A DNA stretch of 29,581 nucleotides from a virus, in IMG/VR virus record IMGVR_UViG_3300022913_000005, positions 1-29,581 of that record. One strand, written 5' to 3'. The position numbers were made by a program, and so were the translations under genes. Below, one piece after another: positions 1 through 29,581 of the stretch. The first letter of the stretch is position 1; every line of letters begins with the position of its first letter. Under the pieces are notes generated by a model. It searched no databases. It saw only the letters and a program-made list of their open reading frames with translations, and was not told the DNA's origin.

Positions 1-2815
1 GGGTACCACCCTGCTTCTGTAGATAAGGAGCAAATTGATTAATGAAACGAGCCTTTAACGACTGCATTATGTTCGCATCGTACTCTCGCTGTAAACCGTA
101 CACGCTCTTCTGGATGCTCTCTAAAGGGGATAATGTACTGGCTTCTAAACCATCAGAACCTCTTAACTGATCACCACGTTTGTTAGAGTGAGTACTAGAG
201 TACGTGAACTGGACACTATCTTCGTCTCCGTAGATAACATCTAACTCATCGTTCTCACGAGATCTAAGTACCTTGAACTCAGCATCTGGATTTTCAACCC
301 GTAAGCTCTGAATTAGTTCGTCTGCTTGTTTCTTAGACTTAACAATACCAACAGTAGGTTTTGATTCCTTTAGTACATCATTGACTGTCCTTGTTCCAAT
401 CTGTTGTACAGTGTAACCTGTTTCTCTGTAGTTACGGTCTATATGACCTGCACGTTTACGAAGTAACTGAACAGGTAGCGATCCTAAGTCATCTGGCATA
501 ACAGCAAGCTGATCGTACATCTTACCATCAGCACCTTTTACGAGGGAGTCTGATTTAACGATAACAAGATCACCTGCATCTCCTTCAATTGGGCTACGGG
601 TTCTTGCGTTAAGTACACTTCCTTGAATATCATCTGAACTTATAGGTCTAACAAGAACATCATCACCTTCCTGAGTACGAAGCATCTTGTAGCCTTTGTT
701 CTCTTTCACAGCTCTGTAGTTATTGTTACGTACAGTGTACACATCGTCCATGATCTCCCTAAGATTCTTGTAACTGTCCCAAACCTTATCTGATACTTTA
801 TTAGGACTAATACCTAGTGTCCCAGCTAGCTCTGCCTTACTTCCGAACTCAACTGCGTTATCATCTCCGTACTTCAGCGCTTGATTGAGTTGTTTACTTT
901 GAGTAAAACTTAAGCGCTTAACCCCGTTCTGAAACTTATTTAATTGTTTTGTTACTTTAGATCTGTTAATGCCTTTTAGGGCGTACAGACTATCTAACTG
1001 TTCTGTACCAAGGATACGTGCTGGGTCTCTTAAGAAAAAGTCCCATTCACCTGCACTTGATCTGAAATCAGAGAAATCTGAAATACCTAAATCTGTAACA
1101 TCTTTCCTTGCATCGAATTTATGTGTGTACGTTACTTCGTTGTACCACTGGCCGTTCTTCTGTACGGTCTTAAAAGGAGTTCCGCCGAATCCGTTCTGCC
1201 CTGCATCTAAGGCTTCTTGTTCCGTCTTGAATCCCTTCTTGTTAGAATCTCCAAAGGCAAACACAAAGTCGCCTAAAGATTCAGGATCTTCGTTAGGTAC
1301 TAAAGTACTGCCACTGTCTACAACCTTCAGAGAATTACCAGTCTGTGTCTCTAACTGACGACCTCTCTTCATACCCATATTTACGGCGGATTCATCAGCA
1401 AGGATAAGATCACTTACCTCTGTAACTTCGTCTTGGATGTTACCGAATCCGGTACTTTCATCAGGTGTGATATTAGGGAGCATTCTATCGAATGCTTGCT
1501 CTTCTGTAAGGCCTGCACTGTCCGTTAGCTTCTTGACACCTTCTTGTTTCTCGACAACGAAGTTATCTGGCTTGATGTTGTATTCTTCATCAATAACCTT
1601 GGAACCATCTCTGAAGTCAAGTAAAGGTGTATCTGATCCTATACGAAGTTGCTCTTCTGGTGGAAGTAATTCACCTTCAAGAGAGGGACGTTTAGGAACT
1701 CTTACGTCTTGAGGAAAGATCTTAAATGCTAAGAACTTCAACAACCCTGCAATACCTTTACCAAGTTGCTTAACTTCACCACCTATTAAGGTAGCCTCGA
1801 GCACACTGTTAATGATATCTTCGGATTGTTCACGAGACATTGTACCGTCTGTTAGACCTAAACCTACGTCAAGTAAAGCTTCTTTAGCCGAATCAATACG
1901 ATCGACTGTCATCAGAGAGTTATTATTACCAAACAATATCGTCTCTGACTCAGCCCATGTGCTGATCATTGACTCAGTAATTTCTTGCATCTTAGTGACA
2001 TCGCCAGACGCAACTAGATCATCGATAAAAGAGTCAATAGTCTTTGTGTACTTAAGACGTTCCTCAGAGGCAATACCTGTTATTGTTACGAACTCTCCGA
2101 AGTCAGCTACTGCTTCCCAGAAGGTAGTTCCCTCCCATATCTTGTTACGGGCTTTATCTTTCTCACCAGCTATGAAAGCTGCTGTACGAATACGGCCTGA
2201 TATGGTTCCCAGATCTTCTGGCTTAGGGTTCAAACGCTCTGCTATGTAGTTCTCACGTAATGTCGCAATACTGACAGGTTCTTTTAGAGTAGCTTGTCCT
2301 CTCTTTAGGATGTCAATAGTCTCTTCTGGTGTCTGTGCGCTTTGTAGATCTTGCTCTATAAGCGAATGAGCACGTTCTGTAGCCTTAGCTTGTACGACAT
2401 CCTGAGCTTCGATAAGAGACGTGTTATCCCCTGACATAAGTTCTGAGGTCACTGATGTACTATCTGCCTTAACAACAGGTGCAATCAAATTACCTAACTC
2501 TGTGTTAGCTTCTGGTGAACGTGTCACTATGTTCTGAGGTTCGTCGACAACAACTTCATTTAGATCGTAATCTGAAGCTAGAACATTTGGCATATCTTGA
2601 TCGAATGCTGAAACTATTCTTTGTCTAAGATTACTGTTGAAGTTAACAGGTAACTCAGCATTATTTGAGGGCGTCACTTTTGACTCATCCTCTCCAAAAG
2701 TCAATGATTCAATAGTCTCAATAACCTTCTGTTTTGTTATACCAAGTTCTTTAGCTTCATTGACAAAAGACGATATACGTTCGTCTGTAATGGCTACTTG
2801 ATCTCGCTCTGTCAT
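1..2815 (-). CDS. Large internal virion / DNA ejection protein (3' end cut by window)
   Basis: A minus-strand frame is open from an ATG at 2815 to the left edge (938 codons, no stop found). The start has a good ribosome site (AAGGAAA about 7 nt upstream), and the preceding gene ends at 2824. The protein begins MTERDQVAITDERISSF and is mostly hydrophilic and helical, with one hydrophobic stretch near residues 350-370 (GKGIAGLLKFLAFKIF). It is the last visible gene of the structural operon, after the gp14-like protein, where T7-like phages keep their very large core/ejection proteins (gp15/gp16 position). The role, entering the host envelope during DNA ejection, is inferred from size and position. 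I saw no clear transglycosylase or polymerase motif in the visible part. An enzymatic domain could lie beyond the edge. Confidence 0.8.
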   Translation of the reverse strand, partial: MTERDQVAITDERISSFVNEAKELGITKQKVIETIESLTFGEDESKVTPSNNAELPVNFNSNLRQRIVSAFDQDMPNVLASDYDLNEVVVDEPQNIVTRSPEANTELGNLIAPVVKADSTSVTSELMSGDNTSLIEAQDVVQAKATERAHSLIEQDLQSAQTPEETIDILKRGQATLKEPVSIATLRENYIAERLNPKPEDLGTISGRIRTAAFIAGEKDKARNKIWEGTTFWEAVADFGEFVTITGIASEERLKYTKTIDSFIDDLVASGDVTKMQEITESMISTWAESETILFGNNNSLMTVDRIDSAKEALLDVGLGLTDGTMSREQSEDIINSVLEATLIGGEVKQLGKGIAGLLKFLAFKIFPQDVRVPKRPSLEGELLPPEEQLRIGSDTPLLDFRDGSKVIDEEYNIKPDNFVVEKQEGVKKLTDSAGLTEEQAFDRMLPNITPDESTGFGNIQDEVTEVSDLILADESAVNMGMKRGRQLETQTGNSLKVVDSGSTLVPNEDPESLGDFVFAFGDSNKKGFKTEQEALDAGQNGFGGTPFKTVQKNGQWYNEVTYTHKFDARKDVTDLGISDFSDFRSSAGEWDFFLRDPARILGTEQLDSLYALKGINRSKVTKQLNKFQNGVKRLSFTQSKQLNQALKYGDDNAVEFGSKAELAGTLGISPNKVSDKVWDSYKNLREIMDDVYTVRNNNYRAVKENKGYKMLRTQEGDDVLVRPISSDDIQGSVLNARTRSPIEGDAGDLVIVKSDSLVKGADGKMYDQLAVMPDDLGSLPVQLLRKRAGHIDRNYRETGYTVQQIGTRTVNDVLKESKPTVGIVKSKKQADELIQSLRVENPDAEFKVLRSRENDELDVIYGDEDSVQFTYSSTHSNKRGDQLRGSDGLEASTLSPLESIQKSVYGLQREYDANIMQSLKARFINQFAPYLQKQGGT

Positions 2816-2823
2816 ATGTTTCC

Positions 2824-3258
2824 TTAGCCTTTGTTAGTTGGTGATGTAGGTTTATTAGGAGACGCGAACTGCGCCCCAAGGGAGGCGATACCTCCATATA
2901 ACTGTGCTCTCCCCGCAGCAGACTGTGCGTCTTGACTAGCCTGTTGAACACCCTCATCAATACTCTGAATCTGGCTCATGAAGCTGAGATTCCCTGCTAC
3001 TTGAGATTGGACACTAGCTGTACCACCTTGGACAGCACTCGATTCAGAAGCTCCTGTAGCAGCTCCTGCTGCTATAACCTGAGCACGTTGAATCATCCCT
3101 TGTCTTATCTGGGATAGTTGCTCACGTTTCATCTGAAGCTCTCTACGCTTCTCTTGAAGGCGCATAGCTTTTCTCTGTTCTGAACGAGCCTTACTTCCCT
3201 CTACAAGGGAACTTACTGTCCCTATAACAGCAATTGTAGTGAATGGATCAAAAGCCAT
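2824..3258 (-). CDS. Small internal virion protein (gp14-like ejection protein)
   Basis: 144 aa. A hydrophobic N-terminus (residues 1-20, MAFDPFTTIAVIGTVSSL) is followed by a charged helical segment rich in Arg/Lys/Gln/Glu (22-60, predicted coiled coil). The rest is rich in Ala, Gly, Ser and Gln (60-135) with a Pro/Thr tail. This composition and the slot between nozzle and large ejection protein match the gp14 family of short-tailed phages, which are packaged in the capsid and released to help build the trans-envelope channel. Its ATG overlaps the end of the upstream 407-aa gene by one base, so the two are translationally coupled. Function is inferred from composition and position. Confidence 0.65.
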   Translation of the reverse strand: MAFDPFTTIAVIGTVSSLVEGSKARSEQRKAMRLQEKRRELQMKREQLSQIRQGMIQRAQVIAAGAATGASESSAVQGGTASVQSQVAGNLSFMSQIQSIDEGVQQASQDAQSAAGRAQLYGGIASLGAQFASPNKPTSPTNKG

Positions 3259-4481
3259 TACTGTTTACCCCTCATTGTGAATTCAACAGAATATCCTAGT
3301 AATTGTAAATCTTTCTCAGGCTCCGCTTCGAATAGGAACTGAACAGCTTTACCGTTTCCCCGTATCTTTATTTTCTTAGATACGATACTCTCTCCTGTGT
3401 CGAAATCCCAAGGGAAAGTGTCTGGTGGGATGAACCCTCTTTGCATAGGTTTGTATAATTCAATACTCTTTCCTGAACCTATACCCGATTCATCTATACC
3501 CACCCATTTATTGAATGCATTACTATTATCGAAGTCCCATCTGGCTTGCATGGTACAACCGCTTGGTAAATCAAACACAAAAGCTTGCTCAACCTCGTCG
3601 TAATCTGTTATTTGTGTCTCTGTCTTCTTAAAGAAGAAGCTTCCGTATGTACTGGCTTTTTTATGACTGAACTTGCCTAGCGTTTCATATCCACTAAGTA
3701 AGTATGCTGTTACGTCTTCGCCAAAGTCTTTGAAAGTGGTGTCTGATTCAGTAGCGAAGTTATAATCGACCTCTGTTAGGGACTGAGCTAAGCTGTTAAC
3801 AAATAAGATCTCTTCAGTGTTATCAAGAATACCTACAACACGTCTATCGTCTGTTGCGAACTCTTGAGGATACCAACCACCTGTCCTCAGATCAAGGACT
3901 ACCCCTTGGTTTGTGATACCTGTTCTAAACCATACGCGTTTGTTCAATCTATCATACGTTGGGTACACAAAGGACTGTTCTGTTAGTCCTTGGTAGAAAG
4001 TAAGAACTGTGCTATCTGTTACTGACTGTACAGAGAGATTATCGAACTCATTAGGTACAATAGTGCTTACACCGTTCCTACTACAGAAATATAAGATACC
4101 TTGGACTTCTACAGAACAACCAGCGTCAAGTATAACTTCTTCGCTTATCTTACTTACTAGGTATCCTGTGCTTCGAAAACCAGTTTCGTTGTTGTACACG
4201 TACCACACACCTCGGTCTGTGAATACTAGAACACCTGTTCGATACACAACTAACTCAGTTATCTCACCAGCATCTTGTAGCTTTAATAGACCACCATCAG
4301 TATCAAGTATATCAGATATTTCATCAGATGTTGGGTCATTGATTTGGTAACACCTTCCTAGATCTTCTTTTCTTTCGAGTACAGGCGAATAGTACAAGGT
4401 ACTCCCTCCGCCAAAGAAGACACGCCCAAAACCAGCAGCAGTTACCTTAGGCTGGTCGGGGTTTATTAGTGGTAAGGTCAT
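3258..4481 (-). CDS. Tail nozzle protein, C-terminal half (gp12-like, part 2)
   Basis: 407 aa, beta-rich, with repeated aromatic/Gly motifs (GRVFFGGGSTLYYSP near residue 19; VLVFTDRGVWYVY near 85-97) typical of the propeller-like body of tail tubular protein B. The ATG at 4481 overlaps the stop of the upstream 378-aa gene (ATGA, 4478-4481), and I see no good Shine-Dalgarno close to it, so translation probably depends on the upstream gene. The two proteins together are 785 aa, almost the length of T7 gp12 (794 aa, from memory). I therefore read them as a nozzle protein divided into two chains. The alternative is two separate proteins of the tail tip. Confidence 0.65.
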   Translation of the reverse strand: MTLPLINPDQPKVTAAGFGRVFFGGGSTLYYSPVLERKEDLGRCYQINDPTSDEISDILDTDGGLLKLQDAGEITELVVYRTGVLVFTDRGVWYVYNNETGFRSTGYLVSKISEEVILDAGCSVEVQGILYFCSRNGVSTIVPNEFDNLSVQSVTDSTVLTFYQGLTEQSFVYPTYDRLNKRVWFRTGITNQGVVLDLRTGGWYPQEFATDDRRVVGILDNTEEILFVNSLAQSLTEVDYNFATESDTTFKDFGEDVTAYLLSGYETLGKFSHKKASTYGSFFFKKTETQITDYDEVEQAFVFDLPSGCTMQARWDFDNSNAFNKWVGIDESGIGSGKSIELYKPMQRGFIPPDTFPWDFDTGESIVSKKIKIRGNGKAVQFLFEAEPEKDLQLLGYSVEFTMRGKQ

Positions 4482-5614
4482 GTTGGTATTGTGTCCTCTA
4501 GTGTTATGGTAGAAGCTACAGCCCCATCTACGAACTTATTCTCAAGGGTATCTTGTCTTGTGACGGACTCTTCTACATCATAGATGTAATGTCCTCTCGG
4601 GGCTTCTGAGGAACCTGTTACGTTCTCAAATAATGTTTCAGAAGAGAACACTCGCTCCCCACTGCTATTGAACTTGGTTCCTAGTACAGGTATATCTGCA
4701 TTACTCGGATATCCTCCACCAACAATATTCAAAGTAACCGACACGGATGGCTCGTTCACAATGGTGTTTTCTACAGTAGTGATATCAGCATCAAATAGCG
4801 TTAAGTAGTTTATTGCAGCTACTTCGTACTGACCGTCGTTTGAAACACTTCCCGTAACAGTGAAATTAGTCCCTACTGAGAAGTTATACACTGTTCCTAT
4901 ACCACCAGACACGTTTATCATGTTATTCGTAGTGAATACAGCGTCTTTGATTAAAGACGACTCTTCTGCTTCAAACAATGTTAATGGATCTACAAAGTCA
5001 CCACTTGAGTTCCTTCGAGATGCGTACCATCCAGCATTGTACAGATTGTAGAGGTGTTCTTCGGAAAGTGTATCTGGTCTTTCTGTTATTGTTAGATTAT
5101 CATTAACCAATTCGAAATCTCGGAAATAAACTTGTACAGAATAAATCTCGATATCTTGATCTTCGTTTAGTACAATCCAGATAGGCTTTGTGTAGGAGTC
5201 CTCGGAGGTGCCTGATACTACGACCCCTTCCAGTACTTGAGAGAAAGAAGGTCTATAGAAGAAACCTGCTGAACCAGATACCTCGTACTCACCTATGAAG
5301 CTAAAAGTTGAATCATTGTTGTGAAACCTTATAAAAACTTCATCTGAGAGTGTCTGAAAGACAAGTATAACAATGTCCGCGGATTTCCAGTAGAAGCTAT
5401 CTGATAAGCTTAGTAACGCACCTGAACTAGTTGCAGCCTGATCTGCATTACTATTCAATAGCCCTTTCCTACGAACACGGACATCCCCGTTCTTATCTAG
5501 TAGGAAGTTTTTTTCATCAGAAGTGTAATTATCAGGGAAGGCTAAAGGGTTCGCCTCTGTATTCAAACCCATTGTAAGATTAAGGTAGTCTTTTTCACCT
5601 CTTGCTCTAGGCAT
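4478..5614 (-). CDS. Tail nozzle protein, N-terminal half (gp12-like, part 1)
   Basis: 378 aa. The N-terminus (MGLNTEANPLAFPDNYTSDEKNF, then a DVRVRRKGL stretch) has the layout of gp12-type nozzle proteins: a Gly/Asn segment, then a sentence-like motif on parameters followed by 'R-R-x-G'. The remainder is beta-rich and acidic. The start has a strong ribosome site (AGGAG, about 7 nt upstream) inside the intergenic base pair left by the 112-aa gene. It lies directly downstream of the gp11-like adaptor, as in T7. The ORF ends in ATGA, overlapping the next gene, which appears to carry the rest of the nozzle. Confidence 0.65.
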   Translation of the reverse strand: MPRARGEKDYLNLTMGLNTEANPLAFPDNYTSDEKNFLLDKNGDVRVRRKGLLNSNADQAATSSGALLSLSDSFYWKSADIVILVFQTLSDEVFIRFHNNDSTFSFIGEYEVSGSAGFFYRPSFSQVLEGVVVSGTSEDSYTKPIWIVLNEDQDIEIYSVQVYFRDFELVNDNLTITERPDTLSEEHLYNLYNAGWYASRRNSSGDFVDPLTLFEAEESSLIKDAVFTTNNMINVSGGIGTVYNFSVGTNFTVTGSVSNDGQYEVAAINYLTLFDADITTVENTIVNEPSVSVTLNIVGGGYPSNADIPVLGTKFNSSGERVFSSETLFENVTGSSEAPRGHYIYDVEESVTRQDTLENKFVDGAVASTITLEDTIPT

Positions 5615-5615
5615 A

Positions 5616-5954
5616 TTATTCTCCTATTTGAGTAAGAAGATACTTCCTTATTTGTAATGGCATCTTCATCGTTTCAGGGATCTCGATACCTTCCTTAGAA
5701 GCAAATTCTAAAAGGTCTTTTTTCTTTGAAAGACTATCAAGGAGGGTCTCACGAGCTTTTGCACTCTTCAGTACCTTAACATCATCTACCGTTCTTAAGT
5801 ATAAGTTAGCTGCTTTCACGGCAACATCTATACCTGTGAATCCACCAGATAGTTGCTTAGGTAGTTTACCATCTCCATACCATCTGTAGAAGAAGTCTCC
5901 GTCTTTCATACGTAATGTATAAGTCTTTCCATTTGCTGTAGTAATCTCTGTCAT
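5616..5954 (-). CDS. Hypothetical structural-operon protein (112 aa)
   Basis: 112 aa, small, charged, with no membrane segment. The N-terminal third looks beta-like (TTANGKTYTLRMKDGDFFYRWYGDG) and the C-terminal part helical and Lys-rich (residues 60-110). It overlaps the stop of the gp11-like gene by one base (5954) and leaves one base before the nozzle gene. The position between adaptor and nozzle suggests a virion component or assembly helper. I do not recognise the family. Confidence 0.7.
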   Translation of the reverse strand: MTEITTANGKTYTLRMKDGDFFYRWYGDGKLPKQLSGGFTGIDVAVKAANLYLRTVDDVKVLKSAKARETLLDSLSKKKDLLEFASKEGIEIPETMKMPLQIRKYLLTQIGE

Positions 5955-6754
5955 TAGCTCAGTGAACTCCGTCTTCCGTACCGTTGTGTATTTAACCTAC
6001 GACCTTTAGGGTCTTTAGGTCTTCCCGCTGACCCTAGCTGTCTGTAATCTTGTTGAAGCTTAATAAGCCCTTTACGCGCTCTCTGTTTTAGAGTAGCGTT
6101 TTCTTCTTGACGTAACGCAGAGTAGCATTCGTGTAAGAAGTTATCTAAGTATATCTCAGATACCCTATTAGGTACAGGTATTACGAAATCATCTTCTTGT
6201 AAGAAAACAGGCTCTTCTGTAGCGATTACCTTAGACTTCGATGCCTGTAAAGTATCGTCGTACCGGTTGTTGTACGAGTCAAACACAAGATTAACACCAT
6301 CGTAAGATGTGCAGTACTGCGGGAACTTATCGTTCTCTATAACAAGCTTAGTACCGTTAGGGGTATCTACCGCAACAGTGTTGTCTGCTTTATCATCTCT
6401 GTATGCAGTGTAATTATTGAACTCAATAGGAGTGAGGTACTTGACCTCTTGGTAATACACTGTCTGCCCCTCATCGTCTTTAGCACAGTTGTACCAGATC
6501 TTACTCTCTTGTATACGGAGAACTGAATCTGGTATTAATAAATAATTAGGTTTGGATAGATCGCCTAAGGCGTCTAGTGTTGTATCCTTCTGTACATAAA
6601 AGACATTAGGATATGTGTGTGTCATGTTGTAGTACACTTCTTCTGCAATCAGAGCAGCCTGTTGAGACTCGTCTGTATCAAAGATGCTATCTACGTAGAA
6701 GCCATCTGTTCGGTTGAGATAGCTCTGAGTTACTTGTAATAATGTTCTGTTCAT
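5954..6754 (-). CDS. Head-tail adaptor / tail tubular protein A (gp11-like)
   Basis: 266 aa. The predicted helical N-terminus (MNRTLLQVTQSYLNRTDGF) and the helical C-terminal segment around residues 205-235 (HECYSALRQEENATLKQRAR) match the pattern of gp11-type adaptors, where a long helix bundle docks on the portal. The last 30 residues are rich in Arg and Gly, as expected for an arm reaching neighbouring subunits. It sits between the capsid cluster and the nozzle genes, the canonical gp11 position. Start ATG at 6754 is preceded by a weak ribosome site, and it is separated from the upstream gene by only 8 bases. The role is inferred from position plus the C-terminal pattern. Confidence 0.7.
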   Translation of the reverse strand: MNRTLLQVTQSYLNRTDGFYVDSIFDTDESQQAALIAEEVYYNMTHTYPNVFYVQKDTTLDALGDLSKPNYLLIPDSVLRIQESKIWYNCAKDDEGQTVYYQEVKYLTPIEFNNYTAYRDDKADNTVAVDTPNGTKLVIENDKFPQYCTSYDGVNLVFDSYNNRYDDTLQASKSKVIATEEPVFLQEDDFVIPVPNRVSEIYLDNFLHECYSALRQEENATLKQRARKGLIKLQQDYRQLGSAGRPKDPKGRRLNTQRYGRRSSLS

Positions 6755-6762
6755 AAAAACCC

Positions 6763-7176
6763 TTATATCTTACAGGCTACACAACCGTCGTCTGCGTCTT
6801 GTTTAGCTAGTCTTTCCATATCCTCAAGAGACATCTGTTTCTTCTCTTTTAAAGAAGTATCTTCGGTTGACACCCTTGTATAGGACTCTGTTACATTTAA
6901 CAGGAAGGGAGTGAACTCTAAGTTATGATTACTACATATATCTTCGCATACAGCTTCTGCTATAACAAGAACTGCTGAATCCCTGAACGAAGAATCAGTT
7001 GCCTTGTAGTCTGAGAAGTGTTTCGATACAGTGTAGAAGATATGTTGATCATCTACCTTGTAGAGAGACTCTCTGAATGTTTTCTCTATAGACTCAGGAT
7101 GGACTCCCTGTGCAATCATTTTCAACCCATCTCTGTATAGAGCAGGACAGGTATTGAAATATTTGTAACCTTTCAT
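6763..7176 (-). CDS. Hypothetical structural-operon protein (137 aa)
   Basis: 137 aa, largely helical, with a Cys pair at the very end (DDGCVACKI). No recognised domain. In T7-like maps a small capsid-completion or connector protein could sit between decoration protein and adaptor, so that is a possible role. The ATG at 7176 lies directly behind the hairpin terminator (7185-7200) and has no evident Shine-Dalgarno, so expression is probably low and depends on read-through. An internal ATG at codon 20 (GGGTTGAAAATG context) is a possible alternative start. Confidence 0.65.
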   Translation of the reverse strand: MKGYKYFNTCPALYRDGLKMIAQGVHPESIEKTFRESLYKVDDQHIFYTVSKHFSDYKATDSSFRDSAVLVIAEAVCEDICSNHNLEFTPFLLNVTESYTRVSTEDTSLKEKKQMSLEDMERLAKQDADDGCVACKI

Positions 7177-7200
7177 AGAAAGAAGGGAGCCGAAGCTCCC
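7177..7200 (-). terminator. Hairpin terminator after the decoration gene
   Basis: Reading the minus strand, GGGAGC-TTCG-GCTCCC forms a perfect 6-bp stem closed by the very stable UUCG tetraloop (7200 to 7185). It is followed by the pyrimidine-rich TTCTTTCT (7184 to 7177). It lies just downstream of the 163-aa decoration gene stop (7207) and upstream of the poorly initiated 137-aa gene. It likely ends most capsid/decoration transcripts and lets a fraction through to the tail genes. The U-tract is imperfect, so termination is probably partial. Confidence 0.75.
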
Positions 7201-7206
7201 ATCTGT

Positions 7207-7698
7207 TTATGGCTGTAAGCCGATGTACTTAACTGTAACTTTGATTTTACCCGCAGTATGATCAGTGTTAGGGATAACTTGACCAGCTACTGCTAGGTCA
7301 ACACCTACCAGCGCACCAGCACCAGCAGCGTAGTCACCAACAACTGTACCAGCGAAAGCCGCTACTAAACCGTCAGCATCCACAACGGTACCATCTGGTT
7401 CAGATACACCAATGTTTACTACAGTACCACCTGTTAGAGTCTCAAGTACTTGGATACCAACTTCAGTAGGTACAGTACCTATCTCAAGTGTGGTTAAACC
7501 TGCGTCAGACTCAGAAGTGAAGCTAGCTGGTAGATCCGCTAAGTCGTACACGTATTCAACTTTGTACTCGTCTAGTTGACCAGAACCAGTACCCATTGCT
7601 GAACCTTTGTAACCAAGAGCCTCTGCCGCAACGACACCGTATGCAGTGTCTGGGTAGCCTAGGTTATTCGAAGTTTGATCTTTACGTTCAATACTCAT
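7207..7698 (-). CDS. Putative capsid decoration / head-stabilising protein
   Basis: 163 aa, acidic, rich in Ala, Gly, Val and Thr, with no Cys or Trp. The C-terminal half is predicted beta (VVNIGVSEPDGTVV, KIKVTVKYIGLQP). It lies immediately downstream of the major capsid gene, has a good ribosome site (AAGGA followed by an A-rich spacer) and is bracketed by two hairpins. Those features suggest high-level, separately tuned expression, typical of decoration proteins. I do not recognise a specific family, so the name rests on position, composition and expression signals. Confidence 0.6.
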   Translation of the reverse strand: MSIERKDQTSNNLGYPDTAYGVVAAEALGYKGSAMGTGSGQLDEYKVEYVYDLADLPASFTSESDAGLTTLEIGTVPTEVGIQVLETLTGGTVVNIGVSEPDGTVVDADGLVAAFAGTVVGDYAAGAGALVGVDLAVAGQVIPNTDHTAGKIKVTVKYIGLQP

Positions 7699-7714
7699 TT
7701 ATTTTTTTCCTTTA

Positions 7715-7729
7715 GGGGCTTATCGCCCC
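7715..7729 (-). other. Intercistronic hairpin between capsid and decoration genes
   Basis: The minus strand reads GGGGC-GATAA-GCCCC, a 5-bp GC-only stem with a 5-nt loop, between the capsid stop (TAA at 7737-7735) and the ribosome site of the next gene. The following bases are A-rich, not T-rich, so it is not a standard terminator on this strand. It may protect the 3' end of the capsid message or mark a processing point. Confidence 0.55.
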
Positions 7730-7734
7730 GTTAA

Positions 7735-8712
7735 TTATTTCTCAGTTAACAACACAGCTAGTGTTTCTGGACGCTGGATGGCGAAGCCCCAACGAGACGT
7801 TGCAGTCCACTCATCTTGACGTAAGTTAACGTTACGGAAGAATTCAGGATCTGGCATACGACGCATTACACCCATGAACGGCATAGTATCAGAACTAGCC
7901 ATTGACATGAACACACATGCTTCGCCATCTGTAACAGATTTAGCACCTGTGCCATCCCCTGCATCAATTGTCTCAGCACCAGCAGAAGCTAGGTTATGAG
8001 AGATGATGATGTTCCAACCTAAGATATTGCGAACAATATTTAACTTGTCACCGAAGCCATTCTGAACTAGACCTTGGAAGTCGTAGTTGAATGTGCTGCC
8101 ATTGGTAACTGCCGTTTGGTCAATCAACTGGTTCAATGTGAACTCTGCTTTAGGAGATACAATCGCTACGCGATTCTCTACTGGAACACGAGCCTTATCG
8201 AAAGCTAACTTCAAACGGTTGAAATCTTCGATAGTGATCTCACCATCTGTACCACCTGCACCTGCTACTCGACGGTGAGCTTCACCATTGATTAGGTTAG
8301 GATCATTAGCTACTTGTTGATTAGCTACTGCTAGTACATCTGATTCTAACTGACGCTCGAAAGCTAAGCCAGATTCATCAACGTTCTTAGCCCAATAAGC
8401 TGCGAACTGGTGAGAGTCTTCTTTAAGATCATCTGTAACAGCGAAACCATCAGCGTACGCTTCTGTCACTTCTAAAGTGATACGAGATGTATCAATTTTA
8501 GTGAAGTCGATTGCAGAACCATCTAGGTGATCCTTCAATGCACGTTGACCGATCTGTGTGATCTTAAGTTCATCGCCATCGCCGAACTCGGCTGTACGGT
8601 CGTTAAATAACGGACGACCAATTAACCAATCGCGTAAACGACCTTGCAGTTCATTTGCGAACAACAGTTGGCGAATAATATTCTGTGAATTTGCTGGAGT
8701 ACTTACACTCAT
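7735..8712 (-). CDS. Major capsid protein (HK97-fold type)
   Basis: 325 aa, the usual length for major head proteins of short-tailed phages. It begins MSVSTPANSQNIIRQLLFAN and shows the expected succession: helical N-arm, an E-loop-like acidic region (residues 40-60), a long spine-helix region around 100-120 (WAKNVDESGLAFERQLESDV), and the C-terminal TSRWGFAIQRPETLAVLL, a frequent ending pattern in phage capsid proteins. It directly follows the scaffold gene, with a strong AGAGGAA ribosome site. No inserted Ig-like domain and no cleavage site are evident. Identity is well supported by order (portal, scaffold, capsid) as well as by pattern. Confidence 0.88.
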   Translation of the reverse strand: MSVSTPANSQNIIRQLLFANELQGRLRDWLIGRPLFNDRTAEFGDGDELKITQIGQRALKDHLDGSAIDFTKIDTSRITLEVTEAYADGFAVTDDLKEDSHQFAAYWAKNVDESGLAFERQLESDVLAVANQQVANDPNLINGEAHRRVAGAGGTDGEITIEDFNRLKLAFDKARVPVENRVAIVSPKAEFTLNQLIDQTAVTNGSTFNYDFQGLVQNGFGDKLNIVRNILGWNIIISHNLASAGAETIDAGDGTGAKSVTDGEACVFMSMASSDTMPFMGVMRRMPDPEFFRNVNLRQDEWTATSRWGFAIQRPETLAVLLTEK

Positions 8713-8734
8713 TTATTTTTCCTCTTTTCTTACT

Positions 8735-9517
8735 TTATAAAGCAAGGTTTCTTATGTCAACACCCAAAGCTCTGGCTGCTCCTTCAACACCATGTTTCGA
8801 AATAAGGTCATTAACGGCTGCTGTGTTAGCGGCTAACGCTGCTACTTTAGCTGTACTACCCCATTGTTTACTCAACGATTTAAGCTCAGGCTTATCAATT
8901 GCGTCAAAACTTGTAGTGTTTACAGAACCGTCAGGATTTACTGACTGTTGCTTTGGATTTCCATTCAGGCTGAATGCCTGTTTAAATAGCACTGGGTTTG
9001 ATTTAGCCATTGTCTGAATAGCTTCGTCATTCATCCCCATTGATGCGCCCTTCTCTCGTAACTTTGCTTCATAATCTGAACCAAACATCTTCTGAGCTGC
9101 TTGAATACTCTCAGTTTGATTAGCTTGTTCCATCTCATTTACTTTGAATGCAGTTACTTGATTGACCGCAGTTTGTTGTGCTTCTAGTAGTATAGCCTGT
9201 TTAAGGGCTTCGACATCCACAGAGGCTGGTGTGCTCGTGGGATCAGTTGGTGTTTGCATTTGTTGATTTCCTTGAAATTTAGCAAGGGCATCATCTAGCT
9301 TGGTAGCTTGGTCTAGCTTAGCCTGTGCATCTGCCAACTGCTGTTTTAATGTAGAGTTCTCTGTTTCGATTGTACTGATGTGATTATCTGCATTAATGAT
9401 TTTAGTTTTAGCAGCATCTGCATCGTACGTACGTTCGCCTACTGAGAACAAAGGCTTTGGTTCCTGTGTCGCTTGGTTAGCGTTGTCCTGATTTGTTTTA
9501 TTGTCTTGGTCAGACAT
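8735..9517 (-). CDS. Capsid scaffolding protein
   Basis: 260 aa, highly charged and rich in Gln, Ala, Asp and Lys. There is a disordered N-terminus (residues 1-22, many Asn/Gln/Asp), a long coiled coil about 45-80 (STIETENSTLKQQLADAQAK) and a helical C-terminal region. Low aromatic content, lack of Cys, and the position just upstream of the capsid gene are hallmarks of assembly scaffolds, which fill the procapsid and leave before or during DNA packaging. No protease motif is visible. Confidence 0.85.
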   Translation of the reverse strand: MSDQDNKTNQDNANQATQEPKPLFSVGERTYDADAAKTKIINADNHISTIETENSTLKQQLADAQAKLDQATKLDDALAKFQGNQQMQTPTDPTSTPASVDVEALKQAILLEAQQTAVNQVTAFKVNEMEQANQTESIQAAQKMFGSDYEAKLREKGASMGMNDEAIQTMAKSNPVLFKQAFSLNGNPKQQSVNPDGSVNTTSFDAIDKPELKSLSKQWGSTAKVAALAANTAAVNDLISKHGVEGAARALGVDIRNLAL

Positions 9518-9532
9518 AAATCACCTTATGAG

Positions 9533-9814
9533 CTAAAGCTCGTGGTTAAGTTGTTTTTGGAGTTTACGTAAGATCTTTTTCTGACCTTTGTAGTTAGCCC
9601 CTATGTATTTACTCTGGAATAAAGACACAAAATCAATCTTTGAATCTTCTTCCTCTTGTATTGTATTCAGTTGATCTTCGAGAGATTTAATGAATTCTTG
9701 TGTGATCTCGTTGGCGTACCAGTTCTTGTATATTTGAACTAACTTATCTTTATCTTCTTTTGATGTAGCCTTTGAGAATTTTGTACTAAGGAAACTAGGT
9801 ATTTTAAAGCTCAC
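9533..9814 (-). CDS. Small basic protein between portal and scaffold (GTG start)
   Basis: 93 aa. A longer reading of the frame exists to 9958, but it lies wholly inside the portal gene and gives an unnatural Ser/Arg-rich N-terminus. The better start is GTG at 9814-9812, placed 6 nt after AGGAGG, overlapping the portal stop by 11 bases. The protein (SFKIPSFLSTKFSKATSKE at its N-terminus) is Lys-rich and helical, with an acidic central patch (QEEEDSKID). The family is not recognised. A portal- or scaffold-associated assembly factor is possible. Confidence 0.7.
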   Translation of the reverse strand: MSFKIPSFLSTKFSKATSKEDKDKLVQIYKNWYANEITQEFIKSLEDQLNTIQEEEDSKIDFVSLFQSKYIGANYKGQKKILRKLQKQLNHEL

Positions 9815-11576
9815 CTTCCTCCTCCTGTATCTGAACTTCCTGTAAGCTAGGCTCAGAGAACTCCTGTACCTGTTCTTCTGCTGCCAGTGCTTGCATTTGC
9901 TGAGCTTGTTGTTGCTCTTCAATACTAGCGAACTTGCGGAACATCTGGAAGTCTTCAAAACCGTACACGGAGTTAACAGCCTGTGTTAAGTTCCATGAGT
10001 CTAAATGAGGAGCTACGAACTGAGATAAGTTAGTATTACTTAACTGAGTTAAACCAGCTTGTTGCTGTAGCGCTCTAGCGAACCTACGTGCCCCGTACGG
10101 CATTAACTTACCATTAGTTGATAGATCATCCTTTGTGACTTCAAGTACGCTGAAAATACCCTCAGAGTCCGAATCTAGTACTTTCACAACAGAGCTGAAG
10201 TATTCTTTAGCTATCTCAATCTCTGAGGTAATCAGAGGCTCTAAGAACTCTTGCTCGAACTGCTCTGCTTTGTTTATGAAGCCTCGGAAAGCTCCATCAT
10301 TGAGAGACTGAACTTCAAACGCTGTCTTCTCACCCGAAGATCTAAAACCACTTAATTGCTGAGGGAGCCTTGCAGCTTTCCTAGCCATTTCTAAGTGCAT
10401 CTCTATTTCATTGTTGTATGAAAGGACTGTGGTATCAGGACTGATATCTGTAACACTACCACCTTCAGGGAGTATGTACTTAGTCTGACCTGTCACTTCG
10501 TCGTACACTTCATCAACATCTCCAACGAAAGCCCTATCTGGGTTCATGAATCTATCGATAGCGTCGTTCTTACTGTTCTCTCGATGATTGATCATGTAGT
10601 TCAGACCAATGACATTATCAAGAGCACCTTGTGACCAGAGGTTATCTGGACGAGGTTTCCAAGAAGCTTTATGTATCCTACAGTCGAGTTCCTGTTTATC
10701 AAACAACAATGTATCACGATCAACAACTGTTATACATCTACCTTTCTGTACAGAGCGTGTCTTAACATCATACACATCTCCATAAAACCAGAGTACCTCA
10801 ACAAAACCCGAAGTGTAGTACTGTTCGATTGTACCAAAACCATCTGGTATGTACTGGTTGTTTTTCTGTACGTTACTGGTATCTGTGTTCTGTGTTCCTT
10901 GATTTCTTTGAGAGAGAACGCGTTCCACTGCATCTTCTGATACCTCAATACCTCGTTCTCTTAAAGAGTCTGTCCACTGTAAGAACTCACCTGTAGACAT
11001 CATCCTGCGTATTACTTTAGCAGATGCTTCGAAAGAAGCAGCAGTTGGATTGAACACGATATCGTAAGGGCTTATCCGTACAGGAGTAGCTCCTGAGTAA
11101 CCTGATACTACATTACCTTCTTCATCCTTAACTGAATGATCTTGGTACTGTACCTGACAGAATGAGTTCCCGTATCGGTGATAATCATCTAGTAACTGAC
11201 GCAGTGTCTTCCTGAATCCATTAACAGTGTGTAAGTGTTTTATATAGGCTAAGACTTTCTTTCTTTTATCAACAGTGACAGCATCAAGGTCATAACCCCT
11301 CCAACCTAACCAGTCATCATGTGGTAACACGGTACCGTACATAATAGCATTTAGGTCTTCATGTATCTCTGATACAACAGGGATCATTGTCTTATGATCT
11401 GTCTCGTTATAACTTGTAGTGCTCGTATCTGTGGCGTGTATGTAGCTATCTATCTCACCCCAGAGGTTACGAGCGTTTACTCTGTAGTTGTTCCACTCGA
11501 ACCAAGCCATTGCAATTGCAGCAGCAGTCCTGTTACCATCAGAGTAATCTTCTATAGTAAATGGCTGTGTACTCAT
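9804..11576 (-). CDS. Portal (head-tail connector) protein
   Basis: 590 aa. It forms the dodecameric vertex through which DNA is packaged and ejected. The length, the position immediately after the large terminase (TAATG overlap at 11576-11578) and before scaffold/capsid, and a portal-like succession support this: N-terminal YRVNARNLWGEIDSYI, central beta/alpha domain (DIVFNPTAASFEAS), and a stem/wing helix region about 385-430 with ARKAARLPQQLSGFRS. The last 50 residues are very rich in Gln and Glu (barrel/tail region). Ribosome site is weak, so it is probably translationally coupled to the terminase gene. Confidence 0.88.
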   Translation of the reverse strand: MSTQPFTIEDYSDGNRTAAAIAMAWFEWNNYRVNARNLWGEIDSYIHATDTSTTSYNETDHKTMIPVVSEIHEDLNAIMYGTVLPHDDWLGWRGYDLDAVTVDKRKKVLAYIKHLHTVNGFRKTLRQLLDDYHRYGNSFCQVQYQDHSVKDEEGNVVSGYSGATPVRISPYDIVFNPTAASFEASAKVIRRMMSTGEFLQWTDSLRERGIEVSEDAVERVLSQRNQGTQNTDTSNVQKNNQYIPDGFGTIEQYYTSGFVEVLWFYGDVYDVKTRSVQKGRCITVVDRDTLLFDKQELDCRIHKASWKPRPDNLWSQGALDNVIGLNYMINHRENSKNDAIDRFMNPDRAFVGDVDEVYDEVTGQTKYILPEGGSVTDISPDTTVLSYNNEIEMHLEMARKAARLPQQLSGFRSSGEKTAFEVQSLNDGAFRGFINKAEQFEQEFLEPLITSEIEIAKEYFSSVVKVLDSDSEGIFSVLEVTKDDLSTNGKLMPYGARRFARALQQQAGLTQLSNTNLSQFVAPHLDSWNLTQAVNSVYGFEDFQMFRKFASIEEQQQAQQMQALAAEEQVQEFSEPSLQEVQIQEEEGEL

Positions 11577-13195
11577 TAAGCTCTTCGCCTCCTATTGAAA
11601 AACCGCGAACCCGCATCAACTACGTTCCCAGCCTTTTTGTTAGTACGGAAGTTACCTCCTTTCTTCCTCTGTCGAGGAGAGTTAGCAACAGCTATGTACA
11701 AACTATCTTTTAAATCGTCGTGGGGTGGTCTTGTAAGACGAAGCTCTTCTTCAAGATGCTTGGTGTAACCACCTTTGAAATGAATAACGGATTCGTTACG
11801 ATACATTGGTATTAAAGTAAGCTCAATACGTTCTTCTTTGTTCTTGGTACTTGGTTGTCCTTTAACTATGAGATTAGTTGTGTGCTTACGTACTTCATTC
11901 TGAATGAATGAAACAACAACAGAACCACCTACATTGGACTCAATAGTACATTCTTTGAATTGCCAGTACTCCCAAAGCTCTAAAAGCTCTGCGTAGTACT
12001 TCTCAACTTCAGATGTCTGGAAACGTTTCTGTTCAAGGACATACAAATAACCGTCCTCATCCCAGCCTATAACAGTAATAGCTGTGCTATCCCGTCTAGT
12101 ACGTTTTGTACCAGAACTCTCTGTGAAGGCTAAATCCATACCACAATGGAGTCGTAATGGTTTATCACCGTACAACCACTGACCGTTCTTCATCTTCAGA
12201 TGTCTTGGGTCTCCGTAGTGGAAGCATTTGGCATCAACGTTGTCAGTATCTGCTGCATTCGGATCGTTGTAGTACTGAGCGTAGAACAACTCAAGATTGA
12301 ACGCATTAGATTTCTTTTTACTGAGTTCAGTAGCGTTGAATCCGTACCAATTACCGTCTTTACCCTTAGCCCTAGGCCATACATACGTACCCGTTCCGTC
12401 TCTGGTTCGACTACTCTCAACCACGCGCTCAAACCAATTCCACAAAGGCTTGACTTCAAGCGTTTCACCAGTGTCATCATCTATGACCTCGTAATGTTTC
12501 TGTTTTAGATCCGAGTACAGGTCATTATCTCCGTACCGTGTACCTACTAACCACATAATACTACCTGTAGTAGCAATACTGGAGAATGACTGGTACACCT
12601 CTCGGATATCCTCTCTCTCAGCAGCCGAACGGTAGTTCTCATTCGTAACTAAATCATCGAACACACAAAGTTTGAAGTGAGCACCCGTATTGGTACTCTT
12701 AGCTGACGTAGCGAATATCGTTGGGTCTTTCTCTGATTTAGGTCTATCAGGATGATCTACACTGAATTCTGTCTTAGTCCAAGCTCCTGTACTCTTATGC
12801 TCGAGTTGCTTAGTTCTGGCGTTTATTTCGTAGTTCAAAGTCTTAGGCCAGAGTTCTCTGTGGAAGTCTGACTTGAAGACATTCTTAATAATAGTAAGCT
12901 GTCGTTCTGACAGCGTTGGGTTAGAGGATACATACGCAATAGTGAACCAAGGGTATTTAGTTATAGCCCAAGACGCTGCTACTGCAATACAGAAGCTCTT
13001 CTGGTGGTCACGAGGAACTAATGCCCCTGAGTTATCACCTTCTCCGAACTCCATTGCATTCTCTAATGATTTCTGAAAGAACATAAAAAGTTCTTCGTGG
13101 ACATCACCAAAGTAACGATTAGGGAACATTACCTTAGCGTACTCAAACAAGGACGATTCACATAACTCCCTAATATCATCAACTGTCATTGCCAT
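11576..13195 (-). CDS. Terminase large subunit (ATPase/nuclease)
   Basis: 539 aa DNA-packaging motor. The N-terminal ATPase has a Walker A variant at residues 59-68 (LVPRDHQKSF, ending in Lys-Ser), Walker B with catalytic acid at 176-182 (KLCVFDD) and a coupling motif around 212-220 (SIMWLVGTR). The C-terminal RNase H-fold nuclease shows the expected acidic residues: Asp354 in GMDLAF, Glu419 in CTIESN, and the late PPHDDLKDS Asp cluster. Length and domain order are normal for the family. The start at 13195 follows the small membrane protein gene by 9 bases. The motor type cannot tell directly whether packaging is by headful or by terminal repeats. Confidence 0.95.
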   Translation of the reverse strand: MAMTVDDIRELCESSLFEYAKVMFPNRYFGDVHEELFMFFQKSLENAMEFGEGDNSGALVPRDHQKSFCIAVAASWAITKYPWFTIAYVSSNPTLSERQLTIIKNVFKSDFHRELWPKTLNYEINARTKQLEHKSTGAWTKTEFSVDHPDRPKSEKDPTIFATSAKSTNTGAHFKLCVFDDLVTNENYRSAAEREDIREVYQSFSSIATTGSIMWLVGTRYGDNDLYSDLKQKHYEVIDDDTGETLEVKPLWNWFERVVESSRTRDGTGTYVWPRAKGKDGNWYGFNATELSKKKSNAFNLELFYAQYYNDPNAADTDNVDAKCFHYGDPRHLKMKNGQWLYGDKPLRLHCGMDLAFTESSGTKRTRRDSTAITVIGWDEDGYLYVLEQKRFQTSEVEKYYAELLELWEYWQFKECTIESNVGGSVVVSFIQNEVRKHTTNLIVKGQPSTKNKEERIELTLIPMYRNESVIHFKGGYTKHLEEELRLTRPPHDDLKDSLYIAVANSPRQRKKGGNFRTNKKAGNVVDAGSRFFNRRRRA

Positions 13196-13204
13196 TTGTT
13201 GTCC

Positions 13205-13429
13205 TTACTTCTTTGTTACGAAGTCTTTGATTTCATCGAGAGATTTTTCAATACGTGAAAGATGGTCTTTCAAGTTATCATCCGTCACATACTTCTCTGC
13301 TACGTGAAGTTTATGTTCACTTAACTCTTTCTTCAGAGTCTCTACATCCTTTTTAAGTGGGAACAAAATCCAGACTCCTAATATATTAATACATGCAAAA
13401 ACTAGTAGGATTATTTGGTATTGTGTCAT
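13205..13429 (-). CDS. Small membrane-anchored coiled-coil protein
   Basis: 74 aa. One N-terminal membrane segment (residues 5-24, QIILLVFACINILGVWILF) is followed by a Lys/Glu-rich coiled coil (25-70). ATG at 13429 overlaps the small terminase stop by 4 bases (ATGA). An inner-membrane anchor with a periplasmic coiled coil is the architecture of i-spanins, and also of DUF2730-like phage proteins near terminase genes. The sequence does not decide between them, and no nested outer-membrane spanin was seen in another frame. Confidence 0.65.
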   Translation of the reverse strand: MTQYQIILLVFACINILGVWILFPLKKDVETLKKELSEHKLHVAEKYVTDDNLKDHLSRIEKSLDEIKDFVTKK

Positions 13430-13878
13430 TTCTTAGCCCCCTTAAAAAGATCAGTTACTGAGCTAGATGAAGGCGTTGCCACCTTCTTCTCAGGACGACC
13501 TTTAGAACCTTTCGAAGAGTCTTCGTATAAGAATTTAGCTGCTGTTACATTACCTTGTTCAGCTTGCTCAAGCAGCTTCTTTTTCCCTAACGAAGCATCC
13601 CTCTTCTTCATATCATCTCGCCATTGTTTTAGACCCCTGATATTTCTCTCAGGTAGTCCGTTCATGAACCAGTCCAAAGTACACAGTTTTTCCCAATGAA
13701 CCATATTACCAACAATGGTAAGGGCTGCTTCGTACTCATCTGTGCTTGCCATGTATATCTCATACACGGATTGATAATCCCCGTAAGATTCATGCTTGAG
13801 TGTGTAAGGGGCTTCCTTGTTCCACTCAGCAAACAACTTTTGCGTTAGCATTATGTTATTTTTTCCACGTAATGACAT
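13426..13878 (-). CDS. Putative terminase small subunit
   Basis: 150 aa. The helical middle region (LDWFMNGLPERNIRGLKQW, then a Lys-rich helix) and the C-terminal linker with KGSKGRPEKK resemble small terminases of short-tailed phages, which recognise the packaging site and hand DNA to the large subunit two genes downstream. The start is chosen at ATG 13878-13876, with GAGG 7 nt upstream. A GTG one codon earlier (13881) is possible. The start overlaps the tailspike stop. There is no canonical HTH I can be sure of, so the call rests on pattern plus position. Confidence 0.6.
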   Translation of the reverse strand: MSLRGKNNIMLTQKLFAEWNKEAPYTLKHESYGDYQSVYEIYMASTDEYEAALTIVGNMVHWEKLCTLDWFMNGLPERNIRGLKQWRDDMKKRDASLGKKKLLEQAEQGNVTAAKFLYEDSSKGSKGRPEKKVATPSSSSVTDLFKGAKK

Positions 13879-15662
13879 CACACCACCTCGGCTATCACTA
13901 ACTTGCTGAACTCCGCAGCGCTTGTCAGGGTGATATTACCACCTGTGTTCTGAGTTAGGACAACGCTTACCGAATCACCTTCATTTAAGTTCAAAGGTTC
14001 TGATGTTTGGATTGAAAAATCACCAGTGGATGATGTCGATTTCTGAAATCTAACGAGTTCAGAGCCATTCACCCTGATTACTAAATCGTACTTTGAGTTC
14101 ACATTATCTGCTCCATGACGTAACCTAGCAGTAACTACAACCCTTCTTTTCGTTTTCGAAACGTATTCATAGCTACCTGCATTGAATTCACCTTGGCTAT
14201 CAGTGATAACATTTGCGAATTCCACCACAGTAGCTACTCCGTTAGGAATTACTTGAGCATTAGGGCTAACAGAGGTGTAAGCTTTATCTGCTGTTGATAT
14301 AAACGAATCAGATACATCATTAACTTCTCCACTTGCGAAAGTACCTCGAACCCTAGTATCCGTGAATATATTTGTATCCACAGAGCTACCAGCATTGATT
14401 GCGAAGTTGGCATTTGGAGAGTCGTACACTTGGTTATTTACAAAAGTATTACCAGAAGGTAAGCTTGCTCCAGAGTTATCCTCTGTCCCAACTCCATAAG
14501 AAGTAGTCAATGAGTCATTGTTTGGGTTCACATCATATACTAGGTTACTTGCAAAAAGATTACCTTCTGCTGGCAATCCCACAGTCTGTGATCCAAATAC
14601 GCCAACTCCATAACTTCTTGGGGATTTCACCACATTGTTCGCTATGATGTTGTAAGAGCCACCGTTAACTATCTTAACACCTGCCGATAGGCAGTTATTT
14701 AAAACATTCTGCGAGATATTACAGGCTTGACCAAAACAGTCAATACCTTCGCCTACATTAGTAATAATGTTATCTGTTACGGAATGAGAAGAACTGGTTG
14801 GGTGTTGTATGTTTATACCATCTGTCTGATACCCATACAAAGCTTCAAAATTAGCACCAACGTTTATATTATATATCCTGTTTCCAGATACAATACAACC
14901 AAAAGAAGGTTCAGCTCCTACTCGATTATCATCCATTGATATACCAGTGAGTTGCCCTCCACTTATAACATCATCTGTGAAGAAATCGTGTATTTTGTTA
15001 TCTCTGAATTCACTGTTAACAGAAGAATCAACTCGTAGTCCAATAGACTTGGCAAAGTTGAAAATAGTACAGTCTATTATCTTCACACGATCAGCATCTC
15101 GTACAGCAAGGGGTGTTGTGGTTATCCTGTCATTAGTTGTGCTATCTGGTCTTATAGTAGCGCCCCTCAGCGTTACATCCGAAGCACTCACAAGAAGAAC
15201 TGTCCCATCAATAGAATCAAACACGCCATCTGTTCTGTCAAATGACGTGGTATCTGCGAGAATCTCAAAAGCTCCAGATAGCTCAGTACCAGATGTATCC
15301 ATTATCACACGGCTTCTTAAGAAGAAGACACCACCTTGAGAGTGTGGTGATTTACCTCTAACCGCAGCTTGTAAAGGAAGGGTATCATCTGTGATACCAT
15401 CGCCTACCGCCCCAACTTCTTTTACGTCGAAGCTTGAAGATACTAGTATGAACTCATAGCCTTGGTTGTTGGAAAGTCTTGGCTCTCCGAGATCAGATGG
15501 TGACTGAGAAGGGGTAATCGTATTACCAGTGTAGGCCCAATGAGATCCACCTCCATCCCCTTGGTTATAATAGCCTTCTGTTCTCACGGTGAAGCCAGAA
15601 GGGGAAGACACGGGTATCTTACCATTTGCTATGAAATTTTGTGTAGTAGTCCACCCTTTCAT
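13878..15662 (-). CDS. Tailspike with right-handed beta-helix (pectate-lyase-3 type)
   Basis: 594 aa receptor-binding/depolymerase candidate. Residues 79-100 carry the classic start of Pectate_lyase_3 folds (DVKEVGAVGDGITDDTLPLQ), preceded by a GYYNQGDGGGSHW motif common in phage tailspikes. Residues about 100-430 are a long run of beta-helix rungs with many N-x-I/V and G-N repeats. The C-terminal part (about 455-594, ending SAAEFSKLVIAEVV) looks like a beta-sandwich trimerisation or sugar-binding domain. It probably cleaves or binds surface polysaccharide. Catalytic residues cannot be assigned by eye. It is the third gene of a fibre cassette. Confidence 0.85.
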   Translation of the reverse strand: MKGWTTTQNFIANGKIPVSSPSGFTVRTEGYYNQGDGGGSHWAYTGNTITPSQSPSDLGEPRLSNNQGYEFILVSSSFDVKEVGAVGDGITDDTLPLQAAVRGKSPHSQGGVFFLRSRVIMDTSGTELSGAFEILADTTSFDRTDGVFDSIDGTVLLVSASDVTLRGATIRPDSTTNDRITTTPLAVRDADRVKIIDCTIFNFAKSIGLRVDSSVNSEFRDNKIHDFFTDDVISGGQLTGISMDDNRVGAEPSFGCIVSGNRIYNINVGANFEALYGYQTDGINIQHPTSSSHSVTDNIITNVGEGIDCFGQACNISQNVLNNCLSAGVKIVNGGSYNIIANNVVKSPRSYGVGVFGSQTVGLPAEGNLFASNLVYDVNPNNDSLTTSYGVGTEDNSGASLPSGNTFVNNQVYDSPNANFAINAGSSVDTNIFTDTRVRGTFASGEVNDVSDSFISTADKAYTSVSPNAQVIPNGVATVVEFANVITDSQGEFNAGSYEYVSKTKRRVVVTARLRHGADNVNSKYDLVIRVNGSELVRFQKSTSSTGDFSIQTSEPLNLNEGDSVSVVLTQNTGGNITLTSAAEFSKLVIAEVV

Positions 15663-16435
15663 TAGTACTTAACCTCGAAATAAACTGTAGTATCTGCACT
15701 AGGATTACCTACTAAATAAGCACCTGTTGATACATCAAAAATCTTTATATTGAATTGACCGTTCGTACCACCAGTTACCTTACTAGGTGCTTTACATAGA
15801 TAAGAGTCAGGTGCTGCTGTTGTCATGTACGCAACAGGAACAGGGTCTATACCTGTCTTTGCATCGATACCTGCTACTGTTATCTTCAAATCAGGAGCTG
15901 CGTAAGAGTACGCAAACACACCATTAGTAGGAGATCTTTCTTCAAGAACAACGTTACCTGCTACGTCTATTGTGACCGTCCCAGATGCCCATACACTGAC
16001 GTTATCGACACCTTCAATGGCTTCCATACGAGGCTCTCTGAACTCAGCAGAACCTCCTGAATCTGTTACTATGCCACAAACTATACTCATACTTTCTGAG
16101 GCAGGTGTGTGGTCTTCTTTGACTGTGTACACAAGTTCGTAACTCTTCCACTCAAAACTGTCAATTCGTTGCTCTGCTACGAGGGAAGTCTCGCTGGGGT
16201 AGTCTATGAAGATACCTGCATCTGTGTCTGTGTCGCCAGACGTAGAAAGCAGCCTTGCTTCTACCCTGAATCGGAATGTTTGACCAGCTTTAACAACTTT
16301 AGTTAAACGTTTATAAGCTTGGTCTCCTATACCGCCAGAAGTCTCTAATGTATAGCTAGCGTTTGTTGAAACGGAGCCGCCACCAGATGTAGTGTCTTCC
16401 CATGTTTCCCATGTTCTGTCAATAACTACACCCAT
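15662..16435 (-). CDS. Accessory tail fibre / carbohydrate-binding-like protein
   Basis: 257 aa, predicted all-beta, rich in Thr, Gly, Val and Ser. Residues 1-140 have a jelly-roll-like pattern (TFRFRVEARLLSTSGDTD, then RIDSFEWKSYELVYTVK and an EFREPRME segment near 130) like carbohydrate-binding modules that pack two beta sheets. Residues 145-257 form a second beta domain. It is translationally linked to the GDPD fibre upstream and the tailspike downstream by one-base overlaps. Probably a virion adhesin component. No enzymatic motif is visible. Confidence 0.6.
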   Translation of the reverse strand: MGVVIDRTWETWEDTTSGGGSVSTNASYTLETSGGIGDQAYKRLTKVVKAGQTFRFRVEARLLSTSGDTDTDAGIFIDYPSETSLVAEQRIDSFEWKSYELVYTVKEDHTPASESMSIVCGIVTDSGGSAEFREPRMEAIEGVDNVSVWASGTVTIDVAGNVVLEERSPTNGVFAYSYAAPDLKITVAGIDAKTGIDPVPVAYMTTAAPDSYLCKAPSKVTGGTNGQFNIKIFDVSTGAYLVGNPSADTTVYFEVKY

Positions 16436-17640
16436 TATAAACCTCTCCTGTCAAAATTAATGTTTCGATCACATATCATACGAACACACCCTTGGTTGTA
16501 CAGTGAGATGGCTTCTTCTTTCTTGTTTATAGTCCAAGCCATAAGACCTAGGCCAGCGTCGAGGATCTGTTGTGTGAATGTAGGATTCTGTATTAAAGTA
16601 GTCTTGTTGTACAGGAGATCGTTTATACCTGCACTTCTTGCAGCTTGTATGTTACCAGCGATATCTGTTGAGTCTACTAACCAACCTAAAACTACACGAG
16701 CATCTAGGTTACGTAATATCTGAAGATCTGTCAATATAAAGGACTGGAAAGTGCATTGCTCTAGGAGCTTGTTGTCCTTGATAACATTGTACAGGTCAGT
16801 TACATCTGAAGCAGATCTTCGGTTCTTTATCTCTGGGTAAAAATACAAACGAGACTGTTTTGCATACAACAAGAAATCATCTAATCGTGTTATACGAAGA
16901 GGAGCATATCCTGTTGAAGAAGCTGCTGTGTATTGTAAAGTATCTATGTAAGAACTATCTAAAGAGGTAAATGTCCCTGTACCATCCGTAAGGGCATCTA
17001 CAGTGGCGTCGTGAAATAAGTACCAAACACCATCTGCGCTGATACTGCAATCACACTCCAGTGAGTCAGCCCCTTGGCTGAAGGATTTACTTAGAGATAG
17101 TAAGGTGTTTTCAAAACCAATATCTCGGAAACCCCTGTGGGCATTAACCTCAGGAGCTGTCCTAAGTGTATAAGGAGAAGTGTCCTCATCTACATTTGTT
17201 ACTAAACCACCCTCTATGATAATGTAAGTACCTTCTGGGTACGTCTGATCAAGGATGAATGTGTTATCGTCCTGTACAATGTACTCAACACCTTTAACTA
17301 GTTGTCGAGAATCGATCACGCCATCGGATATATGAATAGTTGCTGCATCTACATTAACTAGTGAAACAACCTCTGTCTGACCTGCTGTAAGTTCTTGTGT
17401 ATCTCTGGTGACGAATGTACCATTTTCGATATCTACTAGATCTTGTAGACGTAGTGGCTCTGAACTAGAGATAGGCTGTGGTAAGTTGATGATACGATTA
17501 CTGTTCATATCGATCAGATCTTCCATCTGATTTGGACTAGTACCATCTCTATCTAGCATGGTATTGATGCTTTGCTGTATCTTTTCTAGTTCAGCATTTA
17601 TAGCTCTGACAGTTGCTACTGTATTGCGTCCGTATCTCAT
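16435..17640 (-). CDS. Tail fibre with glycerophosphodiester phosphodiesterase (GDPD) domain
   Basis: 401 aa. Residues 1-75 resemble the attachment end of short-tailed phage fibres (AINAELEKIQQSINTML, then MNSNRIINLPQPISSSEPL). Residues 164-401 are a complete GDPD TIM barrel: HRG at 168-170, ENT at 177-179, ExD at 195-197, HD at 210-211, PEIK with Glu270, and a C-terminal MAWTINKKEEAISLYNQG followed by RMICDR. All expected metal and acid/base residues are present. GDPD enzymes hydrolyse glycerol-phosphodiester bonds. On a virion this domain probably degrades a surface polymer with phosphodiester linkages. The N-terminal attachment role is inferred from the pattern, the enzyme call is strong. 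Confidence 0.9.
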   Translation of the reverse strand: MRYGRNTVATVRAINAELEKIQQSINTMLDRDGTSPNQMEDLIDMNSNRIINLPQPISSSEPLRLQDLVDIENGTFVTRDTQELTAGQTEVVSLVNVDAATIHISDGVIDSRQLVKGVEYIVQDDNTFILDQTYPEGTYIIIEGGLVTNVDEDTSPYTLRTAPEVNAHRGFRDIGFENTLLSLSKSFSQGADSLECDCSISADGVWYLFHDATVDALTDGTGTFTSLDSSYIDTLQYTAASSTGYAPLRITRLDDFLLYAKQSRLYFYPEIKNRRSASDVTDLYNVIKDNKLLEQCTFQSFILTDLQILRNLDARVVLGWLVDSTDIAGNIQAARSAGINDLLYNKTTLIQNPTFTQQILDAGLGLMAWTINKKEEAISLYNQGCVRMICDRNINFDRRGL

Positions 17641-17993
17641 TATTTCCCCTTGAAGCCATTAGCCATTTGAATTGTGAAGTAAAACACCAGAACTATATTA
17701 AAAGGATTAGCTAATGAATCCTTTAAGAAATCAAGGATACCCTGAGCTGCTGGAAGGCCTGCTACATGCAAACCTGCGTACAGTAGTGCAAAAAAGATGT
17801 ACAGTAGGGTAATGGAGATTGCTATAAAGCGTCTTGCTGGGGACTGGTGTTTAGTGCTTGTCTGGTATGCTAGTAGGAAGTCTGCTTGTTCCTTAGCAGT
17901 CATACCTCCAGTACCAGCTATCTTGTTGACAATATCAACAGCGGTATCTGTTACCTTATTGGAACTGAATAATCCTGCTAAGAACTTTAACAT
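17640..17993 (-). CDS. Holin-like membrane protein
   Basis: 117 aa. An amphipathic N-terminus (MLKFLAGLFSSN) and a cytoplasmic-looking segment with KEQADFLLAYQTSTKHQSPARRF are followed by two membrane segments: about 57-81 (IAISITLLYIFFALLYAGL) and 96-112 (FNIVLVFYFTIQMANGF). This matches small phage holins of the 3TM GTA-holin type, where the R-R-F motif precedes the first strong membrane helix. ATG at 17993 has AGGA 7 nt upstream. It is the first gene of the leftward operon. No endolysin gene is present in the window, so lysis partners lie elsewhere. Confidence 0.65.
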   Translation of the reverse strand: MLKFLAGLFSSNKVTDTAVDIVNKIAGTGGMTAKEQADFLLAYQTSTKHQSPARRFIAISITLLYIFFALLYAGLHVAGLPAAQGILDFLKDSLANPFNIVLVFYFTIQMANGFKGK

Positions 17994-18019
17994 AAGACAT
18001 CCTATTTGAATGATTACAA

Positions 18020-18059
18020 GGGAGCGGAGATCAAGCTCTCTTAATCCGAAGAGACTCCC
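18020..18059 (-). promoter_or_regulatory. Structured 5' leader of the late operon
   Basis: On the minus strand GGGAG (18059-18055) pairs with CTCCC (18024-18020). Enclosed and stacked directly on it is a perfect 6-bp hairpin TCTCTT-CGGATT-AAGAGA (18054-18037). It ends about 27 bases before the holin ATG, leaving the AGGA ribosome site free. It would be transcribed in any message started further upstream. It could stabilise the 5' end of the late mRNA. There is no T-run, so it is not a terminator. Confidence 0.5.
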
Positions 18060-18094
18060 AAGACCTACTAGAGGGTTTTCTGTGTGATTTATGG

Positions 18095-18115
18095 AACGTT
18101 CTATGTAACGTTCTA
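18095..18115. repeat. Tandem 9-bp repeat AACGTTCTA, 12-bp period
   Basis: AACGTTCTA occurs at 18095-18103 and 18107-18115. The first copy is part of the 8-bp palindrome GAACGTTC. Spacing of just over one helical turn, about 100 bp upstream of the holin gene, suggests a protein-binding site on the late leader/promoter side. Confidence 0.6.
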
Positions 18116-18230
18116 AGATCAGCTAAGTTAGTTCTAAAACCTAAGAACAACTTCTTAAAAACTAAATAAAAGCAGCTTTCTAAAAGCTATATAAGTTAGA
18201 CAACAGAATTCTTAAAAAGTTCCCTAAGAA
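18110..18230. repeat. Cluster of degenerate TTCTWA elements
   Basis: Seven related short elements lie in 120 bp: GTTCTAAG 18110, GTTCTAAAAC 18131, CTAAGAAC 18141 (inverted), CTTCTTAAAA 18151, TTTCTAAAA 18177, ATTCTTAAAA 18208, CCTAAGAA 18223 (inverted). The region is AT-rich, as at iteron origins or multi-site operators, but low complexity could produce part of the signal. Confidence 0.45.
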
Positions 18231-18373
18231 ATGAAATAAATTTAAAATAATTCATAAGTAACTGTTTTAATTGATAATTTAATTTAATATTTTTCTATAG
18301 AAGTACTACAAAGTTGGTACCTAATATCAGCTAAGATGACCGCCAAGGATGGCTGCGCCAGTACATCAGCTAA
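18118..18373. repeat. Three copies of ATCAGCTAA
   Basis: Exact ATCAGCTAA occurs at 18118-18126, 18326-18334 and 18365-18373, all on the plus strand. The first two extend to ATCAGCTAAG. An inverted pair CAAAGTT (about 18310) / AACTTTG (about 18372) brackets the last two copies. Role unknown. Confidence 0.5.
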
Positions 18374-18641
18374 CTTTGGAGTTCACTGGAATGGAAGAGA
18401 CTCTAAGGACTGGATTTTTTGTAAAAATTTGTTAGGTGCTATGCACCCCCTCCCCTCTAAGAACACATCCCCCTCCCTAGGGGTCTAAGAAAGCAGCAAT
18501 AAAAGTTAACATAGCAAGCATGGGCATAGAAACTCCCAAGCGAGAGGACTGAAACACACAATTTGTATGAGGATGAGAGAGGCTAAGCACCTACACACCT
18601 AAACCATTGAATGTAAAACTCTCTAGGTCGCTGTTAATACC

Positions 18642-18655
18642 GTTGGCAAGCCAAC
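18642..18655. repeat. Inverted repeat GTTGGC-AA-GCCAAC
   Basis: Perfect 6-bp arms with a 2-bp centre. Too tight a loop for a good RNA hairpin, so more like a dimeric protein-binding site. It lies about 80 bp on the downstream side of the leftward sigma-54 element. Confidence 0.45.
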
Positions 18656-18706
18656 CGAGCTAGTGAATACTTATGTAAAACAAGTGAATATTTATGTATT
18701 TATTTA

Positions 18707-18725
18707 GGTATGCAATTAGTATACC
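18707..18725. repeat. Inverted repeat GGTAT-N9-ATACC
   Basis: Perfect 5-bp arms separated by 9 bp, just downstream of the leftward sigma-54 element. Candidate operator or chance; arms are short. Confidence 0.35.
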
Positions 18726-18736
18726 ATTATGGCGCT

Positions 18737-18753
18737 AGCAAGACTTGTGCCAA
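18737..18753 (-). promoter_or_regulatory. Sigma-54 (RpoN) promoter, leftward
   Basis: The minus strand reads TTGGCACAAGTCTTGCT from 18753 to 18737. Compared with the RpoN consensus YTGGCACGRNNNTTGCW, it differs only by A for G at one position, a change also found in the classic glnAp2 promoter. The invariant GG and GC are 10 nt apart. Transcription would start about 12 nt past the GC, near 18726, and run toward the late operon. Sigma-54 needs an ATP-dependent activator bound upstream; the TGAATA inverted repeat at 18787 lies on that side. Confidence 0.7.
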
Positions 18754-18918
18754 GTTTAAGTAAGTTGGGTAGTTATGCACTAAAAGTGAATAAGTATTCA
18801 GTGGTTAAAAAGCCGAATTAGCACTGTATCAAACACTGTTAAACGATCCCTTATGTACCCTTGTGCTACCCTTCAAAAATAGTTCAGCTCTTAGGATGGC
18901 TTACAGCTCGTTTGAAGG

Positions 18919-18927
18919 TATACATTA
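18919..18927 (-). promoter_or_regulatory. phiEco32-type late promoter word, leftward
   Basis: The minus strand reads TAATGTATA (18927 to 18919), identical to the promoter consensus I recall for phiEco32 genes transcribed with its phage-encoded sigma factor. It faces the late operon, whose first gene starts at 17993. No phage sigma gene is visible in this window, so this depends on one being elsewhere in the genome. Confidence 0.5.
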
Positions 18928-18967
18928 GTGTTTACTAATACATACGGTGGTTTAGTGTTTTTGCACC

Positions 18968-18984
18968 TTGGCACGGTACTTGCT
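18968..18984 (+). promoter_or_regulatory. Sigma-54 (RpoN) promoter, rightward, perfect consensus
   Basis: TTGGCACGGTACTTGCT fits YTGGCACGRNNNTTGCW at every defined position, with GG at 18970-18971 and GC at 18982-18983 (10 nt between). The start would be about 18995. It faces the rightward genes 0.9 kb away, with only non-coding sequence between, so it may drive a leader or a small RNA. An inverted repeat CCTTCAAA/TTTGAAGG (about 18870-18918) lies 50-100 bp upstream, a usual place for an activator site. Confidence 0.75.
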
Positions 18985-18985
18985 A

Positions 18986-18995
18986 CGCGTACGCG
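18986..18995. repeat. Palindrome CGCGTACGCG
   Basis: A perfect 10-bp palindrome begins 2 bases after the -12 element of the rightward sigma-54 promoter, followed by an alternating TATATATA tract. It overlaps the expected start site, so a protein bound there could block transcription. Confidence 0.5.
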
Positions 18996-19025
18996 CATAT
19001 ATATAAAAGTACACTACCCGAATTA

Positions 19026-19154
19026 GCGTCAGGTTTCTTTACAGTGCTTTTTTAAGTAAATCAATGACTTAGTGGTATCTATGATAATAGTGTCAGGATA
19101 CTTTACAGCTCTTAAGGTGCATTACACCGTTATTAGTGTCAGGTTTCTTTACAG
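19026..19154 (+). repeat. Direct repeats of GTGTCAGGTTTCTTTACAG
   Basis: Three 19-bp copies: 19026-19044 (one change, GCGTCAGG), 19090-19108 (GGATACTTT instead of GGTTTCTTT) and 19136-19154. Start-to-start spacing is 64 and 46 bp. A fourth, degenerate copy (15 of 19 shared with the second) is at 18891-18909. Iterons of a replication origin or binding sites for a phage regulator are the two obvious options. Confidence 0.65.
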
Positions 19155-19165
19155 TTATGTTTGTA

Positions 19166-19177
19166 GTAACGCGTTAC
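19166..19177. repeat. Perfect 12-bp palindrome GTAACGCGTTAC
   Basis: Lies 12 bases after the third direct repeat. The symmetry suggests a site for a dimeric DNA-binding protein. Confidence 0.5.
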
Positions 19178-19249
19178 CTTTTTATAAATACTATCATTAA
19201 TCCCTTATAAATCAGTAACTTAGAATTTAATTTGTTGGTTTTAATAACT

Positions 19250-19266
19250 TTGGCAAAGCACTTGCA
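19250..19266 (+). promoter_or_regulatory. Sigma-54-like element, rightward, weaker
   Basis: TTGGCAAAGCACTTGCA retains TTGGCA, the 10-nt GG-to-GC spacing and TTGCA, but has AA in place of CG in the -24 block. It is the third such element in the region and second on this strand. Confidence 0.5.
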
Positions 19267-19418
19267 ATACCTATGGCACAGCGTTGGAGAGTCCATTGGA
19301 TACAAACCCGAACGCTATATAAATACGAGGGTAAGTCCAACGGTACACAAGGCACTTAAAACGGTGCTTGTTGAGTTGATAAGGATATCAATTAGCGTGG
19401 TTACACTAGCTGTAAGGT

Positions 19419-19427
19419 GAATGTATA
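19419..19427 (+). promoter_or_regulatory. phiEco32-type promoter word, rightward (8 of 9)
   Basis: GAATGTATA differs at one base from TAATGTATA and faces the rightward genes. It is 456 bases before the first ORF. With the leftward exact match it would give the phage sigma factor a divergent pair. Confidence 0.4.
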
Positions 19428-19439
19428 AAGCGTTAGATT

Positions 19440-19760
19440 GTTACAACGAGTCATAGAATATGGCGTGAACTGAACGGCTAGATAGCAAAGCTAAGCGCAT
19501 GATGTGCAAGGTAGCGCTAAAAGGTTCGAAGGTTCAAACGATAGGTAACAAGCTTAACAGGCGATAGATTAAGTGGGCGGAAATATCCTTAGGGGTATGG
19601 CGTTTGATGGGGTACAAGTTAACAGCTTGTTAGTGTCCCCTAACCTTTGGAGGCCTAGCAGGGCGAAACCGATAGTAGGGACAACTAGTCTAAGCGTATC
19701 AATTGGGGTACGTGTTCACTTTTACTAGTCCGAGTGACGGTAGCCAAACCGCGTGTGAAA
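19440..19760 (+). other. Possible structured RNA segment
   Basis: A stretch with several local pairings on either strand: AGCGC/GCGCT at 19494-19498 and 19514-19518; ACAAG/CTTGT at 19614-19618 and 19626-19630, closed by GGGG and CCCC outside; ACTAGTC repeated near 19684 and 19725. It is not a tRNA, and I could not match it to a known ribozyme or riboswitch. It would lie in the 5' leader of transcripts from the sigma-54 or phage-type promoters. Confidence 0.3.
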
Positions 19761-19829
19761 TAAGCTGATAATTCAGGAAATAGCACAAACATAAATAATT
19801 TATAAAGCATTGTTAAAAGTAAGGATCTT

Positions 19830-19857
19830 TTGACAGTGTTTAATTAAGTTATTTAAT
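19830..19857 (+). promoter_or_regulatory. Sigma-70 promoter of the rightward (early-type) genes
   Basis: Perfect -35 TTGACA (19830-19835), 16-nt AT-rich spacer and -10 TTTAAT (19852-19857, 5 of 6). The start should be near 19864, giving a leader of about 20 nt before the ATG at 19883. This is the kind of host-polymerase promoter used immediately after infection. Confidence 0.75.
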
Positions 19858-19882
19858 CAAGTCAATCAAAGAGGATAATACC

Positions 19883-20353
19883 ATGTCTAAACAATCACTT
19901 AAAACACAAATCAAACTATTCCTAAATTCAGACAAGAAAGCAACCGTTAAACTACAGGAGCTTATCGTTGCTACTCGTGAACATGCTAAACAACACGGCG
20001 ACTTAACACTGTTATCATTGCTTGTCACCGGCTTACGTGATAACCGTTCACGTAATTTACAAGCTATTACATCTTATATACTAGAGTACACTAAGGGCAT
20101 TCACTGGGTTAAAGATAAAAATTCAGAGGGTTACAAGGTTATAAAGGATCAGCAAATCGAGCTGTTAGATCTGCCTTGTTCTTGGATGGACTCCAAAAAG
20201 AACATTCAAGTAATTGCGGATGTTGACGTGATCACCCGTTGTAAGTCGCTAGTTACTACACTAACCACTGCACTGAATGAAGGTAAGATCAAAGATGGTC
20301 AGGAAGACAAGGCACGTGACACAATCGAGTCTTTGAAAGCTATCTTTGCATAA
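19883..20353 (+). CDS. Hypothetical early protein (156 aa)
   Basis: 156 aa, mostly helical and basic (MSKQSLKTQIKLFLNSDKK), soluble, with two Cys and no known motif. It is the first gene behind a strong sigma-70 promoter, has a good ribosome site (GAGG 8 nt upstream) and is followed directly by a terminator, so it is transcribed largely alone and at high level early. Single, highly expressed first genes in phages often inhibit or redirect host functions. This is only an inference from position. Confidence 0.75.
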   Translation: MSKQSLKTQIKLFLNSDKKATVKLQELIVATREHAKQHGDLTLLSLLVTGLRDNRSRNLQAITSYILEYTKGIHWVKDKNSEGYKVIKDQQIELLDLPCSWMDSKKNIQVIADVDVITRCKSLVTTLTTALNEGKIKDGQEDKARDTIESLKAIFA

Positions 20354-20378
20354 CAAATACTTAAGATGATACATGCTT

Positions 20379-20404
20379 AAAAGCCTTCATTGTGAGGGCT
20401 TTTT
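20379..20404 (+). terminator. Rho-independent terminator after the first early gene
   Basis: AAAAGCCTTC (20379-20388) pairs with GAGGGCTTTT (20394-20403), with one G-U pair and a 5-nt loop ATTGT. The stem ends in a T-run (20400-20404). It starts 26 bases after the stop of the 156-aa gene. Confidence 0.85.
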
Positions 20405-20430
20405 GTCGTGTTAATAACTAGGGGTTAATC

Positions 20431-20730
20431 ATGGATTATTTCATGCTGTTCGTAATTGAGCGTGGCGCATTGCTGGGCTTAGGGTGCTTATCATTAATGG
20501 TAGGTGTGTTCTGTTCATCATGGCACAAGGGTACTCGTGCTTTGGTCGTTGTGTTCGGGGGTCATTTAATACTATCATCAATTCAGATGGGCGATGTAAT
20601 AACTAGATGTGACAGCATCGGGCGTTCTATGAACGTCGGGGCTGCTTATAACTTCGAGAAAAAGTCATGTGATTACATAGACTTAAGTAATCGGGCTGCA
20701 CCCGTTGTCCGTTCTGTTAATTTGAACTAG
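20431..20730 (+). CDS. Small membrane protein (99 aa)
   Basis: 99 aa. Two hydrophobic segments: about 2-27 (FMLFVIERGALLGLGCLSLM and following) and 36-54 (ALVVVFGGHLILSSI). The C-terminal 45 residues are polar with Cys60 and Cys79. Ribosome site TAGGGG is well placed. It lies behind the terminator, so its expression depends on read-through or on its own promoter. Family not recognised. Confidence 0.65.
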   Translation: MDYFMLFVIERGALLGLGCLSLMVGVFCSSWHKGTRALVVVFGGHLILSSIQMGDVITRCDSIGRSMNVGAAYNFEKKSCDYIDLSNRAAPVVRSVNLN

Positions 20731-20738
20731 GAACTATT

Positions 20739-20861
20739 ATGTACGAAATTAAAAAAGCTGCAACAATGCGTAAGTACGACTTGTTTGTTAACGGTATTCA
20801 TGTATTACGTGATGATAGACAAACAGTTCATGACTTTGTGAAAGAAACGTTGAACCATTAG
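20739..20861 (+). CDS. Small hypothetical protein (40 aa)
   Basis: A 40-aa frame, MYEIKKAATMRKYDLFVNGI at its start, ending in ETLNH. AGGA is 6 nt upstream of the ATG, and the frame fills the gap between two genes. It begins 8 bases after the previous stop. The pattern (short beta strands, 'F-V-N-G' and a final helix) could be a tiny folded protein. Short length makes it moderately certain. Confidence 0.6.
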   Translation: MYEIKKAATMRKYDLFVNGIHVLRDDRQTVHDFVKETLNH

Positions 20862-20886
20862 GACTTGAGAAGGTACAACCTAAACG

Positions 20887-21417
20887 ATGAACGTATTCTA
20901 CACTAACACATGCCCTTCGGTAGCTGCTAGTGAGCACTGTGTACGTCATCGTAACAAGATGATCATTGAGTACGCTCAGTTACTTAGTACAGCACACCAT
21001 GTTATTGATGGTGATCGTGCTATTCAGGGTATATACAAGTGTACTCATACAAACCACCCCAGTGCTGTGTGGGTGCGTCAAGGTCGTACCCAGTACCAAT
21101 GGGTTCTTGCTTGTGCTAAACGTCTGTGTGAGCTGTACAGGGCTGATAGATGGGTCGATCATAAGACACTTCACACACTACAGATACTAACATCGTTCCC
21201 TTCTGGCTTACGTAATACAGAATGGACAGATCCACCAGCTTGTGTAGCTGATCACTTAAAACCATTAAACAAACCAGTGCAAGAATTGTATCGTATGTAC
21301 ATGATTGAGAAATTCAATGAGTGGACAACACGAGACAAGCCACTGGCTGTACAATATTTCAACCAAGCACCTGAATGGGTACAACAATCAGGTGTTCCTT
21401 ATAACGTGATACTTTAA
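20887..21417 (+). CDS. Conserved phage protein of the 'KM-x2-E-x-AQLL' type
   Basis: 176 aa. The N-terminal pattern, MNVFYTNTCPSVAAS then RNKMIIEYAQLLSTAHHV (residues 22-39), followed by a Tyr-Lys-x-THxNHPSAVWVR segment (50-64), is a recurrent one in hypothetical proteins of many tailed phages. Sometimes these are labelled as DNA-repair or nucleotide-related enzymes, but I know of no proven function. Conserved His, Lys and Trp residues suggest an enzyme. The nearest Shine-Dalgarno (GAGAAGG) is rather far from the ATG, at about 13 nt. Confidence 0.75.
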   Translation: MNVFYTNTCPSVAASEHCVRHRNKMIIEYAQLLSTAHHVIDGDRAIQGIYKCTHTNHPSAVWVRQGRTQYQWVLACAKRLCELYRADRWVDHKTLHTLQILTSFPSGLRNTEWTDPPACVADHLKPLNKPVQELYRMYMIEKFNEWTTRDKPLAVQYFNQAPEWVQQSGVPYNVIL

Positions 21418-21428
21418 AGGAGTTCACT

Positions 21429-21635
21429 ATGTTAAAATCAACATTTGTACAACAATCAGCTCATAATTTACATGAGCGTAGAGAAGTATCAGAGGCTTTA
21501 CAAGTACGAGGTCAATCTCGTGTTCGTATTAAGTACCTTAAGAACAGGCTTAACCGTCTTAACAAAGAGAAGGCTTTCTTTATTAAGATCAAGTCTGAGT
21601 TCCGATTAACCGATAAAGATTGCTACAAAATATAG
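21429..21635 (+). CDS. Small basic protein (68 aa)
   Basis: 68 aa, very basic (many Arg/Lys; RGQSRVRIKYLKNRLNRLNK in the middle), helical. AAAGGAG lies just upstream of the ATG. A charge this high suggests nucleic-acid binding, but no motif proves it. Confidence 0.7.
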   Translation: MLKSTFVQQSAHNLHERREVSEALQVRGQSRVRIKYLKNRLNRLNKEKAFFIKIKSEFRLTDKDCYKI

Positions 21636-21644
21636 GAGAGCACC

Positions 21645-22073
21645 ATGCGTGATTATATCATATACACCATCATAGGGCTATACGTCCTTAACCTTACGCT
21701 ACCTGTTATTGCTGGCTTTGTTTCACTAAGTGTTAACCACTGGAACAGGGGTCGTACTAACAAGAGTTACTTCACATTTATTCAGAAGTACAAATACTCA
21801 ATTCACTGTAGGGAGGACTTGTTCATAGCTTGGTGCCTTATCGACGGATTGGTTATCGGACTACTGTCCCTTTTATTGGTATTCTCAGCCATTCATTTGC
21901 CGATGTCTGTACTTTCTTGGGCAGCTGTTACTGTGGTATGTGCTGCTGTGTTCTTCTTTGTACCAAGGTTTATCGTAGATCTTAACCATACTTTACGTAT
22001 GAAGAAGGGAGATAGCGAACGTTTACGTGAGTTACAAGATCAGATAGATGAGTTAAAAGGGGCTACAAAATGA
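21645..22073 (+). CDS. Multi-pass membrane protein (142 aa)
   Basis: 142 aa. Three likely membrane segments: about 4-27 (YIIYTIIGLYVLNLTLPVIA), 58-82 (LFIAWCLIDGLVIGLLSLLL) and 90-110 (LSWAAVTVVCAAVFFFVP). The C-terminal 30 residues are charged and may form a coiled coil (SERLRELQDQIDELK). Good AGGAG ribosome site. It is followed by another membrane protein, so together they may alter the host inner membrane. Family not recognised. Confidence 0.7.
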   Translation: MRDYIIYTIIGLYVLNLTLPVIAGFVSLSVNHWNRGRTNKSYFTFIQKYKYSIHCREDLFIAWCLIDGLVIGLLSLLLVFSAIHLPMSVLSWAAVTVVCAAVFFFVPRFIVDLNHTLRMKKGDSERLRELQDQIDELKGATK

Positions 22074-22095
22074 TTGAATTACTGGGATTCAGAAA

Positions 22096-22296
22096 ATGTC
22101 GAGCATTAAACACGCTTTAGAAACATTCATACACGCATCCTTCATAGAGAAATTGTTCCTGTTTGTAGTAGGTGTTCTTATATGGGGTGCGTTGTTTGTA
22201 CTTGTAACGGTAGTTAAAATACTATCATCATTCTTACCAGTGCTTGTAGTTATAGCGATTTGGTACATATTTTTTAGGAAAACAAATGGAAAATAA
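22096..22296 (+). CDS. Small two-helix membrane protein (66 aa)
   Basis: 66 aa. Two adjoining membrane segments (about 19-41 and 43-60: LFLFVVGVLIWGALFVLVTV and FLPVLVVIAIWYIFF) with a short basic C-terminus (RKTNGK). The end overlaps the next gene by 11 bases. The ribosome site is weak (GGGAT), so it may be coupled to upstream translation. Holin-like size, but no direct evidence. Confidence 0.6.
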   Translation: MSSIKHALETFIHASFIEKLFLFVVGVLIWGALFVLVTVVKILSSFLPVLVVIAIWYIFFRKTNGK

Positions 22297-22648
22297 AACA
22301 TTAGTAGCAGTTTACGGTAGTTTACGCAACGGTCTAGGAAATCATAGATTGCTTGTTGGTCAAGAGTTCTTAGGTCAATCCGTAGTACAGGGCTTTAACC
22401 TCCATGTGTACTGTTCAGGTTTCCCAGCCATTACACAAGGGGATCACTCGGTATTAACTGAGGTGTACGCTGTGGATGCACCTTGTATGCGTTCTTTAGA
22501 TGGTTTGGAGGGATACCCAAGTTTCTATAACCGTACAGAAGTACAAACAACTTACGGTAAGGCTTGGATATATTTCATGAGTCCTGATGAAGTCCAAGGT
22601 ACTGAACTTATCGAAGATGGTGATTGGGTTAAGTACAAACGTGCTTAG
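22286..22648 (+). CDS. Gamma-glutamylcyclotransferase-like (GGCT/AIG2) protein
   Basis: 120 aa. Residues 8-14 carry the family signature VAVYGSLR, a loop that binds the gamma-glutamyl group. Residues 70-78 (SLDGLEGYP) hold the family's catalytic Glu (Glu75). Length is right for a compact GGCT domain. Members convert gamma-glutamyl amino acids or gamma-glutamyl amines to 5-oxoproline plus the free amine. AGGAA ribosome site; the gene starts inside the preceding membrane gene. Its closeness to the amidoligase/glutaminase operon suggests it trims or recycles a gamma-glutamyl product of that pathway. Confidence 0.88.
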   Translation: MENKTLVAVYGSLRNGLGNHRLLVGQEFLGQSVVQGFNLHVYCSGFPAITQGDHSVLTEVYAVDAPCMRSLDGLEGYPSFYNRTEVQTTYGKAWIYFMSPDEVQGTELIEDGDWVKYKRA

Positions 22649-22758
22649 TGTACTCAGTGTACTATGATTTGTTAAGTTCAGGTTAGTGATTAGGTTAGTG
22701 AACTGACTGGAAACTTAAGAGATCATTAATTAGACAACATGAACTAGGAAAAAGTTCC
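22647..22758 (+). promoter_or_regulatory. Leader of the amidoligase operon with direct repeats
   Basis: The 110-base gap before the 518-aa gene contains AGTGTACT twice (22647-22654 and 22657-22664) and AGGTTAGTGA twice (22680-22689 and 22692-22701, 12-bp period). The second pair is flanked by AGTTCA/TGAACT. I do not see a clear sigma-70 promoter. It is a likely site of operon control. Confidence 0.45.
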
Positions 22759-24315
22759 ATGATTAATAAAAAAACTTCAGAATTGGATACTACAAGGTTC
22801 AATGAACTGCTTGAATTATCTAAAATGGTCATAGATGCACGCTACAGAAATGTACATAAACCTACACCAGATGTGCATGGAAGTGTGGCGATAAGACATC
22901 AACGAGCTATAAATGATCTAAAAGCTGAGCATGTAGGTAAGATGTGCTTCATGACACTTGATAGCGATCTCAATGTGCAGAAGAAGCAAAGAAGCGCTCC
23001 TTGTTGGGGTTCGTACACTATATGTACAACAGGTTCAGCGAATCCTTCGTATCTAGTATATCCTGTACTAAGCACAGGTGATGCTACTGCTGATGCAAAG
23101 ATGCGAGAATATATTGAGCTCTTGTACACCCTTCCTTTGATGCAACAAGTCTTAGTAGACTCTTCTGGGTCTGCTTATTACAGGGGTTTCCACTTGTTCA
23201 ATCTTCGTGCATCTGGGGACGTTTGCATGTTAGCTTACCACTTACTCCGTGGATTGTACGAAGGTGCTCACCAGAAGCCTAAAGAGTTCGGGCAACACAT
23301 GAGTAAGTACAGTTTCAGCTCCTTTCAGGGGATCAGCTCTCTGGTTAACTTCCTGTATGAGTCACGACAGTGGTTCAATCTAGGACATTCGTTCCTTCCA
23401 AACATTATGGAAACAGAACAGATGAACTCTGTTGCGATAACACTGTTGTTTGGATTCAAAGAAGTACTATCATCGTTCACTGAGACGGGGCTGTACAAGC
23501 CGAACGGATACCCTAGTATGGTAAGTCGTCTTGTGGATGGCTACTCCAGTGATGGGGCACAACTACACGCTGGTATTCAGAAAGTGTTCAATGAGCAGTA
23601 CAGTTCTCTGTTACAGTTAGATACTTTTGATATCACGAAAGCTGCTGATCAAGTTGTTATGAAAAGCTACGATTGCGGTGGTTCTTACAGTAACACTAGA
23701 GTGTACACAACGTCTGACAGAATGTTACCATATGTGAACCGTCCACATAACTGCTTCGGGGGTATGGTACGGGCTGATACTTTCTTCGGATTAGCTGATG
23801 ATGAGAGCATCCTTTGTATCCAGTACCCTGTCCCTGAGATGACACCTGATGACGTGATTGAAGTGTTACTGATGTTACCTATAATCAAGGTGCATTGCTT
23901 CAACAGAACACTACAGGATGTACGAGAGAAGGGTTTCCTGTTCGATACTACAACGAACGTAATAGAGATGATGTTGTGTCTATTCAATATAAGATACACA
24001 ATGCACTCAGCTAGTAATCCACTTGGCATACCTGATCCTTTGGTTCTTTTTAAGGAGCCAGCTAACCCAAGTTCAATTCAATATGAACAGCATGGTATGT
24101 GGGAAGCAGACTCCCCTGTTGGCGATGATGACAGACAGTACATGTCCCTTGGAGATCCAGAAGAAACAGATATGACGTTCTTTAATCTTAGAGGGTATCC
24201 AAAAGGCGTTTATGAGTACACAGATGAACGTAATATGCTTGGATCAGCAGCCTCAAGAAAAGCAAAAGCTAAACTACAAAATTTATTTCAAGAACTTCAG
24301 GAGAGTAAACAATGA
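22759..24315 (+). CDS. Unknown 518-aa protein heading the amidoligase operon
   Basis: 518 aa, soluble, mixed alpha/beta with many Tyr, Ser and Cys. Visible features: a helical N-terminus (1-60), a Tyr/Gly-rich segment about 130-150 (VLVDSSGSAYYRGFHLFN), a PHNCFGGM segment near 333, and an acidic linker before a Lys-rich C-terminal helix (SRKAKAKLQNLFQELQESKQ). I recognise no known domain. The last codons overlap the glutaminase start (ATGA at 24312-24315), a strong sign of joint expression and possibly a shared complex. It could be the acceptor/substrate protein or a structural partner of the ligases. Confidence 0.8.
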   Translation: MINKKTSELDTTRFNELLELSKMVIDARYRNVHKPTPDVHGSVAIRHQRAINDLKAEHVGKMCFMTLDSDLNVQKKQRSAPCWGSYTICTTGSANPSYLVYPVLSTGDATADAKMREYIELLYTLPLMQQVLVDSSGSAYYRGFHLFNLRASGDVCMLAYHLLRGLYEGAHQKPKEFGQHMSKYSFSSFQGISSLVNFLYESRQWFNLGHSFLPNIMETEQMNSVAITLLFGFKEVLSSFTETGLYKPNGYPSMVSRLVDGYSSDGAQLHAGIQKVFNEQYSSLLQLDTFDITKAADQVVMKSYDCGGSYSNTRVYTTSDRMLPYVNRPHNCFGGMVRADTFFGLADDESILCIQYPVPEMTPDDVIEVLLMLPIIKVHCFNRTLQDVREKGFLFDTTTNVIEMMLCLFNIRYTMHSASNPLGIPDPLVLFKEPANPSSIQYEQHGMWEADSPVGDDDRQYMSLGDPEETDMTFFNLRGYPKGVYEYTDERNMLGSAASRKAKAKLQNLFQELQESKQ

Positions 24316-25031
24316 AAGTCCTAGTAATAGGTAACAACAACGTACTAGTTAACTGGTTAGCTAAGCGATTCCATGTAGTATGTTTCGCAAGTGCAGGTGA
24401 AGTCCTCAAACGTATGAGTTTCACAGAAGATATCCACGGAGTCGTGTACCAAGGTGGTGCTGATATATCACCTACATGGTACAGCCAGAAACGACACAAG
24501 CAAACACGTTGCTTAGATTCTACAAGACGTGAGGATGATGAAGCTGAGTTGTACTGGAACCTAGTATCCAATAAAAGCATCCCTCATATTGGAATCTGTC
24601 GTGGTGCCCAGTTCCTAGCAGTTAATAACGGTGCGGATATGTACCAGCACTGTGAGGGTCATACGGATGAACACCTCATAGTCACGGCTGATCCAACTAG
24701 TAAGATCATGACAGCAAGTAGCACCCATCATCAAATGGTAGATATCTCACCTGTTCGTAGTAATGAAGACTTCAGATTGATTGCATGGGCTGAGGATAAA
24801 GCTACAGGTCTTGAAAAAATGCCTAAGGATGATGCAACTAGTGATGCACCTATCCCTTGTGCAACTAATAAAGATCCTGAGATCTTTGAATTCAAAGACA
24901 CAGCTACGTTATGTATACAAGGACACCCTGAGTACACAAACGTAGAAAAAGAATACAGTGAGTACTGCCTTGATTTAATTGAAGCGAGAGTAAAGTACTT
25001 CAAAGAACAGAACGAAACAGTAGGAGCGTAG
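24312..25031 (+). CDS. Class I glutamine amidotransferase-like / gamma-glutamyl hydrolase (peptidase C26, PuuD-like)
   Basis: 239 aa. Triad residues are all present: nucleophile Cys96 in GICRG (94-98), His205 and Glu207 in QGHPEY. Other family marks are YQGGADISP (46-54), an R-x-DD-x-E block (73-79) and SSTHHQM (136-142). The E-x-C-x-G neighbourhood and the ADISP motif point to the PuuD/gamma-glutamyl-hydrolase branch, which cleaves gamma-glutamyl amides, instead of a dedicated synthase glutaminase. It overlaps the 518-aa gene and abuts the class II glutaminase. In the pathway it may remove a gamma-glutamyl group or supply ammonia. Confidence 0.9.
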   Translation: MKVLVIGNNNVLVNWLAKRFHVVCFASAGEVLKRMSFTEDIHGVVYQGGADISPTWYSQKRHKQTRCLDSTRREDDEAELYWNLVSNKSIPHIGICRGAQFLAVNNGADMYQHCEGHTDEHLIVTADPTSKIMTASSTHHQMVDISPVRSNEDFRLIAWAEDKATGLEKMPKDDATSDAPIPCATNKDPEIFEFKDTATLCIQGHPEYTNVEKEYSEYCLDLIEARVKYFKEQNETVGA

Positions 25032-25032
25032 T

Positions 25033-26250
25033 ATGTGTGGTTTAGTAGGTATAATTGGCGACGTTAACAGCGTAGCTAGTAGGAAGATGTTCACAACGAT
25101 GTTATTCTTAGATACGTTGCGTGGTGAAGACAGCACTGGTGTGTACGCTATCAACTACAAGGATAACGAAGTCAACATCCTAAAGGACGCTTTACAAGCA
25201 CCTGACTTCATACAAGAGAAGCCTTACGAAGATATGATGCGTGTATCTAATAGATACTCAGCACTCATAGGTCACAACCGAGCAGCCACTGTAGGGGTTG
25301 TGAATAAACGTAATGCACACCCCTTCGAACATGGTGATATCACTATGGTACATAATGGTACGTTGCGTAATGAGCACATGCTTGATACATACAAAGACTT
25401 CTATGTAGATAGTGAGATGCTGTGTGGTGACTTCAACAAGAACGGTATGAAAAATACCATCATGAAAGTGAACGGTGCTTTCGCTCTGATATGGCACGAT
25501 AAGTCCGATAACACTGTCAATATCCTTCGTAATAGTGAACGTCCATTAAGCTACGCTGTGTTTCAAGCACAGAGTTCAGCCAATGTACTGATAGGTAGCC
25601 CTTTCCTAGCTGTAGCATCTGAGCCTTGGATGATGACGGTTGCTGCTAGTCGTTCAGGTATCAAGATGATCAGTCCAGATATCAAGTCAGTGAAGGTAGG
25701 TGAACACGTCAAGATTGATATTGATGGAATGTACTTAGAGCGTGATGCTGATATGTTACTAACTCATACTGAAACGGAGGAAGTCCCTCTTTTTACGAGT
25801 ACTACCCACGTGGGTGGGAGAACTTGGACTGGTAAAAACGTAGAGTACATCCACTCCACTAAAAGCAAGGCTAACAAAACTAAGAAACTTCCTGCATCTG
25901 GCAATACAGCCAGTACTCAGTGTAGCGTGTCTGGCCTTGCTGATAATATCATGTACAGTTTTGTCCCTATGTGGGCTTATGAGCACCACGGTAAGTACAT
26001 TGCTACAGGCACTGCGACATGTGGACGATACGTAAGATGTATCGTAGAGAAGGATGTCCACGACCAGATCATTCAACCCAGTAACCGTGCCTTACAAAAC
26101 AATATCCAACGTATCACAGCTCCAAAGGTAGGTAGTATAACAGAATCACCATCACAGAACGGTGGTAAGCAAGTAAAAAGTTACTTGATACTCGATTCAA
26201 CAATAACCGACAAGGCTGTCATTGCAAAAAAGAAACAGCGTGTGATCTAA
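25033..26250 (+). CDS. Class II glutamine amidotransferase (Ntn glutaminase), 0-frame product
   Basis: 405 aa. N-terminal Cys2 (MCGLVGIIGD) is the nucleophile after Met removal. Supporting motifs are LRGEDSTG (29-36), GHNRAAT (80-86), AHPF (95-98) and VHNGTL (106-111), all in register with the PurF/GlmS-type glutaminase domain, about residues 1-200. There is no attached synthase or transferase; residues 210-405 are an unassigned tail with several Cys/His (near 295-340). It therefore hydrolyses glutamine to provide ammonia to a separate ligase, probably one of the amidoligases downstream. The gene ends in a -1 frameshift signal, and part of the product is probably extended (see 26226-26492). 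Confidence 0.92.
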   Translation: MCGLVGIIGDVNSVASRKMFTTMLFLDTLRGEDSTGVYAINYKDNEVNILKDALQAPDFIQEKPYEDMMRVSNRYSALIGHNRAATVGVVNKRNAHPFEHGDITMVHNGTLRNEHMLDTYKDFYVDSEMLCGDFNKNGMKNTIMKVNGAFALIWHDKSDNTVNILRNSERPLSYAVFQAQSSANVLIGSPFLAVASEPWMMTVAASRSGIKMISPDIKSVKVGEHVKIDIDGMYLERDADMLLTHTETEEVPLFTSTTHVGGRTWTGKNVEYIHSTKSKANKTKKLPASGNTASTQCSVSGLADNIMYSFVPMWAYEHHGKYIATGTATCGRYVRCIVEKDVHDQIIQPSNRALQNNIQRITAPKVGSITESPSQNGGKQVKSYLILDSTITDKAVIAKKKQRVI

Positions 26251-26270
26251 CTTACGAGGAGGATCACACG
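26226..26270 (+). promoter_or_regulatory. Programmed -1 ribosomal frameshift signal
   Basis: The slippery heptamer A AAA AAG (26226-26232) lies in the correct register of the class II glutaminase frame (GCA AAA AAG, codons 398-400). A 6-nt spacer AAACAG is followed by a perfect 9-bp stem CGTGTGATC (26239-26247) / GATCACACG (26262-26270) with a 14-nt loop. The 0-frame stop TAA is the first three bases of the loop. This is the architecture of the E. coli dnaX site (same heptamer). The loop also holds GAGGAGG, so the hairpin could alternatively mask a ribosome site. Confidence 0.85.
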
Positions 26271-26492
26271 GATGTACCATTCGATGCAGATGAATCTCGA
26301 ATAGGTTATAGAGGTGTTCATCTCTCTGAGAAAGAATACCGAGAAGCTACTAAACATGGTTGTGCTTCCTGTACAGAACAGGCAGAGAACCTAGAAGATG
26401 ATCAACTTGTATGGATAGACAGTAACTCTTTCCTATGCGAAACATGCTGGGAACGAGAGTACGATGATATGTTCTATGCATTAATAAATTAA
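26232..26492 (+). CDS. -1 frame extension of the glutaminase: zinc-ribbon-like module
   Basis: After a -1 slip at 26226-26232 the frame reads on from GAA at 26232 for 86 codons to TAA at 26490-26492, giving a 486-aa fusion (400 + 86). The extension begins ETACDLTYEEDHTD and is acidic. It holds two CxxC pairs (CASC at 44-47 and CETC at 69-72 of the extension), 21 residues apart, as in zinc ribbons. Upstream, this frame is closed by TAA near 26170, and between that stop and the slip site there is no ATG, GTG or TTG. The only ATG in the open frame is 7 codons from its end. So a standalone gene is unlikely. An alternative is a genuine indel or assembly error near the ATG at 26272. Confidence 0.75.
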   Translation, partial: ETACDLTYEEDHTDVPFDADESRIGYRGVHLSEKEYREATKHGCASCTEQAENLEDDQLVWIDSNSFLCETCWEREYDDMFYALIN

Positions 26493-26504
26493 TTCGGAGT
26501 TATT

Positions 26505-27305
26505 ATGAAATTTAATAATCAAGAAGTCCTTGTGGGCGCTGACCCTGAGGTGTTCATAAAGAAAGGTGGTTCGTTTGTATCTGCCTTTGGATTAGTACAG
26601 GGTAACAAGACAGAACCTTCTCCTGTAAAGGATGGTAGTGTTCAGGTAGATGGAATGGCTTTAGAGTTCAACATCAACCCAGCAGCTAACGTTCAGGAAT
26701 TTGTACATAACGTAGAGAGTGTGTACTCTCAGCTACGTGAACAAGTACCCCCTGACTATGAGTTCTCTGACCAAGCAACAGCTTTGTTCAACTTTAACTA
26801 CTTCAGTGAGAGAAGTACAGAAGAAGTTCAGTTAGGCTGTGAAGCTGATTACAACGCTTACACAGGTACAGAGAACACTAAACCAGACCAGAAGAAACCT
26901 ATCCGTACAGCAGGTGGTCATATCCATATTGGCTGGCAAGAATGGGGCTTCTTAGATGAAGAACATATCGAGAAGTGTAGACGTGTTGTAAAAGCATGTG
27001 ACTTCTACTTAGGATTGCCTAGTATCTTGTATGACTCAGACACTGATCGAAGAAGTATGTACGGACAAGCAGGTTGCTTTCGTCCAAAGACATATGGTGT
27101 AGAGTACAGAACACTAAGTAATGCTTGGATACATAGTACAGAACTTCTTGAGTTCGTGTACAGTAGTATAGAGCAGATGATGGCTAATGAAAGCTCTTGG
27201 GATCAGATGTTCGAAACAGATATACAAGATGTTATTAACACATCAGACACAACTAAAGCTCTTGAGCTGATTAACAAGTTCAATATACCTGTGTTTGGAG
27301 GTTAG
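26505..27305 (+). CDS. phiEco32-like COOH-NH2 ligase type 2 (amidoligase)
   Basis: 266 aa ATP-dependent ligase of the glutamine-synthetase-like fold. Motifs in order: GADPEVF (11-17), DGMALEFNINPA (49-60), GGHIHIGW (137-144), DRRSMYGQAG (181-190) and GVEYRTLSN (198-206). Acidic and His residues in the first three would bind the metal-ATP complex; the Arg of the last would contact phosphate or carboxylate. This is the phage family named after phiEco32. It joins a carboxylate to an amine with ATP. GGAGT lies just upstream of the ATG and the gene is one base from the next. Substrates are unknown. All expected motifs are present. Confidence 0.9.
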   Translation: MKFNNQEVLVGADPEVFIKKGGSFVSAFGLVQGNKTEPSPVKDGSVQVDGMALEFNINPAANVQEFVHNVESVYSQLREQVPPDYEFSDQATALFNFNYFSERSTEEVQLGCEADYNAYTGTENTKPDQKKPIRTAGGHIHIGWQEWGFLDEEHIEKCRRVVKACDFYLGLPSILYDSDTDRRSMYGQAGCFRPKTYGVEYRTLSNAWIHSTELLEFVYSSIEQMMANESSWDQMFETDIQDVINTSDTTKALELINKFNIPVFGG

Positions 27306-27306
27306 T

Positions 27307-28146
27307 ATGCGGTTTGATACTATTGATGATTACATAAGTCGATACACTGGAACACTTATTACAGTTGGCGGTGAGCTGCTCTCTGTCCAGAATGTACGTG
27401 GACGAGTAAGTAACCCTAAGTTCATTGTGCAGACGAGAGCTGGTGACGTACGAGAAGTACACCCTTTCGGTGTTGATGAAGAAGAGACTGTCCTTGACTT
27501 CAACAGGTCTTTCTACCACATACATGATGGTCGTTTGTACTACATGACAGCTAACCCAGAACGTCAGTGGAAGCAGGGGTTCAGGGCTAATAAGTACAGA
27601 TACACAACAGCGGTGACTGACCCTCGGAAAATACAAACAGGGGGTGGTAACGGATTCCGTGTTTGGGACTTGTTCAGATCTATGGTTGCCCCTTTGTACA
27701 ATACAGTAGGTTCAGTCCAAGGAATCGCTTATGTAGTATCTGATTCGTTAGCAGTGGATCTAGAAGGTAATGTGTTCTTCAAGGCAGCCTTTGTGGGTGT
27801 TGTTCAAGGCTCAAGTGTTGCACTTCATAAAGAGGGACAGTGGATAAAAGACCACTTAGAACGTCTTGGTATCGAATACAAAGTTAATAACAGATCTAAG
27901 AAAGCTTTGACCATGAAGTTATCTGTTCCTCAACTAGAGGCTGCTGGCGTAGATAGTGATAAGATCGACCAGATAATAAATCTGATTATTGAACGAGATA
28001 ACAGGGAGCTACAGCGACAACGAGAAGCTAATGAAGCAGCCTTCGCTGCGTTCAGTGCAGGGGCAGCCCCTGCTGGAACAGCAGCAGACATAAGACGTAC
28101 ATTCAGAACAATGGATTTTACAGCACCACCACCACCAAGAGGTTAA
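27307..28146 (+). CDS. Unknown 279-aa protein between two amidoligases
   Basis: The start is ATG at 27307 with GGAGG 6 nt upstream, better than a TTG at 27295 in the same frame. The first half is beta-rich (ITVGGELLSVQNVRGRV; KFIVQTRAGDVREVHPF). The region 115-165 contains VWDLFRSMVAPLYNTVG and an aliphatic strand. The C-terminal 70 residues are helical and Ala-rich, ending in a polyproline run (APPPPRG). No catalytic motif is obvious. A free Pro/Gly tail might be an acceptor for ligation or a flexible binding tail. The gene lies in the tight operon, one base after and one base before its neighbours. Confidence 0.75.
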   Translation: MRFDTIDDYISRYTGTLITVGGELLSVQNVRGRVSNPKFIVQTRAGDVREVHPFGVDEEETVLDFNRSFYHIHDGRLYYMTANPERQWKQGFRANKYRYTTAVTDPRKIQTGGGNGFRVWDLFRSMVAPLYNTVGSVQGIAYVVSDSLAVDLEGNVFFKAAFVGVVQGSSVALHKEGQWIKDHLERLGIEYKVNNRSKKALTMKLSVPQLEAAGVDSDKIDQIINLIIERDNRELQRQREANEAAFAAFSAGAAPAGTAADIRRTFRTMDFTAPPPPRG

Positions 28147-28147
28147 C

Positions 28148-29020
28148 ATGAACAGAGATCTGAAAACAACGTACATCCATGAAATACTACGAGGTGTCAA
28201 TAAGCAACCTCAGAGTTTACAAACGAGTACAAAGATTCAAACGAACTGCATGATCGGGTTAGAGATTGAGCTAGAGTCATGTGTAACAGATGATGTGGAG
28301 CGATTCAGTACCCAGACATTCAATAATTACTGGAGAACGACATACGATGGTTCTCTACGTGGAGGGTACGGAGTTGAGTTCGTCCTGAGTAAGCCACGAT
28401 CAGGAGCTGGTGCGAGTACAGCCCTAAAAGCTTTCGATAAACTCATGAAAGATTTACCTAACAAACCAACTACAAGTCAATCTACTAGTACACATGTACA
28501 CTTAGATATGACTAATACTAGCCTGTACGATGTATTGAAGTTCTTGTTCTTGTACAGAATATTCGAGACAGCCCTTATCAAATCATGTGGTAGCACTCGT
28601 GTTAGTAATCTGTACTGTATGAGCTTTCAAGAGGCTAATAAACCATTCATGGAGTTAGCCCGTGTCTTAAAAGATCCTAGTAACTTATCACAGTACAACA
28701 TGAACGAACACAAATACGGTGCTTGTAACCTAGCTGCACTAACACAGTACGGCAGCTTAGAGTTTCGCTCTAAAGGTGGTGTTACAACAGCACAAGAAGT
28801 TATCGACTGGGTTAACACACTGACAAGTATCAAGATATTTGCTGACTCTCTTGAGTCTTTCGAGGATGTGTTATCGTTAGCTTCTCGTGAACATGCAGAT
28901 ATAGTTCAGACAGTGTTCGGTGAGTACGCGGATTCAGTTGCACAGTTCTTCCAGATAGAAGATATGTGGGAGGCGTGTATGGATATCCAGTACGTAATCA
29001 ATGAAGCATGGGAGGCATAA
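28148..29020 (+). CDS. Second amidoligase (Amidoligase_2 family)
   Basis: 290 aa. Motifs of the Amidoligase_2 branch of the glutamine-synthetase-like ligases: GLEIELES (37-44), DGSLRGGYGVEFVLSKP (67-83), THVHLDM (115-121), KYGACNLAAL (189-198) and SLEFRSKGG (203-211). This branch is distinct from the type 2 family encoded two genes earlier, so the phage makes two different ligases. They catalyse ATP-driven amide formation, often attaching amino acids to peptides or carboxylates. The stop overlaps the next start (TAATG). Substrate unknown. Confidence 0.88.
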   Translation: MNRDLKTTYIHEILRGVNKQPQSLQTSTKIQTNCMIGLEIELESCVTDDVERFSTQTFNNYWRTTYDGSLRGGYGVEFVLSKPRSGAGASTALKAFDKLMKDLPNKPTTSQSTSTHVHLDMTNTSLYDVLKFLFLYRIFETALIKSCGSTRVSNLYCMSFQEANKPFMELARVLKDPSNLSQYNMNEHKYGACNLAALTQYGSLEFRSKGGVTTAQEVIDWVNTLTSIKIFADSLESFEDVLSLASREHADIVQTVFGEYADSVAQFFQIEDMWEACMDIQYVINEAWEA

Positions 29021-29581
29021 TGCCATACATACTACCATACAAGAACGGCTCTCGAAGTGCTAAGGTACTCTCTGAGTCACTAGGATTTAAGCAAGTAAAA
29101 CGGGAACGTAGTCGTTTCTCTGCACTGACAAGATCAGGACACCCAAAGAAAGTTATTAACTGGGGTAGTTCTGAGTTACCACAGCATATGCAAAATACTA
29201 TCATCATTAATGAACCTGATGCTGTTAAAACAGCCTGTAACAAGCTGGAAGCTTTCAGGAGTCTCGATGGGGAGGTAAGTATCCCAGAGTACAGTACAGA
29301 ACGTGAGGATGCTGTACAGTGGCTACAGGATGGTCAGAAGGTTGTTGAGCGTCACCTATTACGAGGTAACTCAGGTAGAGGTATCCGTATTGTCGATTCT
29401 GTCGATGACCTACAAGATGCTCCTTTGTACGTTAAGTACATCAAGAAGACTGCTGAGTACAGAATACATGTGTTCAAAGGGGAAGCTTTCGATATCCAAG
29501 AGAAGCGTCGTAATCGTGATGTACAAGATGATCAGGTTAACTGGCAGGTACGCAATACAGACGGTGGCTTTATCTTTGCCA
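29020..29581 (+). CDS. ATP-grasp ligase (5' part; right edge cuts it)
   Basis: 187 codons visible. Residues 70-105 form the pre-ATP-grasp region (NKLEAFRSLDGEVSIPEYST). A nucleotide-binding Gly-rich loop follows, HLLRGNSGRG at 112-121, then LYVKYIKKTAEYRIHVF (136-152) and DIQEKRR (158-164), the order expected for RimK-like/phage ATP-grasp enzymes. The metal-binding Glu/Asn-x-Asn residues would lie beyond the edge. It activates a carboxylate as acyl phosphate for attack by an amine. As the fourth ligase/glutaminase type of the operon it completes a peptide-bond-forming toolkit. Family is clear, substrate unknown. Confidence 0.85.
   Translation, partial: MPYILPYKNGSRSAKVLSESLGFKQVKRERSRFSALTRSGHPKKVINWGSSELPQHMQNTIIINEPDAVKTACNKLEAFRSLDGEVSIPEYSTEREDAVQWLQDGQKVVERHLLRGNSGRGIRIVDSVDDLQDAPLYVKYIKKTAEYRIHVFKGEAFDIQEKRRNRDVQDDQVNWQVRNTDGGFIFA

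Follow-up and report, generated by a model that had tools for sequence, protein, structure and literature searches.

Gene sets like the one described here have been in print for years. In the available part of PMC5498523, which cites Hardies 2013 and Iyer 2009 for it, the set is named a "peptidoglycan modification cassette" of RIO-1-like phages and a list of podoviruses; the accessible sections of PMC10580990 repeat the peptidoglycan modification proposal for OM43 phages. In the literature examined, some of it accessible only in excerpt, neither an experimental test of this proposal nor a demonstrated product was found. The cassette is widespread and already published rather than a new system: sequenced phage records that carry it number about 300, among them those of the laboratory-tractable phages phiEco32, PaP3, and LUZ24-like phages.

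Related chemistry is found outside phages. In the Puu polyamine pathway, a γ-glutamyl group is ligated and subsequently removed. In butirosin biosynthesis, an ATP-grasp ligase (BtrJ) attaches a γ-glutamyl protecting group that is removed by an AIG2-fold cyclotransferase (BtrG). We analyzed a 29,581-nucleotide stretch of viral DNA (IMG/VR record IMGVR_UViG_3300022913_000005; here, the window) whose 3′ end carries a member of this conserved phage ligate-and-trim cassette.

Gene content of the cassette in the window

Positions 22286-29581 (+ strand) encode six recognized enzymes of γ-glutamyl/amide-bond chemistry in the order GGACT, C26, class-II glutaminase, COOH-NH2 ligase, Amidoligase_2, and ATP-grasp, together with two further proteins of 518 and 283 aa that a preliminary description had left unnamed. 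All six enzymes that it had named were recovered by Pfam/PHROG and by leave-one-out family profiles built without the window (E values of 1e-37 to 1e-107). The first gene (22286..22648) encodes a 120-aa GGACT/AIG2-like γ-glutamyl(amine) cyclotransferase (PF06094, E = 1.5e-21; phrog_2520; leave-one-out E = 1e-37) whose best solved relative is YtfP (E = 1e-15). The 518-aa orphan protein follows (22759..24315) in a slot usually occupied by the UP family; its stop and the start of the C26 gene (24312..25031) overlap. The latter specifies a 239-aa Peptidase_C26 protein of the class-I glutamine amidotransferase fold (PF07722, E = 4e-14; 53 bits against a cutoff of 20.5), a predicted γ-glutamyl-amide hydrolase.

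Downstream lies a 405-aa protein (25033..26250) with a class-II (Ntn) glutaminase domain and a further, unassigned C-terminal part (GATase_6, PF13522, E = 2.5e-16; phrog_4736, E = 1e-81; leave-one-out E = 1e-93). We rejected a GlmS identity for this protein: Pfam shows the glutaminase domain only, far under the GlmS cutoff, and because the SIS isomerase domain is absent, the protein is not GlmS. The remaining genes encode a 266-aa COOH-NH2 ligase (phiEco32-like amidoligase type 2; 26505..27305; PF14395, E = 4e-9; phrog_3815, E = 8e-86; leave-one-out E = 9e-107), the 283-aa BETW protein (27295..28146; phrog_11055; leave-one-out E = 6e-20), a 290-aa glutamate-cysteine-ligase-like Amidoligase_2 (28148..29020; PF12224, E = 9e-6, above the cutoff; phrog_7469, E = 8e-49; leave-one-out E = 1e-67), and a RimK-like ATP-grasp ligase that breaks off at the contig end after 191 aa (29008..29581; phrog_2599, E = 9e-54; leave-one-out E = 2e-75). 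The ATP-grasp fragment was missed by Pfam alone and caught by PHROG. Motifs that we take to be catalytic are present in the window (an MCG start, GICRG with HPE, and LDGLEG).

The class-II glutaminase, both amidoligases, and the ATP-grasp enzyme are clustered and co-directional. Coupled starts, which the preliminary description had reported, were found at five junctions (24312/24315, 25031/25033, 27295/27305, 28146/28148, and 29008/29020); the coupling is broken by a 110-nt gap behind the GGACT gene and a 254-nt gap ahead of the COOH-NH2 ligase gene. A literature search on an AUU start turned up no paper. Gene fusions joining cassette members, sought as a guide to partners, were not found. Overall, the interpretation of the region as one operon-like cassette of γ-glutamyl/amide enzymes stands, while its class-I "glutaminase" label needs correction and one of its proposed targets, a modified nucleobase, is disfavored.

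The window terminase is closest to those of phages in the RIO-1/PSA-HP1 cassette group (44-46% identity), and the two cassettes share a GGCT, a glutamine amidotransferase, two amidoligases, and an ATP-grasp enzyme. The window differs in carrying both C26 and GGACT, with GGACT first, in the 518-aa orphan before C26, and in the long C-terminal extension of its BETW protein, which exceeds that of most relatives. In line with the earlier remark that amidoligase and ATP-grasp sets occur in phiEco32-like phages, phiEco32 has a closely similar set, with GGACT but lacking C26. In PaP3, phiEco32, and Bjorn, the class-II glutaminase gene follows the amidoligase, whereas it precedes it in the window.

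Distribution and conserved core

Each ligase is present in about 306-319 phage records. From 255 loci, collapsing the COOH-NH2 ligases at 90% identity left 182, and dropping the 54 that lacked 5 kb on one side gave 128 loci flanked by at least 5 kb in each direction. The window, itself among the 54, was added back for the C26/GGACT counts and simulation (129 loci); locus L001, a piece of the window, was excluded from the counts. Among the 128 loci, the class-II glutaminase occurred in 128, the amidoligase and the ATP-grasp enzyme in 127 each, and BETW in 124, with the COOH-NH2 ligase, the bait of the retrieval, in all 128; because loci were retrieved via this ligase, the co-occurrence of the core is partly due to selection. 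C26 occurred in 93, GGACT in 66, and UP in 87. A scan of bacterial genome contigs returned just five loci, every one from a metagenome-assembled genome. Few or no membrane segments were found in the eight cassette families. Relative to the published accounts, the new elements are BETW as a seventh component, the UP family ahead of the class-I gene, and a substitution rule linking C26 and GGACT. BETW and UP are unrecognized conserved components that any reconstitution should contain.

C26 and GGACT replace each other

C26 and GGACT are unrelated enzymes that replace each other across cassettes. After whole-record checks, and with the window included, 58 of the 129 loci had C26 only, 35 had GGACT only, 36 had both, and none had neither. 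The two are not mutually exclusive, since they occur together in 36/129 loci. Three loci at first appeared to have neither enzyme; GGACT was found elsewhere in the record in all three and C26 in none. Full-record checks found C26 in none of the GGACT-only records (0/32), while in C26-type records, C26 was recovered in 49/49 (positive control) and GGACT in 1/49; this check covered 49/59 C26-only loci. When independent gain and loss were simulated on the tree, a mean of 11 to 21 loci lacked both enzymes, and zero was never reached (0/651, 0/207, and 0/35 retained draws). Phylogeny-aware paired tests were underpowered (5 supported pairs; median p of 0.5); the second trait, when it differed, always did so in the opposite direction. 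At least one cleaving enzyme is predicted from sequence in every cassette examined, in agreement with the original suggestion that ligating and γ-glutamyl-cleaving activities coexist. Swapping one enzyme for the other would provide a direct probe of which chemical step matters.

The preliminary description counted two glutaminases. This label suits the class-II enzyme; the class-I protein, in a profile search of PDB sequences, is nearest to γ-glutamyl-amide hydrolases. The best matches of the C26 family profile were Lin1909, SpuA (E = 2e-14 to 7d4r, an entry titled "probable glutamine amidotransferase" that we take to be SpuA), and PuuD (E = 3e-10); amidotransferases that supply ammonia ranked lower. 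The family retains GxCRG in 92/94 members and HPE in 93/94. Because, to our knowledge, a cyclotransferase yields no ammonia, the function common to C26 and GGACT would be γ-glutamyl cleavage, and their interchange points to a required add-then-remove glutamyl chemistry. One could instead envisage scavenging, in which host glutamine and γ-glutamyl pools (glutathione and γ-glutamyl-polyamines) are tapped for glutamate and nitrogen. The presence of at least two glutamine/γ-glutamyl hydrolases per operon, with C26 or GGACT always there, would suit such a role, but it leaves three conserved ATP-dependent ligase-type enzymes (127-128/128 loci) unexplained, and we regard it as improbable.

Alongside the observed composition, gene order, co-occurrence, and C26/GGACT substitution, we tentatively favor, with somewhat less than even confidence, a cytosolic pathway of early/middle infection in which a γ-glutamyl group is ligated and later cleaved by C26 or GGACT. 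The core (class-II glutaminase, COOH-NH2 ligase, BETW, Amidoligase_2, and RimK-like ATP-grasp enzyme), partnered with at least one of C26 and GGACT, would be expressed before the structural genes, a timing taken from one relative, PaP3. The ligases would use ATP in the cytosol to join glutamate or a γ-glutamyl group to an amine-bearing acceptor, while the class-II glutaminase would supply ammonia for an amide-forming step or hydrolyze glutamine, and BETW, a predicted barrel, might keep the ligases or the acceptor together. C26 or GGACT would act last, taking off the γ-glutamyl group and releasing glutamate or 5-oxoproline. The γ-glutamyl group would then serve as a temporary handle, a logic shared with the Puu pathway and with butirosin biosynthesis.

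Neither precedent matches fully. The cassette shares with the Puu/Spu pathway a C26-family hydrolase like PuuD/SpuA, but by Pfam the window ligases are not PuuA-like glutamine synthetases, and an oxidase and a dehydrogenase are absent among the window cassette proteins. Acyl carrier protein and aminoglycoside genes of the butirosin kind were not seen here; the resemblance would lie in the pairing of an ATP-grasp ligase with an AIG2-fold cyclotransferase. A bolder version of this pathway, which we consider rather doubtful, is a novel viral protecting-group chemistry: an amine acceptor presented by BETW would be glutamylated, altered, and obligatorily deprotected by either of the two enzymes, yielding, during early/middle infection, either a phage-specific small molecule or a modified cell envelope in many podovirus lineages of Gram-negative hosts.

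Ligase relatives and BETW

The ATP-grasp family profile best matches RimK-type structures among the RimK/LysX/MptN α-L-glutamate ligases (E = 1e-12; LysX, E = 9e-5). A ribosomal S6-like or LysW-like acceptor was not found in the cassette. Searches of PDB sequences with Amidoligase_2 and the COOH-NH2 ligase were uninformative. The ATP-grasp profile also reaches the graspetide ligases CdnC (E = 4e-7) and AMdnB (E = 1e-6), as would be expected if the cassette made a graspetide-like ribosomal peptide from its own precursor. However, small open reading frames form no widely recurrent family (at most 8 loci per cluster among the 182 nonredundant loci plus the window), and no precursor-like open reading frame is evident in the window. 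A fast-evolving precursor could escape such clustering; we nevertheless set this product aside as extremely improbable.

The proximity of RimK is also compatible with protein modification, in which the ATP-grasp enzyme and amidoligases would tag a host or phage protein (the ribosome, RNA polymerase, or BETW) and C26/GGACT would trim or reverse the tag. BETW might be such a target: its gene lies between the two amidoligases (COOHNH2-BETW-AMIDOL) in 173/175 nonredundant loci, and it varies fast (mean column identity of 17%). Its C-termini, however, are unconserved (last residue among 177 proteins: A 33, L 25, V 20, and K 20). The LysW amino-carrier system employs a small acidic acceptor with a conserved C-terminal Glu, which BETW tails do not fit; a LysW-like C-terminal acceptor is therefore unsupported, and we discarded BETW as such a carrier. 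Moreover, characterized relatives of C26 and GGACT are known to work on small γ-glutamyl compounds. We thus consider protein modification quite unlikely.

The N-terminus of BETW is weakly predicted to form a small SH3/Tudor-like barrel (model pLDDT of 79). The best Z score in a fold search was 4.7 (VIA), among SH3/Tudor/KOW-type matches; Foldseek gave no match at E ≤ 0.001, and the best E value against PDB sequences was only 0.31. The BETW protein of phage O4 has matches in 25 phage records and in zero plasmid records.

UP and the 518-aa orphan

By tblastn, the 518-aa and 283-aa window proteins had no match in 50,697 phage records, and the former is also without a match in Pfam, PHROG, and NCBIfam. 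The UP family (phrog_34254/27195), which usually lies ahead of the class-I gene, has an invariant Cys and Arg. Its profile scores the 518-aa protein at E = 0.73; an earlier UP profile aligned the Cys and an "LR...E" motif in that protein, at 6 bits only. In fold searches, a UP representative reached a Z of 4.2 at best and nothing at E ≤ 0.001, and matches of UP to designed repeat proteins among PDB sequences (best E = 1e-4 across 18 residues) are read as chance. As a guess, UP might perform a step between ligation and removal.

Genomic context and timing

In the available part of PMC4707531, PaP3 ORF42-50 belong to the early/middle expression classes with replication genes, so we rejected a late virion-protein function as the default. 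The accessible part of the HH109 transcriptome report does not contain any of the cassette terms looked for. PaP3 timing is consistent with the published reading, in which peptidoglycan peptide side chains of the infected cell are altered (by amidation or extra linkages) and superinfection is blocked, with GGACT as a degradation enzyme. This proposal was made for RIO-1-like phages, which carry the same genes (PMC5498523, in the part available), and for OM43 phages (PMC10580990, likewise); in addition, the named hosts of the best-represented groups are Gram-negative, and wall precursors are possible substrates of cytosolic ligases. The C26/GGACT interchange, in contrast, suggests γ-glutamyl-amide cleavage, which wall amidation alone does not need, and an unsystematic look at annotated regions did not reveal Mur-ligase, transport, or membrane genes as recurrent. 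A cell-wall target is possible, though we think this reading unlikely.

In RIO-1, PA11, PaP3, CW02, and phiEco32, the cassette lies immediately upstream of primase/helicase; the window record ends at base 29581 inside the ATP-grasp gene, before any primase gene. The replication genes adjoining the cassette in the relatives viewed would fit DNA-base hypermodification or counter-restriction through amino-acid or amide addition, and a modified nucleobase had been among the products first suggested. In the named regions inspected, we saw no base-activating enzyme that recurred in the cassette. Moreover, DNA of the cassette-bearing phage tf is cleaved by five enzymes (RsaI, HpaI, EcoRV, SmaI, and HaeIII) (PMC3517423), and that of phage Delta, of the PaP3 group, is cleaved by BamHI (PMC8540360). 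This restriction sensitivity disfavors dense DNA modification and makes a base-modifying role very improbable.

The window carries a known phage cassette

The left two thirds of the window, whose IMG/VR record is 29,581 bases long, encode on the minus strand a podovirus-type structural module (terminase, major head protein, tail, and internal virion proteins), with RIO-1, PSA-HP1, and Zobellviridae phages among the best matches to the terminase (44 to 46% identity). The same strand encodes a tail-fibre-like protein (16435-17640) with a phrog_17587 N-terminus, a glycerophosphodiester phosphodiesterase domain (PF03009; E = 4e-23), and a match to the tail fibre phrog_16641; a beta-helix spike (13878-15662) is its next-but-one neighbour. 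Eight proteins are encoded in the plus-strand region 22286-29581. Six of these had been named as gamma-glutamyl/amide enzymes in the preliminary description, and each is backed by one or more curated profiles as well as by its leave-one-out family profile (E = 1e-37 to 1e-107). The ATP-grasp gene, last in the region, is truncated at the contig end, and a pattern scan of the region's plus strand found no terminator-like site.

Across 50,697 phage records, tblastn matched 316 with the COOH-NH2 ligase, 319 with the amidoligase, and 306 with the ATP-grasp, every match being below 60% identity to the window. Annotated carriers include phiEco32, PaP3, PA11, CW02, RIO-1, Bjorn, phiM6, and oyster Zobellviridae phages. 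Gene order is mostly common to the window and its relatives; in PaP3, phiEco32, and Bjorn, the class-II glutaminase lies 3' of the amidoligase. The sections consulted of Duhaime et al. 2017 (PMC5498523) use the name "peptidoglycan modification cassette" for a set of seven genes, include many of the phages above among its carriers, and offer superinfection exclusion as a hypothesis, citing Hardies 2013 and Iyer; the corresponding part of PMC10580990 restates the idea. An experimental demonstration of a product was not found in the portions searched of the literature on the cassette. The cassette is widespread and already named, and in that sense the window region is ordinary.

All 129 loci retain C26 or GGACT

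Using the COOH-NH2 ligase as bait, 81 IMG/VR loci were retrieved, followed by 80 from each of two further seeds, with some loci shared; all ORFs were scanned with iterated profiles. The 255 loci were reduced to 182 at 90% bait-protein identity and then to 128 with at least 5 kb on each side. Because the set is defined by its bait (128/128), only the non-bait counts are informative: class-II glutaminase, 128; Amidoligase_2, 127; ATP-grasp, 127; BETW, a conserved family between the two amidoligases, 124; C26, a predicted gamma-glutamyl-amide hydrolase of the class-I glutaminase fold, 93; UP, a family usually preceding the C26 gene, 87; and GGACT, a gamma-glutamyl(amine) cyclotransferase, 66.

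Among the 128 loci, 59 had C26 only, 34 had both enzymes, 32 had GGACT only, and 3 had neither (Fisher P = 9e-9, kinship ignored). The last three served as a test: elsewhere in the record, GGACT was found in 3/3, and C26 was found in 0/3. Whole-record searches with curated Pfam models recovered C26 from none of the 32 GGACT-only records, whereas C26-type records yielded C26 in 49/49 (positive control) and GGACT in 1/49. The corrected table, including the window, comprises 58 loci with C26 only, 36 with both, 35 with GGACT only, and 0 with neither. The predicted gamma-glutamyl removal step is kept in all 129 loci.

Relatedness among the loci affects these counts: a quick single-gene tree requires a minimum of 9 changes in C26 and 12 in GGACT. 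Supported branches provided just 5 pairs for a paired sign test, at which significance is unreachable; the two traits never shift in the same direction. Simulations of independent traits with fitted rates, resting on this one quick tree, midpoint-rooted and with one long branch (L095), left a mean of 11 to 21 loci lacking both enzymes; none of the retained draws (0/651, 0/207, and 0/35) produced zero.

Two further components and an orphan protein

BETW corresponds to PHROG 11055, a family of unknown function matched by 72/72 aligned members. The window protein (27295-28146) matches PHROG 11055 weakly (E = 9e-4) and the leave-one-out profile with E = 6e-20. In 173 of the 175 loci in which BETW and the amidoligase were both detected, the BETW gene separates the two amidoligase genes. 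It usually overlaps or almost abuts its neighbours; for the loci retrieved first, the median gaps are -8 and -14 nt. Its predicted model (pLDDT 79) has a small beta-barrel close to the N-terminus, whose structural resemblance to SH3/Tudor/KOW domains is weak (Z ≤ 4.7), and no function is assigned on that basis.

UP lies immediately 5' of the class-I gene and has an invariant Cys and Arg and a nearly invariant Glu and His. Structure searches with the predicted model of one representative (pLDDT 82) returned no credible match. In the window, this position is occupied by a 518-aa protein (22759-24315) that does not match the UP profile significantly (E = 0.73) or any entry in the profile libraries and phage records searched; it is treated as an orphan.

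Chemistry, location, and timing

GGACT-type enzymes are known to yield 5-oxoproline without releasing ammonia. If GGACT can replace C26, their common task would therefore be gamma-glutamyl amide cleavage, not ammonia supply to a ligase. The best solved relatives of the C26 profile, which fit such a task, are Lin1909, a protein we take to be SpuA, and PuuD, with carbamoyl-phosphate and GMP synthetases ranking below them; GxCRG is kept in 92/94 family members. Nearest to the ATP-grasp profile are RimK and alpha-L-glutamate ligases. Given these two sets of relatives and the C26/GGACT exchange, the cassette appears able both to form and to cleave glutamyl amide bonds. Ligation followed by removal would be the most economical mechanism; the gamma-glutamyl group may act as a temporary handle and BETW as a scaffold.

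By hydropathy, the window's complete cassette proteins have 0 membrane-like segments, and among relatives such segments occur in 9/177 amidoligases and at most 2 members of any other family; the chemistry is therefore probably cytosolic. The substrate could be the cell wall, as in the published view, or a protein that is tagged. DNA modification is disfavoured because phage tf DNA is cut by several enzymes, according to the relevant part of PMC3517423, a study not designed to test modification. A ribosomal peptide as the cassette's product is likewise disfavoured. Among the genes of the PaP3 cassette are ORF42, 43, and 45-48; the unnamed ORF49-50 lie immediately upstream. In the sections consulted of PMC4707531, microarray classes place ORF49-71 as early and ORF32-48 as middle, and an inhibitor test places ORF22-56 all as middle, which argues against a late assembly role. 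The C26/GGACT rule and the two extra components, BETW and UP, make the cassette more testable than before.

Variants in related loci

Some cassettes encode an ATP-grasp of ~600 rather than ~250 aa (L006:11474-13360, L058, and L063), the Pfam match in L006 being confined to the ATP-grasp part. In several cassettes (e.g., L009, L019, L025, L033, L035, L040, and L050), a second ATP-grasp-like gene separates the two glutaminase genes, class I and class II, and phiM6 has an additional class-II glutaminase-like gene 3' of its ATP-grasp (L007:9791-10897). Vibrio phage V07 (MT135025; 349331 bases) has an ATP-grasp at 305823-306368, whereas other cassette-bearing Vibrio phages are ~50 kb; the record may be a joined assembly.

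An AUU or AUC codon directly precedes the catalytic Cys in 21 of the 174 nonredundant class-II glutaminase genes with a placeable start (7 further genes lacked one), with no ATG, GTG, or TTG between it and the upstream stop. Examples are L048, L195, L199, L220, L238, and phiEco32 (L094:28522-28524, minus strand), whose RefSeq annotation already starts at ATT. A Shine-Dalgarno-like match accompanies 19 of the 21. This pattern points to AUU and AUC serving as rare start codons, a choice perhaps imposed by a requirement for an N-terminal Cys.

Follow-up and report, generated by a model that had tools for sequence, protein, structure and literature searches.

A probable −1 programmed ribosomal frameshift of reversed dnaX layout links a four-cysteine module to a phage class II glutaminase

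The slippery heptamer A_AAA_AAG is the naturally used frameshift site of E. coli dnaX, where it is highly shift-prone, and a reversed dnaX layout has been reported for a few bacteria, e.g. Chlorobium phaeobacteroides (PMC5009743). In the E. coli gene the shift makes the short form, whereas in the reversed layout a 0-frame stop lies at or near the heptamer, so that standard decoding gives the short form and the shift gives the long one. Among phages, the tail-assembly chaperone gene lambda G/GT and the capsid genes T7 10A/10B and of phiEco32 type (PMC7881722) use a late −1 shift, by which a smaller part of the product gains a C-terminal domain. Ribosome slippage can also be corrective, recovering an out-of-frame downstream part of a gene (PMC5009743). 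Here, we describe a gene that shares features with all of these systems. It belongs to the class II glutaminases of phiEco32-type phages and Zobellviridae (PHROG 4736 / 18128), and it has the gene order of that family, with COOH-NH2 ligase, amidoligase and ATP-grasp neighbours. The four-cysteine domain that ends these proteins is usually in frame; in this gene and seven relatives, it would be reached only by frameshifting. As in dnaX, there is an A_AAA_AAG heptamer, a downstream hairpin at 5-8 nt, and a short and a long predicted form with a common N-terminus; as in the reversed layout, the long form would be the product of the shift. Unlike dnaX, this is a phage metabolic gene and encodes no polymerase subunit. 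Lambda G/GT and the capsid genes serve structure or assembly and shift on other heptamers (e.g. GGGAAAG); this gene encodes an enzyme of a peptide-ligase cluster.

The window, i.e. the whole stretch of DNA that was analysed, is a virus record of 29,581 bases. At its right end, genes for a cyclotransferase, a class I amidotransferase, a class II glutaminase, a COOH-NH2 ligase, an amidoligase and an ATP-grasp enzyme are clustered on the plus strand (Table 1). Two further proteins of the cluster, of 518 aa (22759-24315) and 283 aa (27295-28146), had no Pfam match and no or only marginal PHROG matches, and unnamed genes are also found at these positions in related clusters. By domain and fold match, and without an activity assay, the gene of interest encodes a class II glutaminase, as the initial annotation had proposed. 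Its product scored 60.3 bits against PF13522 (GATase_6; cut-off 27), matched phrog_4736 (1e-81) and positions 1-220 of phrog_18128, starts with MCG, of which Cys2 is invariant, and yielded a structure model matching the PurF/GlmS glutaminase fold. The model of the 405-aa product is confident only for the glutaminase domain (approximately residues 1-240), and the tail, including the heptamer region, is of low confidence. Most of the glutaminase's nearest named relatives are podoviruses of the Zobellviridae.

Table 1. Coordinates of the ligase-type gene cluster and of the putative frameshift signal in the window
Feature	Position	Strand	Evidence
Gamma-glutamyl cyclotransferase (AIG2-like)	22286..22648	+	PF06094
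Class I glutamine amidotransferase / peptidase C26-like	24312..25031	+	PF07722
Class II (Ntn, Cys2) glutaminase, 0-frame product of 405 aa (short form)	25033..26250	+	ORF, PF13522, phrog_4736, phrog_18128, model match
Slippery heptamer A_AAA_AAG, in register (gene offset 1193, remainder 2)	26226..26232	+	read directly
−1-frame extension, 86 codons + stop, four-Cys (putative zinc) module	26232..26492	+	profile of in-frame relatives; phrog_18128
6-nt spacer AAACAG	26233..26238	+	read directly
Hairpin 5' arm CGTGTGATC	26239..26247	+	only perfect hairpin of at least 9 bp in window, z −4.1
0-frame stop TAA, first three loop bases, ends short form	26248..26250	+	read directly
Hairpin 3' arm GATCACACG	26262..26270	+	pairs with 5' arm
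Span of four cysteine codons (26361, 26370, 26436, 26445)	26361..26447	+	invariant in 38 aligned relatives
phiEco32-type COOH-NH2 ligase, next gene	26505..27305	+	PF14395, phrog_3815 8e-86
Amidoligase_2	28148..29020	+	PF12224, phrog_7469
ATP-grasp / RimK-like ligase, runs off window	29008..29580	+	phrog_2599 9e-54

The 0 frame of the glutaminase gene ends ...GTC ATT GCA AAA AAG AAA CAG CGT GTG ATC TAA. The in-register heptamer, the 6-nt spacer, the 9-bp stem and the stop in the loop, all claimed in the initial annotation, were confirmed on re-reading the sequence. An in-register A_AAA_AAG occurs only this once among the 31 ORFs of the window. The two arms form nine perfect pairs around a loop of 14 nt, to which RNAfold adds a U-G pair at the loop start, and no other perfect Watson-Crick hairpin of at least 9 bp with a loop of 3-20 nt was found within the 29,581 bases. 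The 45 nt starting 5 nt past the heptamer fold at −17.3 kcal/mol versus −8.0 ± 2.3 kcal/mol for shuffled sequences, none of which reached this value (0/500). The further claim that each element matches the dnaX site stands for the heptamer and the hairpin; it does not extend to an upstream Shine-Dalgarno (SD) stimulator of dnaX type, of which no sign was seen in the window (best −2.6 kcal/mol, p 0.49 against background), unlike in dnaX and in some relatives. A strong SD-like GAGGAGG (26256-26262) lies in the hairpin loop and 3' arm, 9 nt 5' of an ATG at 26272, which opens a 10-codon 0-frame ORF ending at TAG (region 26256-26304); this ORF is probably incidental, though it overlaps the stem. 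Elsewhere in the window, a candidate frameshift at the portal gene and its downstream ORF on the minus strand (9533-9793) was rejected. That gene has no ATG and overlaps the portal gene stop, and a GTG start with a good SD, directly 3' of AGGAGGAGGAAG, explains the ORF.

In the proposed mechanism, most ribosomes would read the 0 frame and stop at the TAA (26248-26250), giving the 405-aa glutaminase. The hairpin, 6 nt past the heptamer, would make a fraction of them pause, and the two lysyl-tRNAs of these ribosomes would re-pair from AAA-AAG to AAA-AAA. After the shift, they would read 86 more codons in the −1 frame and release a form of 486 aa (400 + 86) with a four-cysteine, probably zinc-binding, end.

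Read from 26226, the −1 frame runs through 88 codons before its stop at 26490-26492, and its sole ATG, GTG or TTG is codon 81. The extension of 86 codons with a CxxC-x21-CxxC spacing, the late position of the first possible start and the predicted product sizes of 405 and 486 aa were all correctly given in the initial annotation. In a search of a small database, the profile made from in-frame relatives hit the extension at E 2.7e-15. C46, C49, C71 and C74 are invariant across the 38 aligned sequences, and the flanking pattern GY.G..L...E(F/Y)...T..GC..C is common to many of these rows. phrog_18128, which has 437 positions, covers both parts of the gene, the 405-aa product at 1-220 and the extension at 375-426, with a modest match for the latter (E 0.004). 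Sequence searches of Pfam and PDB with the cysteine module gave weak matches only. AlphaFold2 predicted a cysteine hairpin followed by a C-terminal helix (pLDDT 86), and the structure matches were of C4/LIM/RING type, the best of them the ClpX ZBD (2ds5, Z 3.8), all weak and none significant. On these weak scores, the modelled fold looks more like the C4 treble-clef/ClpX-ZBD type than a classic zinc ribbon, and the module is probably zinc-binding, as inferred from its cysteines without a metal assay. The glutaminases of L393, L394 and L400 (Kuravirus, Aeromonas phage BUCT695) are longer, and the four-cysteine profile matched them two to three times in a row (e.g. at 429-489 and 561-608 in L400), which suggests that the longer glutaminases of phiEco32-type phages and Grimontviridae hold tandem copies of the module.

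Relatives were gathered by alignment-based scans, and the frame of the module was scored with the profile of in-frame relatives on 155 unique loci. A single-protein scan of viral contigs returned no close relatives, and a scan of genome contigs returned only distant cellular amidotransferases, which were left out. The module was in frame in 114 loci, in the −1 frame in seven and in the +1 frame in one, and it was absent from 33, which include some cut contigs. Since it is fused in frame in 114 relatives, the fused protein is, by this comparison of predicted genes, the usual form of the glutaminase with its four-cysteine domain. The seven −1-frame genes are that of the window, L098 (=L018), L169 (=L074), L170, L242 (=L019), and those of two isolates, Vibrio phage 1.293.O (L004, MG592660) and Vibrio phage 275E43-1 (L006, OX241572). 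An eighth case, outside the 155-locus count, is the cultured Pseudoalteromonas phage Slicky01 (L396, OQ508958). Short-only relatives, which have lost the module altogether, include L007 and L008, sisters of the Vibrio pair, and the L062/L271/L302 group. The single +1-frame case, L032, was rejected: the 99% identical L036 has one A fewer at the linker near locus position 4105 (A8 versus A7), the two metagenome contigs differ by further indels, and an error of assembly or sequencing seems to underlie the difference. In Pseudomonas phage TL (L391), the glutaminase is annotated only as two misc_features, the frame is broken in comparison with relatives and the module lies in the +1 frame.

Standard annotation loses the last domain of the −1-frame glutaminases. 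No gene is annotated over the extension in 1.293.O (L004 6188-6361) or in Slicky01, and the 275E43-1 record has a separate 49-aa hypothetical protein starting from an internal ATG (L006 3224-3370). The tryptic peptides that only frameshifting would produce are VIVDVGTATLTMSR in 1.293.O, VVVDVGDATLTMSR in 275E43-1 and VDTVTCYVCNEHTDK in Slicky01.

The initial annotation had named as a refutation of the frameshift any relatives in which the extension is a gene of its own and the heptamer is missing, and had proposed a search of relatives for a conserved heptamer and hairpin. The refuting condition came out the opposite way, with 114 fused relatives and an in-register A_AAA_AAG at the junction in all eight −1-frame genes. 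Frames joined through chance indels would be expected to leave the junction unmarked. In the seven genes of the 155-locus set, the heptamer always lies downstream of the last −1 stop and upstream of the 0-frame stop, in an overlap of 4-27 codons in which it would be expected by chance in 0.4-2.5% of cases per gene; in L396, L098 and L006 the overlap is only 3-4 codons. Five of the eight genes (L098, L169, L004, L006 and L396) have the 0-frame stop directly 3' of the heptamer. In Slicky01, the 0 frame ends GCT AAA AAA AAG TAG, a −1-frame stop stands directly 5' of the heptamer so that the −1 ORF starts exactly there, and it continues as KKVDTVTCYVC...DWVCDVCHF with no start codon before codon 38 and a hairpin of approximately −20 kcal/mol downstream; its match to the module profile is weak (E 0.077). 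Hairpins 3' of the heptamer reach z −2.5 to −4.1 in the window, L098, L170 and L242 (z −3.9 in L242), and L396 has one as well, whereas in L169, L004 and L006 no significant hairpin was found after the heptamer, the signal there being weak or absent. An upstream SD-like element is strong in L170 and L006 (p 0.025), moderate in L169 and L242 (p 0.098) and not found in L098, as in the window. The stimulators are hence not uniform across the −1-frame genes. The idea that in-frame relatives also make a short form through A_AAA_AAG received no support: eight of the 114 fused genes have an in-register heptamer near the module (70-codon stretch), as expected from the whole-gene background rate.

As to INDEPENDENCE and selection, the −1-frame genes fall into four places of a tree built on the glutaminase domain alone: the window with L098 and L242; L169 with L170, which sit inside a fused group; L004 with L006; and L396. 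This tree requires no fewer than four changes and rejects the grouping of these genes in one clade (p-AU 1.4e-5). The placement of L396, a long branch, is unsure, and in a quick tree from which it was left out the minimum falls to three changes. The two Vibrio phages, 73.5% identical and both with the −1 arrangement, have kept the heptamer while the 45 nt upstream have strongly diverged. From the heptamer on, their differences at codon positions 1/2/3 of the −1 frame number 7/6/22 (dN 0.10, dS 1.07), and in the 13 codons before the first ATG, 11 residues are the same. This pattern of codon substitution shows that the −1 frame is under selection in the Vibrio pair.

Taken together, the anatomy of the signal, the lack of a start codon, the conserved extension and the heptamer in every −1-frame relative support the frameshift reading of the initial annotation, and the gene is very probably decoded by −1 programmed ribosomal frameshifting in a reversed dnaX layout. 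This conclusion rests on sequence alone, with no protein or reporter evidence, and the host and its tRNA-Lys set are unknown; that frameshifting takes place in the host, with what efficiency, and that both forms are used, is inferred only, and so is the fixed ratio of the two forms given in the initial annotation. The arrangement could instead be an artefact of assembly or sequencing that changed the length of the A-run in a gene truly fused in frame, like most relatives. The junction is indeed an A6 homopolymer and one such case is known (L032/L036), and a search from which near copies may have been withheld gave neither another independent assembly of this sequence nor a copy of the site with a variable A-run. 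However, eight genes from separate sources of data show the arrangement, three isolate genomes among them, with two diverged Vibrio genomes in agreement; a random indel would not give a 0-frame stop directly after the heptamer in five of eight genes; the unique 9-bp hairpin of the window stands at the right distance and relatives have hairpins too; and the overlaps of merely 3-4 codons in L396, L098 and L006 speak against it as well. We regard such an artefact as most improbable. Transcriptional slippage on the same run, which would make mRNAs in the other frame, is favoured by the A-run at the junction and its extension to A7-A8 in L170 and Slicky01. The six A's of the window and five relatives are nevertheless below the approximately 8-9 usually needed (An with n>7, PMC3711429; runs of 9, PMC5009743), and slippage of this kind would leave the in-register phase, the hairpin and the adjacent stop unexplained, making it a very unlikely source of the long form. 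The cysteine module could also be a product of its own, if ribosomes re-initiate past the 0-frame stop or use a non-standard start codon, and an in-frame ATG does lie a few tens of nucleotides past that stop in the Vibrio phages and L098, with a 49-aa ORF annotated there in OX241572. Yet in the window, as in L170 and L396, no ATG, GTG or TTG stands upstream of the cysteines, the −1-frame residues of the Vibrio pair are conserved from the heptamer on, upstream of the first ATG, and 114 relatives have the module fused; we give separate translation hardly any credence.

Frameshifting itself being the favoured reading, the main rival concerns its purpose and not the mechanism, which that rival accepts. 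On the one hand, the site may be a tolerated scar, where corrective frameshifting passes over a real DNA indel, the long form alone is functional and the short one a waste product. Most relatives make the long form alone, the −1 state arose at least four times (or at least three on the quick tree without L396), and corrective frameshifting is a recognised class (PMC5009743). Its weight is opposed by the strong hairpins, the stops that directly follow the heptamer in five of the eight genes, the retention of the −1 state in diverged sister pairs and the existence of L007 and L008, in which the short form alone is present and can thus work alone. We consider a corrective purpose rather unlikely; given the multiple lineages, hairpins and adjacent stops, the gene differs from a plain corrective case, but this purpose is not excluded, and the chance we allow it overlaps with the confidence placed in the mechanism. 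On the other hand, frameshifting may be a repeatedly evolved ratio control, in which separate lineages swapped the fusion for a mix, set by A_AAA_AAG, of a short form and a long form with a metal-binding tail, both being needed in one complex. This remains a tentative proposal that we hold at slightly less than even chances. The family has no general requirement for a fixed ratio of two products, because the great majority of relatives have the long form only. Short-only (L007/L008) and long-only (114) relatives both exist, and therefore each form can serve alone somewhere. Where both forms are made, their mixture may set stoichiometry, and by inference the likely setting is the pathway of glutaminase, COOH-NH2 ligase, amidoligase and ATP-grasp enzyme.

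No paper linking frameshifting to this glutaminase gene family was found, in a search that did not cover most subscription papers. Signals of this kind are known, whereas the gene family and the repeated independent use appear, within the limits of that search, to be new. Frameshifting in the glutaminase would bring an enzyme family into the small set of phage genes with a conserved −1 frameshift, which otherwise consists mostly of tail, capsid and transposase genes. The natural relatives display three states of one protein, i.e. fused, frameshifted and short only, and the question of frameshifting versus fusion is therefore directly testable by swapping these states.
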